A DNA stretch of 64,000 nucleotides from Antarcticirhabdus aurantiaca (GTDB lineage: Bacteria; Pseudomonadota; Alphaproteobacteria; Rhizobiales; Rhizobiaceae). Each line of letters starts with the position of its first letter. Position 1 is the stretch's first letter. The translations under genes and the position numbers were made by a program. The stretch lies in the NCBI RefSeq assembly GCF_009765365.1, contig NZ_VTOM01000016.1:62001-126000 (forward strand). The letters run 5' to 3'. The notes under the pieces were generated by a model that was not told the DNA's origin, did no database searches, and saw only the letters and a program-made list of their open reading frames with translations. Shown here one piece after another: positions 1 through 64,000 of the stretch.

Positions 1-116
1 CCGTGCCTCCGCGATGGCCTTCCCGATTCATCTCAAGGAGCGCGGCATCCTTCGCCGCATCGACCTGTCCCCGGAGCGGCTGGATCTGGCGGGCGCCCAC
101 GCCGCATCGAGGAGGT

Positions 117-490
117 TCAACGGATGCGACGCAGACGCGCCCACAAGGCCTCGTGCACTCGATCCATGGACCGGATTGCATGGCGTCGCTCCTCGCGGGA
201 GAAGCTCTCAAAGACGGTTCCAACCTTCGCCTCACCTCTCGAATGCGCTCTTGCGCGTCCATGCCGGCGGGAGTGATGGAGACCATCGTCCGGCAGCCCT
301 CGGCCGGATCGGGCTCGCGGACGGCAAGCCCGGCCACCAGCATGCGGTCGAGCATCTTGGACACCGTCGAGGGGCGAACGTTGAGCACGTCGGTCAGGAT
401 CGAGACCGACACCGAACCTCCCGGGTAGAGTGCGAGAAGCAACCTGTCCCGTCCCGGATGAAGGCCGAATTCGGCGAGTTGCAGCCCCAT
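117..490 (-). pseudogene. MarR-family regulator remnant, frameshifted
   Basis: Read on the minus strand from an ATG at 490, the frame gives a MarR-type winged-helix core: a recognition-helix stretch like VLNVRPSTVSKMLDRM followed by a wing. Around 225-235 the homology moves to another frame, which continues with FESFSREERRHAIRSMDRV and stops at 117-119. The first frame stays open to the window edge but no longer looks like MarR. The frame is also open upstream of 490 with no ATG or GTG, so the N-terminus may be damaged too. The frameshift is seen directly; a sequencing error is an alternative to decay. The ligand is unknown. Confidence 0.55.
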
Positions 491-1038
491 GTAGGCGCGC
501 GCGGTCTTGCCGATCGCGAGGATCCTCGGGACGAGATCGAGGTTGTTGGGGGCATCAGCAAGGGGACATCCGTATGGTCGGGATTGCCTCCGTCATGTCG
601 CATCGTCGACGCAGACGCGAACTAGCGCGGATGGGCGTTTGAACAGCCCCGCCCATAAACTTGCGGCATGCTGGCGCGGCGCGATTGTCGCCTCCCGTTC
701 AGGCTGCACGTCCCCACTCCGTACGCAGCTTCATGAATTGAGGTCTTCCGGCCGCCTCGCAACATCGGACCGGGAAGACGACCACCTTCGTGCCAACTCC
801 CTGCCGAGGGCCAACTCCGAGGTGGCGGAACGGCAAGCGTGGCTCGGTCATCGGCACACCGGTTGTCAAGGATCATGCCGATTAGGCGGATGGCGAATCA
901 TGCCAGGATCCATGCACCTGCGCATCGATCGGATGTCGAACGAGAGCGGAGGCAATGCTCGGGGCGTTTGATCCGGCGCAAGGCGCTCCTTGGCGACTGC
1001 CGCTACTCGGCTCCTGAGCCACAATCTCAGGAGCCGAC
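491..1038. other. No recognisable gene
   Basis: Short overlapping frames only, none with recognisable protein character. An AGGAG ribosome-binding site for the next gene lies at about 1029-1033. Confidence 0.5.
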
Positions 1039-1341
1039 ATGTCGCAGTCGAACGATCATGCCCGAAGCTTGGACATCCGTCCCCTCACCGGTACCGAGCG
1101 CCACGTCGCCGTGTTCCGAAATTTCGACATCCTCCCTCCGGGCGGGCACTTCGAGCTCGTGAGCGATCGCGAACCCGTTGACCTCCTCCGTCGCTTCGAA
1201 ACCTTCCAGGGAGGCTGCTTCACGTGGGAGTGCCGCATGCGCCGGCGCGACGAGTGGCTCGTCACGATCGGCCGACGGAGGGCACCGGCGAACGCGGTGC
1301 GGAACGGCTGCGGCGAACGCAACGGTCGCGGCTGGCAATGA
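1039..1341 (+). CDS. DUF2249 domain protein
   Basis: This 100-residue protein carries a DUF2249 fold. It has LDIRPL near the N-terminus, a central LPPGGHFELVSDREPVDLL block and a WLVTI strand near residue 75. DUF2249 proteins are small and often sit beside NsrR, hemerythrin or denitrification genes; their biochemistry is unsettled. The last 20 or so residues are Arg/Gly-rich and probably not part of the fold. The ATG at 1039 has an AGGAG site about six bases upstream. It lies at the start of a block with a truncated globin, NsrR and HemN, which suggests a nitrosative or low-oxygen role by association. A 76-bp repeat begins seven bases after its stop. Confidence 0.75.
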   Translation: MSQSNDHARSLDIRPLTGTERHVAVFRNFDILPPGGHFELVSDREPVDLLRRFETFQGGCFTWECRMRRRDEWLVTIGRRRAPANAVRNGCGERNGRGWQ

Positions 1342-1347
1342 GCTGCC

Positions 1348-1423
1348 TGTTGATCGGTTACTCGTGGCGACCAGCTTGAGGTCGGCACGTTCAACAGGTT
1401 ACCGCGCCGATCGGCGGCGAAGC
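1348..1423 (+). repeat. 76-bp structured intergenic repeat, copy 1
   Basis: One of nine copies of an element that is 76 bp long in each alignable copy. In this orientation it starts TGTTGATCGG and ends CGATCGGCGGCGAAGC. It includes GACCAGCTTGAGGTC and CAACAGGTTA, so TGTTGA can pair with TTCAACA and GACC with GGTC. Other copies are at 13124, 27231, 29906, 30754, 41134, 42299, 61509 and 61878. Confidence 0.75.
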
Positions 1424-1743
1424 CGCTTCTCGTTTCACGCTATGGCCCGGGCAGTGGCGTAAGGGTCATCTTCCAAACGGGCGCCTCGGCCAACTCGATG
1501 GCCCCGCCCCTCTCGAGGCCGGAAAGCATCGCACCCTCGAAAGCACGTGAGAGTTCGGAGGCATAATCACGACCTGCAGTCCGGCGTCTGCCAATCGCGG
1601 AACATGTGCTCGTAGGTGGTTCTGACGATCGCGGAGCTCGTGCGCCTCGATGAAAGGCAGGGTGGTGCTATCGGGCGTTGCGACAGCCCGCTTGCGGAGG
1701 GCGAGGTTCTGGCTAAGCCTCCCGAACGATGGCTGGGAGGGTG
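1424..1743. other. No recognisable gene
   Basis: No convincing coding signal, terminator or promoter was seen in this stretch between the first 76-bp repeat and the globin gene. Confidence 0.5.
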
Positions 1744-2178
1744 TCAGCCGCCGAGTGCAGAGGTTTCATGCGAGCTCTCGCCGAGTGGCATGGGCCTGAA
1801 CAAGAGTCCCGCCTTGAGGCTCTCGGCGATGCGCTCGGCCTTCCGAACGATCGCCGCACTACGCTGGTCGCCTAGTTCGCGCGCCGCAACCTCGCGGAAG
1901 ACGGACAGCCAACGCTCGAAGTGGAACGGGGCGAGGGTGTCGCGAAGGGGAAGATGGGCGCCGAACGGGTTGCCCTTATAGGTGCCGGTCCCGAGCATGA
2001 CCGAGCACCAGAAGTCGCCGAGACGGCCGGTGTGTGCCGCCCAGTCCGTCACCTGCCGAGCGAAGATCGGCGCAAGGAGATCGTCGGCTCGAACCTGTTC
2101 GTAGAAGGCGACGACGAGGCGGCGCAACTCAGCTTCGCTGAGCGGTTGCGGGTCAGGGCAGGAGGTGAGCGGGGTCAT
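1744..2178 (-). CDS. Group 3 truncated hemoglobin
   Basis: The 144-residue protein reads as a trHb3-type globin. It has a B-helix FYEQVR with tyrosine, an E-helix segment WAAHTGRLGDFW, and an F-helix FHFERWL supplying the proximal histidine. Group 3 truncated globins bind O2 and NO in the cytoplasm and are linked to NO detoxification or micro-oxic metabolism. The gene is transcribed away from the NsrR gene, and the 115-bp gap holds two NsrR-like boxes, so NsrR repression relieved by NO is the likely control. The ATG at 2178 is the only sensible start. Length is normal for the family. Confidence 0.85.
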   Translation of the reverse strand: MTPLTSCPDPQPLSEAELRRLVVAFYEQVRADDLLAPIFARQVTDWAAHTGRLGDFWCSVMLGTGTYKGNPFGAHLPLRDTLAPFHFERWLSVFREVAARELGDQRSAAIVRKAERIAESLKAGLLFRPMPLGESSHETSALGG

Positions 2179-2194
2179 GGGAGGAGGCTCGCTG

Positions 2195-2219
2195 AAAGAT
2201 GCCTAAGCCTTGCATCTAT
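2195..2219. promoter_or_regulatory. NsrR-type operator, box 1
   Basis: The sequence AAAGATGCCTAAGCCTTGCA followed by TCTAT has AAGATGC and GCATCT arms about nine bases apart, matching the inverted AAGATGC-type NsrR box. It lies 17 bases upstream of the globin start. Binding is inferred from the motif and from the adjacent nsrR gene. Confidence 0.65.
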
Positions 2220-2242
2220 AACGGCGGCGTAGCACGCTGCCG

Positions 2243-2269
2243 AAAAGATGCAAACGCCTTGTATGTTTT
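2243..2269. promoter_or_regulatory. NsrR-type operator, box 2
   Basis: A second, weaker box: AAAAGATGCAAACGCC then TTGTATGTTTT. It lies 24 bases before the nsrR start, so it probably mediates autoregulation. It has the same arm spacing as box 1. Confidence 0.6.
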
Positions 2270-2293
2270 CGGCGAAGCGAAGGACCTCTATTC

Positions 2294-2776
2294 GTGCGGC
2301 TGACCCTCTACACAGACTATTCGATCCGCGTGCTGGTGTTTCTGACCGCCCGAACCGAGCGCCTGTCCTCGATTTCGGAGATCTCTCAGACCTATGGCAT
2401 CTCGAAGAACCACCTCATGAAGGTGGTGCACGATCTCGGCCGGGCGGGCCTCGTCACGACGGTGCGGGGGCGATCGGGCGGCATCAAGCTGGCGCGTCCA
2501 GCGAGCGAGATCACGGTCGGCGAGGTGGTGCGCTTGACGGAGGACGGCTTCGATCTCGTCGATTGCAGTTCCGGCTCCTGCATCATCGCACGGGCGTGCG
2601 GCATCCGAGGCATTCTCAAGGAAGCGACGAGAGCCTTTCTCGCCGTGCTCGACGGCTACACCTTCGGCGACCTGCCCAAGAGCGAACTCGACATCCTGGA
2701 CGTGCTCGCAGCCTTTCCGGATGCCCGTGCCAAACCGGGCGCGGATGTCGCCGCGCTCGAGCCGGCAGCAGGCTGA
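2294..2776 (+). CDS. nsrR: Rrf2-family NO sensor NsrR
   Basis: The protein is 160 residues and begins MRLTLYTDYSIRVLVFL, the typical Rrf2 opening. The winged helix has ISEISQTYGISKNHLMKVV as recognition region and a GGIKLAR wing. The cluster-binding segment CSSGSCIIARAC has the C-X4-C-X5-C spacing of NsrR rather than that of IscR or RirA. NsrR carries an Fe-S cluster that reacts with NO and releases DNA. The start is a GTG at 2294; no better start exists. NsrR-like boxes occur on both sides of the gap to the globin gene. About 18 residues after the conserved domain are variable. Confidence 0.88.
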   Translation: MRLTLYTDYSIRVLVFLTARTERLSSISEISQTYGISKNHLMKVVHDLGRAGLVTTVRGRSGGIKLARPASEITVGEVVRLTEDGFDLVDCSSGSCIIARACGIRGILKEATRAFLAVLDGYTFGDLPKSELDILDVLAAFPDARAKPGADVAALEPAAG

Positions 2777-3018
2777 CCGCCTTGCCAACGTGCCAAACCG
2801 TGCTGAACCGCCAACCTGGCCGTACTCGGGCGGAATGCGGGATCGTTGGCTGAGCCGCCCAGCTGCCGTTGCCCTGTGCGCGGCGCCACGACTGCCGCAT
2901 CGCGGCGATCACCTGAGGCTGCGGCCGGTTCCTCCGCCGATGGGTGCGGAGCGTCCCGGGACTGGCGAAGCTCGACCGCGTCGGCGATCGCGGTGCCGAA
3001 CCCTCGATCCCGCAGCAT

Positions 3019-3032
3019 TTGATCCCGCTCAA
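3019..3032 (+). promoter_or_regulatory. FNR/FixK-type box upstream of hemN
   Basis: TTGATCCCGCTCAA fits the TTGAT-N4-NTCAA pattern of FNR/FixK/Anr sites with one mismatch. It ends 34 bases before the hemN ATG, and oxygen-regulated control of hemN by such proteins is common. The assignment rests on the motif only. Confidence 0.5.
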
Positions 3033-3066
3033 TGACCCGCGACGGCGGCTGCGGGACAAGGCGTGC

Positions 3067-4431
3067 ATGAACGCACCCTTCGCTCTTCCGCACGCACTTC
3101 GCGACCTCGCCCGTCGCTCGGTTCCACGCTACACCTCCTATCCGACCGCGCCGCACTTCACGTCCGCGGTGACGGCGGAGGTCCATGCCGAGTGGCTGCG
3201 GCGTGTGGCTCGAGCTGGCTCTCCCGTATCCCTCTACCTGCACATTCCTTTCTGTCGGACGATCTGCAACTACTGCGGCTGCACCACCAAGGCTTCGTTG
3301 CGCGACGAGCCGATCAGGGCCTACGCCGCGGTGCTGCACCACGAGATCGCCCTTCTCGCCGCGCACCTGGGGCGTGCCGAGGTGTCCCGCATCCATTGGG
3401 GCGGCGGCACGCCGAACATCCTGCCGCCGGACTGCTTCGAGGCGATCGTCCGCGACCTCGGCGACCGCTTCGCGTTTCGTCCGGACATGGAGCACGCAGT
3501 CGAGCTCGATCCGCGTCATGTGACGCCCGAAGGCGCGCGGGCTCTGGCAAGCCTCGGCGTCAACCGCGCAAGCCTCGGGGTCCAGACCCTCGATCCGGCC
3601 GTCCAGGCCGCGATAGGGCGCGTGCAACCGCTTCCTACGGTCCGGGCCGCTTTCGAGTCCCTGCGCTCGGCCGGCATAGAGGCGATCAACGCGGACCTCA
3701 TGTACGGTCTGCCGTTCCAGGACGACGACAGCGTCGCGGCCACGGCGGAACTCATGCTGTCCTTGGCGCCCAGCCGCTTTGCCATCTTCGGCTACGCGCA
3801 CGTCCCATGGATGAAGACCCACCAGAGGCTCGTCGACGAGGCTGCCCTTCCGGGGCCGGAGGAGCGTCTCTCCCAAGCGGCAGTAGCGAGGCGGATCCTG
3901 GAGGGCGGAGGCTACGTGGAGATCGGCATGGACCACTTCGCGCATCCGGATGACCCGCTTTCCGTCGCCCAGGCCGGGGGGCGGCTGCGGCGCAACTTCC
4001 AAGGATACACCGACGACGACGCGGAGACCCTCGTCGGCATCGGCGCATCCTCGATCAGCCGAATGCCCTGGGGTTATGCGCAGAACGCCGCCGACGTTCC
4101 CGGATGGCGCCGGGCGATCGAGGAAGGACGTTTCGCGATCGCCCGGGGGAAGGCTTTCGATGGTCAGGATGCCATGCGCGCCGACGCGATCGAGGCCGTG
4201 CTGTGCCGCTTCGAGGTTGACCTTGCCGCGGTCGCGGCTCGGCATTCGGCTCCCGTATCGGTCTTCGACGAAGATGTCCGCCGGTTGCGGCACTTCGTCA
4301 ACGCGGGCTGGGTCGACGTCGACGGCAGTCGGGTGTCGATCCGCGTGCACCGTCACGAGATCGCGCGCCTCGTCGCTTCGGAGTTCGATGCCTACCTCGG
4401 CCACGGCGGGAAACACTCCGTCGCGGTTTGA
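3067..4431 (+). CDS. hemN: Oxygen-independent coproporphyrinogen III oxidase HemN
   Basis: A 454-residue radical-SAM enzyme, normal length for HemN. The cluster motif CRTICNYCGC (C-X3-C-X2-C plus the extra HemN cysteine) lies near residue 62. It is preceded by YTSYPTAPHF and followed by the SAM-binding GGGTPN motif. It oxidatively decarboxylates coproporphyrinogen III to protoporphyrinogen IX in the cytoplasm without O2. The ATG at 3067 gives the usual N-terminus; the upstream frame is open but lacks family features. An FNR-type box precedes it. The 3' end overlaps the convergent CcmE-like gene by about 40 bp. Confidence 0.92.
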   Translation: MNAPFALPHALRDLARRSVPRYTSYPTAPHFTSAVTAEVHAEWLRRVARAGSPVSLYLHIPFCRTICNYCGCTTKASLRDEPIRAYAAVLHHEIALLAAHLGRAEVSRIHWGGGTPNILPPDCFEAIVRDLGDRFAFRPDMEHAVELDPRHVTPEGARALASLGVNRASLGVQTLDPAVQAAIGRVQPLPTVRAAFESLRSAGIEAINADLMYGLPFQDDDSVAATAELMLSLAPSRFAIFGYAHVPWMKTHQRLVDEAALPGPEERLSQAAVARRILEGGGYVEIGMDHFAHPDDPLSVAQAGGRLRRNFQGYTDDDAETLVGIGASSISRMPWGYAQNAADVPGWRRAIEEGRFAIARGKAFDGQDAMRADAIEAVLCRFEVDLAAVAARHSAPVSVFDEDVRRLRHFVNAGWVDVDGSRVSIRVHRHEIARLVASEFDAYLGHGGKHSVAV

Positions 4432-5012
4432 GGGATCATCGGGCATCCGGGCAAGTCAGGCTCGCGCAGGCAGGCAGGCCCGGCACATACGCTATTCCGT
4501 TGAGGGCGGCCTGCCTCCGTCACGGCGGCGATCGGCTCGCCGGCCGGCGCTTCGCCGGTCTTCGGCGCAACCATGCCCTTGCCGTCCTCCCACAGGCCAC
4601 GCGCCTTCAGGTCGTCCACGACTTCCTTCGGCATGTAGGTCTCGTCGTGCTTGGCGAGCACCGTATCGGCGAGAAAGACGCGGTCGGGCCCGAGCGTCCC
4701 TTCCGCGATGATCCCCTGCCCCTCACGAAACAGGTCGGGCAGCAAGCCGGCATAGACCACGGGCACCGTTTCCACCGAGTCCGTCACGCGGAAGCGCACC
4801 TTGGAATCGGCGCCGCGCTCCACCGAGCCTTGCTCGACGAGTCCGCCGAGGCGGATGCGCTGGGTAGGCGCCGGCGTGTTGGATACGATGTCGGTCGGCG
4901 AGTTGAAGAACGCGATGCTCGTCGACAGGCTCTGGAGCACGAGCCCGACCGCCACCGCGACGACGCCGACCATGCCGCCGATCCCCGCCAGCCGCTTCTG
5001 CTTGCGCGTCAT
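4392..5012 (-). CDS. ccmE: Cytochrome c maturation heme chaperone CcmE-like
   Basis: The protein starts MTRKQKRLAGIGG, followed by a single N-terminal membrane anchor (residues about 10-35) and an OB-fold periplasmic domain. VLAKHDETYMPKEV near residue 128 holds the conserved heme-attachment histidine. CcmE receives heme covalently and passes it to apocytochrome c. At 206 residues it is about 40 longer than usual: the Cys/Pro-rich tail after about 168 looks unnatural and overlaps the end of hemN, so the original stop may have been lost. No ccmF, ccmH or ccmI neighbour is present, so this is an orphan or secondary copy. Confidence 0.82.
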   Translation of the reverse strand: MTRKQKRLAGIGGMVGVVAVAVGLVLQSLSTSIAFFNSPTDIVSNTPAPTQRIRLGGLVEQGSVERGADSKVRFRVTDSVETVPVVYAGLLPDLFREGQGIIAEGTLGPDRVFLADTVLAKHDETYMPKEVVDDLKARGLWEDGKGMVAPKTGEAPAGEPIAAVTEAGRPQRNSVCAGPACLREPDLPGCPMIPQTATECFPPWPR

Positions 5013-5686
5013 TGAACCGTGGTTCCCCCGTCCTCGCCGATGCCCAGCCCCTGCCAGAAGCTCGCGATCCCCCGCCGTTCTGCGGAGCCTGCCGGGGAGA
5101 CCCCGGAGATGGGTCCTTCTCCGTATGAGGCGGAAGCCTCCAGCCGACAACCGAGCAAGCCGATGGCGCCGACCACCTTCGCCAGGGACGGCGACAGAGC
5201 CCGGCTGGTGTCCATGACCACGCCGAGGGCAGTGATCGCCATGTCGGAAGGAGTGGGCGTCAGCGGCACGACGCGGGAAGCGTCGACGCGGCAGGTATGG
5301 ACGAGGAGAGACATTACGAACCAGGGACGCGTTGGAGGGACTGAGTATGCGCGCCTGGCGAGAGACGTGCGAGGATGATCCAATCCGAGACGGATCGACG
5401 GCGCCTTGATCGAGATCATCGACCCAGCGGTTTGCCGTCCGTTGTTGGCCGCCCGTGGGGTGGTGTACGCCGATCAAGGCTTTCGGCCTGGGGCGGCGAT
5501 TTGCTCCGCCAAACCTTCCCTGGTCCACGTATCCGGCAGGCAATCGACCACGCCTGAGACGGCGTTCGCGGCGAATGGACGTAGCCGACGCAACGCTGGA
5601 GCTGGCGCTGATGGGTTTCCGCTCCCGGCGGGCAAGGTGAACGACAGGCAGCGGTTTTCCCGGGGGATCGATTCTGCTCTTGTGGC
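5013..5686. other. No convincing gene between ccmE and the kinase gene
   Basis: Several overlapping frames on both strands are open, as expected for high GC, but none has recognisable domains. A minus-strand frame upstream of ccmE (5009-5419) could be a decayed neighbour; I cannot name it. Confidence 0.4.
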
Positions 5687-7447
5687 GTGGGGTTTTCGAA
5701 GGGGCGATTCGTGGGAAGCAAGGCGCGCGGCTCGCTGGGCCTGCCGACGTCGTTGACGTCGCGCCTCTTCCTGTTCGCCCTCCTGGCGCTGCTGCCCGTC
5801 TTCGGCGTTCTCTGGATGCTCGAGCAACAGCTGCAGGCGGGCCGGGAAGCGGAGATCCGCGATCTTGCCCGGCGGCGGACGGCGCAGGCGAACACACAGA
5901 TCGAGCGCGTGATCGAGGGGCAGAGGACGCTGCTTCTCGCGGTCTCCTCGTCGCCCACCGTCATGGAGCTCGATGCCGGTCGGTGCGCACGCTACCTTTC
6001 GTCGCTCGTCGAGGCCCTGCCCCATCTCCAGGGCATTGCCGTTCTCGGCCTCGACGGTCGCCCACGCTGCGGCGACGATCCCGTCCGCCCCACGCCCAAC
6101 TATGCCGATCGCCCCTATTTCAGGGCGGCGATCGACACCGGACGGTTCGTCGTAGGCCGCTACACCGTCGGCCGCGCCGATCCTTCGGCCAGGATCCTGC
6201 CGTTCGCCGCCCCGGTGCGGGAAGAGGACGGGCGCATCGTCGCCGTGGTGGCGGCGGGGCTTCGCCTGTCGCACCTCCAGTCGATCGTCCAGGCCTTCAG
6301 CCTGCCCCCGAATGGATCGCTGACGATCGCAGACTCCGAGGGCACGATCCTCGCCCGCACCCCGCTGCCGGAGCGGTTCGTCGGGACCCGCATACCCGAC
6401 GAGTTCGTCGACCGGTGGGTCAAGGCCACGGCTGCCGGCGTGGAGGAGGTGCAAAGCCAGGACGGCACCTGGCGCATCGTTGCCTACAGCCCTGCCGCGC
6501 TTCCTCCAGAAGGCATCTACGTCTCGAGCGGCTATGCCCTGGCCGAGGTCCAGGCCATGGCCGGCGAGGGCTGGCGGTGGAACCTCGCCCTGCTGACCGC
6601 CGGCCTGGTCGGCGCTGCGCTCACCTCGTTGGCGGCGGGCGCCGCCCTGATCCAGCGTCCGGTCCGGAAGCTCGTCGAACTCGCGCAGGCATGGTCGGGC
6701 GGAACGCCTCCAGCAACCCGCCGGCCGATCCCGACGCGGGAGTTCGAGACCGTGACGGCCTCCCTCGACGCGATGGGGCAGGCGATCGAGAAGCGGTCGC
6801 TGGCGGCCGCGCGCCAGCAGGAGCTCCTGGTCGCGGAACTCCATCACCGCGTCAAGAACCTCCTGGCGATGGTGCAGGCCATAGGGACGCAGACAGCGGC
6901 GGGCACGTCCACCCCGGCCGAGTTCCGGTCCGTCTTCTCGCAGCGCATCCAGGCGCTGGCGCGCACCAACGAGCTTCTGACGGCGCGGAACTGGGAGGGC
7001 GTCGAGTTGCGCTCCCTTCTGCGCGCCGAGGTCGAAGCGATGCCGCGACCTGAGGACGTCGAGCTGTCGGGCCCGGCTATCGTCCTACCGTCCTCGCTGG
7101 GCATGCCGCTCACCCTGATCGCCCACGAACTTGCAACCAACGCGGTCAAGTACGGTTGCCAGGCAGGGCCCGGCGGACGGCTCGACATCTCCTGGCAACT
7201 GGAGGTGCGTGAGGACGGCGGAAGGATGCTGGATCTCCGATGGCGGGAGCACGGCACCGCCCCCCTCGAAGAGGCACCCGGTCCACCCCGCGACGGCGGC
7301 GGCTTCGGCTCGAGGCTGATCGCGCGGCTGGTCGAGTCCCTCGGCACCGGGACGACAACTCTGGCGCCGGACGGCCTCGTCTTCACCCTGCGCATCGACT
7401 TTGAGTCCGCTGGGACCGGGAACGATCCGGATCCGCCCGCGGGTTGA
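5687..7447 (+). CDS. Membrane sensor histidine kinase, HWE family
   Basis: Residues about 22-45 form a membrane helix. A periplasmic Cache-like domain follows (about 50-280, with YADRPYFRAA and GRYTVGRADPSARILPFAAPV). A second helix at about 295-325 leads to a HAMP-like linker. The kinase core begins with ELHHRVKNLLAMVQAI (phosphoacceptor His near residue 386) and has an ATPase N-box HELATNAVKYG and a C-terminal GFGSRLIARLVES. This is the HWE/HisKA_2 architecture typical of Alphaproteobacteria. The start is GTG 5687; GTG 5708 is an alternative. The response regulator at 7582 is a plausible partner. The ligand is unknown. Confidence 0.88.
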   Translation: MGFSKGRFVGSKARGSLGLPTSLTSRLFLFALLALLPVFGVLWMLEQQLQAGREAEIRDLARRRTAQANTQIERVIEGQRTLLLAVSSSPTVMELDAGRCARYLSSLVEALPHLQGIAVLGLDGRPRCGDDPVRPTPNYADRPYFRAAIDTGRFVVGRYTVGRADPSARILPFAAPVREEDGRIVAVVAAGLRLSHLQSIVQAFSLPPNGSLTIADSEGTILARTPLPERFVGTRIPDEFVDRWVKATAAGVEEVQSQDGTWRIVAYSPAALPPEGIYVSSGYALAEVQAMAGEGWRWNLALLTAGLVGAALTSLAAGAALIQRPVRKLVELAQAWSGGTPPATRRPIPTREFETVTASLDAMGQAIEKRSLAAARQQELLVAELHHRVKNLLAMVQAIGTQTAAGTSTPAEFRSVFSQRIQALARTNELLTARNWEGVELRSLLRAEVEAMPRPEDVELSGPAIVLPSSLGMPLTLIAHELATNAVKYGCQAGPGGRLDISWQLEVREDGGRMLDLRWREHGTAPLEEAPGPPRDGGGFGSRLIARLVESLGTGTTTLAPDGLVFTLRIDFESAGTGNDPDPPAG

Positions 7448-7581
7448 CGAATGGCGGCAGCCGCCTAGTTCAGTCCGACTGTTCTCGGAGAACGACGAAC
7501 CACGGGACAAGAGGGGGTCCGCGTAACGGCGGAGGCTCTCGCGTGTGGGCAGTGTGACGGACGATCGGAGGTCGGCAGAAA

Positions 7582-7971
7582 TTGGAGTCGCGAAGCCGAG
7601 AGGTGGTGCTCGTCGTGGACGACGAGCCTTTGGTTCGCATGTACGCCGCGGACATGTTCGAGGACCTGGGCGTGGAGGTTCTGGAGGCGCGCGACGGCGT
7701 CGAGGCGCTCGAGATTCTGGAGAGAAGGCCGGACGTGTCGCTCCTGTTCAGTGATTGCCGCATGCCCCGGATGACGGGCCCCGAACTCGCCGAGGAGGCA
7801 TCCAAACGGTGGCCCTCCCTGCGCATCGTGCTCGCGTCCGGGTACACGGATGTAAGGCCGACGCGCTGGCCGTTGATCGCCAAGCCCTACGACGCCGCCA
7901 TCCTCGCCGGGATCGCGCAAGGGCAACCTCCCTGCCATGCGACGATGATGGCTGCCGCGCCGCGAGGGTAG
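7582..7971 (+). CDS. Single-domain response regulator
   Basis: A receiver domain of 129 residues with acidic pair VVDDEP, a phosphoacceptor Asp in LLFSDCRMPRMTGPEL, a conserved Ser/Thr switch region (VLASGYTD) and a lysine in IAKPYD. There is no output domain, so it probably relays phosphate or acts by protein contact. The start is TTG 7582, with GGAGG about ten bases upstream. It lies between two sensor kinases in the same direction and most likely serves one of them. Confidence 0.85.
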   Translation: MESRSREVVLVVDDEPLVRMYAADMFEDLGVEVLEARDGVEALEILERRPDVSLLFSDCRMPRMTGPELAEEASKRWPSLRIVLASGYTDVRPTRWPLIAKPYDAAILAGIAQGQPPCHATMMAAAPRG

Positions 7972-8182
7972 CCCATCAGGCTCCGTACCCCCGGCAGGCG
8001 CATGGCCCCAAAACGAGGTCGGTGCTCCCCCATACCGTTCCGCCTCCGCAGACCGACGTGTTCCTGCCTTCACGAATGCCGACCCCGGAGGACCCGGGAA
8101 GCCGCCGGACGGCGCCCGCTTCTCCGAAGAGCATCTCCCAAGTCATTGCCGGCGCTGCCGCTTTGCCTTAGATGCGCCTGAC

Positions 8183-10876
8183 TTGGAAACCGGGGTCGAC
8201 AGCTTGCAGAACGAACCCATCGAAGCCGCTTGGGACGAGGACGAGCGGGTGGCGGCGCTGGACCGCTACCGCATCCTCGACACGCCCCCGGAGACGGAGT
8301 TCGACGACATCGCCCGGATCGCGGCGGACGTTTGCGGGACGCCCATCGCCGTCGTCAACCTGGTCTCCCGGGACCGGCAGTTCTTCAAGGCCGAGGTTGG
8401 CCTCGGGGTGCGCGAAACGCCCCTGGACACCTCGTTCTGCCGACATGCCCTGCTGGAGCGTGACTTCCTGGTCGTGCCGGATGCCAGGAAGGATCCCCGC
8501 CTCCAGCACAATCCCTTGGTCACGGGCGAGGCGGGACTGCGCTTCTACGCGGGTGCGCTCCTCAAGACCGAGGAGGGCCTGCCGCTTGGCACGGTCTGCG
8601 TCCTGGACTACGAACCCCGCCATCTCACCGAGAGGCAGCTCGGCACGCTGCGGGCACTCGCCCGGCAGGCCATGAGCCAGATGCGCCTGCGCCTCGCGCT
8701 TGCCGAGCGGGAGGAGAACGCGGGGATGTCGCGCCGCCACGCCGCGCAGCTCCAGGCCCTGGCGCAAGCCTCCCTCGAGGTCGGCGCGGCACCGACGATG
8801 GAGGCCAAGCTCGAGGCCATCACCGGAATCGCCCGGCGGATCGTCGGCGCCCACCAGTCCGTCGTCAGCATGACGCGGGGTCCCGACTGGAGCCAGGCCA
8901 TCAACGCCGTCTCCATGTCCGAGCGCTACGACCGCTGGCGCGACTACGGCAGGATGCCGGACGGGTCGGGCATCTACGCGTGGGCGTGCGAGGTGAACGA
9001 GCCCATACGGATGACGCAGGCCGAGCTGGAGGCGCACCCTCGCTGGCGCGGCTTCGGGGGCCATGCGCCGGACCACCCGCCGATGCGGGGCTGGCTGGCC
9101 GCGCCGATGATCGCCCGGGACGGACGGAACCTCGGCCTGATACAGCTCTCCGACAAGGAGGGCGGAGGCGAGTTCGACGCCTCCGACGAGGCCATCCTCC
9201 TGCAGTTGGCGCAGCTCGCCTCGACGGCAATCGAGGAGGCGCGCACGGAGGCGAGGCTCAGGGAGACGACGCGGCGCCTCGACGCGGTGCTGAACAACGC
9301 GTCCGTCTCCATCTTCCTGATGGATGAGCGCCAGCACTGCGTCTACATGAACGCGGCGGCCGAGCGGCTGACGGGCTACTCGCTGGACGAGGTGCAGGGC
9401 CGCCCGCTCCACGACGTCATCCACCACACCCACCCGGACGGACGGCCGTTCCCGATCGAGGATTGCGCCATCGACCGCGCCTTCCCCGAGAACAACAACA
9501 CGAGGGGCGAGGAGGTGTTCGTCCACCGGGACGGCAGCTTCTATCCGGTCGCCTTCACCGCCAGCCCCATCCGGGACGAGGCGGCCAAGACGGTCGGCAC
9601 CATCATCGAGGTCAGGGACATCCGGGACGAGAAGGCGGCGCGCGAGGCGCTCGCCCGGCACGGGGAGGAACTGGAGACGCTGGTGGCGGAACGGACGGAG
9701 GAGCTCGAGCGCACGCACGAGGCACTCCGCCAGAGCCAGAAGATGGAAGCGGTCGGCCAGCTGACGGGCGGCGTCGCCCACGACTTCAACAACCTCCTCC
9801 AGATCGTGATCGGCAACCTGGACCTCATCCAGCGCAACCTCCCGGAGGAGGCGGCGCGCCTGCGCCGTGCCGCGGGCAACGCCATGACGGGCGCAAAGCG
9901 CGCGGCAACCCTGACCCAGCGGCTGCTCGCCTTTTCCCGGCGGCAGCCGCTCGAGCCGAGACCCATCAGCGTCAACCGCCTCGTCACGAACATGTCGGAC
10001 CTCCTCGACCGCACCCTCGGCGAGACCATCGAGATCGAGACGATCCTCTCGGGCAGCCTGTGGCAGGTGGAGGCCGATCCCAACCAGCTCGAGGCGGCCA
10101 TCCTCAATCTCGCGGTCAACGCCCGGGATGCCATGCCGGGAGGCGGCAAGCTGACGATAGAGACGGCCAACACCTATCTCGACCACGGCTATGTCGCCCA
10201 CAATGCCGAGGTCCAGCCGGGCCAGTACGTCGTGATCTGCGTGTCCGACACGGGAACCGGCATGGACAAGCAGACCATGTCGAAGGTGTTCGAGCCCTTC
10301 TTCACGACCAAGGAGGTGGGCAAGGGCACCGGGCTCGGCCTGTCCCAGGTGTATGGCTTCGTCAAGCAGTCCGGCGGCAACGTGAAGATCTACTCCGAGG
10401 TGGACGAGGGCACCACGGTCAAGATTTACCTGCCGCGTCGCGTCGGGTCGGCTGCCGAGGAACAGGCCGGGGGCGAGGGAGTGGCTCCCGAGGGGAACCG
10501 ACTCGAGACGATCCTGGTGCTCGAGGACGACGACGACGTGCGCGCCTACTCGGCGGAGGTGCTGCGCGAACTCGGATACCGGGTCCTCGAGGCGGGCGAG
10601 GGAGCGTCCGCGCTGCGGCTCCTCGATCGCGAGGACGGAAAGGTGGACCTCCTCTTCTCGGACGTGGTGCTTCCAGGCGGCATGAGCGGCGCCGTCGTCG
10701 CCGAGGAGGCAAGGAAGCGCCAGCCGAAACTGAAAGTCCTCTTCACGACGGGATATGCGCGGAACGCCATCGTCCACCAGGGACGCCTCGACCACGGCGT
10801 CGAACTCCTGACGAAGCCGTTCACCTTCACGGCGCTCGCCACCCGTGTGAGGGACATCCTCGACAGGCGGGACTGA
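8183..10876 (+). CDS. Soluble hybrid histidine kinase (GAF-GAF-PAS-HK-REC)
   Basis: The order of domains over 897 residues is: GAF (20-175; FYAGALLKTEEGLPLGTVCVLD), second GAF (190-355), PAS (365-485; YMNAAAERLTGYS), coiled coil (490-525), HisKA with phosphoacceptor His in GGVAHDFNNLL (about 533), HATPase_c with the G1 box SDTGTGMD and G2 GKGTGLGL, and receiver (780-897) with LEDDDDVR, an Asp in LLFSDVVLPGG and KPFT. No membrane segment is seen, so sensing is cytoplasmic. The start is TTG 8183; TTG 8204 is possible. The first GAF is closely related to those at 11236 and 48882. Confidence 0.9.
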   Translation: METGVDSLQNEPIEAAWDEDERVAALDRYRILDTPPETEFDDIARIAADVCGTPIAVVNLVSRDRQFFKAEVGLGVRETPLDTSFCRHALLERDFLVVPDARKDPRLQHNPLVTGEAGLRFYAGALLKTEEGLPLGTVCVLDYEPRHLTERQLGTLRALARQAMSQMRLRLALAEREENAGMSRRHAAQLQALAQASLEVGAAPTMEAKLEAITGIARRIVGAHQSVVSMTRGPDWSQAINAVSMSERYDRWRDYGRMPDGSGIYAWACEVNEPIRMTQAELEAHPRWRGFGGHAPDHPPMRGWLAAPMIARDGRNLGLIQLSDKEGGGEFDASDEAILLQLAQLASTAIEEARTEARLRETTRRLDAVLNNASVSIFLMDERQHCVYMNAAAERLTGYSLDEVQGRPLHDVIHHTHPDGRPFPIEDCAIDRAFPENNNTRGEEVFVHRDGSFYPVAFTASPIRDEAAKTVGTIIEVRDIRDEKAAREALARHGEELETLVAERTEELERTHEALRQSQKMEAVGQLTGGVAHDFNNLLQIVIGNLDLIQRNLPEEAARLRRAAGNAMTGAKRAATLTQRLLAFSRRQPLEPRPISVNRLVTNMSDLLDRTLGETIEIETILSGSLWQVEADPNQLEAAILNLAVNARDAMPGGGKLTIETANTYLDHGYVAHNAEVQPGQYVVICVSDTGTGMDKQTMSKVFEPFFTTKEVGKGTGLGLSQVYGFVKQSGGNVKIYSEVDEGTTVKIYLPRRVGSAAEEQAGGEGVAPEGNRLETILVLEDDDDVRAYSAEVLRELGYRVLEAGEGASALRLLDREDGKVDLLFSDVVLPGGMSGAVVAEEARKRQPKLKVLFTTGYARNAIVHQGRLDHGVELLTKPFTFTALATRVRDILDRRD

Positions 10877-11235
10877 GCCCTGTTCGAGGCGCGCCCTGTT
10901 CGCGGCGCGGGGGCGTGTCCCAGCATTCGATCTGCCGGAATTGGTCGAGCGGTCGCGCGGATGCGGACGTGGGCCCCGCACCCGACCCAAGCCCTTCGGT
11001 GGACGTGGCCGCTGGATGGCTTCACATCGCGTCTGCCGTCCTGCTGGCCCGGGGGATGCATCCGCGTCGTCCCCTTCCGATCGATCGGACACGCCACGAC
11101 ACCGCATGGCGATCAACCGCCATGCGGGATCTCGAGACAGGGGAGATGATCGGCAGCGGGGAGGCTGCCCGGCAGCTGGACATGTCGGCCACTCCGATGC
11201 GCCGCCCGATCGCCGCGGCGCCGGCCGCCGCGCGT
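10877..11235. other. Intergenic region, no gene seen
   Basis: Convergent gap between the hybrid kinase and the EAL protein. No hairpin with a T-run and no convincing small gene was found. Confidence 0.5.
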
Positions 11236-13023
11236 TCAGGCCGCCGCGGCCCCGATTTCCTGACGCAGCCACGCTTCGAGGGAGGCGGCGGGCATCGGCC
11301 TGGCCATCAGGTATCCTTGCCCTTCCTCGCAACCCCATGTCCTGAGGAGCTCGAAAGCGTCCCTCGTCTCGATGCCCTCGGCCACGACGCGGTAGCCAAG
11401 GTCGTGCGCCATGTCGATGACGGAGCGAACGAGGGTTCGGTCACGCTCGGAACTCTCCAGGTCGCCGATAAACGCGCGGTCGACCTTCAGCACCGAGGCG
11501 GACAGAGTCTGGAGATAGGACAGGTTGCTGTAGCCGCTGCCGAAGTCGTCGATCGCGATCGCAACCCCAGCCGAGCGGATCGCCTCGAGCTGCCTCGCCG
11601 CGCGAGTCGGGTTCCGCGCCACTGCGCTTTCGGTGAACTCCAGCTCCAGCATCTCTGGGCGCACGCCGGACCGCTGCACGAGCGCAAGGATCCGCGCCGC
11701 GAAATCCGGCTCGTCGAGGTTCAGGGCCGACACGTTGGCCGACATCCGAAGGTCGAGACCCTGAGCCTGCCAAGCGGCGATCTGCGCAAGGGCGGCGGAG
11801 ACCACCCACTCCGTCATCGGCTTGGCGAGCGCCGTCTGCTCCACGGCCGGGATGAACTCGACCGGCGGAATCGGCCCGAGGAGCGGGTGCGTCCAGCGCA
11901 TCAGGGCCTCGGCACCGAGGCACCTACCCGTGGTGAGCTCGATCCGCGGTTGGTAGTCGAGACGGAGCTGATCGCCGCTCTCGAGCGCCGTCCTGAAGTC
12001 GTTGAGGAGCATGAAGCTGCGGGCGTGCCGCAGTTCGTGGGCCGGGCAGTACTCGGCACGGGCGGTGTCGGACAGGGAGGCGTCCTCCACCGCGTTCAGC
12101 ATGCGCCGCAGGACGTCCCGGGGCGCCAGATCGCCGAGCACGAACTCGCACGAGCCGAGGGCCGGCGTCGGCAGGACGGGGATGCCGTCGCACTCCAGCG
12201 GCTCGCGCAGAAGCTCGATGATCCTGTCCACCATGATTGGCACTTCCAGGCCGGTTTCCGGCGTGAGGAGGACCGCGAGGCGTGTCGGACCGACATGGTA
12301 GAGCTTCGACGAGTTCCCGAAGGCGGGCCGCAGCCGGGCCGACGCGCCGCGGATCAGGGACTCGGTGAAGCTGCCGCCGAGCACCCGCTGCCCTTGGCCG
12401 TACTGCTGCTGGGACACAAGCTCGACCATCAGGCCCGATGCCGCCGCTCCCTTGTGACGACGCGCAAGGTCCTCGACGTCCTCGAACATCTGGTGCTGGT
12501 TCGGCAGCCCCGTGGCGGCGTCCGTGCGGCCGATGGTGTTGCTGAGCTCGATCTGGCTCATGACCATGCCCGCCAGGTCGCGCAACACCTGACGTCCCTC
12601 GTCGTCGAGTTCGCGCACCCTCTCGTCGACGACGCACAGCGTTCCAAGGCCATGGCCTTGCCGGGTGAAAAGCGGAGCGCCCGCATAGAAGCGGATGCCG
12701 GCCTGCGCGAGGGGGCTGCCCACGAACCTCGGGTCGGCCGTGAGGTCGGGAACCACGAAGATCTCGTCGTTCCCGATCGCGTAGCTGCAAGGTGCCTGCT
12801 CGCGCGGGATCTCCGTGATGTCGACGCCGACCTTCGACTTGAACCATTGGCGGTCGCGGTCGGTGAGCGAGATGGTCGAAACCGGGGCGTCGAGGAGCTT
12901 GCTTGCCAGCCGCGTCAGGCGGTCGAAGCTGTCGCTGGGCGAGGTGTCGAGCAGGTTCAGGTCCCGCAGCGCGTTGAGGCGCGCCTCCTCGTTCTGGATG
13001 GCGTCGACGATGTAGGGGAGCAT
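11236..13023 (-). CDS. GAF - degenerate GGDEF - EAL protein (c-di-GMP phosphodiesterase)
   Basis: The 595-residue protein has an N-terminal GAF domain (about 5-160) and a GGDEF-like region (about 165-330) that has lost the GGDEF signature. A full EAL domain follows (about 340-590): EALMRW, AIDDFGSGYSNLSYL, LKVDRAFI and VAEGIET are all present, so the metal and catalytic residues look intact. It should hydrolyse c-di-GMP under control of the GAF domain. It is cytosolic, with no membrane helix. ATG 13023 was chosen; GTG 13035 is possible. It is transcribed toward the hybrid kinase and away from the molybdopterin/GGDEF pair. Confidence 0.88.
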   Translation of the reverse strand: MLPYIVDAIQNEEARLNALRDLNLLDTSPSDSFDRLTRLASKLLDAPVSTISLTDRDRQWFKSKVGVDITEIPREQAPCSYAIGNDEIFVVPDLTADPRFVGSPLAQAGIRFYAGAPLFTRQGHGLGTLCVVDERVRELDDEGRQVLRDLAGMVMSQIELSNTIGRTDAATGLPNQHQMFEDVEDLARRHKGAAASGLMVELVSQQQYGQGQRVLGGSFTESLIRGASARLRPAFGNSSKLYHVGPTRLAVLLTPETGLEVPIMVDRIIELLREPLECDGIPVLPTPALGSCEFVLGDLAPRDVLRRMLNAVEDASLSDTARAEYCPAHELRHARSFMLLNDFRTALESGDQLRLDYQPRIELTTGRCLGAEALMRWTHPLLGPIPPVEFIPAVEQTALAKPMTEWVVSAALAQIAAWQAQGLDLRMSANVSALNLDEPDFAARILALVQRSGVRPEMLELEFTESAVARNPTRAARQLEAIRSAGVAIAIDDFGSGYSNLSYLQTLSASVLKVDRAFIGDLESSERDRTLVRSVIDMAHDLGYRVVAEGIETRDAFELLRTWGCEEGQGYLMARPMPAASLEAWLRQEIGAAAA

Positions 13024-13035
13024 GGCAAGTCTCAC

Positions 13036-13509
13036 AGTTGACGATGCCAGCTTCGGCAGGGATGCTTAAGGACTCCCGGTTCCGGATGAGCCGATCGATG
13101 AGCATCGTGAACGCATCCTTGCGTGTGGGTCGGCGACGCATGCTGACCGTCCTGAGGCCGATAGCCTCCACAGGTTGCGGCGCCGGCCGGCATCGAAACG
13201 GCGAGCTGTTCCACAAGTTGGCACCTGCCGTCGATCCACAGCCCTCCCCTCGGGCGACTTGAGCGGCCTGCATGGACCGATCCTCCAAAGCATCAAGAGG
13301 ATCAATCTCGAGCACCCGCGCAACCGGGGGATACAAGGGCAAGTCAGGTGCTCGGCAAGCACATTCCTGGATCCGTAAACAAATCCAAGGGAACAGTACT
13401 GTTTCGAAGATGTCGTGGGGGGCATAAGGGCTCGGCGCCCGGATGAAGGAAGAGAATTTTAGGGAGGCGCGCCGATACTGACCCGGCAACCGATCGGATC
13501 GCGCAAGAC
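13036..13509. other. Intergenic region containing a degenerate 76-bp repeat
   Basis: Divergent gap between the EAL gene and the exported protein gene. It contains repeat copy 9 (13124-13199) and no convincing gene. Confidence 0.5.
13124..13199 (+). repeat. 76-bp structured intergenic repeat, degenerate copy 9
   Basis: It begins TGTGGGTCGG and ends CGGCATCGAAAC, with CCACAGGTTGCGGCGCCGG in the middle. The end positions fall exactly 76 bp apart, as in the other copies. Divergence is higher here, so this is an older copy. Confidence 0.55.
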
Positions 13510-14040
13510 ATGCAAGCTCTCACAACGCGCCGCCAAGCCTTGACGCTCCTCGCATCGGGTCTTCTCATGCCGTTCGCCAGCGGTCGCTCCGCAGCCGCTG
13601 CCTCCCTCCCCTCGCCTCTCGGCAAGCCGATCCTGCGGGTTGGAGGTGGGGTCAAGATCGTGAACGACGGCTGCGATGCCGTCTTCGACATGGACATGCT
13701 GGACGCGCTCGGCACGCGCAGCTTCGCCACCGCCACGCCGTGGACCGACGGGGCACCTTTCTGGGAAGGTGTGCCCCTCTCCGTCCTCATGGAGCATCTC
13801 GGCGCCGAGGGCACGGCGATCCGCGCCACCGCCCTCAACGACTACGTCACCGAACTGCCGATGGACGGACTGGCCGAGGACGGGGCCATACTTGCCATGC
13901 GCCGCAACGGGCGACCGATGCCGGTCGCCGACAAGGGGCCGATCTTCATCATGTACCCGTTCGACCAGCGCGAGGAGCTGAAGCGGCAGGAGGTCTTCTC
14001 CCGCTGTGCCTGGCAGCTCGCGCGGCTCGACGTCCTCTGA
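13510..14040 (+). CDS. Exported molybdopterin-binding-like domain protein
   Basis: A 176-residue protein with a signal peptide (TTRRQALTLLASGLLMPFA, then an AAA cleavage region; the twin Arg could mean Tat export). The remainder resembles the small oxidoreductase/molybdopterin-binding fold found alone in periplasmic proteins, with an FWEGVPLSVLMEHLG block, an ALNDYVTELPMDG block, and GPIFIMYPFD near residue 150. Such proteins are often encoded directly before membrane GGDEF-EAL sensors, as here (11 bp to the next start), and may act as their periplasmic partner. Whether it binds a cofactor cannot be told from sequence alone. Confidence 0.72.
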   Translation: MQALTTRRQALTLLASGLLMPFASGRSAAAASLPSPLGKPILRVGGGVKIVNDGCDAVFDMDMLDALGTRSFATATPWTDGAPFWEGVPLSVLMEHLGAEGTAIRATALNDYVTELPMDGLAEDGAILAMRRNGRPMPVADKGPIFIMYPFDQREELKRQEVFSRCAWQLARLDVL

Positions 14041-14051
14041 TCGCGCGACCC

Positions 14052-16040
14052 ATGTCCCGCATGCCCGGCAGGTTCCGCTTCCGAAGCGGTTGGGAGATCC
14101 CGCTCGTCGCGGCGACGTCGGCCATGGCCCTGGCCGCCGTCGGCATGCTGTTCGTTGGCGCCCACCAGGTCGGCCGGATCTCACAGTCGGCCGAGAACAA
14201 CGTCGTCTACCAGGTGATGGCGACGGCACCGGAGCTGACGCGCCTCCAAGCGACGATCGCCGCGCGCTTCATGCCCGACCCCAAGGTGACCGACGACGAC
14301 GTCGGACTGCGCCTCGACATCGTCCTCAATCGTTTGGACGTGCTGACGGCGAACGACGCCCGCAAACTACGGCGGAACGATCCCGAAGCGTCGAAGCTCG
14401 TCGAGGAAATGGTGGGGGCGGTACGCTCCGTCGCTCCCACGATCCGGAACCTGCGCACCGAGTTCGACGCAACAAGAACCTTGGAGGTTCTCGAGCCACT
14501 AAACGCCAGGGCGGCGCGGCTGGCCTCCCTGACGACCGCGATGGCGTCGCGCAGGATCGCGGATGGCGAATGGCGCCTGGCGTGGATCTTCCGGACGGTC
14601 TCGGCTCAGGTCGTCGGCCTGACGCTCTCGGGCCTCGCCCTCGTCCTCCTCCTGCGCCGCATGCGGCAGCAGGCCAGAACCGCCGCGGAAATCGACGCCC
14701 TGACCGGCCTCGCCAGCCGCGGCTCGTTCAACGCAGCCATCGAACTGGCCGCGCACCGCAGTCGGGCGCCCGGTTCCATGGCGGTCCTCATGCTGGACCT
14801 CGACCTCTTCAAGCACGTCAACGACACCTTGGGACACGCCGCGGGCGACGCGTTGCTGCGCGAGGCCGCGGACCGCCTGCGCCCGGTCCTCAAGGATGCC
14901 GCATCGATCTCGCGTCTTGGCGGTGACGAGTTCGCGGCGCTGTTTGTGGGAGAGCGTGCGAGGGAGGCGGCAAGCCGGGGTGCGCAGCGCGTCCTGGAGT
15001 GCTTCGCCCGGCCGTTCATGCCGGCGGACGTGCCCGTCACGATCTCGACGAGCATCGGCCTTTGCGTGCTCGAGTCCGGGGACGAGGGGGCGGCCGACCT
15101 CCTCAAGGGCGCGGACCTCGCCCTCTACGCCGCAAAGGAGGGACAGCGCGGCACCTTGCAGGTCTGCGATACATCGCTCAAGCGGGCCTACGCCGCGCGC
15201 CGCAGCCTTGCCAAGGATCTCGAACACGCCGTCGCGCGCGACGAGCTGCGTCTCGCGTTTCAGCCGATCGTATGTCTCGCAACCCGGCGCACCGCGGGTT
15301 TCGAGGCACTCCTTCGCTGGCAGCATCCCTGCCGCGGATCCGTTTCGCCCGCCGAGTTCATCCCCATCGCCGAGGACAGCGGCCTCATCCTGCCGATCGG
15401 ACAATGGGTAATCCGGGAGGCTTGCCGCACGGCCGCCAACTGGCCCGGGGACGTGAGGATCACCGTCAACATCTCGGCCCGCCAGTTCTCCGATTCCGGC
15501 TTGGTCGATTGCATCACCGCGGCCCTGGCCGACAGCGGGACCGAGGCGGAGCGCCTGACGCTGGAGATCACCGAGTCCACGTTGATCCGGGACGACGGGG
15601 GCGTCCTCGGCGCGCTCGAAACGCTCCGCGGAATGGGGATCCGTGTCGCGCTCGACGATTTCGGGACGGGATACGCCTCGCTGAGCTACCTGACGCGCTT
15701 TCCCTTCGACGTCATCAAGATCGACCGGAGCTTCGTGCAGGGCTCGAGCGGCGGGGCAAACCACCAGGTGGTCGTCCAATCGATCTGCGACCTGGCGGGC
15801 AAGCTCGGCGTCGGCACTGTGGCCGAGGGCATCGAGACCGAGGAGCATGCGCGGCTCGCGCGCGAGGCGGGATGCGACCTCGGACAGGGCTACCTGTTCG
15901 ACCGCCCGCTTTCGGCCGTCGACTGCGCCGCGCGTCTGGCGGCGGAGCGGCTCGGCGACGTTCTCGCGCTACGCCTTGCCGAGGGCGGCACCGGGGGCAA
16001 TCCGGGAACGGCGCGGCAAGCTGCCCTGACGGTGCCCTGA
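14052..16040 (+). CDS. Membrane GGDEF-EAL protein (c-di-GMP turnover)
   Basis: The 662-residue protein has a membrane helix (about 16-40), a periplasmic helical region (about 45-180), a second membrane helix (about 185-205), a GGDEF domain with intact LGGDEFAAL (about 215-375), and an EAL domain with FEALLRW, ALDDFGTGYASLSYL, IKIDRSF and VAEGIET. Both active sites look intact, so it could make or degrade c-di-GMP. It is co-oriented with the exported protein 11 bp upstream, which is a likely sensory partner. ATG 14052 gives the natural membrane-anchored N-terminus. Confidence 0.9.
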   Translation: MSRMPGRFRFRSGWEIPLVAATSAMALAAVGMLFVGAHQVGRISQSAENNVVYQVMATAPELTRLQATIAARFMPDPKVTDDDVGLRLDIVLNRLDVLTANDARKLRRNDPEASKLVEEMVGAVRSVAPTIRNLRTEFDATRTLEVLEPLNARAARLASLTTAMASRRIADGEWRLAWIFRTVSAQVVGLTLSGLALVLLLRRMRQQARTAAEIDALTGLASRGSFNAAIELAAHRSRAPGSMAVLMLDLDLFKHVNDTLGHAAGDALLREAADRLRPVLKDAASISRLGGDEFAALFVGERAREAASRGAQRVLECFARPFMPADVPVTISTSIGLCVLESGDEGAADLLKGADLALYAAKEGQRGTLQVCDTSLKRAYAARRSLAKDLEHAVARDELRLAFQPIVCLATRRTAGFEALLRWQHPCRGSVSPAEFIPIAEDSGLILPIGQWVIREACRTAANWPGDVRITVNISARQFSDSGLVDCITAALADSGTEAERLTLEITESTLIRDDGGVLGALETLRGMGIRVALDDFGTGYASLSYLTRFPFDVIKIDRSFVQGSSGGANHQVVVQSICDLAGKLGVGTVAEGIETEEHARLAREAGCDLGQGYLFDRPLSAVDCAARLAAERLGDVLALRLAEGGTGGNPGTARQAALTVP

Positions 16041-16353
16041 AGGCCATCCCTGCGGCCGGGAACGGCCCTGCCCCGCTCATCGCGGCTTTGACCTGTTGCG
16101 GGGCCGGGCGCAGGACGTGCCATGGGAACGTCGAGGCATGAGGTGCTTCAAGACATCGACGAGCAGCCGACTTTCCGAGGCCGAAGCATCGAGGTGGCGA
16201 CCGTGTTCGGGCGCCTGGATGTGTTCCACCGCCGCCCCCAGAGGCCCGGCGCAATAAGCGTAGGTGGGTGCACGAGCGGTGGGATCAGCATCGGAGCCCT
16301 CTAGGTTATACGGACCGGCCCTTGTGGCCGTCGACGATCCTGCTGCCCCGGGA

Positions 16354-16794
16354 ATGCGCGTGAATGAACTGGTCGAGGTTGGGACATGGGTCCGGCTCAG
16401 ACGGGACCCTTGTGGCTTCGGCTCGATCGGGATCATCGTCCGCCGGGAAGCAACCTACGTCATCGTCCAAACGGACGGAACGCCGCCCAGCGGCTTGGCC
16501 GCCACGCGGCAGGACTTCCTGATCCTGGAGGATCAGGCGCCACCGCACGACTTCTTCCCCATGCGCAAGAAGCTGCCCTATGGCGCCTTCATCCTCGCCG
16601 ACGGTTCGCAAGTTCTGCTCAACCGAGACTACGAGCCCCTGGTTCATCGCAGGCCTGGCGAGGCGGATCGGCCTTGGCCGAGAGACAAGCCGATCGACTA
16701 TGTTCGGGAAGTGCGTTTCTACACGCCCTCGAACGGACCATGGCGCAGCGGCGAGGCCTACATGGAGTGCCTCATGATCCTGCATGGTATCTGA
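16354..16794 (+). CDS. Conserved-looking hypothetical protein
   Basis: The 146-residue protein has good codon character and no recognisable family. It has a beta-rich N-terminal part (VEVGTWVRLRRDPCGFGSIG) that could be an SH3-like barrel, then IVQTDGTPP and a charged C-terminal half. There is no signal peptide or membrane segment. ATG 16354 was preferred over GTG 16264 because the first 30 codons lack protein character. It stands alone between the GGDEF-EAL gene and a pseudogene. Confidence 0.55.
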   Translation: MRVNELVEVGTWVRLRRDPCGFGSIGIIVRREATYVIVQTDGTPPSGLAATRQDFLILEDQAPPHDFFPMRKKLPYGAFILADGSQVLLNRDYEPLVHRRPGEADRPWPRDKPIDYVREVRFYTPSNGPWRSGEAYMECLMILHGI

Positions 16795-17017
16795 TCGTAC
16801 CTTGTCTCCACGCGCCAAGCCGCGCGTCCGGGCATCAGGACCGCATGTGGGTTCTCCCGATCCGTCGGCCGGAAAAGGGTTTGGCCAGGGCGGCCATGAC
16901 GATGGTCAAGCGGCCGCTCCGAACTGATGGATCAGGTCACTCGCCCCGGAGGCCTTGAGCCGACCGGATGGCAGTTGCCTCCCCATCGCTGCTCGCCGGC
17001 GTGCAGATGCCCCTTTA
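16795..17017. other. No recognisable gene
   Basis: Short gap before the RDD pseudogene; nothing supported. Confidence 0.45.
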
Positions 17018-17463
17018 AGGAGTCAGGGTACAGCCGGAGGCATCGCTCCTGCTCTTGATGCTCCTCGCCGCGATCTACTTCGTCGGCTTCAACGCGGCGC
17101 TGGGCGGCACGCCCGGCAAGCTGATGCTTGGGCCTGCGCGTCGTCGACGCCGGAACGGGCGACATGATCGGCGCCGACCGCGCCCTTGTCCGCTGGCTCA
17201 TGTCGATTGTCTCCGAGATCGTGCTTCTCATCGGCGTGATCTGGGCACTTTTCGATCGACAGAACTGCATCGGCCATGCCCTGCGTCCCCATCTGATGTC
17301 GCGCAAGTTGGCGGAGCGTCTCGGAGTTCCCGGCAAGCAAGAGGGAAGGCTTGGGATCGGTGCCGCCGCTGGTTCCGGCACATCCGACTTGGTCGACTAC
17401 CTCGCGGGCAACCCGCATCGCACGCTGGAGCAGGAGGAGATCGACCCGACGTTGCCGGTCTGA
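17018..17463 (+). pseudogene. RDD-family membrane protein remnant, 5'-truncated and frameshifted
   Basis: One frame gives a membrane segment LLMLLAAIYFVGFNAALGG and the RDD signature TPGKLMLG. One base later the reading continues in another frame with LRVVDAGTGDMIG, RALVRWL and a second membrane segment IVLLIGVIWALFDRQ. Together these match the C-terminal half of RDD proteins. The break lies at about 17128. The first membrane helix and the RDD motif are missing upstream, where an in-frame stop lies. It is probably not functional unless the shift is a sequencing error. Confidence 0.7.
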
Positions 17464-17792
17464 GCGAGAACAGGGTCCGGCATGACCGCCGTTCCGATCT
17501 CAACCGTGCCCGTCGGCTTCGACCGGCCTCTTCAGGGCGCCGCGTGCATCGCCGAACCCCCTCATCCACTCGCCCCGCAACTCGCGTTGGTCATGCAGGT
17601 AAGGACAATCGCGTGCCGAACTGTCGAGGTCGGAGCCGAGGAAACTTCCCTTCGCATATGCCACGGCTGGTGTATCTGGGGACTTTGGGGATTTCATGGG
17701 GCTCCACAACCATTGCCCGGCGTCAGGGACGGCTTGTCGTGAGTTGGGGACCGGCATCCCGGAGGCGCCCAGATCCCGGATGCGCCGCATGC
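17464..17792. other. No recognisable gene
   Basis: Open frames here are short or antisense shadows. No repeat or promoter motif was seen. Confidence 0.45.
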
Positions 17793-18146
17793 TCACCGCC
17801 TGCCGCCAAGCACCCGCAGGAGCGCTTCCAAATGCTGGCGGATCTCGGGATCCGCGATGTGTGCAAACGCGTCGTCGCGAGCCTTCGCATCGTCGCCGGG
17901 GCGTGGCGTGCCTGCGTTTGCCCGGACTGGAAGGTCCCTGAAGAACTCCGCCACGTCGACGTCCAGAAGCTGGGCCACCCGGTAGAGGCTCGATGCACTG
18001 ATCCGGTTTTCTCCTGATTCGTACTTGCGGACCTGCTGGTAGGTGGTGCCGACTCCCCTGCCCACCGCTGACAGAGACAGCCCCTTCTTCTTGCGCATTT
18101 CGGACAGTCGCGCCCCTATCGAGACATCCAAAGGGTTTATTGCCAT
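17793..18146 (-). CDS. XRE-family DNA-binding protein
   Basis: A 117-residue protein with an N-terminal HTH_3/XRE domain (about 10-65): GARLSEMRKKKGLSLSAVG, TTYQQVRKYESGENRISASSL, LYRVAQLLDVDVAEFF. The C-terminal 50 residues are Asp/Arg-rich with HIADPEIRQHLEALLRVL, possibly for oligomerisation. It resembles the short XRE repressors common in Rhizobiales. ATG 18146 starts the natural domain; the frame upstream is open. An IS5-family element inserted about 65 bp upstream may have removed its promoter or partner gene. Confidence 0.85.
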   Translation of the reverse strand: MAINPLDVSIGARLSEMRKKKGLSLSAVGRGVGTTYQQVRKYESGENRISASSLYRVAQLLDVDVAEFFRDLPVRANAGTPRPGDDAKARDDAFAHIADPEIRQHLEALLRVLGGRR

Positions 18147-18212
18147 GGCATGCCTCCGGGTGTTGATGCGCGTCAAGCATCGGCTGTGGCGACGACGAGG
18201 GAGCCCATACTT

Positions 18213-18672
18213 CTAGGCGGTGTGGACGGATTTGACCAAGATGAAGCCGGCGGCGAGAGAGACGATGGAGGCGAAGTTCCGCTTTGTTTTCTCGCAGCGC
18301 AGGGCGACGCGCTTGAAGCGCTTGAGCTTGCCGACGGTCTGCTCGATGCGAGCGCGACCCCTGTAAAGCGCCTTGGCGAAGAAACCCGGTTTCGCTTTCT
18401 CGTTGGCCTTGTGCGGGATGACAGGGATGATGCCGCGCTTGCGAGCCGCCGCCCGGTTGGCCTTGCTGGCATAGCCCTTGTCGCCGATAGCAGCCCGAGG
18501 ATCGGTGTCGGGGCCAAGGCCAAGAAGGATCGGGAAGTGCGGTGCGTCGCCTTTCTCCCCGCCGGTCAGGTCGAAAGCGATGGGATGCCCGTCGAAGTCG
18601 GTCTTCAGATGGATCTTGGTGGAGAAGCCGCCGCGCGATCGGCCGAGCGCGTGCCTCGTCTGCCCCCCTTTG
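18213..18672 (-). CDS. IS5-family transposase, second frame (OrfB)
   Basis: It has no ATG of its own. The frame joins after the AAAGGGGGG run and reads GRSRGGFSTKIHLKTD, then the second Asp in AIGDKGYAS and the catalytic Glu in RARIEQTVGKLKRF, ending KSVHTA before TAG at 18213. It is translated as a fusion with OrfA by ribosomal frameshifting. The DDE residues are complete across the two frames. Confidence 0.8.
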
Positions 18673-18994
18673 CGCCTGCCGCCGAGACGTGGGCTCGAAC
18701 AACGGTCGAGTCGAACATCTGCACCAGATGCGCCGAGGATGAGAGTGAGGCGAGATGATCGAAGAAGATCTCAAACACGCCCGCCTTGCTCAATCGATCG
18801 AAGCGCTTCCAGACGCTGTTCCACTTGCCAAAGCGCTCCGGCAGCGCTCGCCAGGTGATGTTGTGGGTGGAGAAGTAGTGCAGCGCTTCGAGGAACAGCC
18901 GGTCGTTGCGACCCTTGTCGCCCCGGCGCGGCAACGAGGCACGAAGCACCTCCAGCGCAACCGCCATGTCCCGCTCGGTCATCGTCGTAGACAT
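18605..18994 (-). CDS. IS5-family transposase, first frame (OrfA)
   Basis: 129 residues from ATG 18994. It holds the N-terminal DUF4096-like domain (ALPERFGKWNSVWKRFDRLSKAGVF) and the first catalytic Asp in MFDSTVVRAH. At an AAAGGGGGG run near 18665-18673 the homology leaves this frame and continues in the second one, as expected for programmed frameshifting in this IS group. The last residues of this frame after the run are non-homologous. Confidence 0.85.
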   Translation of the reverse strand: MSTTMTERDMAVALEVLRASLPRRGDKGRNDRLFLEALHYFSTHNITWRALPERFGKWNSVWKRFDRLSKAGVFEIFFDHLASLSSSAHLVQMFDSTVVRAHVSAAGAKGGRRGTRSADRAAASPPRSI

Positions 18995-19378
18995 CGCCGA
19001 CCTCCAATCAGTCGGCCACCTATGAATCAGATCGGATGCCGAACCGGAATCCCTGCGCGATCAACAGGACGTAATCCGTCCACACCGCCTAGGTAGAAGC
19101 CATTTGGCGCGCAATCGCTCATAATGACGTAAGGTTAACCCGAAGAAGGCGCGATCGTCGCTCGACCTGTCGGGGTTCTTGGGAGCGCTCGAAAGATGGC
19201 CGGCGACTTGCCATCCCCCTCGTCACCCGCGGCCTCGCGCGGGACATCCAGGCGACGATGAAGACGACGAGAAGCTGTTGAGCCTAGCGGAGCCGTTGAC
19301 TTGGAAGCCGATCCCGTTACGCCGCCTCGCGCCGATGTCGTTCGCCTGCTGCCGAGCCACGTCTCCTCCGAGAACCCA

Positions 19379-19684
19379 ATGCATCTTGTCCAAATCCTTC
19401 TTCCAACCGCCGACAACGATGGTCTGCCGTTCCTGACGGAACGGTTCGAGACGCTTCGAAGCGAGCTGACGGATCGTTTCGGCGGCGTGACCGTATTCGC
19501 TCAAGGCCCCGCGGAAGGCTTCTGGAAAGGTGACGACGGCACTGACCGCGACCAGATCGTCATATTCGAGGTGATGGCGGAGGAAGTCGACGGAGGGTGG
19601 TGGTCCGCCCTTCGCGAGCGCCTCGAGCGCGAGTTCCGGCAGGACGAAATCGTCATCCGGGTCCAGGTGATCCTACGCCTCTAG
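19379..19684 (+). CDS. Small conserved alphaproteobacterial protein
   Basis: 101 residues starting MHLVQILLP. The remainder (FGGVTVFAQGPAEGFWK, IVIFEVMAEEVD, WWSALRERLEREF, QDEIVIRVQ) matches the look of a widespread small protein of unknown function that resembles a ferredoxin-like fold. No signal or membrane segment. ATG 19379 was chosen because the frame upstream runs from the end of the IS and has no family features. No obvious operon partner. Confidence 0.65.
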   Translation: MHLVQILLPTADNDGLPFLTERFETLRSELTDRFGGVTVFAQGPAEGFWKGDDGTDRDQIVIFEVMAEEVDGGWWSALRERLEREFRQDEIVIRVQVILRL

Positions 19685-20252
19685 CCACTCCACCGAACCT
19701 GCGGGCCGCGGCCGACATCGTGCGTGGTCCCTCGCCGCAACCGAGTCGGGAGGTGGTGCGGCGAACCGTATGGCAAAATGGCTTCCGCAAGCAACGTGCG
19801 ACGCAGATCGATGGTCTGTGGGCTGAACTGCTGGAGACCGTCGCAAGCCTGGCAATCCGCCCTCCGGCAGGCGGCAGCCATGTTGACGCAACGTTGGGGA
19901 AACAAGCACCCACCGATGCAGCAACCGCCTGAAATCTTGGTGACACCGGGATCGGTTAGAGAAGGCACTCGTGGAAGAGGCCCGGCTCCGGGCAGCGCCC
20001 GGTATTCCAAAGCTTGAGATGCGCCCATCCGAGTCGCCGATCCCATGAATAAGATGAACGCAGCCCATGGAAGTTGACAACGTCGTCTTCTCGGCCACCG
20101 AGCCTCGGCCGTTTGAAGGGAGCCGGACCTTCCCGGCGACTTGACGTTCAGTTGCAAGATCGTCGCACGATCGCATCGGCGCGTCGATGAACCATGCTGG
20201 CGACTTCTTGCCAACAACATCGTCGGCACGCCTGTCTGAAAGGAGCTCACCG
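19685..20252. other. No recognisable gene
   Basis: Only short or antisense frames. An AGGAG ribosome-binding site for the next gene lies at 20241-20245. Confidence 0.5.
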
Positions 20253-20408
20253 ATGTTCCCGGTGTCGATCAACGCATTCAAGAAGCGGCAGCGCGCCCGC
20301 GCTGGCCAACTCGCCCTAAGCGAACTCAGCGACTACCTGCTTCGCGACATCGGCCTGACGCGAAACGACGTCCGGCACCGCCTCGCCAGCAGGCAGACGA
20401 TCGAGTGA
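20253..20408 (+). CDS. DUF1127 small protein
   Basis: 51 residues, MFPVSINAFKKRQRARAGQ then LSELSDYLLRDIGLTRNDVRHR, the arginine-rich DUF1127 helix seen throughout Alphaproteobacteria. Members are linked to RNA turnover and to phosphate and carbon metabolism. ATG 20253 has AGGAG eight bases upstream; the longer frame from 20187 is unlikely. Confidence 0.85.
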   Translation: MFPVSINAFKKRQRARAGQLALSELSDYLLRDIGLTRNDVRHRLASRQTIE

Positions 20409-20479
20409 CTTCGCGGTGCCAGCTCTCACCTCGGATCGCTCCGCCTGCTCCCCTAAACGCAGCTACGCGAGGTCACGAC

Positions 20480-21427
20480 ATGAGCACGCAAATCAGTGAA
20501 CTGCATCTTCCTGTCTCTGGATCGCTCCTGACCGACGGCGGTCTGGAAACCACGCTGGTGTTTCATCGCGGCATCGAGCTGCCACACTTCGCGGCCTTCG
20601 TGCTCCTCGCCTCACCAGAGGGCCGCCGGGAGCTCGAGGGCTACTATGAACCCTACCTTGCTCTGGCCCGCCGCCACCGCGTCGGCTTCGTTCTGGACAC
20701 GCCGACTTGGCGGGCCAACACCGATTGGGGTGAGAAACTCGGTTACAGCCCTGCCGCGCTCAGAACAGTGAATCAGGACGCCGTCACCTTCGTCAAAGAC
20801 CTGAGCTCGCGCTGGCAGACGCCGCTCAGCCCCTGCGCAATCAACGGGGTGATCGGACCCCGAGGCGACGGTTACAAGGCCGGCGATGTGGACGCAGACG
20901 CAGCCGAAGACTACCACGCGCCTCAGGTCGAGGCCTTCGCGGCCTCTGCGGTCGATCTGATCTCAGCCATCACCATGAACACGGTCGGTGAAGCCATCGG
21001 AATTGCCCGCGCTGCCAAAGCACAAGCGGTACCCTGCGTTGTGTCCTTCACAGTCGAGACAGATGGACGGCTCGTCGGAGGCGAGAGCCTGCGCGAGGCA
21101 GTCGAGCACGTCGACGAGGCAACCGACGGCTCTCCCGCTTACTACATGGTGAACTGTGCGCATCCGAGCCACTTCGACGGCTCACTGGCGGAGGGTGCAG
21201 GGTGGACCAAACGGCTCGGAGGCATACGCGCCAATGCTTCGACGAAGAGCCATGCCGAACTTGACGAGGCCGAAACGCTCGACATCGGCGATCCCCTGGA
21301 TCTGGGCCGCCGCTACGCGAGGCTGCGCGGCCGCTTTCCCAATCTTCGGGTTCTCGGCGGCTGCTGCGGGACGGACCATCGCCACTTGGCTGCGATCTGC
21401 GAAGCCTGTCTGCCGGTTCCCGAATGA
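20480..21427 (+). CDS. Homocysteine S-methyltransferase family protein
   Basis: 315 residues with N-terminal LLTDGGLETTLVFHRGIEL, a central barrel, the first zinc-ligand Cys in YYMVNCAHPSHF (about residue 230) and the paired zinc cysteines in LGGCCGTDHRH near the C-terminus. All three thiolate ligands are present. The family transfers methyl from S-methylmethionine or similar donors to homocysteine in the cytoplasm. ATG 20480 starts the family-like sequence. It is monocistronic by spacing, with the DUF1127 gene 72 bp upstream. Confidence 0.87.
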   Translation: MSTQISELHLPVSGSLLTDGGLETTLVFHRGIELPHFAAFVLLASPEGRRELEGYYEPYLALARRHRVGFVLDTPTWRANTDWGEKLGYSPAALRTVNQDAVTFVKDLSSRWQTPLSPCAINGVIGPRGDGYKAGDVDADAAEDYHAPQVEAFAASAVDLISAITMNTVGEAIGIARAAKAQAVPCVVSFTVETDGRLVGGESLREAVEHVDEATDGSPAYYMVNCAHPSHFDGSLAEGAGWTKRLGGIRANASTKSHAELDEAETLDIGDPLDLGRRYARLRGRFPNLRVLGGCCGTDHRHLAAICEACLPVPE

Positions 21428-22208
21428 GGGAGGCGGATCGCTCCCAAACATAATCCGGTTCAAATCCGGCGAGGGCCGGGCTTACAAGCCACGTTCGAGG
21501 TGAGCGGCAGTGTGGGCGAAGTTTGCCTTGGACAGCCACGGCATGCCGGGCGGCGTCGGCGGATGCCGGGCGAGGACGTGAATGAGTGTGCCGAATGGCA
21601 CGCTGAGGGCGCCGACTGTCGATCACTGTCCGCGCCCTCTGGCTTATTCCTCCGCCTCGGTACATGTGGTCGACGAACGCTCCACTCTTTCGGGAGTGGA
21701 TGACGAACACGAGCCCTCGCTTCCAAAGGGAGGGGCCGCGCGGCATCCCCTCCAGCCTTGTCAGGATCCCAGGGAAGCAGCAACCGTACGGAGCTGCCGT
21801 ACGATGTCGAGCGCGACACTGGGCGCCACGACGCGTCGGCAGGTTCCCTGCGTGAAGGCGACCCCCGGGACCCGCGCGGGAGATCGCGATCTTGAAGAGC
21901 GTCACCGCCGAAACAGGCTCCGCCCTCTCCGACGCACCCGCGGCCACCTCGATGGCGTCGGCAAGCCGGCGGGATTCCGCTGCGTTCAGGAAGCCGCCCC
22001 GGATCGTTCCCTCTCTCTTCGCGGCGATGCTGAACAAGACGTGGCCACCGTCGACCGCCAGGGACACGCCATCGGCGCGGTCATCGATGGTGCCGTTCCC
22101 GACGTAGCCGAGGATCAACTCACCGATCAGGTCGGCCGGCGACCTGCCGAGTCGTTCGGCAATTTGGGGGAGCATGGCTTCGCGTTCCGGCGGAAGTGCG
22201 ATGGCCAC
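21048..22208 (-). CDS. Doubtful ORF; first ~100 codons look coding
   Basis: From GTG 22208 the first 100 or so residues have protein-like character: ALPPEREAMLPQIAERLG, then DLIGELILGYVG, which resembles the opening of short ribbon-helix-helix-type proteins. After that the frame becomes Arg/Pro/Ser-rich, and its last 380 bp run antisense through the methyltransferase gene. I think a short gene begins here and lost its stop, or that a frameshift near 21880 hides its true end. No function is assigned. Confidence 0.3.
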   Translation of the reverse strand: MAIALPPEREAMLPQIAERLGRSPADLIGELILGYVGNGTIDDRADGVSLAVDGGHVLFSIAAKREGTIRGGFLNAAESRRLADAIEVAAGASERAEPVSAVTLFKIAISRAGPGGRLHAGNLPTRRGAQCRARHRTAAPYGCCFPGILTRLEGMPRGPSLWKRGLVFVIHSRKSGAFVDHMYRGGGISQRARTVIDSRRPQRAIRHTHSRPRPASADAARHAVAVQGKLRPHCRSPRTWLVSPALAGFEPDYVWERSASLIREPADRLRRSQPSGDGPSRSSRREPEDWESGRAASRSGGPDPGDRRCRAFRPRQVRHGSSSKHWRVCLRAVWSTLHPPPVSRRSGSDAHSSPCSKRESRRLPRRRARLPRAGSRLRRAVHLSRL

Positions 22209-22224
22209 TTGGCTTCAAGCCATC

Positions 22225-22314
22225 CTAGAGCAACGCGTGACCGACAAAGGCGAACGCCAGCCCCATGACGGCGCTCGTGACCAGGACGATGAAGAGAGGG
22301 GAATCGTCAATCAT
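22225..22314 (-). CDS. Possible small single-helix membrane peptide
   Basis: 29 residues: MIDDSPLF then a hydrophobic stretch IVLVTSAVMGLAFAFVGHAL. The ribosome-binding site is weak. It could be a small membrane protein or a chance hydrophobic frame. Confidence 0.3.
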   Translation of the reverse strand: MIDDSPLFIVLVTSAVMGLAFAFVGHALL

Positions 22315-23143
22315 GACACCACCATGGCACGATTGCTGGAGCCGTGCCACAAACATGAATATGTCAGTCATATTCTGGCGGGTGACACAGCGCCCTTGGA
22401 GTTCGATGGCAAGGTGCCCCAGCATTCCCAAAACCATCGTCAGGGAGGAGCGAGCGCGACTTACTGGATGGGTGCAGGCAGGATACGAGCTTGGCGACCG
22501 CAAGCCAGCACCGCTCTGATGTCGGCTCACTTCCACCATGGCGGGCGCCACCTGCGCAAACGATGTTCCGATGGCCCGTCGCGGATCGTTGACTCCGGCA
22601 TCCTCCCTGCCCTAGCTTGGCGTCATGGTTGAAGCTCGATCCCAGCTCCGCATCCCGATGCGCAAGGCGCGCATCTCGGGTGGGCGTGCGTCGACCGCCT
22701 CCCGCATATCCGCTCGCTGATTTCGACATCCCATTCCGGATGCCGGACGAGAGGTCGCCTCCGTCCGCAGGAGCGTGCCCGATGTGCCATTCACGTCTCT
22801 ATTGTCGGCCCAAGGGCCCGCCACCCTCAGAGGCCTGCGTCCGGCGCACTGAGACAAGCGGTGCGGCTGTTCGCTCAAGCGCCCCCGATTCCCGCATGGA
22901 CGCCGCCGACCATCGCCGACGCGCACACGAGGGTACGCCCGGCTTGTTCGGGAGGCCGAAGGTCGCGAAGATCGGGAACGGTCCCGAAGCATGCCATCCA
23001 CTCCCCTCACCGACGGGGCACGCGTGCCGGGCACATCGTCGCCCACCACACTGGCGTTCCCGTCACATAGGCCTCTCCCGCTGACCCGATCCGCCGATCG
23101 TCAGTCCCGTGCCGCTTGAGCGGCCAGAGCGAGAGCCTCACCC
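22315..23143. other. No recognisable gene
   Basis: Antisense and mixed frames without domains. No repeat or strong hairpin was noticed. Confidence 0.45.
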
Positions 23144-23479
23144 ATGCCGGTACTCCTCACCGCCGCGGTGCGGTCGGACGAGCTCGACATCGAGATCGAG
23201 CGCGCCGCCGAACTCCTGCGTGACCTGAAACACCTGCGCGAGCATGTCCGCCCGTCGATGGAGACGCTCCACCAAGCGCCCGTTCTCCACGGCTGGTCAC
23301 CCGCCTTCCGTCCCGTCGCCTGCCTCCATGGCCGACCGTCCGGGCATCCGCGGCTCTCCGGCCGCCAGGACGCGCTTACCTCCCCGCTGTACGTCCTGTC
23401 GCTCGAGCTCGGCTTCGCACGAACGGAGAGCCGCTTCTGGCGCCTCGGCACGCCGGCGGTGGAGGCGAGCGATGCTTGA
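23144..23479 (+). CDS. DUF6634-like protein
   Basis: 111 residues. An N-terminal helix (ELDIEIERAAELLRDLKHL) is followed by QAPVLHGWSPAFRPVACLHG, GHPRL, TSPLYVLSLELGFARTESRFWRLG. This pattern matches the DUF6634 family of Methylobacteriaceae and relatives, of unknown role. Its stop overlaps the start of the FtsH-like gene (ATGCTTGA), so the two are translationally coupled. It may be an adaptor or regulator for that protease. Confidence 0.7.
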   Translation: MPVLLTAAVRSDELDIEIERAAELLRDLKHLREHVRPSMETLHQAPVLHGWSPAFRPVACLHGRPSGHPRLSGRQDALTSPLYVLSLELGFARTESRFWRLGTPAVEASDA

Positions 23480-25430
23480 CGATCTCTCCCTCCCGTCACA
23501 CAGCCCCTCCCCGTCAACCGCGAGGCTGCTCACACCCGCTGCCCGCCTCGCCAACGAGATCCTGCGCCTCACGCTTGTCGACGGCGGCATGGAGCGCGTG
23601 CTCCGGGGCGCGGCCGGCATTGTCGTGATCCACGGGGTGAGGCCTGAGGACGGCTCGATCCTGCACGACGCCGCTGAGTACCTGGTCTCGGACGACCCGG
23701 CCGGCCCTCCGAACATCCACGCTCTCGCGCGCGACTGGACCGAGCCCAAGCGGCTGCGCGAGGACCATCTCGATCGCCTGATCCTCGAGATCTCCCGCAC
23801 CTCCAGGCCAGTCATCGTCCTGTGTTCCCGACGCTCCGTCATCCCTCCGGTGCTCGCCATCCTCGCGGACGCCGTCCTGCCCCTTGCGGATCGCGTGACG
23901 CTCGTCGCCGATGTTGCGGAGGAGGTCGGCGGCTTCCGGCCGGACGGCAAGCTCCTCAAGAACCTGACGTCCCTTCCGCTCGAGGTCACCAACCTGATCC
24001 TGCGGCCGGGCGTGGACCGCCAGCGGATGGAGCTGCTGGCGAGAGGGCTGCGCCGACACGGTTTCGACACCCACCCGTCGCGCCAGCGGCGCTCGCACGA
24101 GGGCGAATCGGGGAAGAAGGTGGCGCCTGCGGCCGCTCCCCCGCCACCGTCAGTCCGGCCGGAGCGGCTGGAGGACCTGCCCGGCATGGGCGAGGCGCAG
24201 CGCTGGGGCCTCGCCCTCGCGCGCGACATCGAGGCGTTCCGAGCCGCGGAACTCCCTTGGCAGGACATCGAGAGCGGCGCCCTCCTTCATGGCCCCCCCG
24301 GAACGGGCAAGACGATGTTCGCGGCCGCTTTCGCAGGATCCTGCGGGCTTCCGCTCCACGCCCACTCCGTCGCGGCCTGGCAGGCGCGCGGGCATCTCGG
24401 CGACATGCTGAAGGCGATGCGGGCGGCCTTCGACGAGGCCCGGAAAGCCGCACCGTGCGTCCTCTTCGTGGACGAGCTCGACTCGGTCGGCAGCCGCGAC
24501 GAGCCGCTCGGCGAGCACGCCTCCTACCAGAGGCAGGTGGTCAACTGCCTCCTGGAGTGCCTTGACGGTTCCGTGGGGCGCGAGGGCATCGTGGTTGTCG
24601 GCGCCACGAACAACCCGTCGGCGATCGACCCGGCGATCAGAAGGCCGGGACGCCTGGGGCGGCAGATCGAGATCGGCCTTCCCGACCTGCGGGGACGCGT
24701 CGGCATCCTCCGGCACCACCTGCGCGGCGACTTGGCCGACATGGACCTTGAATGCATCGCCGAGGAGATCGGCGAGGCATCCGGGGCGACGCTCGCCCAG
24801 GTCGTGCGCGAGGCGCGGAGCCTGGCCCGTCGTGAGCGCAGGTCGTTGCGGGCGGACGACCTCCGGACCGCGAGCCCTCCGGGGATCACTCTGTCGGATG
24901 CGGCCTTCAGGCGTCTGTGCGTGCACGAGGCGGGCCATGTCGTCGTGGGTCTCGAGCTCGCCGAGAGCTCCGGTCTCGTCCCGGTCAGCGCAACCGTGCG
25001 CCGGACCGTCAGGAACGGCAGGGAACCACGCACCGACTTCCGATGCGTCGAGGGGCACGACCGCACGAGGCGGAGTTTGGATGCCAACATCGTCGTCCTG
25101 CTCGCCGGCCTCGCGGCCGAGGAGGTCCTGCTCGGCTCGCGCGGAAGCGGCTCGGGCGGGACGGCGGACGCCGACCTGGTGCGGGCGACGCAGCTCGCGG
25201 CCTCGGCGGAGCGTTCACTCGGCCTTGGCTCGGAGTTGGTCTCGGTGTCCTGGACCGATACGACCGGCCCCGCCGAACTGATCATGGGCGACCCCTGCCT
25301 ACGCCTTCGGGTCGAAGCTATGCTGGCTGGGTGCCTCAGGGACGCGAGGCTGATCGTCGAACGGCGGCGGGATGAGGTGGAGGCGCTCGCCCGGCGTCTG
25401 GCGGAGAGCCAGTCCATCGATCTGGCATGA
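23472..25430 (+). CDS. Soluble FtsH-like AAA+ zinc metalloprotease
   Basis: 652 residues. The N-terminal 230 residues are of unknown type, with no membrane helix, unlike FtsH. An AAA+ module follows with Walker A GPPGTGKT (about 274), Walker B CVLFVDELDSVGSR, and the second region of homology ending in AIRRPGRLGRQIEIGLPD. The C-terminal M41 peptidase carries HEAGH (His485-Glu486-His489) and a later AEEVLLGSRGSGSGGTADAD segment that should give the third zinc ligand. It is predicted to unfold and degrade cytoplasmic proteins. The gene is coupled to the DUF6634 gene. The substrate is unknown. Confidence 0.87.
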   Translation: MLDDLSLPSHSPSPSTARLLTPAARLANEILRLTLVDGGMERVLRGAAGIVVIHGVRPEDGSILHDAAEYLVSDDPAGPPNIHALARDWTEPKRLREDHLDRLILEISRTSRPVIVLCSRRSVIPPVLAILADAVLPLADRVTLVADVAEEVGGFRPDGKLLKNLTSLPLEVTNLILRPGVDRQRMELLARGLRRHGFDTHPSRQRRSHEGESGKKVAPAAAPPPPSVRPERLEDLPGMGEAQRWGLALARDIEAFRAAELPWQDIESGALLHGPPGTGKTMFAAAFAGSCGLPLHAHSVAAWQARGHLGDMLKAMRAAFDEARKAAPCVLFVDELDSVGSRDEPLGEHASYQRQVVNCLLECLDGSVGREGIVVVGATNNPSAIDPAIRRPGRLGRQIEIGLPDLRGRVGILRHHLRGDLADMDLECIAEEIGEASGATLAQVVREARSLARRERRSLRADDLRTASPPGITLSDAAFRRLCVHEAGHVVVGLELAESSGLVPVSATVRRTVRNGREPRTDFRCVEGHDRTRRSLDANIVVLLAGLAAEEVLLGSRGSGSGGTADADLVRATQLAASAERSLGLGSELVSVSWTDTTGPAELIMGDPCLRLRVEAMLAGCLRDARLIVERRRDEVEALARRLAESQSIDLA

Positions 25431-25638
25431 GGTCCGCCAGCGGACCTTCCAAGACGTTGCGGGGTCTCGTTCGGCTTTCCGGAAGCGGATGTTCGCTTTC
25501 GGACGTCGTCCGTTCACCTGTCCTCACACAGGTCACGCACGCGCTGTCGGCGACGATCCGGTGCCGCTTGCGCCGTGCCGATCAGCAGGTAAAGCTCTGC
25601 TCAGCGCCGTGCTGAGGAGTGAGGGTGCAGATCATCGA
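25431..25638. other. Decayed tail of a DUF992-like gene
   Basis: The minus-strand reading downstream of the stop at 25639 continues with SMICTLTPQHG in the same frame, then degrades. It looks like the lost C-terminal part of the DUF992-like gene. Confidence 0.4.
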
Positions 25639-25782
25639 TTACTTCTGTTCAACGATGAAAGCCACGCCTTTCAAAACGTCGCAGGACAGAAGCCCAACCT
25701 TTGCCGAGGCGGCAAGTGAGGGTTGCACGGCAGCAATCAGGATTGTCGCAGCCAGCAGCAGATTTCGGTTGTTCATGCCCAT
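25639..25782 (-). pseudogene. DUF992-like exported protein, truncated
   Basis: 47 residues: a signal peptide (NNRNLLLAATILIAAVQPSLA) then KVGLLSCDVLKGVAFIVEQK and a TAA. DUF992 proteins are about 150 residues, begin mature VGVLTCNV..GVGFI and continue with a Cys-containing CTFTP strand. Here a stop replaces the codon after EQK, and the same frame goes on with SMICTLTP, so a nonsense change followed by decay is likely. A short secreted peptide could still be made. Confidence 0.6.
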
Positions 25783-25948
25783 CCCCATTTTAGAAACTGC
25801 TTATCCCCCTCGCTCAGCCACCTACCGTATGTAGTGACGGCCGACGACGATTATGCGTAGTCTCCAACGCCTTTTGGTGATGCACCGAGGGGGAGGCGAT
25901 TGACAATTTTTGCCAATCCGTCATCTCTTGGGTCCATGGAGGTCCGAC

Positions 25949-26215
25949 ATGGCAACGATGAACGTGAGCTTACCCACCCCGATGGTGGAGTTCGTAGAGG
26001 ACATGGTGGCCAGCGGCGGTTACAGTTCGTCCAGCGAGGTGGTGCGCGAGGCCCTGCGTCTACTCCGCCACGAGCGGGCCATCGAACAGGAGAAAGCTGC
26101 CATCCTGCGGCGTGAGGTCGGCATCGGCCTCGAGCAGGCCCGCGCGGAGCGCTTTTCCGACCGAACCGTGTCCGAGATCGCGGAAGGGGTGATGCAAAGG
26201 GCGACGCGGCGTTGA
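25949..26215 (+). CDS. parD: ParD-type antitoxin
   Basis: 88 residues. It has an N-terminal ribbon-helix-helix (MNVSLPTPMVEFVEDMVAS, then GGYSSSSEVVREALRLL) and a C-terminal toxin-binding tail. This is a typical ParD/CopG antitoxin that binds its own promoter and neutralises ParE. ATG 25949 follows a purine-rich GGAGGTCC. Its TGA overlaps the TTG start of the toxin gene. Confidence 0.88.
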   Translation: MATMNVSLPTPMVEFVEDMVASGGYSSSSEVVREALRLLRHERAIEQEKAAILRREVGIGLEQARAERFSDRTVSEIAEGVMQRATRR

Positions 26216-26634
26216 GGCTACGACTCACCGAGGCAGCCGACCGAGACATCGAGCGCATCCTCGAGGATACGTTGGAGTTTTTCGGCCCGAACCAGTTGAA
26301 GGCCTATTCAGCATTGATCGAGCAGGCGCTCGGGCGGGTCGGGACAGATCCAAGGGGGCTCGTCACGTCGGAGCGCGAGGACATCGGCCCCGGCGTGCGC
26401 TCCCTACGGTTGGCCGACGTGGCGAGGCGCAGGGGTGCGGCATCCCACAGCCTCTACTTCCTGCCCCGGGCCGACGATGCGGACGCTGTCACGGTCGTCT
26501 TGCGCGTGCTCCACGATCGGATGGAACCCCGGCAGCGTGTCGCCTTGGCCATCCTCGACCGGGCACCCAACGCTCCTCCCGACGAAGGCGACGAGCCGCT
26601 CGACGCGCAGGGAGCGTCCCCGGGTCTCCGCTAG
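26212..26634 (+). CDS. parE: ParE/RelE-superfamily toxin
   Basis: 140 residues from a TTG that overlaps the antitoxin stop (TTGA). The ParE fold is seen in LRLTEAADRDIERILEDTLEFFG, the GPGVRSLRLADVARRR strand and SHSLYFLPRADDADAVTVVLRVLHDRMEP. The C-terminal 30 residues are extra and run into the IS1595 remnant, so the original end may have been replaced. ParE toxins poison gyrase; this is a family inference. Confidence 0.85.
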   Translation: MRLRLTEAADRDIERILEDTLEFFGPNQLKAYSALIEQALGRVGTDPRGLVTSEREDIGPGVRSLRLADVARRRGAASHSLYFLPRADDADAVTVVLRVLHDRMEPRQRVALAILDRAPNAPPDEGDEPLDAQGASPGLR

Positions 26635-27230
26635 TCCCGCAGGGCCACGCCCGATCCGGGGAGAAGGTGTCGCCAGAGGCCCGCGACGACCTCCTCCCTG
26701 CTGGCGCGGGGCGGATGTCGGTAGCGGGCGGTCGAGCGCTCCTCGCCCGCCCGCCGCGTCGGCAATGCCGGGCGCGTCGGCTTGCCCCTGACGTAGCGCA
26801 CGTCGGTGCGCGGACCGATCTCGTCGAGCGCGTCGAGGAGGTCCATGCCCTCCTGCCGCGCCAGCGCCTTGGCCATCGACAGGCGGTCCGGCGACACCAT
26901 GGCGAGGATCTGAGCCCGGTGCGCCCGCCGCCATTCCGAGGTGTCGCCGACGATGTCGCGGTAGGTGGTCCGCGGCAGCGACTGCCCGACGCCGAGGAGG
27001 CGGTCCATGGCCGACTGGAACGAGCGCCTGCGGTTCCAGCGGAAGACGAACTCGTTGAGGTAGGCGTTCATGTGCTTCTCGCGGAAGCCGTGGAAGGTGC
27101 CGAGCGCCCAGCGCTTCTGGTTCGAGAAGACGCGGTGGACGCGCTCGAAGGTCACGTGCGCGGGCAGCGCGTTGCGGCCGCTGAGGTTGCGCGGCACGTG
27201 GCGGCGCGCCGGGATGTGGATCGGCGCACA
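26635..27230 (-). pseudogene. IS1595-family transposase C-terminal remnant
   Basis: The minus-strand frame encodes FERVHRVFSNQKRWALGTFHGFREKHMNAYLNEFVFRWNRR in pieces, which is the C-terminal part of ISXO2/IS1595 transposases. It is followed by a longer tail (TYRDIVGD and beyond). The catalytic N-terminal half is absent: homology ends where a 76-bp repeat begins at 27231. It is not functional as a transposase. Confidence 0.75.
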
Positions 27231-27306
27231 GCTTCGACGCCGATAGGGGCAGTAACCTGTTGAGCGGATTGACCTCGACCTGGTCGGCGCGCATCTCCGA
27301 TCAACA
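27231..27306 (-). repeat. 76-bp structured intergenic repeat, copy 2
   Basis: Inverted orientation: starts GCTTCGACGCCGAT and ends CCGATCAACA. It abuts the truncated end of the IS1595 remnant. The TGTTGA/TCAACA and GACC/GGTC pairings are kept. Confidence 0.75.
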
Positions 27307-27385
27307 ACAACGATCTTAGAGAGCGACGGAACCTTGATCGTCTCACAAAGACGTCCGCGGGTCGCAAGCGCCTTAAGACTTCTCG

Positions 27386-27793
27386 ATGACACGCAGAAAG
27401 CAGTATGCCGCCTTGCCTTATCGGGAGGAGGAGGGAAAACTGAACGTCCTGTTGATCACCTCGCGCGAGACCGGACGATGAGTCATTCCGAAGGGCAGGC
27501 CGACGAAGAACCGCAACCCGCACAGGGCGGCCGCGATCGAGGCCTACGAGGAAGCGGGTGTGATCGGCACGGCTGACAAGCGGCCGCTCGGCGCTTACGA
27601 CTACGAGAAGCGTCTTGAGAGTGGCGCAACCATTCCTTGCAACACCACTGTTTTTCCGCTGCCCGTTGAGCGGCTGGAGGATAGGTGGCCCGAAGCCGGC
27701 CAGCGTGAACGCCTATGGTTCGAGCCTGAGAAAGCGGCCGGCGTCGTGAATGAGCCCAATCTGGCGTTGATCCTGCGCTCGTTGCGAGCATAG
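27386..27793 (+). pseudogene. NUDIX hydrolase gene with an in-frame TGA
   Basis: From ATG 27386 the frame reads MTRRKQYAALPYREEEGKLN, VLLITSRETGR, then TGA at 27479-27481, then VIPKGRPTKNRNPHRAAAIE, AYEEAGVIG and on to a normal stop at 27793. Homologues have Trp before VIPKG, so TGG to TGA is the simplest change. The Nudix box has AAIEAYEEAGV with its glutamates. Everything else is intact over 135 codons, so the mutation is recent, is read through, or is a sequencing error. A terminator-like hairpin follows. Confidence 0.75.
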
Positions 27794-27816
27794 GAGCAAC
27801 GGAGCCCATCAGTGGA

Positions 27817-27836
27817 AAGGCGGCTTGAGCCGCCTT
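27817..27836 (+). terminator. Terminator-like hairpin after the NUDIX gene
   Basis: AAAGGCGGCTTGAGCCGCCTT: a six-base GC stem with a TTGA loop, flanked by A and T runs. It could work in both directions. Confidence 0.5.
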
Positions 27837-27900
27837 CATGATGTCCCTCAGGGTACCCAGTCCTCGACACCCGGCCGCTGTGTGTCGTCAAGCCTTCGGA

Positions 27901-27925
27901 GGAACAAGCACCTCTCGGTCCCGTT
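27901..27925 (+). promoter_or_regulatory. Sigma-EcfG general stress promoter
   Basis: GGAAC at 27901-27905, exactly 16 bases, then CGTT at 27922-27925: the consensus of the alphaproteobacterial general stress sigma factor EcfG. It lies 75 bp before the BON-domain gene, which fits a stress role. Confidence 0.75.
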
Positions 27926-27999
27926 GTCCTCGCATCCCCTACGAGACCAAGCATCCTGAGTGGGCTTGCGGGACAATCGGCAAGACAAGGGAGGCCACA

Positions 28000-29031
28000 A
28001 TGGCCGATGAAAGGCGCTATGGCGGCTATGGCCGCGACTGGAACGGCCGCCGGGACGATGAGTACCGCAGTTCGGATCGCTCCAGCCGATCAGGCTATGG
28101 AGGCGAAGGCCGCTCAGGTGGGTACTACGGCGATCAGGATCGTGATCGCTCCAACCAATATGGGCGCGGTGGCCAGAGTGGCTACGGCGAAGACGATTAT
28201 GGATTTGGCCGCAGCCGGTCCGGCGACTCTGGCAGATTGAGCGGCTATGAAGCCTGGGATCGGGATTATGGAAGCGAACGCTACGGCGGCGGTTCCGAAG
28301 GTCGCGGTTCCGACTACGACGCCTCGCGGAGCAGCTACCCTTCAGACTATTCACGCGGCTACGGACAAGGCAGCTACAGCGGCGTGGATTTCGACCGCTC
28401 GCGCTCGGGCTCCTACCGTGCAAGCTCCTATGGCGAGCGCTCAGGTTCTTATGACCGCGACTATGGCGCTCGCACTTCGAGAATGGGTCAATCGCCCGAT
28501 TACGGCTATGGCCGCGACCGTGACTACTCGGAACGTGGCCGCGGCGAGCGCGGCTTCATGGATCGCATGGGCGACGAGATCTCGTCCTGGTTCGGCGACG
28601 AGGATGCCGCCCGGCGGCGCGAGCAGGACCAACGCCATTCCGGCAAGGGTCCGCGCAGCTACACCCGCTCGGACGATCGCATCAAGGATGACGTCAACGA
28701 CCGCCTGACCGACGACCACTACGTCGATGCTTCTGACATCGAGGTCAGCGTCAAGGATCGCGAGGTCACGCTGAACGGTTACGTCTCAAGCCGGGACGAG
28801 AAGCGTCGGGCAGAAGATTGCGCCGAGCGCGTGTCCGGCGTCACCCATGTCCAGAACAACCTACGCGTCCAATCCAGCGCCGGCTCGACCATATCGGGAA
28901 CGGGAACAGCTATGGGCATGGGGGCTGGGACCAGCACAGGCAGGACCAGCGGCAGTTCTCTGTCCGAGACCGGTTCCGCGACGGGAACAAGTTCGGCTTT
29001 GGGCACCACCAAGTCAGGCACCAGCTCGTAG
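28000..29031 (+). CDS. Low-complexity Arg/Gly/Tyr/Ser-rich BON-domain protein
   Basis: 343 residues in three parts. Residues about 1-200 are a disordered Gly/Tyr/Arg/Ser/Asp-rich region with repeated YGRD, RYGG, SGSY-like units. Residues about 200-225 hold FMDRMGDEISSWFGDEDAARRRE, a motif shared by a family of stress-linked proteins. Residues about 240-310 are a BON domain (DDRIKDDVNDRLTDDHYVDA, IEVSVKDREVTLNGYVSSR). The tail is Gly/Ser/Thr-rich. BON domains bind lipids or the envelope. There is no signal peptide, so it is probably cytoplasmic. ATG 28000 has GGGAGG upstream. It is preceded by a sigma-EcfG promoter and followed by a terminator. Confidence 0.85.
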   Translation: MADERRYGGYGRDWNGRRDDEYRSSDRSSRSGYGGEGRSGGYYGDQDRDRSNQYGRGGQSGYGEDDYGFGRSRSGDSGRLSGYEAWDRDYGSERYGGGSEGRGSDYDASRSSYPSDYSRGYGQGSYSGVDFDRSRSGSYRASSYGERSGSYDRDYGARTSRMGQSPDYGYGRDRDYSERGRGERGFMDRMGDEISSWFGDEDAARRREQDQRHSGKGPRSYTRSDDRIKDDVNDRLTDDHYVDASDIEVSVKDREVTLNGYVSSRDEKRRAEDCAERVSGVTHVQNNLRVQSSAGSTISGTGTAMGMGAGTSTGRTSGSSLSETGSATGTSSALGTTKSGTSS

Positions 29032-29058
29032 GTCGCCACAGACATATAGCACATCAGG

Positions 29059-29088
29059 ACGCCTCCCGCTTCTCGCTGGAGGCGTTTT
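29059..29088 (+). terminator. Intrinsic terminator after the BON gene
   Basis: ACGCCTCC, an 11-base loop, GGAGGCGT, then TTT: a perfect eight-base stem with a short T-run, 27 bp past the stop codon. Confidence 0.65.
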
Positions 29089-29157
29089 GCCCGCTGCGCA
29101 TTCCCGCAGCTCTCACTCGCTGAAAGCTTTCAACAGATACTGCAAGGGACGAGTACG

Positions 29158-29661
29158 ATGGGCCTCTTCACCAAAGACATCGAGACGCTGAACGACGCAT
29201 TCGTTCACGTGCTCCAGACAACCTACTACGCTGAAAGGCAGATCACCGAGGCGTTGCCGACGATGATCGACAATGCAACTTCTCCCGAGCTCAAGCAGGG
29301 CTTCCAGACGCATTTGCGGGAAACCGAGAACCAGATCAAGCGACTGGAGCAGGTATTCCGTATGCATGGTGCCGAGCCTGAGGAGGCGACCTGCCCGGCG
29401 ATAGACGGCATCATCAAAGCCGGCAACTCCATGGCCGGCAACATCGCCGATAAGCAAGTACTCGACGCCGCGCTCACCAACGCCGCACAAATGGTCGAGC
29501 ACTACGAGATCGCGCAGTATGGCACTCTGATCGCGTGGGCGCGAGAACTGGGCCGTGAAGACTGCGCCAGCGTCTTGGCGGAAACGCTCTCTGAGGAGAA
29601 GGCGACAGACGCCAAGCTCACTCAGCTCGCGGAGAGCCGGGTGAATCGCAAGGCGGCGTAA
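29158..29661 (+). CDS. YciE/YciF-like ferritin-fold protein (DUF892)
   Basis: 167 residues forming four helices: IETLNDAFVHVLQTTYYAERQI, then LKQGFQTHLRETENQIKRLEQVF, a third with MVEHYEIAQYGTLIAWAREL, and a C-terminal LAETLSEEKATDAKLTQLAE. The Glu/His positions of the di-metal DUF892 site (E in YYAERQ, HLRETE, EHYEIA, EEK) are all present. DUF892 proteins are stress-induced and may bind iron. The gene has its own start downstream of a terminator and so probably its own promoter. Confidence 0.9.
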   Translation: MGLFTKDIETLNDAFVHVLQTTYYAERQITEALPTMIDNATSPELKQGFQTHLRETENQIKRLEQVFRMHGAEPEEATCPAIDGIIKAGNSMAGNIADKQVLDAALTNAAQMVEHYEIAQYGTLIAWARELGREDCASVLAETLSEEKATDAKLTQLAESRVNRKAA

Positions 29662-29905
29662 GCCAGTCTGGGATACCGTACCGGCTTTCGGGACAGCGGT
29701 CGAGAGCTGCTGCCCCGCCGTGGGGGTCAGTTCCTCATGTCGTTGAGGGGCCAGTTTACCGTGTCGTCGGACATGGAGCGCTGCACCGCATGACAGCGTG
29801 ATCCAGTAAGCTGACCGTCCGCTCCGTGGCGGCCCCTATGAGGTGGTGAAGGACGCCGTTCGGACCCGCGGCGGAGCCCCCCGAATGTCCAAGCCTTTGT
29901 CTGCC

Positions 29906-29981
29906 TGTTGATCGGCGATTCGTGACGACCAGCTTGAGGTCAGTGCGCTCAACAGTTTACCGCGCCGATCGGCGTCGAAGC
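29906..29981 (+). repeat. 76-bp structured intergenic repeat, copy 3
   Basis: The best copy for structure: TGTTGATCGG start, GACCAGCTTGAGGTC hairpin, TCAACA, and a perfect CGCCGATCGGCG palindrome before TCGAAGC. Confidence 0.8.
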
Positions 29982-30753
29982 TACGCACCGATCCACAGAT
30001 GGCTGACCTTTGGCGCGAGCAGGATGGCCCCAAGCCGATCCTGCCCCGCCTTCATTCGGACAATTGGCAATCGCGCAAGCGGGGTTGCTCGAGCGGCTCC
30101 ATCGTCCCGCGAGCGCAACCGCTGTTCCCGCTTGTCCGGGGTCGCTGGCCGGGTCACCCTGGATGCATGAACGTCCAGGTCCGCACCTTCCACGACCGCC
30201 TCGACGACCATCCCGCCCCGGGGCGCGATGGCGGCCGACTTCGGCAGGGCGCAGCGCTGGCTCCACGCCCAGTCGCGCAGGGGCCGGACGAGGACGGGCG
30301 ACCCTGCCAAGGACCACGGGCGCGGCTACGGCGCCCACGGCATGATCGCCAAGCAGTGGGAACACTGCTGGCGCGACCTCGTGGGCAAGGCCCCGAGTGG
30401 ATCGGCCGAGGCCACGCGTGGGCGCAGTGGAGGAAGGTCGCAATCGGCAGGAGGCCCGTCCTGACAGGACGCACCGGGCCGGGAGTACGTCCCGTCCGAC
30501 CCGTCGTGAGCGCGGGGGGCGCGAATCCCTCGTCCGCACGGCGAGGCGGAGCCCAGCGCCCCGTCCGGTGGGGGCGCCGCGATGCGCCTCGGGCGGACCC
30601 CGGCCATGGCCTCGAGCCCCGGCCGGACCGCCGCTCGGAGACCCCCGCGGTGCTGGGGGCGCAAGGGAGCGCTCAGATCCTTGAGCAACCCCGTTTGCGC
30701 GATAGCCGGACAATGACGTTGCCGGGATGGTCTACAGTGCCTACGAACGCGCG

Positions 30754-30829
30754 GCTTCCGCGCCGATTGGCGCGACCACCTGTTGCGCGGGCTGAGCTCG
30801 CAACGGTCGTCTCGCACCCTCAATGAACG
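30754..30829 (-). repeat. 76-bp structured intergenic repeat, degenerate copy 4
   Basis: GCTTCCGCGCCGATTGGCGC and ACCTGTTG are kept; the outer end is poorly conserved. It is inverted relative to copy 3. Confidence 0.5.
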
Positions 30830-31016
30830 CTCTTGCGCGACTGCGCAGTCATGAAAGCTGGCTGACGTCGCGAAGTCGAGCTCCCAAGGTCAGCCTGGCT
30901 CCTTGCAGAGTTCGCGCAATCACTTGCAACGGCCCCGCAAATCCTTGAATTCACGGCTGCCGGGGTCAGCGATGCGGGTGGGTCGGCAGGGTGCCGTTGA
31001 CGCCCGCCGGATGGCG

Positions 31017-34000
31017 TCATCCCACACCCGGGGCCGGGACGCCGTCCCTGTACCGCCTGAACCGCTCGTGTTGAAGGCGGGCGAGGATCCGCCAGAGCGG
31101 GAGCGGCATCGGCTCGGCGAGAGACCTCAGGCGATTGACGTCGAACTCCCATTGCAGGAGACGCCTGCGCCTCTCGTCCTCCTCCAGCTCGGTGTTCTCC
31201 ACGAAGGTGCGGTTCATCTTCGCGCGCTCCAGCCGGAGCCGCAGGCCGGCCCGGACCCGCCGCCCGAGGCCGACGAGCAGCGCGTCCGCCTCCGCCAGGA
31301 ACGCCTCGGCGATTCGCAGGCGTGTCGCCAGGTTGTCGCCGTTGCTCAGGAGCCGGAGCATGGTGGCCTCGAGGACGATCTGGGCCGAGCGCTCCCTGCT
31401 GAAGCGGAACAGGTTCCGCGAAAGTCCGTCCAGGGTCCGTCGGGCCTGCTGGCTGAAGACGCTCGGTTCGTTGCCGGCACGGCACCGCTTGGCCGCAGAG
31501 CGACGTCCCTCAAGCTTCAGGGCGACGCGCACGATCTGTCGGGCGGCGTTGCCGGACGCGAGGTAATGGATTCCGAGCGGATCCATCGAGAAGGTGGCGA
31601 GCCGCAGTTGCTCGGACAGGACGAGCCGGGCGAACGACGAGCAGAAGAGTTCGTCGATGCGCTCCTCCAGCGTGTCCTCCGGACCCGACAGGAACGCCCT
31701 CATGATCGGCAGCCTGCCCTCGCCCGATGAACCGACGTCCGCCGGGCGGTTGAGCTTGCCGGCCGCCCCCGCAAGGTCCGCGACGGTCGCCCCGAGCTCG
31801 CCGAGGCGGGCATAGACGTCGCTGATCTCGTGGAGGACCGCCGCCGCGCTTCGGCCGTCCCCGAGGCGAGCCGCGACCTCGCCGATCTCGGGGGGCATCG
31901 CGAAGGCGTTGGGGGGCAGTCTCGGCGTGGCGGTCCCGAGTCTCGGGTCCGGCGGCCTCAGCACGGCCAGGTACCTGCGGGCCTGCCGCTCCAGCGCCTC
32001 GTCCAGCGCCGCCTTGAGCCCCTCGCCGTCGCCGCACGCCGTGAGCGCGCGCGAGATGCGGCTCTCGACGGCCGCGGCATCGATGCTCTCGCCGCTCAGG
32101 AGCCTGATCTCGAACAGCCGCTTGAAGGCCCCGTGCGGGATCTCCGGTCCGAGGGAGGCCCGGGCTGACGAGGTTCCGACATCCGGCGCGGACAGGAGGG
32201 TCCCCTCGGCCGTCGGCACCTCGCCGACCGCGAGGTAGCTCTGCGCGAGGGCGGCCCGGTGGTCCGCGGGAATGTCGGCGAAGCCCCTTCCGAGCCGCCC
32301 CATCCACTCGACCAGCCCCGCGCCCATGGGCGGAGCCGGGTCCGGCCGGATGGCCTTCGGCCAGAGCTGCCAGGGTTCGTCGAAGTAGGTGAGGATGTCC
32401 CCCTTCAACTCGTCGAGGCCGTAAAGCCGCGACAGGTTCCACGCTGGGGGGTTCTCGATCAATCTCCGATAGCAGAAGGCGTAGAGATACAGCCAGAACT
32501 GCGAGGGCCTCGAGGAGGTCACCAACGACCGGGTGCCGAACTCGAGGTCGTCGTCGACCGACATCGCGCCGGACGCGTCGATGGACACGGGGATGCTCTG
32601 GAGGCCGCTGTAGATCACCGAGAGCATGCGCCGCCACGGCCGGATCGACTGGAGGCCCGTGTTGTCGAGGTGTCGGAGGGAGATCGTCTGCTGGGTCAGC
32701 GCGTCCTCGGCGAGGAGGCGGTGGACGGCGTGGAAGTCCCGCCGGGAAAGCCGCCTTGCGGCCGCGTCGCGCGCGAGGAGCTTCGTCTCCGGGAACAGGT
32801 AGTCGACCGACCGGGCGGACGTGTCGTCGCCGTCCGTGGCCGACAGGCCGTACTCGAGCGGGTGGGACGATCCACCCTTCGGGGAGGTCCCGTCGAGGCC
32901 CTCGAAGGCGTCGTTGCGCACCAGCCCGAGGATGGGAAGGGCGTGCCCGCACAGGCGGTCGATCTCCGCCGCCAGCTCCCCCCGCCCCTCGCTCGCGGCC
33001 ATCTCCGGCAGCACCGTCCACGGGACGGTGCGCCCGGCCCGCGCGAGGCGGCGCAGCGTGCCTGGCCGCAAGCCGTCCGGGGTCATCGACACGACGAGTG
33101 CGATCTCCAGCCAGAGGGGCGAACGCTCGGCAAGGATCGCGAGGAAGGCCTCGACCGCTTTGTCGACAATGACGAGGCGGCGCCCGCTGAAGCGCCGGAC
33201 GAGCTCGTCTACGCGCGCGGGGAACCTGTCGGGATCGAGTTCCAGCGCGACGCTCAGGACCGCCTCGACGAGGTTGATGGCGTCCGTGCCGTCCGACTTG
33301 AAACCGTCGGCTTGCGAGACGCGCCGCAGGGCGTGCCCGATGGTGTCGCCGTCCCTTCCGTCGCCCGTCGGCGGGTGCACCCGGTTCCTGTCGACCGCGC
33401 CCGACCACTCCGCCCCGTCGAGGATGGGCAGGCGGAACGTCTGGGGCGAGACGGCTCCCGGCACCCGGGCCAACCGCTTGAGGCGGACCTCGTCGAGGCG
33501 CTCGTTGGACGTCACCACGATCCGGTTGTCGCGGAACGTCGCCAGGTCCAGGGTCGGGTCCCCGCCCATCGGCGGCTCGAGAAGGCGCGCCCAGAGCGAG
33601 TCGAGGTAGTCGTCGGCGATCCTGCGTTCCAGCAGCGTCATCCGGTCGTCGACGTGGTGACCGTCGAAGACGAGGATCGCGGGCCGCTCGGCGAGGGAGA
33701 GCCGGATGCGATGGACCACGTCAAACAGGCCATCGGCATCCGACATCGGCGCGCCGCCCCCGGCATCCCCGCTGTCCCGCCCCTCTGCGAAGGCGCGCAG
33801 GCGGCCCAGCACCTGCGAGATGTTGAGGATCTCGAACCCGCCCGAAGCGGTCCGCGTCCGCGTCGGCAGGAGGAGGGTCCTCCTCTCCTCCCGCGCCAGG
33901 TCGCCGACCCACCGCGCGCAGGCGGAGAGCCCGAACCAGAGGCCCTTGCCGTGGATGTTGACGAAGGTCGGCTTCCCGGCCCCCTTCGCGAGCGCGCCCT

Positions 34001-34625
34001 CCACCCATGCGGCGAAACCCGCGCGATCGGGTGCCGACATGAGGAAGTCCCCACCGCCCCTTCCACCGCTCCCCGCGCCCGCCGCCTCCACGGTCGGCGG
34101 ATCCTGCGACCCGTCGACGGCCCCGGCATCCCCGCGCAACCAGGCGACATAGGCGTCGATCGCGTCTGGTCCGACGAACGGGCGCCCGAACATGGCCCGC
34201 TCGGTCTCCTGATCCAACGAGGGAAGCCCGCGGCGCCTCGCCACGAGGGTCGAGATGCCGCGCTCGAACCTCCGGAGCTTGAAGCCGCCGACGCGATGAT
34301 GGGCGATCTGGACGATCTTCTGGATGTTGCCCCCGTGCGTCGGCATCCGCCGCTGCCTGCGCTCGTCCGGCTCGAGCTTGCGGGCCTCCCTCGCCACGTC
34401 GCCAAAGAAGGTGCCGCGCTGCTCGCCGACGAGGGCCTCGATGCAGAGGAGGCGCGGGATGATCCCGAGATCGCCTCCCGTGGCCATCAGCAGCCCCAGG
34501 GGTTTGCGGCAGACGATCCGCGCGCCACCCGCCTCCACCTCGAGCGGCTTCTCCCCGAGGCTCTCGGGAAAGCCCCTGCGCGCGAGCTCGGCCCACAGGA
34601 GACGCACGTCATCGAGATCGGCCAT
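31017..34625 (-). CDS. Large (1,202 aa) STAND/AAA-like protein, divergent from the secretion-like row
   Basis: I do not recognise the family. Residues about 215-420 look like a P-loop NTPase core: a strand-turn FVNIHGKGLWFGLSA sits where Walker A is expected but lacks the GxxGxGK[ST] pattern; a strand PAILVFDGHHVDD resembles Walker B; RIVVTSNERLDEV resembles sensor 1. The N-terminal 200 residues are basic with LFFGDVAREARKL-like helices; the C-terminal 700 are helical and repeat-like. There is no signal peptide or membrane helix. ATG 34625 starts MADLDDVRLLWAEL; the upstream codons have no protein character. It diverges from the DUF4407 gene across 277 bp. A large sensor or scaffold is possible; this is inference. 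Confidence 0.75.
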   Translation of the reverse strand: MADLDDVRLLWAELARRGFPESLGEKPLEVEAGGARIVCRKPLGLLMATGGDLGIIPRLLCIEALVGEQRGTFFGDVAREARKLEPDERRQRRMPTHGGNIQKIVQIAHHRVGGFKLRRFERGISTLVARRRGLPSLDQETERAMFGRPFVGPDAIDAYVAWLRGDAGAVDGSQDPPTVEAAGAGSGGRGGGDFLMSAPDRAGFAAWVEGALAKGAGKPTFVNIHGKGLWFGLSACARWVGDLAREERRTLLLPTRTRTASGGFEILNISQVLGRLRAFAEGRDSGDAGGGAPMSDADGLFDVVHRIRLSLAERPAILVFDGHHVDDRMTLLERRIADDYLDSLWARLLEPPMGGDPTLDLATFRDNRIVVTSNERLDEVRLKRLARVPGAVSPQTFRLPILDGAEWSGAVDRNRVHPPTGDGRDGDTIGHALRRVSQADGFKSDGTDAINLVEAVLSVALELDPDRFPARVDELVRRFSGRRLVIVDKAVEAFLAILAERSPLWLEIALVVSMTPDGLRPGTLRRLARAGRTVPWTVLPEMAASEGRGELAAEIDRLCGHALPILGLVRNDAFEGLDGTSPKGGSSHPLEYGLSATDGDDTSARSVDYLFPETKLLARDAAARRLSRRDFHAVHRLLAEDALTQQTISLRHLDNTGLQSIRPWRRMLSVIYSGLQSIPVSIDASGAMSVDDDLEFGTRSLVTSSRPSQFWLYLYAFCYRRLIENPPAWNLSRLYGLDELKGDILTYFDEPWQLWPKAIRPDPAPPMGAGLVEWMGRLGRGFADIPADHRAALAQSYLAVGEVPTAEGTLLSAPDVGTSSARASLGPEIPHGAFKRLFEIRLLSGESIDAAAVESRISRALTACGDGEGLKAALDEALERQARRYLAVLRPPDPRLGTATPRLPPNAFAMPPEIGEVAARLGDGRSAAAVLHEISDVYARLGELGATVADLAGAAGKLNRPADVGSSGEGRLPIMRAFLSGPEDTLEERIDELFCSSFARLVLSEQLRLATFSMDPLGIHYLASGNAARQIVRVALKLEGRRSAAKRCRAGNEPSVFSQQARRTLDGLSRNLFRFSRERSAQIVLEATMLRLLSNGDNLATRLRIAEAFLAEADALLVGLGRRVRAGLRLRLERAKMNRTFVENTELEEDERRRRLLQWEFDVNRLRSLAEPMPLPLWRILARLQHERFRRYRDGVPAPGVG

Positions 34626-34902
34626 GGCGGCACCCGGCGAGGTGGAGACGTCGCACCTTACCCTACGTCCGGTCCGCGGCAAGCGCGTCGGTACGATCGG
34701 TACGGATTTCCCGCCGGAGCCGCCCGGTCGCGGAAAGCGGACGCGCGAAAGGTACGGACAGTACGTTGAGATCGCCGCGCCGCCGGCCGGGACGCGAAGG
34801 TACCCGCCGAACCGACGAATCTTAACGGATTACCGACGATATCGGACGACGCGGCCCCGCGGTCCGCCGATGATGCGGCCATCGAAGACCAAGGAGGTCG
34901 AG
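34626..34902. promoter_or_regulatory. Divergent promoter region of the toxin/ATPase island
   Basis: This gap must drive both the 1,202-residue protein gene (minus) and the seven-gene row (plus). It is less GC-rich near 34790-34850. No named sigma or operator motif was recognised. GGAGG lies a few bases before the ATG at 34903. Confidence 0.5.
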
Positions 34903-36264
34903 ATGGCGAAAAGGGTAGACGATACGACTGCTCACATCTGGGGGCATTCCCCCGAGGATCTGAGGAACGCGTCCTTCGGCGAGCGCTCGAAGGCGAGACT
35001 GTTCACCGGCACGCTCCTCCTGGGAGGGGCCTTCCACGCAACCGTCACGGCCTTCTGCTTGCAGGGGCTCGGCCTGTCGCTCGCTGCGTCGGTCGCCACC
35101 GGTACCCTGAGCAGCCTGCTCTGGATGAGCACCGACCTGACGATCGTCCGCGTGGAGCGGGAGCACAGGGCGGCCAAGGAGCACTGGGAGGTCGCGGGCG
35201 GCGCGCCTCCGACACCGCCGGGACCGGCGAGATACGTCAGGTACGCGGCGGCCTTCGTCTACATGGCGGGCATCGGGGTCGGCGGCACCATCCAGTTCAT
35301 GGACGGCAGCATCGACCAGCGCCGCGCCGAGATGCAGGAGGCCATCGACGAGCCGTACAGGACCGCTGCGGAGCGCGAGTTCGGCAAGATACGCGCGTCC
35401 GCCGAGGCGGCCGAGACCTCCGCCGTCGCGGAACTCGGGTCCTTCGACGCCGGGGAGGCGGAAGCCGCCTCGGCCCATGGGTCCGCCATGGAGGCGCACC
35501 TGGGCGAGGCCCGGCGCCTGACCGCGGCGAGGTCCGCCCTTGAGCAGCAATGGGACGCCGTCAGCGCGGACGTGGCGAGGCATCGGGCGCTGGCGGCCTG
35601 CGAGGTGGAGGGCGTCTCCGCCAACCCGCTCTGCGAGGGCGCCACGGGGGCCGCCGGTCCCGGCGGCAACTTCAGGCTCGCGACGCTGGCGGCCGAGGCG
35701 GGCGAGGCCCGCCTCCGGGAGATCGACGGGCGGATCGCGGAGACGAAGGCGGCTCTGACCTCCCTCGCCCCTCCGGTGGCGCCGGAACCGGATCACGCTC
35801 GGCGGGACCGGCTCGTCGCGGACGTGAGGGCGGCCGCCGCCGCCAAGGCGGAGACGATCGAGGGCGGGAACGCCTTCGTTGAGGCCGCCGTCGCCGGAAA
35901 CCCCGGCCGGCGCGTCCTCACCGACAACCTGTTCACGAGGATCTCGATCCTCGGCGACCTCTTCGCCGAGTCCTGGGCCTTCAAGCTGTACGCGTTCCTC
36001 CTGGAGGCCGGCATCGTCGCCGTGGAGCTCACCGTCCTCATGGTGGGCGGGATCGGCAGGCCGGGTCTGCTGGACCTCGCGGCCGAGCACCGGCGGCGGG
36101 CCGGGCTGCTGCGGCTGGCCAAGGATTCACTCGGCCTCGCCGCCGACATCGCGGCCGAGCGCAACAACGTCGTCTTCATGGACAAGTTCCGCCGCGAGAC
36201 CGAGGCGGACGGCTTCACGATCTTCGGGCGCGGCGACGGGGATGGTCCCCCTGCCGCAGAGTGA
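34903..36264 (+). CDS. DUF4407-like four-helix membrane protein
   Basis: 453 residues. Two membrane helices lie at about 28-75 and a third at about 110-133. A long Ala/Glu-rich coiled-coil region spans about 135-360, and a fourth helix lies at about 365-390, before a cytosolic tail. This TM-TM-TM-coiled-coil-TM plan matches DUF4407 proteins, whose function is unknown. It is the first gene of the row and the only polytopic membrane protein in the island, so it is the natural candidate for an anchor or channel component. ATG 34903 has GGAGG before it. The next gene starts 14 bp after its stop. Confidence 0.75.
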   Translation: MAKRVDDTTAHIWGHSPEDLRNASFGERSKARLFTGTLLLGGAFHATVTAFCLQGLGLSLAASVATGTLSSLLWMSTDLTIVRVEREHRAAKEHWEVAGGAPPTPPGPARYVRYAAAFVYMAGIGVGGTIQFMDGSIDQRRAEMQEAIDEPYRTAAEREFGKIRASAEAAETSAVAELGSFDAGEAEAASAHGSAMEAHLGEARRLTAARSALEQQWDAVSADVARHRALAACEVEGVSANPLCEGATGAAGPGGNFRLATLAAEAGEARLREIDGRIAETKAALTSLAPPVAPEPDHARRDRLVADVRAAAAAKAETIEGGNAFVEAAVAGNPGRRVLTDNLFTRISILGDLFAESWAFKLYAFLLEAGIVAVELTVLMVGGIGRPGLLDLAAEHRRRAGLLRLAKDSLGLAADIAAERNNVVFMDKFRRETEADGFTIFGRGDGDGPPAAE

Positions 36265-36278
36265 GAAGGAGAAGGCAG

Positions 36279-36851
36279 ATGAACAACGACCGACTCGGCG
36301 GCGGCGGGCGTGGGACGCTCGTCACCGTCCGCGGGCAGGGAAGCCATGACCTCGCCCGTGCCCCCGTCGCCAGGCGCGACTCGGGCCTCGGCTACTTCGA
36401 GAACAGGCGGAACAACCGCCAGCGGGCGCTGGACCACGCCGAGATCGTGCGCGAGGTCGACCGCCGCAAGTGGGAGCAGGCCGCGGACGTGGAGCTCCTG
36501 GACGGCGAGGCCCGGGCGGAGGAAGCCAAGCTCCTCATCGTGGGGCGCGTCTTCGAGGCGACAGGCGAGGCGTCCGAGCAGATCCGCGCGCTCGGTGGCG
36601 ACACCAAGCGGAGGATCGTCGAGGCGACGGGCGACTCCGTCGTCGCGCTGGGCGAGGCGGGAACCAGGATCGACGCCAAGATCTCGTCGTCGGACATGCA
36701 TCCCGCCGTGAAGGGCTTCGCCCAGAACGCCATGGCCGGGATGATGGCCGCGGCTGCCGAGGGGATCGTCGCCAGCGGGTACGAGGCGATCAGGAACGTC
36801 GACCGCAAGGTCGACAGCATCAACTCCTCGCGCTTCGCGCCGAAGGACTGA
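36279..36851 (+). CDS. Helical hypothetical protein of the toxin/ATPase island
   Basis: 190 residues, no recognised family. It has a flexible Gly/Arg-rich N-terminus, then a long charged helix (NRRNNRQRALDHAEIVREVD and RRKWEQAADVELLDG), then a more hydrophobic Ala/Gly/Met-rich segment (FAQNAMAGMMAAAAEGIVAS) near residue 150. It could be a membrane-associated or pore-type helical protein. ATG 36279 has AGAAGGAGAAGG upstream. A strong hairpin follows its stop. Confidence 0.7.
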   Translation: MNNDRLGGGGRGTLVTVRGQGSHDLARAPVARRDSGLGYFENRRNNRQRALDHAEIVREVDRRKWEQAADVELLDGEARAEEAKLLIVGRVFEATGEASEQIRALGGDTKRRIVEATGDSVVALGEAGTRIDAKISSSDMHPAVKGFAQNAMAGMMAAAAEGIVASGYEAIRNVDRKVDSINSSRFAPKD

Positions 36852-36855
36852 GACG

Positions 36856-36883
36856 TGCGGGGCGGACGATGTGCCGCCCCGCA
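36856..36883 (+). terminator. Strong hairpin between genes 2 and 3 of the island row
   Basis: TGCGGGGCGG, an eight-base loop, CCGCCCCGCA: a perfect ten-base GC stem, four bases past the stop codon. Only two T residues follow, so it may attenuate or protect RNA ends rather than fully terminate. Confidence 0.5.
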
Positions 36884-36936
36884 TTCCCGCTGCCGGAAAC
36901 GGCCCGGCAGTCCCACCGGAACGAAGGATCCGAACC

Positions 36937-37776
36937 ATGACCGGACCAGCGGATACCCTGCCAAGCCCTCCCACCGCACCACACATCGCGGGCGCTCTCT
37001 CCCGCCGCGTAGCGGTCATGGCGCGCGCGATCGCCCAGATGCTCCGCGTTGCGGGCGCCATGCTCCTGTTCTGGGCCGGAGGTCCGGCCGCGGCGGGTCC
37101 GTCGGTGACGGTGACGGCGAACGGCCGCCACCCGTCGCAGCTCCAGTGGGACGGCGTGCGCGTCTACTGGCTGCCCTTCGACGTCAGCACGATCTCGGCC
37201 GCCGACCTCGTGGCCTGCGCCGTGCAGGACCGGGTGGCGTGCTCCGGAGTGCCCTGCCCCGACGCCGATCGATGCGAGTTCGAGCTCCCGTCCGTGGACG
37301 CGTCGCGGCCGTTCGCCCTCATCGTTTATGACTGGGACGGGCTGCTCGAGGACGAGGTCTCGGCCGCCGCCCGCGGCCTCTCGGTCGGTTCCGACGCAGT
37401 GGCCTCTCTCAAGGGCCTCGTCGCCGACCCGGCCTGGGGCGCGCGCGCCGACGGCGCCGCCGACGCGGCCTCGGGCCTTCTCGCGGCGGCCTCGGACGCG
37501 CTCGGCGAGGCGAACGGGCGGCGCCTCGAGTTCATGGACGCGGCCATCCTCGTCCCCTCGCCCGACATGGCGGACCAGCCCGCCCTCGCCGCGCTCGTCC
37601 GCGAGCACGTGGGGGCCGCCGCCCGCCTCGACGGCTCGGTCCTCGGCGTGCGCCGCCTCCGGGGCCCGATCGCAACCCTCACCTACGCCGACTGCGTGTG
37701 GCCGAGCCCGGCCTGCGCCCTCGCCTACGCCGACATCGAGTTCAAGGAGAAGGAGAAGGACCATGAAGCGGACTAG
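36937..37776 (+). CDS. Sec-exported hypothetical protein of the island
   Basis: 279 residues. A hydrophobic segment (AQMLRVAGAMLLFWAGGPAAAG, about residues 31-52) acts as a signal peptide; MARAI at about 28 could be the true start. The mature part has paired cysteines (ACAVQDRVACSGVPCPDADRCEF, about 105-130) suggesting disulfides, so a periplasmic or secreted location. A Cys pair also lies near the end (DCVWPSPAC). No family was recognised. Its 3' end overlaps the toxin gene start by 14 bp, implying coupled translation. Confidence 0.7.
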   Translation: MTGPADTLPSPPTAPHIAGALSRRVAVMARAIAQMLRVAGAMLLFWAGGPAAAGPSVTVTANGRHPSQLQWDGVRVYWLPFDVSTISAADLVACAVQDRVACSGVPCPDADRCEFELPSVDASRPFALIVYDWDGLLEDEVSAAARGLSVGSDAVASLKGLVADPAWGARADGAADAASGLLAAASDALGEANGRRLEFMDAAILVPSPDMADQPALAALVREHVGAAARLDGSVLGVRRLRGPIATLTYADCVWPSPACALAYADIEFKEKEKDHEAD

Positions 37777-38431
37777 ACGCGAATTCCTCGTCGGCGCGGC
37801 CATCCTCGGAGCGGCGGCCCTGTTCGGGTTCGGCGGGGACGCCCGGGCGGCGCCCCGGGGCGGGAGTGGCCCCAAGGTCATCACTCCCCCGACCGTGAGG
37901 ACGGCGAGGAGCTCGGCGGTGCGGGCCTCGGCCGCCGCGGGGGGACACCTCCACAAGCACGTCGGCGCCTCGCCCGCGTACCTCGCCTCCCGCACGCAGT
38001 CGATGGACATGAGGTTCTCCTTCGAGGCCGCGGCGAGGCGGGGGCGGAAGGGACGGAAGGCGGCCGAGGCGCTCTCCCAGTTCAGGGCGCGGCCCTCCCG
38101 GATCAGCTCGTTCCGCAACGGCCCGACAATGGACCGGATCTACGAGCAGGCGATGCGCCGCGAGAGGGCGCAGGTCGCGGCCTGGGCACGGACCGCGAAG
38201 CCGGGCGACAGCTATAGGCTCGGGTTCTCGTCCGCAAAGCCCGTCGGCACGGTCTACACGACGATGCCGGGATCCGGCACGGGCCGCCACGCGCCTGCTT
38301 CGCGGGGCGAGTTCATCCTCCGCAAGGGCGGCTCCGCGGGTGTCTACCCGCACACGGCCAAGCTCTTCGTCGGACGCGAGGCCCCGACGCGCCGGGCGGG
38401 CGCCGCGACCGACCGCAAGGCGGCAAGGTGA
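37763..38431 (+). CDS. Tat-type exported protein with RNase A-like (CdiA-CT) toxin domain
   Basis: 222 residues. The N-terminus MKRTRREFLVGAAILGAAAL is a twin-arginine signal (TRREFL). From about residue 55 the sequence follows the bacterial RNase A-like toxin pattern: GGHLHKHVGASPAYLASR with candidate catalytic histidines, then RISSFRNGPTMDRIYEQAM, VAAWART, YRLGFSSAKPVGTVY and GEFILRKGG, AGVYPHTAKLF. Such domains usually sit at the end of CdiA or other polymorphic toxins; here the domain stands alone behind a signal peptide. The next gene looks like its immunity gene, 12 bp downstream. ATG 37763 is inside the end of the preceding gene. The nuclease assignment is by pattern only. Confidence 0.7.
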   Translation: MKRTRREFLVGAAILGAAALFGFGGDARAAPRGGSGPKVITPPTVRTARSSAVRASAAAGGHLHKHVGASPAYLASRTQSMDMRFSFEAAARRGRKGRKAAEALSQFRARPSRISSFRNGPTMDRIYEQAMRRERAQVAAWARTAKPGDSYRLGFSSAKPVGTVYTTMPGSGTGRHAPASRGEFILRKGGSAGVYPHTAKLFVGREAPTRRAGAATDRKAAR

Positions 38432-38443
38432 GGGAGAGGCGAG

Positions 38444-38716
38444 ATGGAAATCGGACGCGAACTGCTCGAGCGCCTTTCCGGCGAGGTGTTCCACGAGACG
38501 GCGGACCTCGACGGCGACCTCGGTCCCACGCTCGACGCCTTCCTCGACACCCTCGACCCGACGGAGCGACGCGCCCTGCGAGACGAGCTCGTTTCGCTGG
38601 CGGGGGCGGGCGAGGAGGAGCGGCGGGAGCGCCTCGACGAGATCGGCTTCGCCTGGGAGTTCGACGACGGGGCGGGCTTCCTCTCGACCCTCGCGCAGGT
38701 CCTCGACGACGAGTGA
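38444..38716 (+). CDS. CdiI-type immunity protein
   Basis: 90 residues, acidic. The pattern EVFHETADLDGDLGPTLDAF, then RRALRDELVSLAGAGEEERR and LDEIGFAWEFDDGAGFLSTL, matches the small CdiI_1 type immunity family (FHQDWDLDG.. EEALDAFL.. ALRAELDALL.. LGCGY). There is no signal peptide, so it would act in the cytosol. Its place directly after the RNase A-like toxin gene is the standard toxin-immunity order. A ribosome-binding GGGAGAGGCG precedes the ATG. Confidence 0.7.
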   Translation: MEIGRELLERLSGEVFHETADLDGDLGPTLDAFLDTLDPTERRALRDELVSLAGAGEEERRERLDEIGFAWEFDDGAGFLSTLAQVLDDE

Positions 38717-38836
38717 GGCCAAGGGGGCGGGTTCCGACCCGTCTCCACGACCGCCCCTCAGCGGATCGCCGCAGGCCAGCGGCGGTCCGGCCAACGGCAG
38801 CTTTCCGCACGAACGGGCACGACGAAGGGAGAACGC

Positions 38837-39583
38837 ATGATGCCGCCCCTCAAGCCGCCGCTCCGCGGGATCGGCGAACCGCCCCCCTGGCCCGCGCCGC
38901 CACTCTATCCCGGCGACTGGCTCGACCTGCCCGACGATGTGGTGGCGCGGACGGGGAGCCTCCTGGAGCGCTTCGCGGACGCGCGGGCCTTCCCGAACCT
39001 GACGGGACGCTTCCTGCGCATGCGGGCCCTGCGCCTGCCCTTCTATCCCGGCTGGACGCTCCTGGAGATCCTGGGCCGGCCGCTCGGCAAGCGCCTCGGC
39101 GTGGCCCGCGTCCTCCTTGGAAGCGAGAGGCCCCTGCTCCTCAACGGATCGGCGGGCATCCTCCACATGGTCAACTCCAAACATCTCGAGGGCCTCGACG
39201 ACCCGGCGACGGTCCGGCACTACCTGCGCTTCTTCTGTAGCTGCGTCCACGGCGAGGAAGGGGGCGGCACCCGCTTCCAGGTCGTCGAGGGCATGGACGA
39301 GATCCCGCCGGAGATGGTGCGTCCCGGCAAGGTCGAGACCGTGTCCGCTGCGGTCCGCCCGATCGAGGAGGTCGACGGCCCGTCCGCCCTCCTCGCGACG
39401 CTCGTCTACGGAGGGAGCCTCTTCCGCTCGCTCATGAGGATCGACTCCTCGGGAATGGTGGTGATGGAGGACGACGAGCCGATCGCGGAGGACGTGTTCC
39501 GCCTGCGCGAGTGCTTCGACGGACCCTGGCAGATGCACCCCCACGAGATCGTGCCCCACCAACCCAAACCGGAGACGGAGTGA
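38837..39583 (+). CDS. Hypothetical protein of the island, before the ATPase gene
   Basis: 248 residues, Pro-rich N-terminus (MMPPLKPPLRGIGEPPPWPA), then a globular alpha/beta part with LLLNGSAGILHMVNSKHLEG and RHYLRFFCSCVHGEEGGGTRF. There is no signal peptide or membrane segment. No family was recognised; it could be an adaptor or chaperone for the ATPase. ATG 38837 has GGGAGAA upstream. Its stop lies six bases before the ATPase ATG. Confidence 0.7.
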   Translation: MMPPLKPPLRGIGEPPPWPAPPLYPGDWLDLPDDVVARTGSLLERFADARAFPNLTGRFLRMRALRLPFYPGWTLLEILGRPLGKRLGVARVLLGSERPLLLNGSAGILHMVNSKHLEGLDDPATVRHYLRFFCSCVHGEEGGGTRFQVVEGMDEIPPEMVRPGKVETVSAAVRPIEEVDGPSALLATLVYGGSLFRSLMRIDSSGMVVMEDDEPIAEDVFRLRECFDGPWQMHPHEIVPHQPKPETE

Positions 39584-39588
39584 TCGCC

Positions 39589-41055
39589 ATGGCAGACGGA
39601 ACGAACGGGCCGGGGACGCGCCGGGGCGTGATCGTGGGGCGAGAGGCCGCCGGGAGGCCGTCCATCGGCTTCGCGACCCGGCCGCGGCCGGAGGGTCCCG
39701 GCACGGCGGTCGGGGCGCCGCTCGACGGGCACGCCATCGCGATCGCCCCGACGGGCGCCGGCAAGCTGCTCTCCCTCGTCGTCCCCTGGACGCTCGGCTG
39801 GCCCGACGAGGGATCGGTCCTCGTGGTCGACCCGAAGGGCGAGGCGGCGGCGGTGACGGCGCGCGCCCGGGCACGGCGCGGCTCCGCCGTCCACGTCGTC
39901 GACCCGTTCCGCGTCAGCGGCCTGCGCCCATCGCCGTGCAACCCACTCCGGTTCATCGATCCCGACAGCGAGGACCTCCTCGACGACGCGAGAGCCGTGG
40001 CGGAGATGATGCTTCCTGAGCGTCACGACGTGCGGGACGCGTTCTGGCGCAGCCGGGCGCTTTGGTTCGTGACGACGGCGATCGTCCACGTCATGAGGGA
40101 GCGCAAGCCGCCGGAGCGGACCCTCGTGTCGGTTCGGGACGTCGTGTTCGGGTGGGCGCGGTCCATGAGGCGCGGCGAGCAGTTGCCGGGGGCGGCGGCG
40201 ACGGCCCTGAAGCTTGAGGGCGACGATCCCGAGGTGAGGCGCGCCGCGGAGACGATGGAGCTCGGGTCGCCGGAGACGGTCGGCGGGATCCTCCACTACG
40301 CGCTCGAGGCGGTCGGCTTCATCCGCGGGGAGCCCGTGGAGCGCAGCCTCGAGTGCGGGGGCGTGGACTTCGAGTCCTTCGCGAGGGGCGATCCGACGAC
40401 CTGCTTCCTCGTCCTGCCGCCCCACCTCCTGAAAACCCACGCGCCGCTGCTGCGCCTGTGGTCGTGGGCGTTCCTTTCGTCGGTCCAGCGGCGGACCCGC
40501 CCGCCCGCGGGCAGGACGCTGTTCGTCGTCGACGAGGCCGCCCAGCTCGGTCACTACGGCCCCCTCCTCACGGCGGTCACGTTGCTTCGCGGCTACGGCC
40601 TGTCCACCCTCTCGCTCTGGCAGGACGGGGCGCAGCTCCGCTCCGCCTATCCCGACGATTGGAGGACGATGGTCAACAACTGCCGGACGCTCGCCTGCTT
40701 CGGGGCGCGGACCGATGCGGGCTGGCGCGACGCGCTCGACACGCTGGGGATGGCGGGGTGCACCCGGTCGGAGGCGGAGGGACGGATCCTCGTGCTCTCG
40801 GACGGGCGGGAGCGGCTGCTCGACCGCATCGACTACCGGACGGATCCGCTCTTCGAGGGCGAGTTCGACCCGAACCCGTTCCACGAGGCCGACGCGGGAC
40901 CGATCGTCAGGCCGCGGACGAAGCGGCGCAAGCCGCGACGCCCGGCGGCCCGCCCCGGAGGCACGAGGAGACGCGTCGACCCCGACCTCGCCCGCGAGTA
41001 CGATGCCGTCAAGGCGCAGGTGATGGCGCTCTGGGAGCCGGAAGCCGTGTTCTGA
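39589..41055 (+). CDS. Soluble VirD4/TraG-like coupling ATPase
   Basis: 488 residues. AIAIAPTGAGKLLSLVVPW holds the Walker A (GAGK at about 56-59). VLVVDPKGEAAAVTARAR is the TraG/VirD4 signature after it. LFVVDEAAQLGHYGPLL (about 312-328) is Walker B, followed by LWQDGAQLRSAYP and NNCRTLACFGARTD as in type IV coupling proteins. The N-terminal membrane helices of VirD4 are absent. The all-alpha domain is short. Coupling ATPases pass DNA or protein substrates to a type IV channel; no relaxase or VirB genes are present here. ATG 39589 with GGAG eight bases upstream was chosen; GTG 39580 overlaps the previous stop. Confidence 0.85.
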   Translation: MADGTNGPGTRRGVIVGREAAGRPSIGFATRPRPEGPGTAVGAPLDGHAIAIAPTGAGKLLSLVVPWTLGWPDEGSVLVVDPKGEAAAVTARARARRGSAVHVVDPFRVSGLRPSPCNPLRFIDPDSEDLLDDARAVAEMMLPERHDVRDAFWRSRALWFVTTAIVHVMRERKPPERTLVSVRDVVFGWARSMRRGEQLPGAAATALKLEGDDPEVRRAAETMELGSPETVGGILHYALEAVGFIRGEPVERSLECGGVDFESFARGDPTTCFLVLPPHLLKTHAPLLRLWSWAFLSSVQRRTRPPAGRTLFVVDEAAQLGHYGPLLTAVTLLRGYGLSTLSLWQDGAQLRSAYPDDWRTMVNNCRTLACFGARTDAGWRDALDTLGMAGCTRSEAEGRILVLSDGRERLLDRIDYRTDPLFEGEFDPNPFHEADAGPIVRPRTKRRKPRRPAARPGGTRRRVDPDLAREYDAVKAQVMALWEPEAVF

Positions 41056-41244
41056 ATGTTGACCGCAGTCGCGCTGCACAACCGATCAGAATGCAAAGCT
41101 GTCGGGGATCTGAATGACGAACTCGAGGCACGATGTTGATCGACAGAGCCTATTGACACGCTTGCAGCCAACTCGCTCCACAGGTCATCGCGCTGATCGA
41201 CGTCGAAACTGCGGCCCCATGCCAATCGCACAGCCAAAGGAAAC
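41056..41244. other. Gap with repeat copy 5
   Basis: Between the ATPase and the DprA-like gene; it holds the 76-bp repeat at 41134-41209. Confidence 0.6.
41134..41209 (+). repeat. 76-bp structured intergenic repeat, copy 5
   Basis: Starts TGTTGATCGA and ends CGCTGATCGACGTCGAAAC. It lies 35 bp before the DprA-like gene, which has the inverted copy 6 one base after its stop. Confidence 0.7.
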
Positions 41245-42297
41245 ATGACGGTTGCACCAAACGACTTTCGCCGGGACAAACCCAAGATATGGGTCGGGAT
41301 GAACACGTTGAATCAAAGCCGCCCCTCCGCGAGGAATGAGCAGCTGTCACAAGCTTTGATCGACCCCGATAAGATCGCCTTCCTTGCGCTGGCTTCGATC
41401 GAAGGTGTAGGCGCGGAAAGCCTCGCCTCCATTGCAGGCAGCGGGCAGACGTTTGAGTCGGTCTTGTCTGTCGAAATCCAGCATGAAGCGATCGAGCTTT
41501 TGCGGCGGCACGGCGCTCGGATCGACAGCGCCTCTTGGGCTGATTGGCGGAGCGTACGGGCTCGAGCCATTGCAAGAGCTCGCCACTGGGCTGATGGTTT
41601 TGCCCGAGACGGCACACACGTCGTGTTCCGGCATGAAGATGCGTTTCCGAAACGCCTGCTGGATCTGTCCAGTCCTCCGTACTGGCTGTTCGTCAGGGGT
41701 AGCCTATCGGCTCTGTCGGTACCGTCGATTTCCGTCGTCGGCACGCGAAACCCGAGCGAGGACGGCCGATGGCTGACGAAGTACGTTGGTGCAAGCCTGT
41801 CGATCTGGAACGCGGCAACCGTGAGCGGCTTGGCGGTCGGCGTTGACCAACTCGCCCACGAAGCTTCCATCCGCGCTGGCGTTCCGACTGTTGCCGTCCT
41901 CGGATCAGGAATTCTCTCGGACCATGCCCCGGGCGCAGGAGATCTACGCGGACGCATCATCGAAGGCGGGGGCGCGATCGCGACGGAGTACCTGCCTGAT
42001 GAAGGCCACAGTGCGAAGAACCTCGTTCGCCGAAACCGACTTCAGGCGGCGCTCGGAAGGGTTCTCATACCAACCGAGTGGAATTCAAGGATTGGAACCG
42101 CCCATACGGTAAGGTTCGCCACCCAGCTCCGAAGGCCGATAGCGCTCCTTCGACTGCCGGACTGGGATGAAGGCCGCGTAACGCCGACGATGGGTTGCGG
42201 CCTGGAGACCGGACGCATGTTTACGATCCCCGGAGAGGATGAGGCATTCCGCAGCTTCGTTCGAGACGCACTTGCCGGGCCTTTGGGATCGGCTTGA
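41245..42297 (+). CDS. DprA/Smf-like protein
   Basis: 350 residues. A helix-hairpin-helix-like segment (FLALASIEGVGAESLASIAG, about 47-66) precedes a Rossmann-type DprA domain: ISVVGTRNPSEDG, then VSGLAVGVDQLAHEASIRAG, TVAVLGSGI, and LVRRNRLQAALGRVLIPTEW. DprA loads RecA on incoming single-stranded DNA. The C-terminal winged helix of housekeeping DprA is missing, so this may be an accessory member. Base composition is lower in GC than its neighbours. It is bracketed by inverted 76-bp repeats, suggesting that it moved as a unit. ATG 41245 was used; ATG 41299 is possible. Confidence 0.82.
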   Translation: MTVAPNDFRRDKPKIWVGMNTLNQSRPSARNEQLSQALIDPDKIAFLALASIEGVGAESLASIAGSGQTFESVLSVEIQHEAIELLRRHGARIDSASWADWRSVRARAIARARHWADGFARDGTHVVFRHEDAFPKRLLDLSSPPYWLFVRGSLSALSVPSISVVGTRNPSEDGRWLTKYVGASLSIWNAATVSGLAVGVDQLAHEASIRAGVPTVAVLGSGILSDHAPGAGDLRGRIIEGGGAIATEYLPDEGHSAKNLVRRNRLQAALGRVLIPTEWNSRIGTAHTVRFATQLRRPIALLRLPDWDEGRVTPTMGCGLETGRMFTIPGEDEAFRSFVRDALAGPLGSA

Positions 42298-42298
42298 A

Positions 42299-42374
42299 GC
42301 TTCGACGCCGATCAGCGCGGTATCCTGTCAGCCGGGTTGACCCGAGGCGGCTTGGCCCCGCTCGACGATCAATC
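42299..42374 (-). repeat. 76-bp structured intergenic repeat, copy 6
   Basis: Starts GCTTCGACGCCGATCAGC one base after the dprA-like stop codon and ends GACGATCAATC. Inverted relative to copy 5. Confidence 0.7.
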
Positions 42375-42478
42375 GTCAGAGCGAGCCGTGCATCTGCGTT
42401 GCACCGCCGATTCCCTGAAACGAAGAGCTTCGCCGCCGAGCGTCATGGAATCCAGCCTGCCTTGGACGGCCTGCCCTG

Positions 42479-42646
42479 TCATTTCACTTCGTAGACCCTC
42501 ACGACATCGCTCTCGACGTCTTCGCGATCGAATATGAACGCATCAGGATCGGTGATGTAGCCGAGCTCCGCTTCGCTCGCGTCCTCAGCCTCCACTTCCC
42601 AGATCTCCCGGACGATCACGCGCAGCTCGACTCGGTACTTCTTCAT
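42479..42646 (-). CDS. Small DpnD/PcfM-like protein
   Basis: 55 residues: MKKYRVELRVIVREIWEVEA, then a short acidic helix and FDREDVESDVVRVYEVK. The strand-strand-helix plan with VEAEDASEAE resembles the DpnD/PcfM family of small mobile-element proteins. ATG 42658 (four residues longer) is an alternative. Confidence 0.5.
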   Translation of the reverse strand: MKKYRVELRVIVREIWEVEAEDASEAELGYITDPDAFIFDREDVESDVVRVYEVK

Positions 42647-42730
42647 TGCCCTCGGCATGGAAGCGGCCTCCTGACATCGACAAGTGGGAACTCGCACTCG
42701 ATCCGATGCGCCCGGCATCTCGCCGTCCAT

Positions 42731-43034
42731 GCATCGGGATGGTCAGCTTTCTTGGATGGCCCCTGTTGCACCCCGGCATCGGCACGCTCGACAGGTCACC
42801 ATGCCGATCGGCAACTTGCGCATCCTGGCGGCGGCGCACGGGCTTGACCCCATCCTGTTCCCGAGGAGATCGTTCCGGAAGCGCGATTCAAGCCAGCCTG
42901 CGTTCACGCGCCATGCGGGCTCCCAAGCGACCTCCTGGTGATGCCGCACGTGGACAAGGCGGCTCGCAACCGTCGCCGCGCGAGCGCACCGCAGCGGTGA
43001 GATCCTCGAGGCCGCAAGCTGCGGAAGTGCCCCG
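42731..43034. other. No recognisable gene
   Basis: Short frames only. Confidence 0.45.
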
Positions 43035-43328
43035 CTAGGCCTCCGTCGCCGCGGATGGACTTCCCATGGCGACAGGTTTCGAACTGCCGGATACCCCGAC
43101 GAGGATCGTCCCGTCGCCGGCATCGAGAAAGATGGCTCCCGCCATCTCGAGCGCGGTCCTGATGCGGGCGACGCTCGACGCCCGCGGGACGTGGCCGCTT
43201 CCCTCGAACTCGTTGAGCAGGTTCCTGCCGCACTCGGCCAGGCGGCACAGCTCCGTCTGCGAGAGCCCGAGCATCGCGCGGGCGCCGCGGCAGGCGATCC
43301 CGTCGATGCGTCCGGCGGGGCGCAGCAT
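43035..43328 (-). CDS. XRE-family DNA-binding protein
   Basis: 97 residues with a helix-turn-helix: ACRGARAMLGLSQTELCRLA, then ECGRNLLNEFEGSGHVPRAS, VARIRTALEMAGAIFLDAGDG. This is the layout of single-domain XRE proteins common near mobile DNA. The start is uncertain; the frame is open well upstream and ATG 43328 begins the domain. The upstream extension overlaps a roughly 90-bp direct repeat also found at 50803. Confidence 0.75.
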   Translation of the reverse strand: MLRPAGRIDGIACRGARAMLGLSQTELCRLAECGRNLLNEFEGSGHVPRASSVARIRTALEMAGAIFLDAGDGTILVGVSGSSKPVAMGSPSAATEA

Positions 43329-43447
43329 TCCCGGAAAGGGCGAGGAGCGCTCGCGAACGTCGGCATCCACGCGGGACGACCCGGCCCCGAACGTGGACAG
43401 GATGCCGTCTTTCGTCAAAGGCCCGCATCCGGTGTCCACCGGGCGTG

Positions 43448-43537
43448 GCGCCGGGCGCCGACGCTTCCGGCGAACGTCGACCAGTTGTGCCTCGTAGGAT
43501 TCATCGCTCCAAGCGTTCCGTCGGCTTGCGGCGCCAC
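43448..43537. repeat. Direct repeat, copy A (~90 bp, imperfect)
   Basis: GTGCCTCGTAGGATTCATCG and flanks are nearly identical to 50803-50893. The match spans GCGCCGGGC through CGGCGAACG to CGCTCCAAGCGTTCCGTC. On the minus strand it keeps an ATGAATCCTACGAGGCACAA core. Confidence 0.7.
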
Positions 43538-43871
43538 TGCCCGTGTCCGCCGGACCTTCACGAGTCCGCCCCAGCCCCGTAGGCCGCGGCAGGGCCATAG
43601 TGCCCCAAGCACGGCGCGGCGTCGACCCGGCACGGTCGCAAGGCGGGCCGCGACGCCCGGCCGCTGGTCGAATCCTTCGTCCAATCCTTTCCCGCTGACC
43701 GCGCGGCCCGCGGCGGCGGTCCTTCCGCCCTCCCGTCCACCTGGCCCGAACGGAGCGTGGGTTGACCCCGCCTCCCCGTACGGCAACGCGAGCGCCCGAA
43801 GGGGCGGTCGTCCCGCGTCGGCGGAGCCGACGCGCACCGGGAATGCCGACGATCGAGGCGATGCCGGCTTC
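43538..43871. other. No recognisable gene
   Basis: Arg/Pro-rich frames on both strands; nothing supported. Confidence 0.4.
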
Positions 43872-44240
43872 CTAAGCCATTCCGGTGCGCAGGGAGGGTG
43901 CGGTCGCGCTGTCGGGATCGCCGGGGCTCTCCTCGACCCCGCCGTATCCGCCGATCGGGAGGTCGGGGTCGATGTCCGCGTCGGCGTCGAACCGAAGCAG
44001 CCAGCAGCCGCTGCCGCCCGCCGCCGTCGCGGCGGCGAGGAACGGCTCCGAGAAGCCGAAGCGGCGCAGCCGCGCCAGGGTCTCGTCCCGGACGTCCTCG
44101 GACGCCAGCGACGCGGTCGAGACGATCCACCCGTGTTCGTACGGGATGACCGTCACGGGATGGTCGGCCCCGTCCAGGATCGCCGCATCCCCGTCGGTGA
44201 GGTGGCCGGTCGAGATGTCCTTGAAGCTCAGAATGGTCAT
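43872..44240 (-). CDS. DUF5983-like protein
   Basis: 122 residues. SFKDISTGHLTDGDAAILDG, then VTVIPYEHGWIVSTASLAS and GCWLLRFDADADIDPDLP, match the pattern of DUF5983 proteins found on plasmids and integrative elements (STAHLT, YGWFV, WLRFD, LP). No function is known. There is no signal or membrane segment. Confidence 0.65.
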   Translation of the reverse strand: MTILSFKDISTGHLTDGDAAILDGADHPVTVIPYEHGWIVSTASLASEDVRDETLARLRRFGFSEPFLAAATAAGGSGCWLLRFDADADIDPDLPIGGYGGVEESPGDPDSATAPSLRTGMA

Positions 44241-44597
44241 GCGCGCTCCCCCGTCTGCCACCTCAGGGTCGCCCAGGGGAATGTGGCCCGCAAGCGGCGC
44301 CGCACGGAAGCGAACGGGCCACGGGACTTCGACTCCGCCAATCGAAGGCCATCCCGCATTGACCGTTGGCGCACCGCCTCCGCTTCGGTGCAAGCGGCCT
44401 TCGATCTCACCGCCCCCCCACGCGACCGCGCGCGGCAACGCGCGCCGTCCGCGCCCGATCCGGGATGCGGCAATGGCCGGACCCGCAGCCCCGCCGCACA
44501 AGCCGCAGGACCCGGCCGGAGCGCCGAATGCGCGGAGATCGACCACGCATCGTGAACAGCCCTTTCTCTCCGAAGCCGACCGCGGATCGGCCCGGGG
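44241..44597. other. No recognisable gene
   Basis: Nothing supported between the DUF5983-like gene and the response regulator. Confidence 0.45.
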
Positions 44598-45002
44598 TCA
44601 GCCGAACAGGGCTCTTGCGACCTCGGCCGTGACGACCGGCTTCTGGAGGAGCGGAACGCTCTGGTAGTCGGTTGGAACCGTCCACCGGTCGTAGCCCGTC
44701 GCGAAGACGCAGGGCACGCCCCGCCTGCGCAGGACGTCGACCAGAGGAAAGACCCTCTCTCCCAGAAGGTTGATGTCGAGCACGGCGCCATCGATGGCCT
44801 GCCCGTTGAGGACGACATCGAAGGCAAGCGTCAACGAGGACACGGGCCCCACCACCTCGGCGCCGAAGTCCTCGAAGTCGCGGACCGTCTCCTCGGCCAC
44901 GAAGAAGTCGTCCTCGACAACCAGGACGCGCTTGTTCCTCAAGCTGGGCGGCTGGGGCCGGAAGGCGTTCCGGGGCTCCTGGTCCATGCTGTCATGGGTC
45001 AT
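44598..45002 (-). CDS. Single-domain response regulator
   Basis: 134 residues. A receiver domain with VLVVEDDFFVAEETVRDFED, a phosphoacceptor Asp in DGAVLDINLLGERV, VPCVFATGYDR and LLQKPVVTAEV. It belongs to the alphaproteobacterial stand-alone receivers that often work with HWE kinases. A similar gene lies at 46445. ATG 45002 was chosen; ATG 45167 adds an unlikely extension. Confidence 0.85.
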   Translation of the reverse strand: MTHDSMDQEPRNAFRPQPPSLRNKRVLVVEDDFFVAEETVRDFEDFGAEVVGPVSSLTLAFDVVLNGQAIDGAVLDINLLGERVFPLVDVLRRRGVPCVFATGYDRWTVPTDYQSVPLLQKPVVTAEVARALFG

Positions 45003-45398
45003 GATCGGTCCATCCGCCGCAGGTTGTCCGCGCTCAAACAGGCACGGTGGGCAAGTCATGGCAATCATTTGATGATGGCTGGACAGATGATGGCCCGCAA
45101 AGCTTCGCCGGCTGATACAAGCCGACCTAACATGTTGTCGCTCATGCATTTCCTCCGGAACGCGCAACTCGCGTCCGCCATTGCTCCGACGCGCGGGTGA
45201 CCTCCCGACCCACGCTCATCGGTAGACCGAAATGCATGATGGTTGGTCCAGCCCGCCGTCGCGTCTCTCCCGCGACGGCGGGTCCTTGCCGCAATGCGGC
45301 GTCCGGCGAAGCGAAGCGCGCCGCAGCCTGCCATCGCCGCCGACCCCGGAACCATCGGCGTCAACGACAAGACGAAGCCGGCCTGCTACTTCATCCGA
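45003..45398. other. No recognisable gene
   Basis: Divergent gap with no named motif. Confidence 0.4.
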
Positions 45399-45641
45399 AT
45401 GGATCGGCGCTCCATCCTGCAACGCCTTGCACAGGCCCACCAACACATCGCCTTGGCCGACCGCCTCGTCATGCGGCAACGCGATCTCGTGGAGAGATTG
45501 GAGCGTGCAGGTCACGACGCTGCCGAGGCACTTAGAATGCTCGCGAACCTCGAGGACCTTCAGCGCCTTCACCTCGCAGACCGCATCCGCCTCGAGCGGG
45601 AACTCGCCAACCTCGATGAAGGGCGACATCCACGCACATAG
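45399..45641 (+). CDS. Small helical conserved-looking protein
   Basis: 80 residues, almost all helix: QRLAQAHQHIALADRLVMRQ, RDLVERLERAGHDAAEALRM and LEDLQRLHLADRIRLERELA. It resembles small proteins widespread in Methylobacterium with no known role. It overlaps the 3' end of the convergent PAS gene by about 110 bp, so the end of one of the two is misplaced. Confidence 0.6.
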   Translation: MDRRSILQRLAQAHQHIALADRLVMRQRDLVERLERAGHDAAEALRMLANLEDLQRLHLADRIRLERELANLDEGRHPRT

Positions 45642-46188
45642 ATGCGTTCAGGCGGTTCCGTCCGGCATCTTCCCGATGGTTGGCGGCGAGGCGGCGGCCC
45701 GCCTCCAGGAGGACGGCCTCGATGAGCCGGGACAGGATGTCCTCGTCGAGCTCCCGCGCGAGGTCGAGGGCGGCGATGAGGTGGTTGACCATGTCGATGC
45801 GCGCGTGGCCCTGTGGCTTCGCGGGTCGTGCCTCGAAGAGAGCGTCGGCATAGTACCGCGTTACCTCTCCCTGGCCATGGAAGGCGCGGCCGAGCCCAGA
45901 CACGGGCTGCGGTTCCGGATGGCCGTCGACGATCCTGTAGGTGGGGGCGAAGGTCGTTCCGTTCTCGTACGCCTCCCGCAGGCTGGCCGCGAAAGGCTCC
46001 GGATCCTCTGGGTGGATCTTGGCGGCGAAGCGCGAAAGCGCTGTCCTGGCGTGCCCCTCCTCGGGTGCCACGCCGAAGGCCGCGCAGACCCTCTCGTCGG
46101 CATGCACGACCTGCGAAGTCGGGTCGAGGCGCCAGAAGCCGAGCAGGTTGTGCCCCGATCCCCCGCCGACCTTTCGCGCCGGCGCCAT
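45532..46188 (-). CDS. PAS-domain protein, probably truncated kinase
   Basis: 218 residues. A PAS domain (about 10-115): GFWRLDPTSQVVHADERVCA, then TFAPTYRIVDGHPEPQPVSG. A helix at about 130-175 (MVNHLIAALDLARELDEDIL) resembles a dimerisation helix. No ATPase domain follows, so it is either a short sensor or a cut kinase. The last 35 residues are Gly/Arg-rich and overlap the plus-strand gene at 45399, so the true stop may be earlier. Confidence 0.6.
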   Translation of the reverse strand: MAPARKVGGGSGHNLLGFWRLDPTSQVVHADERVCAAFGVAPEEGHARTALSRFAAKIHPEDPEPFAASLREAYENGTTFAPTYRIVDGHPEPQPVSGLGRAFHGQGEVTRYYADALFEARPAKPQGHARIDMVNHLIAALDLARELDEDILSRLIEAVLLEAGRRLAANHREDAGRNRLNASMCVDVALHRGWRVPARGGCGLRGEGAEGPRGSRAF

Positions 46189-46444
46189 CGACCGCCCTCC
46201 ACCAACGTTCGTTGACCCACGCGCCGCGTCCGCGAGCGCTGCCCGGCGACAGATGATCTTGCCGGAAGGGCCGCGGGTCCAATGCCGCCCGGGTGTTCGC
46301 CGGAGCCGCCGACCCATGTTGCCCGCGGCGCGATGAATGGTTCCGGCAACGTGGTGGGCACCGGGAGCAAGGTGCCGCATCCGCCCGAGCCCGCACCCCG
46401 GACTTGCTCCGATTGAACGGCTGGGTTCGGCCTGCCCGCTCCTG

Positions 46445-46852
46445 TCAGCCGTCTCCGAACAGGGAGCGCGCCAACCACGCGGCTTCTTGGGGCTTCTGGT
46501 GGTAGGGCACGTGACGGAAGGCGGCAGGGATGAGCTGTTCCTCATAGCTGGTGGAGAAGACGAAGGGCACGCCCAGCCGTTGCAGTTCCTCCGCCGACGG
46601 AAAGACCGCCCCGTCCGGCAGGTTGATGTCGAGCGTCGCCCCATCTACGGCATCGTCGGCGGCGAGGAGGGCGAGCGCCTGCGCCATGGACGGGACGGGT
46701 CCCAGGACCACCGCGCCCAGGTCCTGAAACTCACAGGCCATGTCGAAGGCGATGAAGTAGTCGTCCTCGACGATCAGGATGCGCTTTCCCGATAGGTTCA
46801 TGGGCCTGGGCTGACGCGACGGATGCTGAGCGGCCATGCGGCTCCCCTTCAT
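46445..46852 (-). CDS. Single-domain response regulator
   Basis: 135 residues, a receiver with ILIVEDDYFIAFDMACEFQD, an Asp in DGATLDINLPDGAV, VPFVFSTSYEE and HQKPQEAA. The conserved Thr/Ser and Lys are present. Paralogous to the regulator at 44598. ATG 46852 has GGAG about eight bases upstream. Confidence 0.85.
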   Translation of the reverse strand: MKGSRMAAQHPSRQPRPMNLSGKRILIVEDDYFIAFDMACEFQDLGAVVLGPVPSMAQALALLAADDAVDGATLDINLPDGAVFPSAEELQRLGVPFVFSTSYEEQLIPAAFRHVPYHQKPQEAAWLARSLFGDG

Positions 46853-46927
46853 GAAGGCTCCGAATGGACCACGATTAACGGCATCGAGCCAGGTGGGGCA
46901 AAGACTTACATGGTGAGTGCCTGACAT

Positions 46928-47526
46928 ACGTCCGGCAAAGGGTCAGCCACATGAGGCTCGGCGCCTCCTTCCACGAAGCGGCCGCGGAGCAGTTCGCAGA
47001 CGGAAGGATCGGCCGGCGAGCTGCCGGCATGGCTGGGTAGGCTCCTGGCTGCCTGAGCTGAACACCTGGCTCTGAGTTGCGACCCGTCGGGGGGTGGGGG
47101 CGCGGCAACATCGCCGTGGGCAGAGGCCCGACGCCGATGAGGGTCGCGATAGGTGCGTTCGTTGCCGCGTCGTCGGTCGTGGCTGAAGTGTCGAGGGCTG
47201 CTTGGCAGGGGCGCTTTCCGTGGTTTGCACGAGGCGCGTCTTTAGCCCGGACTGCCGACGACAGGAGCCCGCCGGCAGCAGCCCGGTGGGTCGGGTTGTC
47301 GAACCGGAGGGTTGGCACGGCTTGATGGGCCCCGACGACAAGCCGGGGCGTGCCGCTCGTGCACCCGATGGCTGTCCCGCTCCGGAACGCCTGGCTCAGC
47401 CGTCCTTGCTCGGGCCTGTTGCCTACGCAGCTCATTGCCGCGGCGCAGGGCGGTTCTCCGATCGAGGACGTTAGCGGAAAGGGCGAAAGGGAGCCCGATG
47501 CCTAACTGGGCAGGGCGTCTCCCTTG
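46928..47526. other. No recognisable gene
   Basis: Open frames without protein character. An ACGCCGATGAGGG near 47130 resembles the end of the 76-bp repeat but the remainder does not match. Confidence 0.45.
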
Positions 47527-47988
47527 TCATCTCTTCGGGAGCAAGCCCTTGGCTATGCTCGTCTTGACCGTGCGGAGCCGATCGGCCACCTCGCCCGCGA
47601 TCCGCGCCTCCACCCTGTCGACTGCCTTGGCGTGGAAGCGCCTCAGAACGGCGCCGATCGGCTTCGTGGTGAAATGGAGGTGATTGTTGATCTCCAGGTA
47701 TGCCACATGGTCGGCATACTGGATCAGGTAGAGGAGCTCGTTGCTATCCCTGCTGCCCAGGTGGAGGTGCATGATCCCGTCCTCCTCCAGAAGCTCGTCA
47801 TGCGTGACGCCGATACCCTTTCGGTAAGCCCATCGGGGAAGTTCGTGCCCGCTTTCGATGCAATCCTGGATCACGTCGAAGAACGGCAGCAGGTCAGGAC
47901 GCTGGGCCATGCCGATCGTGTCGCGCCAACTGTCAGCGATATAGACGAGCTTCGGTCTCCGCTGGATGCGCGGCAGCTTCAAACGCAT
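47527..47988 (-). CDS. Putative toxin-like protein of a two-gene unit
   Basis: 153 residues, lower in GC than neighbours. MRLKLPRIQRRPKLVYIADS, then GIMHLHLGSRDSNELLYLIQ and DHVAYLEINNHLHFTTKPIG. The beta-rich HLHLG / LLYLIQYADHV / NHLHF pattern is reminiscent of RelE/YafO-like small toxins, but I cannot name the family. The upstream gene ends 15 bp before this start, an arrangement typical of type II toxin-antitoxin pairs. The assignment is inference. Confidence 0.6.
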   Translation of the reverse strand: MRLKLPRIQRRPKLVYIADSWRDTIGMAQRPDLLPFFDVIQDCIESGHELPRWAYRKGIGVTHDELLEEDGIMHLHLGSRDSNELLYLIQYADHVAYLEINNHLHFTTKPIGAVLRRFHAKAVDRVEARIAGEVADRLRTVKTSIAKGLLPKR

Positions 47989-48003
47989 GAGGAAGGTCGG
48001 GGA

Positions 48004-48246
48004 TCAGCGGCCGAAGAGACGCTTGTGCAGTTCGGTGCGGTCCATCCCGGTCGCCAGCCACGCCTTGCCCTCGTCGACCTCGTCGGCCACGCGAACCAAC
48101 CTCTTCCTCGTGGTCTCCGTGTCCGCTGCCGCACGGGGCATGGCGACGGAAGACCTCTTGCCACCTACCGACGTAGCTCCATCGCCGACGCTCACACGAC
48201 GTTGAGCCGGCGCAGGAATTCCTCGCTCCAATGTCAGGGTAGGCAT
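48004..48246 (-). CDS. Putative antitoxin-like small protein
   Basis: 80 residues starting MPTLTLERGIPAPAQRR. The N-terminal half is flexible; the C-terminal half is helical (TTRKRLVRVADEVDEGKAWL, then DRTELHKRLFGR). ATG 48246 has GGAG seven bases upstream; ATG 48249 is also possible. It precedes the candidate toxin gene by 15 bp. Confidence 0.5.
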   Translation of the reverse strand: MPTLTLERGIPAPAQRRVSVGDGATSVGGKRSSVAMPRAAADTETTRKRLVRVADEVDEGKAWLATGMDRTELHKRLFGR

Positions 48247-48270
48247 CATCAATCTCCAGGACAGGCTCAT

Positions 48271-48881
48271 GTCTAGCCCGCGACCGTTTCCAAATCAACA
48301 ACTCCTGGACCCTGCCGCGGTTGCCGGCGTGGACGTGCCCAGTCGAGGTAAGATGCGGACCCGACCCCATCTGAAGAACGGGTGGGGCCGCCGAAGCGAC
48401 GTTGTCGCACGAGCGAACTGCGACGCGGTCCTGAAACCCACCATGGGCATCGCTTGATCCGACATGGATGATCGTACGATAAGTCCGAGCCGGCGGCATG
48501 GTCGAACGTGCCAACAGGCATGACCTGCTCACCGCATCAAATGGATGCCTCCCGCAAGGGTCGCAAGAACCGCATGTCGTCAGACAGTCTTGCCTCGACC
48601 TGAAGGAACTGCGCGGTGAGGTGCGAAGCGGGCAGCAACTGCCGGCAAGTTCGATAGGCTTGAGGATGCACAAGCCGAGGCTTGGAACTCCGTCTTTCCT
48701 TCCCCGACCATCGCGCCACCGCCCCGTTCTTCGGACGCCGCGACTTCGCGGCGATGTCCAGCCTTGCCTGGATGGCGGATTGGGTGGCCGCCCAAAGCAA
48801 GCGCGCGCTCAGACCCTGCACAAGGTGACGGCAGCATTCGGCACCGCGCGTGTGAGCCCCTCCCCACGCTCTCGGCTCTCC
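48271..48881. other. No recognisable gene
   Basis: Nothing supported; frames are short or antisense. Confidence 0.45.
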
Positions 48882-49427
48882 TCAAGCCGAGAGCGGCATC
48901 AGCCTGGCTTTGTTGGCCTCGATCACGTCGCGCGTCATCATCCGCAAGACCACCATGCGGGCAAGCTTCTGGAGCGTCGTGCGCTCGTGCTCGGACAGGT
49001 CAGGGCGCGGCACCCTGTCGATGATGCACAGCGTCCCGACCGGCTGACCGCCGATGCCGATCAGGGGCGCACCTGCATAGAAGCGGATGTGCGGCGCGCC
49101 CGTGACAAGTGGGTTTGTCGCAAAGCGCGGGTCCCGCCTCGCATCGGAAACAACGAGAACCTCGTCCCTGCGGGTGATCGCGTGGGCGCAGAAGGACACG
49201 TCCCGGCTTGTCTCGCAGACATCGAGGCCGACGCGTGCCTTGAAGATCTGCTTGTCGCGGCCGACAAGCGAGACCAGCGCGATCGGAGCCTCGAAGAGGT
49301 GGGCAGCGAGGTCCACGATGATGTCGAAGGCACGATCGGGCGGCGTGTTGATGACGGCCATGGCTGCCAGGGCGGAGAGGCGGGCTTCCTCGTCGTGAGG
49401 AACAGGATAGGAAGGGCAGTTGCTCAT
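48882..49427 (-). CDS. Stand-alone GAF-domain protein
   Basis: 181 residues, one GAF domain: RLSALAAMAVINTPPDRAFD, VSLVGRDKQIFKARVGLDVC, VSFCAHAITRRDEVLVVSDA and RFYAGAPLIGIGGQPVGTLC. It is close in sequence to the first GAF of the hybrid kinase (8183) and the GAF of the EAL protein (11236), so the three belong to one sensory family. With no output domain it may act by contact or be a remnant. Confidence 0.82.
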   Translation of the reverse strand: MSNCPSYPVPHDEEARLSALAAMAVINTPPDRAFDIIVDLAAHLFEAPIALVSLVGRDKQIFKARVGLDVCETSRDVSFCAHAITRRDEVLVVSDARRDPRFATNPLVTGAPHIRFYAGAPLIGIGGQPVGTLCIIDRVPRPDLSEHERTTLQKLARMVVLRMMTRDVIEANKARLMPLSA

Positions 49428-49755
49428 CGGTCTCGCATCCGTTCAGTCCGGCTGATGACGTGCCAGAAGCTCAACGGTTGCCGCTCGCACCGGCTTTCCT
49501 CGTGGCATCGGCTAACGGATGGTGTTCAGCGCCCGGACGATGTGAAGTGCCTTCGCCAAGGTTGAGCGCCCCTTCCACGATCCAGCTACGGATGGTGATC
49601 GGTCGCAGCACAAGATTATTCCCGACGATCCGCTGGCTCTGACGTGATCAAGCAGCCCCATGCATGCTTGACGAGCCAGAAGCATCTTCCACGAGGCGCA
49701 CGCCAGAGTGCTGGCAGGGGGTTCGTGATCGGTGGGAGGAACTCACGGCCTACGG
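49428..49755. other. No recognisable gene
   Basis: Gap between the GAF and MarR genes; GGGAGGA near 49735 is a purine-rich stretch before the MarR start region. Confidence 0.45.
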
Positions 49756-50262
49756 ATGAGGTGCATGATGAATAGGATCCTACCAGGCAGCGAACTGAAC
49801 TTCCTGTTGGGCGACGCGGCGCGGCTGTGGCGGCAAGCCGTCGAGCGCGCCCTCTCCGACGCCGACCTGGGCCTCACGGGCAGCGAAGTTCGCACCCTGA
49901 CCTACGTGGCGCGCTTCGAAGGCACTCGGCAGCGCGACCTTGCAGGCCTCATGGGGATCGAGCCGATGACCTTGTCCGCCATGCTGGAGGTGCTGGAGAA
50001 GCGAGGCCTCGTCGATCGCCGGATTGATCCCCGGGATCGTCGCGCCCGCTGCATCCACCTGACGGCCGAGGCTACAGCCGTGTTCGAGCGCATCGCCCCG
50101 GCGTCCCGCCTTGTGCAGGACCATGCCTTGGACGGATTTTCCATGGAGCAGCGGCGAGCGTTCGAGAGCGCGTTGAGGGTCGTCCGCGGCAATCTCATGC
50201 GTCACGTCTGCTCGGCTGGCAGGATCGGTTCGGCGGCCGGAAATCGCCCTGAGGCTGCTTGA
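49756..50262 (+). CDS. MarR-family regulator
   Basis: 168 residues. The winged helix reads LTGSEVRTLTYVARFEGTRQ, LAGLMGIEPMTLSAMLEVLE and KRGLVDRRIDPRDRRARCIH, with dimerisation helices at both ends. This is a clear MarR layout. There are ATG candidates at 49756, 49765 and 49768; GAGG just before 49765 favours the later ones. No adjacent efflux or enzyme gene hints at the ligand. Confidence 0.88.
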   Translation: MRCMMNRILPGSELNFLLGDAARLWRQAVERALSDADLGLTGSEVRTLTYVARFEGTRQRDLAGLMGIEPMTLSAMLEVLEKRGLVDRRIDPRDRRARCIHLTAEATAVFERIAPASRLVQDHALDGFSMEQRRAFESALRVVRGNLMRHVCSAGRIGSAAGNRPEAA

Positions 50263-51128
50263 GGAACCGAGATCGTCGGCACGAAGCGGCTGTCCACGAT
50301 GACGCCGCAACGTTCCCTATCGTGAGGCCGCTCACCACACCGACCTGAAATGACGCGCGGTGCTTGAGGGTCGTGGCGCCATGGCATGTTGGGCAGCCGG
50401 ATCAACCACACCGGGATAGGTTCCCTCCTCGCCGCCCGTCCGCCGTTGTACCGAGGGGTGGCCCTACCGGCCGCACCTATCCCCAATCCGTCATCGATCA
50501 AGCACGCGGATCGGCGTCAATTGTCAGCGCCGATGCTCGCCTCGGGTCATGCCTACCGCCCCGAGCCCGTTGAGGAGGCTCCCGCGCCAACCGGCCGGGC
50601 TCGATTCGATCCGGGAGATCCCGGCCATCAACCGTTTGCCCGGCAAGGGGCGCCCACACGGTGCTCGGTGTCGGCCGCAACGCCGGATGTGATGTCGGAC
50701 TGACAACCCCGCTGAACGACATGTCGCGAATCGTACTTGACTCAAGCGACGACAAAATGTTTGCTTTCGTCAATGGCATTCACCTGAAGCCCACAGGAAC
50801 TGCGCCGGGCGGCAACGCACCTCCCGGCGAACGATGACCGATTGTGCCTCGTAGGATTCATCGCTCCATGCGTCCCGTCTTCCCGCGGCGCTCCGGCCGG
50901 CCGCTGTCCCGATCCAGGATCCATACCCCCGGCGTTCCAGCACGCGCCGTCCCGACGATATCCCGGGACTGACCCGGCCTCGCCCGGGTGCGCCGTCGGC
51001 ACTCGGCCGTCGGTCCCTGCCGCCCGCCGGATTCCATCCTCCCTTTCCCCTCCACCCTCCCGGAACGCGCGGCCTCCCGCCGCCGTCGCCCGCGCTTGCC
51101 CTCCGACACCGCCAGACAGGAGCATGCG
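50263..51128. other. Gap before the Tn7-like block, holds direct repeat copy B
   Basis: No gene was recognised. It contains the roughly 90-bp repeat also present at 43448, and an AGGAG site at 51117-51121 for the next gene. An AT-richer patch lies at 50740-50790. Confidence 0.45.
50803..50893. repeat. Direct repeat, copy B (~90 bp, imperfect)
   Basis: Matches 43448-43537 over GCGCCGGGC, CGGCGAACG, TTGTGCCTCGTAGGATTCAT and CGCTCCATGCGTCCCGTC. It lies 235 bp before the first gene of the Tn7-like block. Confidence 0.7.
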
Positions 51129-51908
51129 ATGCCCAGACACCCCGCAGACCCGCGACCAGTCCTCCCACCAAAGCGCACCGACAGGAGGCGGCCGTGCCGC
51201 GGCGGCCGCGACGCCGCACGCAGGCCCGTCGGTCCGCTTCGCTCGTCCGTTCGGCTCGCGGACCTCGAGGCGACGCTCGCCGCGCGGCTCCTCGCCCTCA
51301 TGAAACGGGAGGCCGGAGTGACCGGCGTCAACGAATATCCGGAGGCGTTCGAGTGGGTCGACGGGCGGGACGGGCGAGACCACCTGCACCTGCCGCTCGC
51401 CCTCGTGTCGCGCGTGAACGGCGACCTGGCCTTCGTGGACGCGATGCCGCGCATCCTCCTTCGCCGGGATCCCGAGCTCGGGGGCACGCGGCGCAGGATC
51501 GAGCTCGAGTGCATGGCCCGCGGCGCGTCGTACGAGATCTGGACCGAGGACGAGATCCTCGAGGACCGATCCGCCGTGCAGGTCCTGCGGGTTGCGGGCA
51601 CGGCGGAACGGGCGTCGCACGCAAGCGCCCTCCGGTCGCTCCAGGCGCCGATGGCCGGCGACGTGCCGATCCTGACGGCGATGGCGGGGCGGCTTCTCGT
51701 CGACGACCTGCGGGCGGTCGGCGCGGGCTGGGTGGGGCGCTCGAGGCTGACCGGCATCCCCATGGCGCTCCTCTGCGACATGGAGGTCGATCCCGAAACG
51801 CGCATGTTCGTCTGGCGGCCGCGTTCGCCGGCCGGCGCCGGACAGCGGGCCGCCGGCAACCATCCGGGCGGGGAGGCTTCCGCCAGCGCCCGGGACGATG
51901 CCCCGTGA
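51129..51908 (+). CDS. TnsA-like protein lacking nuclease residues
   Basis: 259 residues. After a basic 40-residue N-terminus the sequence parallels the TnsA-like protein at 55548: LEATLAARLLALMKREAG aligns with LEAGFTDILRATCSYL, NGDLAFVDAMPR with the DVKPR strand, and ASYEIWTEDEILEDRSAVQV with DRYLIRTEDHIHPDDVLDAR. The Asp of TFDAF and the D-x-K of FDVKP have no counterpart, so it should not cut DNA. A C-terminal helical domain is kept. Its TGA overlaps the GTG of the PIN gene. It could be a regulator or an antitoxin-like partner. The homology was judged by eye. Confidence 0.6.
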   Translation: MPRHPADPRPVLPPKRTDRRRPCRGGRDAARRPVGPLRSSVRLADLEATLAARLLALMKREAGVTGVNEYPEAFEWVDGRDGRDHLHLPLALVSRVNGDLAFVDAMPRILLRRDPELGGTRRRIELECMARGASYEIWTEDEILEDRSAVQVLRVAGTAERASHASALRSLQAPMAGDVPILTAMAGRLLVDDLRAVGAGWVGRSRLTGIPMALLCDMEVDPETRMFVWRPRSPAGAGQRAAGNHPGGEASASARDDAP

Positions 51909-52561
51909 GCCGGCCGCCGCTATACCTGCTCGACACCAACGTCGTCTCCGAGTTGGGCAAGCCCCGTCCCGACCCGCTGGTGCTCGCCTGGATCGAGTCC
52001 GCGCCGGCGGGCTCGCTCGCCATCTCCTGGAATACCGTCTTCGAGCTCCAGTTCGGCGTCGAGATGGCCCGCCTCGCCAAGTCGCCCCGCGCGGAGGCTT
52101 ACGAACGCGCCCTCGTCGACCTCCTCGCGGACACCCGGTTCCGGATCCTCTGCCCCACCCCCCAGGCGGCCCGCATGAGGGCCCGCATGCACGCGGCGCC
52201 CGACCTTTGGGCACTTGTCGCGGGACCGGCCTCCCCGAAGCGCTCGCCGCGAGGCGAGGACATCGCCATCGCCGCCACCGCCATCTCGGCCGGTGCCGTT
52301 GTCGCGACCCGCAACGTCCGCGACTTCGTGGCCATCGCGCGGCTCTTCGACCTGCCGGGCGTCCTCGATCCGGCGAGCGGCGAGTGGGCGGTCGGGCACG
52401 CGCCGGGCGGCTCCGACTCCCTGCCGGTCGCCGCCCGGACCGCTCGCCGGCGCTCGCGCCTCGGCAAGGGCGACCCTCGGGCGGCGGGCTGTTTCCGTCC
52501 GGGTGCCGGGCAGGCCTGGAGGCGGCCGGACGGGATACCGCGCTTTTCGGTCGGCGCCTGA
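51905..52561 (+). CDS. PIN-domain (VapC/FitB-like) nuclease
   Basis: 218 residues from GTG 51905, overlapping the previous stop (GTGA). The PIN fold has acidic residues in YLLDTNVVSELGK, NTVFELQFGVEMARL, EDIAIAATAI and TRNVRDF, the four expected positions. The last 60 residues beyond the fold are Arg/Gly-rich. VapC toxins cleave RNA and are normally paired with a small VapB; here the partner position is held by the TnsA-like protein. Confidence 0.82.
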   Translation: MSRPPLYLLDTNVVSELGKPRPDPLVLAWIESAPAGSLAISWNTVFELQFGVEMARLAKSPRAEAYERALVDLLADTRFRILCPTPQAARMRARMHAAPDLWALVAGPASPKRSPRGEDIAIAATAISAGAVVATRNVRDFVAIARLFDLPGVLDPASGEWAVGHAPGGSDSLPVAARTARRRSRLGKGDPRAAGCFRPGAGQAWRRPDGIPRFSVGA

Positions 52562-53146
52562 AGGATCCGGCAACCATCCGGCTGGAATTTGGCACCCTTG
52601 AAACGTCCTCGAGCGGACGAAGGTCAGGGATCCGTAAAATTGCTTCCCCCAGGGCAACCGTGCCGCAAGATTTCGCCGGCACAAGCGCAATTCCTGGCAA
52701 GGTGCTGCCGCAATCGATCGGACCGATCGGTTTCGGAGGCTCCGGAGGGATCGGAAACGGTCGCCTCCCCGGGTCCGCGGTCGGCTCCGGCCACGCGGGA
52801 ACATCGGGCGGAAGGCATGGTGCCCCGCCCCCTCGGACAGCCCGGCGGGCGTCCCAGGACAAGGGAGGCAGACCACATGACGCATCGTTCCGGCTCCGCC
52901 TCCCCGACGCTCCCCTCTCCCCTTCAGGACCGCCCGGTCCGCTTCCCCCTGTCGTCCATATCGGCCTGAGGCCGGGCTGACGCCCGCCTCCGGCACGACA
53001 CGCCCCGCCTAGTGGTTCCGGATCTGCCGATCCGGAACCGTACGGATCCACGGCACGGACGCATGACGCAAGACGACGTTCACCCCCATGCACCTCGGTG
53101 CCGGCGGGCGATGTCGGGAAGCCTCCAACAGGGACAGGGGGAGACC
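52562..53146. other. Possible transposon left-end region
   Basis: 52560-52730 is less GC-rich than its surroundings and contains related short motifs: CCGGCAACCATCCGG, GCGCAATTCCTGGCAAG, CCGCAAGATTTCGCCGG, CTGCCGCAATCG. The sequence after tniQ has CCGGCAACTTCCTGAC. These could be TnsB binding sites, but I cannot define a terminal TGT...ACA pair. A 30-codon frame (52877-52969) after AGGGAGG is a weak small-gene candidate. Confidence 0.3.
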
Positions 53147-53626
53147 ATGATCGATTTCATCCAAGGCATCGACGTCGACGACGCGATCGAGCTGAACGGC
53201 GGCAGGCACGTCGTCCTGCGCCGCCTCGACGACGCGCTCGTTGTCCGCGGCGAGGACGGCGCGGAGCGGACGCTGAGCTTTGCCGCCCTCGAGCGCAACG
53301 AGGATGGCACTCCCGCGCAACTGGTCGTGTACCCGTTCCGCGACAGGGAAGCCGAAGAGGCCCTCTGGAAGGCCATCCTGGACACCTTCCGCGAACTCGA
53401 GTCCACGGGTTGCGCCAATCGTTCCGATGCCTCGATCGCAAGGACGATCCCCCGCTTGATGGACGCGCAGCTCCAGGCGGCTCGCCGGATGCGCGCCGAG
53501 GGCGGCAGGACCAGGAAGATCAGGTTCATCGCGATCTCCACCAACGAGCTGCTGAATCGCTTGGCCGCGCGCGAGCGCCGCCCGTTCCTCATCGCCATCC
53601 CCGGCGGGCGGGACGACAGCGCCTAA
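53147..53626 (+). CDS. TnsB N-terminal-like accessory protein 1
   Basis: 159 residues. A beta-rich first part (MIDFIQGIDVDDAIELNGGR, HVVLRRLDDALVVRG) is followed by a helical segment ALWKAILDTFRELESTGCAN, RSDASIARTIPRLM. The helical segment parallels RLVLAIEAMRKAGEASLSDA, SLAAAIPKAF in the TnsB at 56225. There is no DDE domain. It probably binds the same DNA ends or TnsB. ATG 53147 follows GGGGGAGA. Confidence 0.55.
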   Translation: MIDFIQGIDVDDAIELNGGRHVVLRRLDDALVVRGEDGAERTLSFAALERNEDGTPAQLVVYPFRDREAEEALWKAILDTFRELESTGCANRSDASIARTIPRLMDAQLQAARRMRAEGGRTRKIRFIAISTNELLNRLAARERRPFLIAIPGGRDDSA

Positions 53627-53816
53627 CCGCACGGAAGCGGCTCCTGCCTTCAGCCCACCCAACCAGCGTTCGCCTTCGGCACGGTCGGATCCAGCGGCCG
53701 TGAAGGGTACGGCTGCGGCTCGAGCCGGCCTCATCGGCCTCGCGGCGCATCGCTCCCCCCACCGACACCTACCGCATCAAACGGACAACGACGTCCACAC
53801 GCACAAGGAGATCGAC

Positions 53817-54551
53817 ATGTTCGACATCAAGCAGGGCCGCATCTACGGCATCGACGGCGACGACTACCGCCTGGACGGAAAGACGGGCGACGGCTTCCTC
53901 ATGCGGAGCGTCGACTGCCCCGGCGTGACCCAGCACTTCACCGAGGCGGAACTCGCCGAGATCATGGAACGGGGCATGCTCTCGGTCAGGATGGCGCCCG
54001 TCCTCGACCGCAAGGATGGAACCGTCGGCAGCGTCTGCGAGGGGACCGCGCGGCGGCGTCTCTGCCGAGCCTTCCTGGCTCTCCGGGACGCCGGGGAGGC
54101 GAGCCTGTCCGAGCGCTCCATGGAGGACGCGATCGCGACGATCATCGGGGGTGACACCTACCTCGCCGGGCGTTTCGAGGGTGCGATGCGCGGGCACGGA
54201 CCCGGAACGGGACGCATCCGGGTGACGCCCGCCAAGCTCCGTCGCTGGCTGCGCCGCTACGCGGACGGGCAGCCGACGCGGCCTGTCCGGTCGCCGGCTC
54301 TCGTCACGGGAGGCGAACGGAATGCGGCTTGGGAGGCCCTTGCCTCCCGGGCGGCGGATATCGGGCGCTCGCCGGACCATATCCATCCCTCGCTGCTGAG
54401 CCTGGCGCGCCGCCACGGGACCGAACGCGCCCTTCGCGTGTGGTCCATGTGCGTCTCGCCCGACGCCCGGCTCGACGGCGTCGGCATCGGCGGGGCCGGG
54501 CGCACGGAAGCCGGGCGCATCGGCGGCCACCCCGCGGACGAGGTGGCCTGA
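53817..54551 (+). CDS. TnsB N-terminal-like accessory protein 2
   Basis: 244 residues. The first part (MFDIKQGRIYGIDGDDYRLD) is followed by RRRLCRAFLALRDAGEASLS, ERSMEDAIATIIGG, very like TnsB residues about 110-145 (AMRKAGEASLSD.SLAAAIPKAFG). Then RIRVTPAKLRRWLRRYADG corresponds to TnsB VPSPGTLRRLRRAFA. A C-terminal 80 residues follow. There is no catalytic domain. The shared AGEASLS block makes common ancestry with TnsB likely. ATG 53817 has AAGGAG upstream. Confidence 0.6.
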   Translation: MFDIKQGRIYGIDGDDYRLDGKTGDGFLMRSVDCPGVTQHFTEAELAEIMERGMLSVRMAPVLDRKDGTVGSVCEGTARRRLCRAFLALRDAGEASLSERSMEDAIATIIGGDTYLAGRFEGAMRGHGPGTGRIRVTPAKLRRWLRRYADGQPTRPVRSPALVTGGERNAAWEALASRAADIGRSPDHIHPSLLSLARRHGTERALRVWSMCVSPDARLDGVGIGGAGRTEAGRIGGHPADEVA

Positions 54552-54637
54552 AGATGCCCACGGCGAGCGAGTTCCGCCCCGACGTGACGCATGCCGAACG
54601 GGGCCGTTTTCGAAACCACAAAGAAGGAGGGAAGCAC

Positions 54638-55378
54638 ATGAAGCGGTTGCGCATCGCGATCGACGACCTCGTGGGCATGGCAGGTGCCGAGCACCGCGTC
54701 GCGCGGCAGCTGCCCGAGGGTTTGCTGTTGCGCGACGTTGAGGACCCCGCGCGTCTGACGTTCCTGGCCTCGGCGGACGTCGAGCGGGCCTGGCGCGAGG
54801 GAGCGCTCGTCGTCCGCCCGGCCGCCGCGGCTCCCGGCAGCCGTCAGGAGGAACGGGCACGTTTCCGCCGGGCCCTGTGCGAGGAGTTCCTTGTGCTCAA
54901 GGCGGAGCGGCCGGCCGGGCGATCCGCCGCCGCGGTCGACGAGGCGCTGCGGGACGCCTGGACGCGGATTCTCCAGCGCCTTTCGCGGAGTGTCGGGGCC
55001 TCCGAGAGGATCTGGATCTGGCCGCGGCCCTGCCGGCGCACCTTCCTGCGGTGGCTCGCCTCCTATGACGGCACGCTCGGATCCCTCATGGACGGGCGCG
55101 CCCGCGTCGGCAAGCCGCGGTTCCCGAGGGTCGACGCGACCGCCCTTGCGCTCGCGAGGGAGGTCGCTGCCTTCCGCCTCACGCGGGGGATGCCGGTCGC
55201 GGCCGCATACAGGATCCTGCGTTACGAAGCCCACCGGCATACGGCGGCGGGCGCCCCGATGACCGTGCCCTCGTTCTCGACCTTCCGCGCCATCGTCCAC
55301 GACGTGGAGCTCCGCCTTCTGCCGTCGGGCAGCGGCGGCAGCATCCGTCCCCCCGCACCCGCCGTAACGACCATCTGA
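54638..55378 (+). CDS. TnsB N-terminal-like accessory protein 3
   Basis: 246 residues. RARFRRALCEEFLVLKAERP and the IWIWPRPCRRTFLRWLAS helix follow the same order as TnsB, then KPRFPRVDATALALAREVAA, AAYRILRYEAHRH, MTVPSFSTFRAIVHDVE, which parallels TnsB KPRIEDPIVLAILGKWTKAY, GLHRLMQGEFLDL, LTCPSRSTLERAINRL. It thus covers the TnsB DNA-binding region up to, but not including, the RNase H fold. ATG 54638 follows AAGAAGGAGGG. Confidence 0.6.
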   Translation: MKRLRIAIDDLVGMAGAEHRVARQLPEGLLLRDVEDPARLTFLASADVERAWREGALVVRPAAAAPGSRQEERARFRRALCEEFLVLKAERPAGRSAAAVDEALRDAWTRILQRLSRSVGASERIWIWPRPCRRTFLRWLASYDGTLGSLMDGRARVGKPRFPRVDATALALAREVAAFRLTRGMPVAAAYRILRYEAHRHTAAGAPMTVPSFSTFRAIVHDVELRLLPSGSGGSIRPPAPAVTTI

Positions 55379-55425
55379 CCCCGCGGGCGACCGCTCACGG
55401 GCAACCTCGAACCATGGAGACGATC

Positions 55426-55530
55426 ATGACGAACGACGACAACGGCACCCTCCACATTATCACCGGTCCGAACTCCAGCCGGGAGGGCACCGTCCAAACC
55501 GCCGAAAGGAGCCTGCACATAGCGGGCTGA
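55426..55530 (+). CDS. Short ORF before tnsA
   Basis: 34 codons: MTNDDNGTLHIITGPNSSRE, then a short tail ending HIAG. ATG 55414 adds four residues. It may be a leader peptide coupled to tnsA, because an AAAGGAG lies at its end (55505-55511). Confidence 0.35.
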   Translation: MTNDDNGTLHIITGPNSSREGTVQTAERSLHIAG

Positions 55531-55547
55531 ACGAAGCCTATGCCGAG

Positions 55548-56210
55548 GTGTCCTGGCAGCCCCCGCTGCCGAGCCTCTCGACTCGGAAGATCAACTACCG
55601 CTCGCAGGTCTCCAAGCGGATCGTCGACGTCGACCACGTGACCAACCGCGTGATCGTCAGCGAGAGCGGCCTCGAGGCCGGCTTCACCGACATCCTGCGC
55701 GCCACCTGCTCCTACCTGCACCTTCAGGAGCAGCCCGCCCCCGTCACCTACATCGGTCCCGACGGGCGCGACGTCACCCATACCTTCGACGCCTTCATGA
55801 CGATGCCGGACGGCTTGCGGATCGCCTTCGACGTCAAGCCCCGCGAGTTCGTGGAGTCCAGCGGTCTCAGGCTGCAACACGAGCTGATCGAGGCGCAGGT
55901 CGGGTCCGCGTTCGCCGACCGTTACCTGATCAGGACCGAGGACCACATCCACCCCGACGACGTCCTCGACGCGCGGACTATCCTGCGCGCTAGGCGTCTG
56001 CCCGACGCGGCGGCCGACGCCGCCGTGGCCCATCTCGCCTCCGGTCTCAGCGGATGGATGCGGATTCGCGAGCTCGTCGAGCTGACGGGGCTCCGAGCCG
56101 CCGCCTTCAACGCGATCGCGCGCCTGGTCGGCGCCCGCGGCCTCGCCGTCCGGGACGGCGAACGAATCCTTCCCGCGAGCTTCGTCTCGCGGCCGGACAC
56201 ACAGCACTGA
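55548..56210 (+). CDS. tnsA: TnsA-like transposon endonuclease
   Basis: 220 residues from GTG 55548. Catalytic residues typical of the TnsA/restriction-nuclease fold are visible: Glu43 in SESGLEAGF, Asp81 in HTFDAFMTM, and D95-x-K97 in AFDVKPREF. The C-terminal domain (about 130-215) has a helix-turn-helix (MRIRELVELTGLRAAAFNAI). TnsA cuts the 5' strands during cut-and-paste transposition and partners with TnsB. The frame is open upstream without ATG, GTG or TTG, so the start may be longer only if CTG 55527 is used. tnsB starts 14 bp after its stop. Confidence 0.8.
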   Translation: MSWQPPLPSLSTRKINYRSQVSKRIVDVDHVTNRVIVSESGLEAGFTDILRATCSYLHLQEQPAPVTYIGPDGRDVTHTFDAFMTMPDGLRIAFDVKPREFVESSGLRLQHELIEAQVGSAFADRYLIRTEDHIHPDDVLDARTILRARRLPDAAADAAVAHLASGLSGWMRIRELVELTGLRAAAFNAIARLVGARGLAVRDGERILPASFVSRPDTQH

Positions 56211-56224
56211 CAGGAGAGGAAGCC

Positions 56225-58426
56225 ATGATCCCCATCGAGAGCATGCAAGCGTTCAACGTGCCCCAGCCCATGAAGTTCGACTTCGGGCACGACACGCTGG
56301 TCACCATCAGCAACCCGGACCCGCTCCCCTACGTCCAGGTCGACTGGACCAAGGACTACCTGACCCTATGCCGCCACGACGACAGCCGCATCAAGCAGGT
56401 CTTCCCGCACGCGTTGCTCAAAAGCCTCCGCGATGAGGGCAAGCTGCTCGTCGAGCAGCGCAAGCTCGACGAGGGCCGGCAGAAGATCGCCGTGCTGAAC
56501 CGCGACGTCGCCGGCACGGTCGACGTGCCGGGCCACGTGATCGACAAGGCCGTGTTCCACCACCGCCTCGTGCTCGCCATCGAGGCGATGCGCAAGGCCG
56601 GCGAGGCGAGCCTCTCCGACGCCAGCCTCGCCGCCGCGATCCCGAAGGCCTTCGGCGCAGTCGTCGCCGATTTGGCCTCTGTCGCGTCCAAGGGCTGGAA
56701 GCCGCCCGAGAAGGTGCCTTCACCCGGCACGCTCCGGCGCTTGCGGCGCGCCTTCGCCGCTCTCGGGGACGAACCCCTCGCCGTGCGCGACCGGCGTAGC
56801 GTCTGCTCCGGCAACAGGAAGCCGAGGATCGAGGACCCGATCGTCCTGGCGATCCTCGGCAAGTGGACGAAGGCCTATCTCGACCGCAGGCGGCCGACGG
56901 TCGCCGGCCTGCACCGCCTGATGCAGGGCGAGTTCCTGGACCTCAATGCCCAGCGGAAGTCCGAGGGCCTGCCGCCCCTGACCTGCCCGTCCAGGAGCAC
57001 GCTCGAGAGGGCGATCAACAGGCTCGCCAAGTTCGACGTCGTCCTCGCCCGCGAGGGCAAGTCGGCCGCAAGGCGCAAGTTCAAGATCGCTGCCAGGCAC
57101 GAGTTCTCCCTCGCCCCCGGCGAACTGGTGTTCTTCGACAACTGGAGCATCCAGCTCTCGAAAATTCCCCTGCCGAAGGCGTTCTGGGACGTAATCCCCG
57201 AGGAGGAGCGCAAGAGGATGAAACGCATCCGGCTCAACCTCTGCCTCGCCCTGTGCCGCGCCACCCGGGTGATCCTCGCGGCGTCCCTCTCCGTAGGTCC
57301 GAACACCGCCACCTCCCTGCGCACCCTCGAGATGGCGTGCAAGGACAAGGACGCGATCGCCAGGGCGGCCGGATGCCGCTCGTCCTGGAACCACGCCCTG
57401 ACCATCGGGACGATCGGCGTCGACTGCGGTCCCGAGTTCGCCAACGCCGCCTTCGTCGCCGCGGCCGTCGACCTCGGGACCAGGATCGAGCTCGGCATCG
57501 CCGGCGAGCCCGATGCCCGCGCCGAGATGGAGCGTGCCTTCAAGACGCTCGATTCCCAGCTCCTCCAGAACTTCTCGGGCCGGACCTTCTCCAACGTCAC
57601 CGACAAGGGCGAGTACGAGGCCGACAAGCTCGCGAGCGCGACCCGCGAGCTCTTCTCCAAGTCCCTGGTCCGCTGGATCGTCGACGTTTACCACAACCAG
57701 CCGCACCGCGGCCTCGGCGGCGAGACGCCGAACGACGCCTGGATCCGGTGCTGCGACACCTACGGTATCGTGCCGCCCCCGAACGTCCACCAGATGCGCG
57801 CGGTCTTCGGGTTCGCGAGCACGCGCCGCATCCAGGCCGCGGGCGTGCCGTTCCTCGGCAACTACTACCGCGGCACGGCGCTGGGCGACATCCATCGGCG
57901 CATCGGGCAGGGCGACATCCTGATCCGCGCCTGCCTCGACGACCTCGGCGCCATCGCGATCAAGGAGATCGGCCCCGACACTCCCTGGCACACGCTCCCG
58001 TGCGAGAGAAAGGAGTTCAGGGGCATGACGGCCGCACGGTGGATCGAGACCGCGAAGGCCCTGCGCCGCAAGCACGCGGACGCCGCCAAGCTGCGCGAGC
58101 CGATCGTCCTCGAGGCGCTCCAGCACCTGCGCGAGGCGGGCCTGGAGGCCGAGAGAGAGGCCGGGCTCCTGCCCTCGATGCTGACCGACGACGACATCGC
58201 GGAAGCCGAGGCGACGGTCTTCGCCAACTTCGAAATCGTCCCGGCTAAGCGGCGCGGGCAGACGCTCGAGGGCGTGTACGGGCCGGCCCCGGACGAACCG
58301 GCCGGGTCCGACGCCGGGAAGGCCGTGCCCGACCCCGCCGACGCCGCGAAGCCGGCGGACGCCGCGTCCGAACCGCGGCGGCGCCCCCGCCGGGGCCTCA
58401 CCTCCGACTTCCTGAAGAAGGACTGA
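56225..58426 (+). CDS. tnsB: TnsB-like DDE transposase (Mu/Tn7 type)
   Basis: 733 residues. The N-terminal DNA-binding region (1-270) has helix-turn-helix units. The RNase H-fold core follows: Asp305 in LVFFDNWSIQ, Asp400 in GVDCGPEFAN, Glu434 or Glu436 in ARAEMERAFKTLDSQ, so the DDE triad is present. A Mu-type beta-barrel and a C-terminal tail ending GLTSDFLKKD follow; such tails contact TnsC. It catalyses 3'-strand cleavage and joining. ATG 56225 has GAGAGGAAG upstream. Spacing to the ATPase gene is two bases. Confidence 0.9.
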   Translation: MIPIESMQAFNVPQPMKFDFGHDTLVTISNPDPLPYVQVDWTKDYLTLCRHDDSRIKQVFPHALLKSLRDEGKLLVEQRKLDEGRQKIAVLNRDVAGTVDVPGHVIDKAVFHHRLVLAIEAMRKAGEASLSDASLAAAIPKAFGAVVADLASVASKGWKPPEKVPSPGTLRRLRRAFAALGDEPLAVRDRRSVCSGNRKPRIEDPIVLAILGKWTKAYLDRRRPTVAGLHRLMQGEFLDLNAQRKSEGLPPLTCPSRSTLERAINRLAKFDVVLAREGKSAARRKFKIAARHEFSLAPGELVFFDNWSIQLSKIPLPKAFWDVIPEEERKRMKRIRLNLCLALCRATRVILAASLSVGPNTATSLRTLEMACKDKDAIARAAGCRSSWNHALTIGTIGVDCGPEFANAAFVAAAVDLGTRIELGIAGEPDARAEMERAFKTLDSQLLQNFSGRTFSNVTDKGEYEADKLASATRELFSKSLVRWIVDVYHNQPHRGLGGETPNDAWIRCCDTYGIVPPPNVHQMRAVFGFASTRRIQAAGVPFLGNYYRGTALGDIHRRIGQGDILIRACLDDLGAIAIKEIGPDTPWHTLPCERKEFRGMTAARWIETAKALRRKHADAAKLREPIVLEALQHLREAGLEAEREAGLLPSMLTDDDIAEAEATVFANFEIVPAKRRGQTLEGVYGPAPDEPAGSDAGKAVPDPADAAKPADAASEPRRRPRRGLTSDFLKKD

Positions 58427-58428
58427 CC

Positions 58429-59544
58429 ATGGCCAAGCCGAGGAACGACGGCGGGAAGCCCGCCAAGCGCCCGGACCTCCTGGCGCGCATTGCCGCCAAC
58501 CAGTCGGAGGGCCGGCGCGCCGTCGCCGCCGTCCTGAGGAACGTGCGCTCGATCTACCTGAAGACGGACAACGACGACACGCTCGCGGCCGAGATCGAGT
58601 TCATCCTGGACTCGATCTCCCTGGAACTCGGGCAGGGCGCGGAGGTCCGTCCGGCCGCGGCGGCGAACAGGGGCGGCCGGATCCTGATCGTGACCGGCGA
58701 GGCGGGGGCGGGCAAGTCGCGTGCCCTCGCCAGCACCTTCCTCGGCAGGCCCGAGTTCGAGGGTTTCGGCATCGAGGGTGAGCCCTGCCCGCTGCTCTCG
58801 ATCGTCGCGCCCTCCCCCTTCACACTGAAGGCGCTGGGGAACGAGGCGGTGCGCAAGATGGGCTACCGCGGGCGGCGGGAGATTCGCGAGGGTGAGGTCT
58901 GGCCGATGGCGCGGCTCATGATGCGCGAGCTCGGCATCCGCGTGCTCCACATCGACGAGGCCCAGCACGGCGACCAACTCGCCGACCCCAACGCCGTCCG
59001 GAACGTCGAGAACACCCTCAAGCGCGTGCTCCAGGACGTCGATTGGCCGATCTGGCTGATCCTGTCGGGCCTGCCGGAGCTCGCAAAGTTTTGCCAGCAC
59101 GACCGCTCGGTCAACCGGCGCATCCGCCACGTCAAATTCGAGTCGCTGCGCTTTCCCGACCACGTCAACGCGGTGCGCGGGACAGTCGCGACCATCATGG
59201 AAGGGTGCCCGGGCCTCGCGCTCGGCGGGCTCCTCACGGACGAGTTCGTCGGGCGCCTGCTGCACGCCTCGCTCAACCAGTTCGGCATCCTCGTGGAGTT
59301 CGTCCAGGACGCCATCGGCGAATGCCTCGTCGACGGCAAGACCGCCCTCGTGGTCGACCACTTCGCCGACGTCTACACGTCGCGCACCGGGCAGGTGGAG
59401 GAACGGCTCAATCCCTTCAAGGCGGGGGATTGGCACACGATCGACGTGGCCGCCGCCCTGTACGACGAGCCGCCCGGGCAGCCCGGCCAGTCGGCGACGC
59501 GCAGGCAGTTGAAGCCCCCGCACCGCACGGGAGGCAACGGGTGA
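58429..59544 (+). CDS. tnsC: TnsC/TniB-like AAA+ ATPase
   Basis: 371 residues. Walker A in VTGEAGAGKSRALAST (about 87-100), Walker B in VLHIDEAQHGDQL (about 173), sensor 1 in WLILSGLPELAKF. This matches TniB/TnsC ATPases that bind target DNA and pass it to the transposase. The N-terminus LLARIAANQSEGRRAVAAVL resembles the TniB/TnsC opening. ATG two bases after the tnsB stop; its TGA overlaps the tniQ GTG. Confidence 0.88.
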   Translation: MAKPRNDGGKPAKRPDLLARIAANQSEGRRAVAAVLRNVRSIYLKTDNDDTLAAEIEFILDSISLELGQGAEVRPAAAANRGGRILIVTGEAGAGKSRALASTFLGRPEFEGFGIEGEPCPLLSIVAPSPFTLKALGNEAVRKMGYRGRREIREGEVWPMARLMMRELGIRVLHIDEAQHGDQLADPNAVRNVENTLKRVLQDVDWPIWLILSGLPELAKFCQHDRSVNRRIRHVKFESLRFPDHVNAVRGTVATIMEGCPGLALGGLLTDEFVGRLLHASLNQFGILVEFVQDAIGECLVDGKTALVVDHFADVYTSRTGQVEERLNPFKAGDWHTIDVAAALYDEPPGQPGQSATRRQLKPPHRTGGNG

Positions 59545-61466
59545 TCGCCCCCCATCCCCTCCCCGCGGCCCTCGCCCTCGTCCCCGGCGGGCGAGAGACG
59601 CCGTCCGACTACGCCTCCCGGCTCGCCTTCAAGGTGGGCCGGGACGGCGCGCGCAGGCTCTGCAAGGATTTCGGCATCTCCTGGCACGCCCTCCTGCGCG
59701 GCGACGCCCAGGCGGTGCGGGACGTCGCCCGCCTCGGCTCCGCCGATCCGGAGGCCCTGCTGCCGCTTGCCTTCCGCCGGATCGAGGGCGAGCGCCTGGT
59801 CCATCGGGGCATGGTTCTCCAGAAGGGCATGGTCGCGGGACGGCGCCTCAGGTTCTGCCCGGCCTGTCTCGAGAGCGACGTCTCATCCGGGCGGGGTCGC
59901 CCCGAGGCGAGAGCCTGGCGCCGCAGCGAGTGGCTCCTCGCCGACGTCGCCTCCTGTTCCGAGCACGGGGTCGAGCTCAACGAGCTCGGCTCCCTGCCTG
60001 TGAAGGTGGCGGAGGACTTTTCGCGCGCTGTCGCAGCCGCACTGCCGCTACTATCCGAGGCGGTTCGCTCCGCCATCCCATGTCCCGCGTCGGGGTTCGA
60101 GCGTCACGTCCTGCGCCGGCTCTCCGGCATCGACCCGACCGATCCGGGGGAGGCCTGGCTCCACGGTGTGCCGCTCTTCGCCGCGATCCGCTTCTGCGAG
60201 GTCGTCGGAGCGGTGGCGCTGGAGGGTATCGGGGCACCGGAGCGCAAGTTGCGGGACAAAGGCACCCGGAGGCGGCAGGCGGCCGGGTACGAGATCGCGG
60301 CCGGCGGTCCGCAGGCGTTTCGCGACTTCCTGTCACGGCTCCAGCGGGCGCAAGGGCGCGGTACGGCGAAGCCGGGCCCACAGGCCGTGTTCGGCCGCCT
60401 TTACCTCTGGCTCAACCACGCGCCGCGTGACCCCGCCTACGACGCGTTTCGGGAGGTCCTGCGCGAGCATTGCATGGACACCATGGCCCTCGGACCCGGC
60501 GACCGGATCGCCCCGTTCGGCAGTCCGGTGCCAACCCGCAGGCTTCACTCGATTCGGTCGGCGGCCATGGAGTACGGCATCAACCAGGTCACCCTGCGGC
60601 GGATCCTCTTCACCACCGGCGTCGCCTCCCCGGCTCAGTCCGACCTGACCGACGACCAGGTCACCTTCGACGCGGACGCCAACAAGGACTTCCTCCGCGA
60701 TCTGACCTCCTCCCTTACCCTGGAGGAAGCCGCCGCGCGCGTGGACGCATCGCCGGGTCAGTTGTTGGCGCTCGTCGACGCGGGCCTGGTTCCCACCTGG
60801 ATCGGAAGCCACGTCGAGGGATCGAACCGCCACCGCTTCAGGCCGTCGGACCTGGACGGTTTTCTTGGCGCGCTCCGGGTCCGTATCGATGCTTCATCCC
60901 CTGCGGACCGGCCGCTGGCAGGCATCGAGACCGCCGCCCGCCGCGCATGTCGGCCGCCGGCCTGCGTCGCGGCGCTCGTTCTGTCGGGTGGGTTGACGCG
61001 ATTGGGGAACTCCGGGCAGCGGGTCGGCTACCGCTCCGTGCTCGTGGACCCCGGGGAGGTCCGCACGGCGCTCGTACCCGAGGAGGAGGGAGATCTCTCC
61101 CTCGCGGCGGTGAGGAACGCCACCGGCATCGCGCGTCACGTCCTGGCGGCCCTGGTGCGCTCCGGGATCCTCGTCGGCCGCAGCGCCCGCCATCCCGTGA
61201 ACGGCACCACCCGTTTCCTCGTGCCGCCGGCGGATCTCGAACGGTTCCGCGCGACCTATGTCCCGCTGGCATCCTTGGCCGCCGGGTGCGAGGTGACCCC
61301 GCAGCTGCTCAAGAGGAGGCTGGACGCCTCCGGAGTCGAGCCGGCGCTCGACCCGGCGGTCGCGAAGGCGGTGATCTATCGACGCGTCGACATTCCGGAT
61401 CTCGCTTCTCTGGACCTCCGGCCGTGGCCGAGCGGCAAGAGGCGCTCCGCACCCCGGCGCGTCTGA
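59541..61466 (+). CDS. tniQ: TniQ/TnsD-like target-selection protein
   Basis: 641 residues from GTG 59541. The TniQ domain opens with ETPSDYASRLAFKVGR and has a zinc-binding pattern FCPACLESD (about 106-109) with CSEHGVEL (about 138). The long C-terminal part has several predicted helix-turn-helix units (for example SLTLEEAAARVDASPGQLLA and SLAAVRNATGIARHVLAALV), as in TnsD proteins that recognise a specific site. It is likely the attachment-site reader of the element. It is the last gene of the operon. Confidence 0.85.
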   Translation: MIAPHPLPAALALVPGGRETPSDYASRLAFKVGRDGARRLCKDFGISWHALLRGDAQAVRDVARLGSADPEALLPLAFRRIEGERLVHRGMVLQKGMVAGRRLRFCPACLESDVSSGRGRPEARAWRRSEWLLADVASCSEHGVELNELGSLPVKVAEDFSRAVAAALPLLSEAVRSAIPCPASGFERHVLRRLSGIDPTDPGEAWLHGVPLFAAIRFCEVVGAVALEGIGAPERKLRDKGTRRRQAAGYEIAAGGPQAFRDFLSRLQRAQGRGTAKPGPQAVFGRLYLWLNHAPRDPAYDAFREVLREHCMDTMALGPGDRIAPFGSPVPTRRLHSIRSAAMEYGINQVTLRRILFTTGVASPAQSDLTDDQVTFDADANKDFLRDLTSSLTLEEAAARVDASPGQLLALVDAGLVPTWIGSHVEGSNRHRFRPSDLDGFLGALRVRIDASSPADRPLAGIETAARRACRPPACVAALVLSGGLTRLGNSGQRVGYRSVLVDPGEVRTALVPEEEGDLSLAAVRNATGIARHVLAALVRSGILVGRSARHPVNGTTRFLVPPADLERFRATYVPLASLAAGCEVTPQLLKRRLDASGVEPALDPAVAKAVIYRRVDIPDLASLDLRPWPSGKRRSAPRRV

Positions 61467-61508
61467 CGCGGTGTCCGGCAACTTCCTGACTTGCTTCCGT
61501 ATCCAACG

Positions 61509-61584
61509 TGTTGATCGGCGCCACCCTTCGACCGCGCCTGCATCAGGTTGTTCGATAGGCCATTACGCCGATCACCTTCGATCC
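61509..61584 (+). repeat. 76-bp structured intergenic repeat, copy 7
   Basis: Starts TGTTGATCGGCG, 43 bp after the tniQ stop; the inner end CGCCGATCACCTTCGATCC is diverged. Confidence 0.6.
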
Positions 61585-61877
61585 CTGGCACCCATCCATG
61601 TTCAGGCGAACAAAACGGCGGCTGCGATGAGGCCGATGACCACCGCCACGGACGCGATCACCAGGATTGCCCCGGCTACGCCCCGATTCCCAGGCTCTTG
61701 ATCGAAGGCCACGTGGTTCTCCGGCTCCGCTTCTCCATAGGGCCCATGAAGCCGGTTGGCCGCAGCGGGTCAACAGGAGACCCGCAAAAGCGCGCGACGT
61801 GGGAAGAGTCGCCAGAGAGGACCTCGCCGATCGCCGGCTGCGCTCTTGGTGGCGCTGTGACTGTAGTTCGACGAACA

Positions 61878-61953
61878 GCTTCAACGCCGATCGAGGCGGC
61901 AACCTGTTGAGCGAATTCGCCGCGAACTGGTTGGCGCCTATTGCCGATCAGCA
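61878..61953 (-). repeat. 76-bp structured intergenic repeat, copy 8
   Basis: GCTTCAACGCCGATCGAGGC start, CAACCTGTTGAGCG inside, GCCGATCAGCA end. Inverted relative to copy 7, 293 bp away. Confidence 0.75.
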
Positions 61954-62456
61954 CCCATGGGCACCTCAAGGGCATCCGTCGGCTGACGCACGCATTGCCG
62001 GACGTTGTCATGTTCGATGGCTGCGACGGGCCGCGTGAGCATGAAATCCCCCAAACGGATCACAGGGACACTCATGGTCATGGCGGGCCTATTCGGCGTT
62101 CAGAGCCATAAGGCAAGGGAGACGCATTCCTTGCAGACGAATGCGGCATCGATCGACAGGTTAAAGTCCGTTCTCAAGCAAGGGGCGGCGTACGGAGGGC
62201 AACGGCCGATGGAGCCGAACCTTGGCTCGGCTTCCCGCCGACTGCCGGCGCGGGACCGGGAGGTGGTCGCGCGTCCATCGGCGAGCAATGCGGACCGGGA
62301 GCGTCCTTGCCGATGAGCGTCCGCCGCAGCGGGGGCATGCCGACAGTGCCGCATGCCCGGTGGCGGGGCCTCCTCCGGCGGCTCGAACGAACTCGGGTCC
62401 GTCAATGGCCTCGCCAGACCAAAGCCCGCGGCGGGATAGGTCCTGCCCTCCACGAC

Positions 62457-62690
62457 TCACGACGAGGCCGGGCACCGGTCGACCGTGATGCGCCATTCAT
62501 GGAGACCATAGTCGAAGACCGTCGCCTCGACGTCCCGAAGGCCCGCGTGCGGCCTGGGCAGCAGGGTCACGACCTTCGACGCGGCCAAGGGTATGAGGTA
62601 GCCCTCGACCCTGTAGGAGATCCCGCCGGCACTCATGGTCAGGCGGCAGCGACGGGTCACCGAATCCGGCTTCGGCCGCGACCGGTCCAC
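62457..62690 (-). CDS. Small hypothetical protein downstream of the GNAT gene
   Basis: 77 residues from GTG 62690, or 59 from ATG 62636 (MSAGGISYRVEGYLIPLAAS). The core has alternating hydrophobics (GGISYRVEGYLIPL, VVTLLPRPH, ATVFDYGLHEWRITV), a plausible small beta protein. It follows the GNAT gene by about six bases. No family was recognised. Confidence 0.45.
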   Translation of the reverse strand: MDRSRPKPDSVTRRCRLTMSAGGISYRVEGYLIPLAASKVVTLLPRPHAGLRDVEATVFDYGLHEWRITVDRCPASS

Positions 62691-62695
62691 ATGCT

Positions 62696-63331
62696 TCAAG
62701 CCATCGCCCTGATCGCCGCCGCCCAACCCGGAAGGGTATGGCCCTCCAGCAGCCGGATCCGCGCGGCGCTGCCGTCCAGCAAGGTGTCGTTCCAGCCATC
62801 GAGCCACACGGCCTGCTCCTCGAGCGCCTGGGGGATTCGCAGGTGGAACTCGTCGCCGTGGACGTGCCCGTCGGGCTCGGTCCGCAGCCCGGGAAGCGCG
62901 GCGCCGGGGATGCGCACGGCCTTCGCATGCGCGAACCCCGTGCGGGCGATGATCCGGCGCGGTGCATCGTTGCCCTTGAGCACATGGGCGACGATGCGGG
63001 GCGGACGCCGCCACGCCAGCGGGTTCTCGTTTACCAGGAAGTGGCAGAGCGGCAAGCGCATCAGGACGTCGCCTATGCCCTTGCCGCGCGCTTCTGGCGA
63101 GACCATGAGGCCGCCGATCTCGACCTCGCTCTCGTCGTCCGAGACGCACGCATACGAGAGGCCGAGCACCACCTCCTCGTCGGTGACCGCGCACCAGACG
63201 TTCCGGTCGAGGGCAAGGGCGGAAAAGGCTTCCTGGGTCCTGGGATAGATCGCGTCGTTGGCGGCAGCGAAGTCGGTGTGCCAGGTGTGGGCATGGCCGA
63301 CCTGGTCCGAGTTCACGATGCAGAAGTTCAC
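62696..63331 (-). CDS. GNAT-family acetyltransferase
   Basis: 211 residues from GTG 63331; TTG 63406 would add 25 residues that look less natural. The acetyl-CoA loop is in GGLMVSPEARGKGIGDVLM. A C-terminal 90-residue extension (GFAHAKAVRIPGAALPGLRT and onward) is unusual. The gene follows a HTH gene in the same direction, so the pair may be a regulator-enzyme or toxin-antitoxin unit. The substrate is unknown. Confidence 0.8.
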   Translation of the reverse strand: MNFCIVNSDQVGHAHTWHTDFAAANDAIYPRTQEAFSALALDRNVWCAVTDEEVVLGLSYACVSDDESEVEIGGLMVSPEARGKGIGDVLMRLPLCHFLVNENPLAWRRPPRIVAHVLKGNDAPRRIIARTGFAHAKAVRIPGAALPGLRTEPDGHVHGDEFHLRIPQALEEQAVWLDGWNDTLLDGSAARIRLLEGHTLPGWAAAIRAMA

Positions 63332-63436
63332 GGGCAAGGCTGCGGTCCCCACGGTCGCCCCGATGGGGCGGACCGCGGACGTAACCCAGGACTCTCCCGG
63401 GATCAACGGCTTCCGTGGTTTGCGGAAGCCGAATCC

Positions 63437-63796
63437 TCAGTCGCGGAGCAGCTTCAGCTTGCCGCGCGCGGACCTGGCCAGCGCGTCGAAGATGGCCTTG
63501 CGCGCGAGCGGATGCGGCGAGGAGACGCCGCGGGTCCAACGGCCCACGGTGGGACGGGAGACGTTCAGGATTCGGGCCAGATCGGCATCGTCGAGCTCCA
63601 GCAGTTGCTGCGAGGCCCTGACGAGGCCCGCGAAGTCCAGGTCGGCATCGCTCGCGGCCGCGGCCTCGAGCATCGACACGAGTTCCCCGATCGCCTGCGC
63701 CATCTGGGCGCGCACGTTCTTCACGAGCTCGAGAAAATCGGAGAAATCGAGAACGACCTGTGATTCCGCACTAATGCGGTTCGGGATGTTCGTCAT
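63437..63796 (-). CDS. Helix-turn-helix protein paired with the GNAT gene
   Basis: 119 residues. A long N-terminal helix (SDFLELVKNVRAQMAQAIGE, LVSMLEAAA) could dimerise. A C-terminal helix-turn-helix LLELDDADLARILNVSRPTV, GRWTRGVSSPHPLARKAIFD follows. The GNAT gene lies 105 bp downstream from its GTG, or 30 bp if the TTG is used. ATG 63796 follows GAGGAGCC. Possible autoregulator or antitoxin. Confidence 0.75.
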   Translation of the reverse strand: MTNIPNRISAESQVVLDFSDFLELVKNVRAQMAQAIGELVSMLEAAAASDADLDFAGLVRASQQLLELDDADLARILNVSRPTVGRWTRGVSSPHPLARKAIFDALARSARGKLKLLRD

Positions 63797-64000
63797 TTTC
63801 GGCTCCTCTGCCGCCGTATGATGGGCATGGCGGCCTATGATCTATATGCACGCGGCGACGCGGCATGCAAGGGGCGTCACCCCCCGAAATCTTGCGTTCC
63901 GCGCAGTGGCTTACGACCGCCGGGCACGATCAGCCACCGTGCGAGATGCACAGATCGCTCCAATATAGACCGTCACGCCGGCCCTTTGGGCGTGCCCGCC
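63797..64000. other. Upstream region of the HTH gene, no gene seen
   Basis: AT-richer patches at 63835-63850 and 63960 could hold its promoter. Nothing else was recognised. Confidence 0.4.

What the first reader, a model, noticed from the sequence alone, without database searches (positions are those of the whole stretch)
31017..41055. Candidate undescribed toxin-export island built on a lone VirD4-like ATPase
Seen: a 1,202-residue protein diverges from seven closely spaced genes (DUF4407-like membrane protein, helical protein, Sec-exported protein, Tat-exported RNase A-like protein, CdiI-type immunity protein, unknown protein, soluble VirD4/TraG-like ATPase), several with overlapping or near-touching ends. 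Known: VirD4 ATPases feed substrates to type IV channels; CdiA-CT RNase A domains kill neighbours and need an immunity partner. No relaxase, VirB gene or CdiB lies in the window. Inference: the ATPase, membrane protein and two exported proteins may form a simple delivery or release system for this toxin.
Basis: partly seen in the sequence, partly recalled or inferred. Interest (0 to 1): 0.88.

Follow-up and report, generated by a model that had tools for sequence, protein, structure and literature searches.

The report
Toxin island with a soluble VirD4-like motor
A bacterial gene cluster holds an RNA-cutting-type toxin gene, its likely antidote gene and a DNA-pump-like ATPase that lacks a membrane anchor, in a genome where two core secretion-channel genes were not found; the ATPase and its small partner recur in root-nodule bacteria beside immune-receptor-like genes, so it looks more like an internal conflict or defence module than a secretion system.

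Summary
For it: the VirD4-like ATPase (H) stands alone. It has no membrane anchor, VirB4 and VirB10 models find nothing in the genome, and H groups with other anchor-less relatives, away from anchored TraG proteins beside relaxases. Against it: the toxin (E) has its own Tat-like signal, and no linkage of ATPase, DUF4407 protein and toxin was found outside the window's near-identical sister strain. The parts have separate relatives: A on a Rhodovulum plasmid, E among RNase A-type toxins some of which have CdiI_2 immunity genes, and G-H as a two-gene unit. G-H is the new result: an unnamed ~230-residue domain (G) lies directly upstream of H here and on three Sinorhizobium plasmids (27% and 38% identity). 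There the neighbours include an nSTAND1-ankyrin protein, ending in another G domain in two of the three, and a patatin lipase gene. I infer that G is an adaptor linking a soluble VirD4-type motor to conflict effectors. The mechanism is unproven, one independent lineage supports the pair, and G is usually found without a VirD4 gene. Interest is moderate.

The parts
31017..34625 (-). A, 1,202-aa protein of no known family, divergent from the rest; one relative (26% identity) on a Rhodovulum plasmid. Degenerate NTPase-like motifs by eye only.
   Evidence: profile comparison with STAND-type proteins negative
34903..36264 (+). B, DUF4407 protein (453 aa), presumed membrane protein
   Evidence: PF14362 5.7e-14; one hydrophobic segment in the scan
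36279..36851 (+). C, 190-aa protein, no family (start 36261 GTG also possible)
37018..37776 (+). D, 252-aa protein, signal-peptide-like N-terminus by eye only, no family; start uncertain (36937 or 37018)
   Evidence: no segment flagged
37763..38431 (+). E, bacterial RNase A-type toxin with a Tat-like N-terminus (222 aa); His and Thr of the active site align, no Tyr at the Tyr position
   Evidence: PF18431 2e-6; alignment; residues from PMC9086364
38444..38716 (+). F, probable immunity protein of E (CdiI_2-like, below cut-off)
   Evidence: PF18593 1.1e-3; relatives
38837..39583 (+). G, unnamed ~230-aa domain; proposed adaptor, directly upstream of H
39589..41055 (+). H, VirD4/TraG-like ATPase without membrane anchor (488 aa)
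   Evidence: PF02534 1.4e-37; hydropathy scan; tree

Best explanation
The island is a composite of separately moving conflict modules, not a miniature type IV secretion system. Shown: (1) E and F have the family make-up of an RNase A-type toxin and a CdiI_2-like immunity protein, and E has a Tat-like signal. (2) G-H, an unnamed domain plus an anchor-less VirD4-like ATPase, recurs as a unit in Sinorhizobium; the window's genome has no VirB4 or VirB10 match. (3) On the Sinorhizobium plasmids the unit stands near an nSTAND1-ankyrin protein, ending in a G domain in two of the three, and a patatin lipase gene. Inferred: E leaves the cytoplasm by Tat while F protects the cytoplasm (as in barnase and barstar, a recalled analogy). 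H works inside the cell as a ring motor of the FtsK/HerA kind (family kinship recalled) on DNA or a bound protein. G ties H to a sensor or effector by G-G contact. The whole is a competition or defence locus. Not explained: how E would cross the outer membrane, and what A to D do.
For: G and H keep order, strand and near-touching ends at 27% and 38% identity in Sinorhizobium (gap 5 bp here, 3 bp in the two copies measured). H, two Sinorhizobium copies and a protein of G187 form a supported group (95/92, then 100/99), all four without a hydrophobic segment; 10 of the 13 rows outside it have one at the N-terminus, and traA is annotated beside six of them. VirB4 and VirB10: 0 matches in the genome, while 1 and 2 of 14 control genomes ring. 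Neighbours in S. meliloti 1132: nSTAND1 8e-36 with ankyrin repeats, patatin 5.6e-26, a DUF7779/TPR protein. The nSTAND1 protein ends in a G domain (BLASTP 3e-12 against the stand-alone Sinorhizobium G). A G domain also ends an AAA_16/TPR frame on a Thiodictyon plasmid. dN/dS between S. meliloti and S. medicae is 0.24 for H and 0.33 for G (own script). One relative of E is followed by two CdiI_2 genes over cut-off (L074), another by one just below (L088).
Against: G is usually without a VirD4 gene: 0 of 20 other alphaproteobacterial stretches of 19-20 kb around G, and neither of two further plasmid loci, held a frame matching the H profile at 1e-5; many stand-alone G genes sit among housekeeping-looking genes, by eye. 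The G tree neither proves nor rejects one origin for the window and Sinorhizobium G (p-AU 0.44), and puts the G domain of the nSTAND1 protein in the other half of the tree. In S. medicae T10 that G domain lies in a frame apart from the nSTAND1 frame. Branches at H are long (3.33, neighbour 3.74). A shows no significant STAND similarity, so no sensor is identified here. PADLOC names none of A to G as defence beyond a negligible hit for B (0.014), and H only weakly as mad8 (3.8e-5). The Tat-like signal is below both model cut-offs. F is below cut-off. One independent lineage supports the pair. No experiment.
Confidence: 0.45

Rival explanations
1. A minimal secretion device: H lacks an anchor but docks on the DUF4407 protein B as a split coupling protein and drives export of D and E.
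For: Coupling proteins without a transmembrane domain, which may or may not team up with a separate membrane protein, are a recognised class (PMC7431656, passages). B, D, E and H lie in one gene cluster. Tat-like signal of E is below model cut-offs.
Against: No VirB4/VirB10 match in the genome; E has a Tat-like signal of its own; B matches no frame in the Sinorhizobium G-H loci and only the own genus among 300 relatives. Anchor-deleted TrwB, PcfC and MobB were non-functional, although an anchor-deleted TcpA kept some transfer (PMC7431656, passages).
Confidence: 0.13
2. H is a leftover of a mobilisation region (decayed TraG) and the other genes are chance neighbours.
For: The genome holds two other TraG genes and one relaxase on small contigs.
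Against: H keeps Walker A and B by eye and coding signal; related proteins are anchor-less in two other lineages and under purifying selection in Sinorhizobium; its nearest rows are not the TraG proteins of its own genome.
Confidence: 0.1
3. Two unrelated modules in a defence/competition hotspot: A-F is one system (envelope plus toxin) and G-H another; they share only a location.
For: A has a relative on a Rhodovulum plasmid divergent from exported-looking and membrane genes, with no G or H match in that stretch; G-H occurs without A-F matches in Sinorhizobium; the next gene is ShosA/DprA-like.
Against: A to H share third-position GC, and F-G are only 120 bp apart. The DprA-like gene differs (0.66), so it is the likelier stranger.
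Confidence: 0.3

Closest known systems
VirD4/TraG type IV coupling proteins (PF02534), class without transmembrane domain
   Same: Nucleotide-binding domain with Walker A and B, TraG-D_C segment
   Different: No relaxase or channel gene recognised at the locus, no VirB4/VirB10 match in the genome; the recurring partner is G, with no hydrophobic segment in the scan
CdiA-CT/CdiI of Yersinia kristensenii (bacterial RNase A toxin and immunity)
   Same: E passes the RNAse_A_bac model; by alignment with five relatives the His and Thr are kept; small immunity-like gene directly downstream
   Different: E is a 222-aa protein with a Tat-like signal, not the end of a CdiA filament; no Tyr at the Tyr position; His and Thr lie outside the stretch the model matched
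NTP-dependent conflict systems with STAND sensors (PMC7159879; start of abstract and term look-up only)
   Same: The Sinorhizobium G-H loci have an nSTAND1-ankyrin protein and a patatin gene
   Different: VirD4, TraG, patatin and ankyrin do not occur in that paper's main text and HerA occurs once, in the references; no STAND protein is demonstrated in the window
MADS defence protein Mad8 (PADLOC model)
   Same: Weak match to H (3.8e-5)
   Different: No other MADS model matched the nine proteins scanned

Membership tests
Type IV secretion / conjugation coupling protein | Nucleotide-binding domain with Walker motifs | tested here: met
   PF02534 1.4e-37; motifs shared with the Sinorhizobium copy, by eye
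Type IV secretion / conjugation coupling protein | N-terminal transmembrane anchor (a class without it is recognised) | tested here: not met
   no hydrophobic segment in H; two in each of the genome's other TraG proteins
Type IV secretion / conjugation coupling protein | VirB4 and VirB10 channel genes in the genome | tested here: not met
   PF03135 and PF03743: 0 matches, controls ring in 1 and 2 of 14
Type IV secretion / conjugation coupling protein | Relaxase beside it | tested here: not met
   the only MobA_MobL match is on contig C41; other relaxase families not searched
Bacterial RNase A toxin family (PF18431) | Model match over cut-off | tested here: met
   29.0 bits against 27, 73 of 113 positions
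Bacterial RNase A toxin family (PF18431) | Active-site His, Arg, Thr, Tyr | tested here: inconclusive
   His and Thr align; the Tyr column holds Ala (Lys if the gap is closed); Arg not placed
CDI (CdiB/CdiA/CdiI) | Toxin at the end of a large CdiA exoprotein | tested here: not met
   E is a 222-aa protein
CDI (CdiB/CdiA/CdiI) | CdiI immunity gene downstream | tested here: inconclusive
   F: CdiI_2 20.1 bits, cut-off 26.7
CDI (CdiB/CdiA/CdiI) | CdiB outer-membrane transporter | not tested
   no CdiB search was run
STAND/NLR-like conflict system | STAND NTPase in the locus | tested here: inconclusive
   present near G-H in Sinorhizobium; A gives no Pfam hit and no profile support
DUF4407 | Model match over cut-off | tested here: met
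   52.5 bits against 31.3
G-H module (proposed here) | G directly upstream of an anchor-less VirD4-like gene | tested here: met
   window and three Sinorhizobium plasmids, on one of which H is annotated as two frames

The most novel reading that the evidence does not exclude
A soluble VirD4-type motor has been captured from conjugation into a new class of modular conflict system: the unnamed G domain works as a homotypic adaptor, like effector-associated domains, tying the motor to STAND/NLR-like sensors and to interchangeable effectors (patatin lipase in Sinorhizobium, an RNase A-type toxin here).
Probability: 0.22. Interest if true: 0.8.

Novelty: new variant of a known kind. Interest (0 to 1): 0.5.

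Why it matters
It separates a VirD4-type ATPase from any channel genes found and gives it a recurring, unnamed partner domain that is also found at the ends of immune-receptor-like proteins. If true, a conjugation motor has been reused inside cells, and the G domain becomes a marker for finding more such loci. It also warns against reading every lone VirD4 gene as a secretion system.

Tried and rejected
Tried without gain. (a) The membrane protein beside the Rhodovulum relative of A: similar place and topology by eye, but BLASTP E 1.1 and profile comparison negative, and Pfam does not call it DUF4407; not claimed as homologous. (b) A as a STAND NTPase: suggestive motifs by eye, no Pfam hit, hhalign against three STAND-type proteins negative (two of those three scored only 11.9% against each other, so the test is weak), and the glycine-lysine of its P-loop-like stretch is not kept in Rhodovulum. 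(c) Single-sequence structure models of A (residues 190-600) and G: mean pLDDT 34.9 and 32.6, useless, no fold search run. (d) PDB by sequence: nothing useful for A, G, E or F; H finds only Cag5 weakly (0.0034). (e) Paper searches (DUF4407; orphan or soluble VirD4; Mad8 and MADS; VirD4 with STAND and patatin): listings only, apart from passages of PMC7431656; no G-H-like pair seen. The library lacks most subscription journals and holds no preprints of bioRxiv. (f) Promoter and terminator scan uninformative. (g) PHROGs: one weak hit for B, none for the other seven proteins.

Rows dropped before counts: my script assumed that loci lie on the + strand, so 6 of 15 RNase A loci (L075, L077, L078, L083, L085, L086) were not read. 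In one search the two pieces of the split H on CP050559 were left out. In one search L055 (taken for a copy of L021), two L016 rows (taken for copies of L017) and one weak match under 40 bits (L062:11305-11895) were left out. 11 of the 33 G places other than the window's lie in none of the 20 stretches fetched.

Considered and rejected: that G-H linkage is general (G is widespread and usually without VirD4); that the second copy of the island (L007/G001) is independent support.
Full report
WHAT IS THERE. D and E overlap by 14 bp; 5 bp separate G and H. Third-position GC is 0.90-0.94 in all eight; the next gene, DprA/ShosA-like, has 0.66. A second genome of the same genus has the island, but over 21,464 bp the two differ at 2 positions, so it is not independent.

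IS IT A TYPE IV SYSTEM? H belongs to the VirD4/TraG family (PF02534 1.4e-37) and keeps its Walker motifs, by eye. The genome has no match to VirB4 (PF03135; the control rings in 1 of 14 genomes) or VirB10 (PF03743; in 2 of 14). It has one MobA_MobL relaxase on contig C41 and two 554-aa TraG proteins with N-terminal hydrophobic segments on contigs C39 and C40. I built a tree of 17 rows: 18 frames matching the H profile, less the two pieces of the split copy on CP050559, plus H. H joins the two other Sinorhizobium copies (95/92) and a protein of G187 (100/99). All four lack a hydrophobic segment (threshold 1.6), and no conjugation gene was recognised by eye among the 14 frames of the G187 contig. 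Of the 13 rows outside, 10 have a strong N-terminal segment; the three without are L103 (a short frame), L105 and L022, the last two beside relaxase-like frames by eye. In the annotated plasmid records traA stands beside TraG in six (L098, L099, L101, L102, L103, L104); L100 shows a mobilisation gene instead. Branches at H are long (3.33, and 3.74 for G187) and the program warns of it, so the grouping is fair, not firm. Coupling proteins without a transmembrane domain are a recognised class (PMC7431656, passages).

THE G-H PAIR. tblastn of H in 72,556 plasmids gives 1,405 records, the top three on Sinorhizobium plasmids at 38-40% identity. In all three a G relative lies directly upstream; the gap is 3 bp in the two copies measured, 5 bp in the window. 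BLASTP: G 27%, 3e-13; H 38%, 2e-91. Around them in S. meliloti 1132 lie a 1,650-aa nSTAND1-ankyrin protein (8e-36), a patatin (5.6e-26) and a DUF7779/TPR protein; no relaxase or VirB gene is named among the 19 annotated features or the 17 of S. meliloti RCAM1115; the S. medicae record has no annotation. The window's A to F match no frame at 1e-4 in these three loci. The nSTAND1 protein ends in a second G domain in the two S. meliloti records (BLASTP 3e-12 against the stand-alone Sinorhizobium G; 9e-4 against the window G); in S. medicae T10 that domain lies in a separate frame, and the patatin frame is interrupted by a transposase-like insertion, by eye. In RCAM1115 H is annotated as two overlapping frames. 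Between S. meliloti 1132 and S. medicae T10 dN/dS is 0.24 for H (515 codons) and 0.33 for G (241 codons) by my own counting script.

G ELSEWHERE. The G alignment finds 34 places in 23 of 337 alphaproteobacterial genomes, the own genome included. 31 of the 34 lie in frames of 202-288 residues, three in frames of 380, 664 and 676. I fetched 20 stretches holding 22 of the other 33 places: none has a frame matching the H profile at 1e-5, nor have the Thiodictyon and Tistrella plasmid loci. On the Thiodictyon plasmid the domain ends an AAA_16/TPR frame. Pfam and NCBIfam name it in none of the members tried. In a tree of 28 rows the window G falls in an open eight-row group with the stand-alone Sinorhizobium, the Thiodictyon and the Tistrella forms, among others; the G domain of the nSTAND1 protein falls outside it. 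Holding window and Sinorhizobium G together costs 0.60 log units (p-AU 0.44), so one origin is neither shown nor rejected. The H subfamily is rare: with the H pair profile 3 of 120 genomes of the phylum pass 1e-50, namely the own genome, a TraG with anchor (G259) and the relaxase-side frame of G722; with H alone 4 of 300 relatives pass 1e-40, two of them the own genus.

A TO F. A matches only the own genus among 300 relatives (E limit 1e-8), only the own genome among 337 of the class, and one plasmid, of Rhodovulum sp. P5, at 26%. There it is divergent from three genes, two with signal-like N-termini and one membrane protein by eye, but B and D show no significant similarity to the partners compared. 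B matches only the own genus among 300 (E limit 1e-5); DUF4407 as a family matches 4 of 101 relatives, over cut-off in 2, both the own genus. E: its family matches 10 of 201 relatives, 9 over cut-off; E itself finds nothing in plasmids. Of 15 RNase A loci my script read nine, two of them the window's own locus; of the other seven, five have a small frame directly downstream or overlapping on the same strand and two an in-frame extension. Of the six small frames tested, both behind the toxin of L074 match CdiI_2 over cut-off, one (L088) falls just below, three match nothing. In the alignment of E with five of these domains one His (two are kept) and the Thr align; the Tyr column holds Ala, or Lys if the gap is closed (residues H175, R186, T276, Y278 from PMC9086364, passages; their placing is mine). 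These residues lie outside the stretch that Pfam matched (98-168). E may be a divergent or weakened enzyme.

MECHANISM. Shown: the anatomy, the lack of VirB4 and VirB10 matches, the recurrence of G-H, its neighbours in Sinorhizobium, the family make-up of E and F. Inferred: E is exported by Tat and F guards the cytoplasm; H acts in the cytoplasm as a ring motor; G is an adaptor to a sensor or effector. Not explained: outer-membrane passage of E and the roles of A to D.

VERDICT. On present evidence not a simple toxin-export system, but a composite conflict island holding a rare G-H unit of which I found no description (searches, in open-licence papers only). B, E, F and H belong to or resemble known families; A, C, D and G have none. 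I call it a new variant of known kinds.

Noticed in passing
41245-42297: DprA-like gene matching the ShosA defence model (2.8e-67) directly after H, with lower third-position GC (0.66) than the island; a ShosT partner was not searched for.
   Followed up: partly
G000:C1:181560-181955 (L075): A second, stronger RNase A-type domain match (66.6 bits) in the same genome; its neighbourhood was not read.
   Followed up: no
L010, L011, L089 (contigs C39, C40, C41): Two 554-aa TraG proteins and one relaxase match on short contigs in a genome without VirB4 or VirB10 matches: perhaps mobilisable but not self-transmissible elements.
   Followed up: partly
L054-L073: The G domain is an unnamed alphaproteobacterial family, often a stand-alone ~210-aa gene; some copies sit beside hemE/hemH-like or yidC-like genes (names by eye).
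   Followed up: partly
L018:7311-14931: Rhodovulum plasmid relative of A, divergent from two exported-looking proteins and one membrane protein (by eye): similar layout to the window without sequence similarity of the partners.
   Followed up: partly
L019:2218-11057; L016:12100-13474: Sinorhizobium copies with breaks: patatin frame interrupted by a transposase-like insertion and G domain of the nSTAND1 protein in a separate frame in S. medicae T10; H annotated as two overlapping frames in S. meliloti RCAM1115.
   Followed up: partly
43035-44546: DUF5983 protein (43872-44546, 7.1e-15) and a protein with a sub-cut-off HTH match (43035-43598) downstream on the - strand.
   Followed up: no
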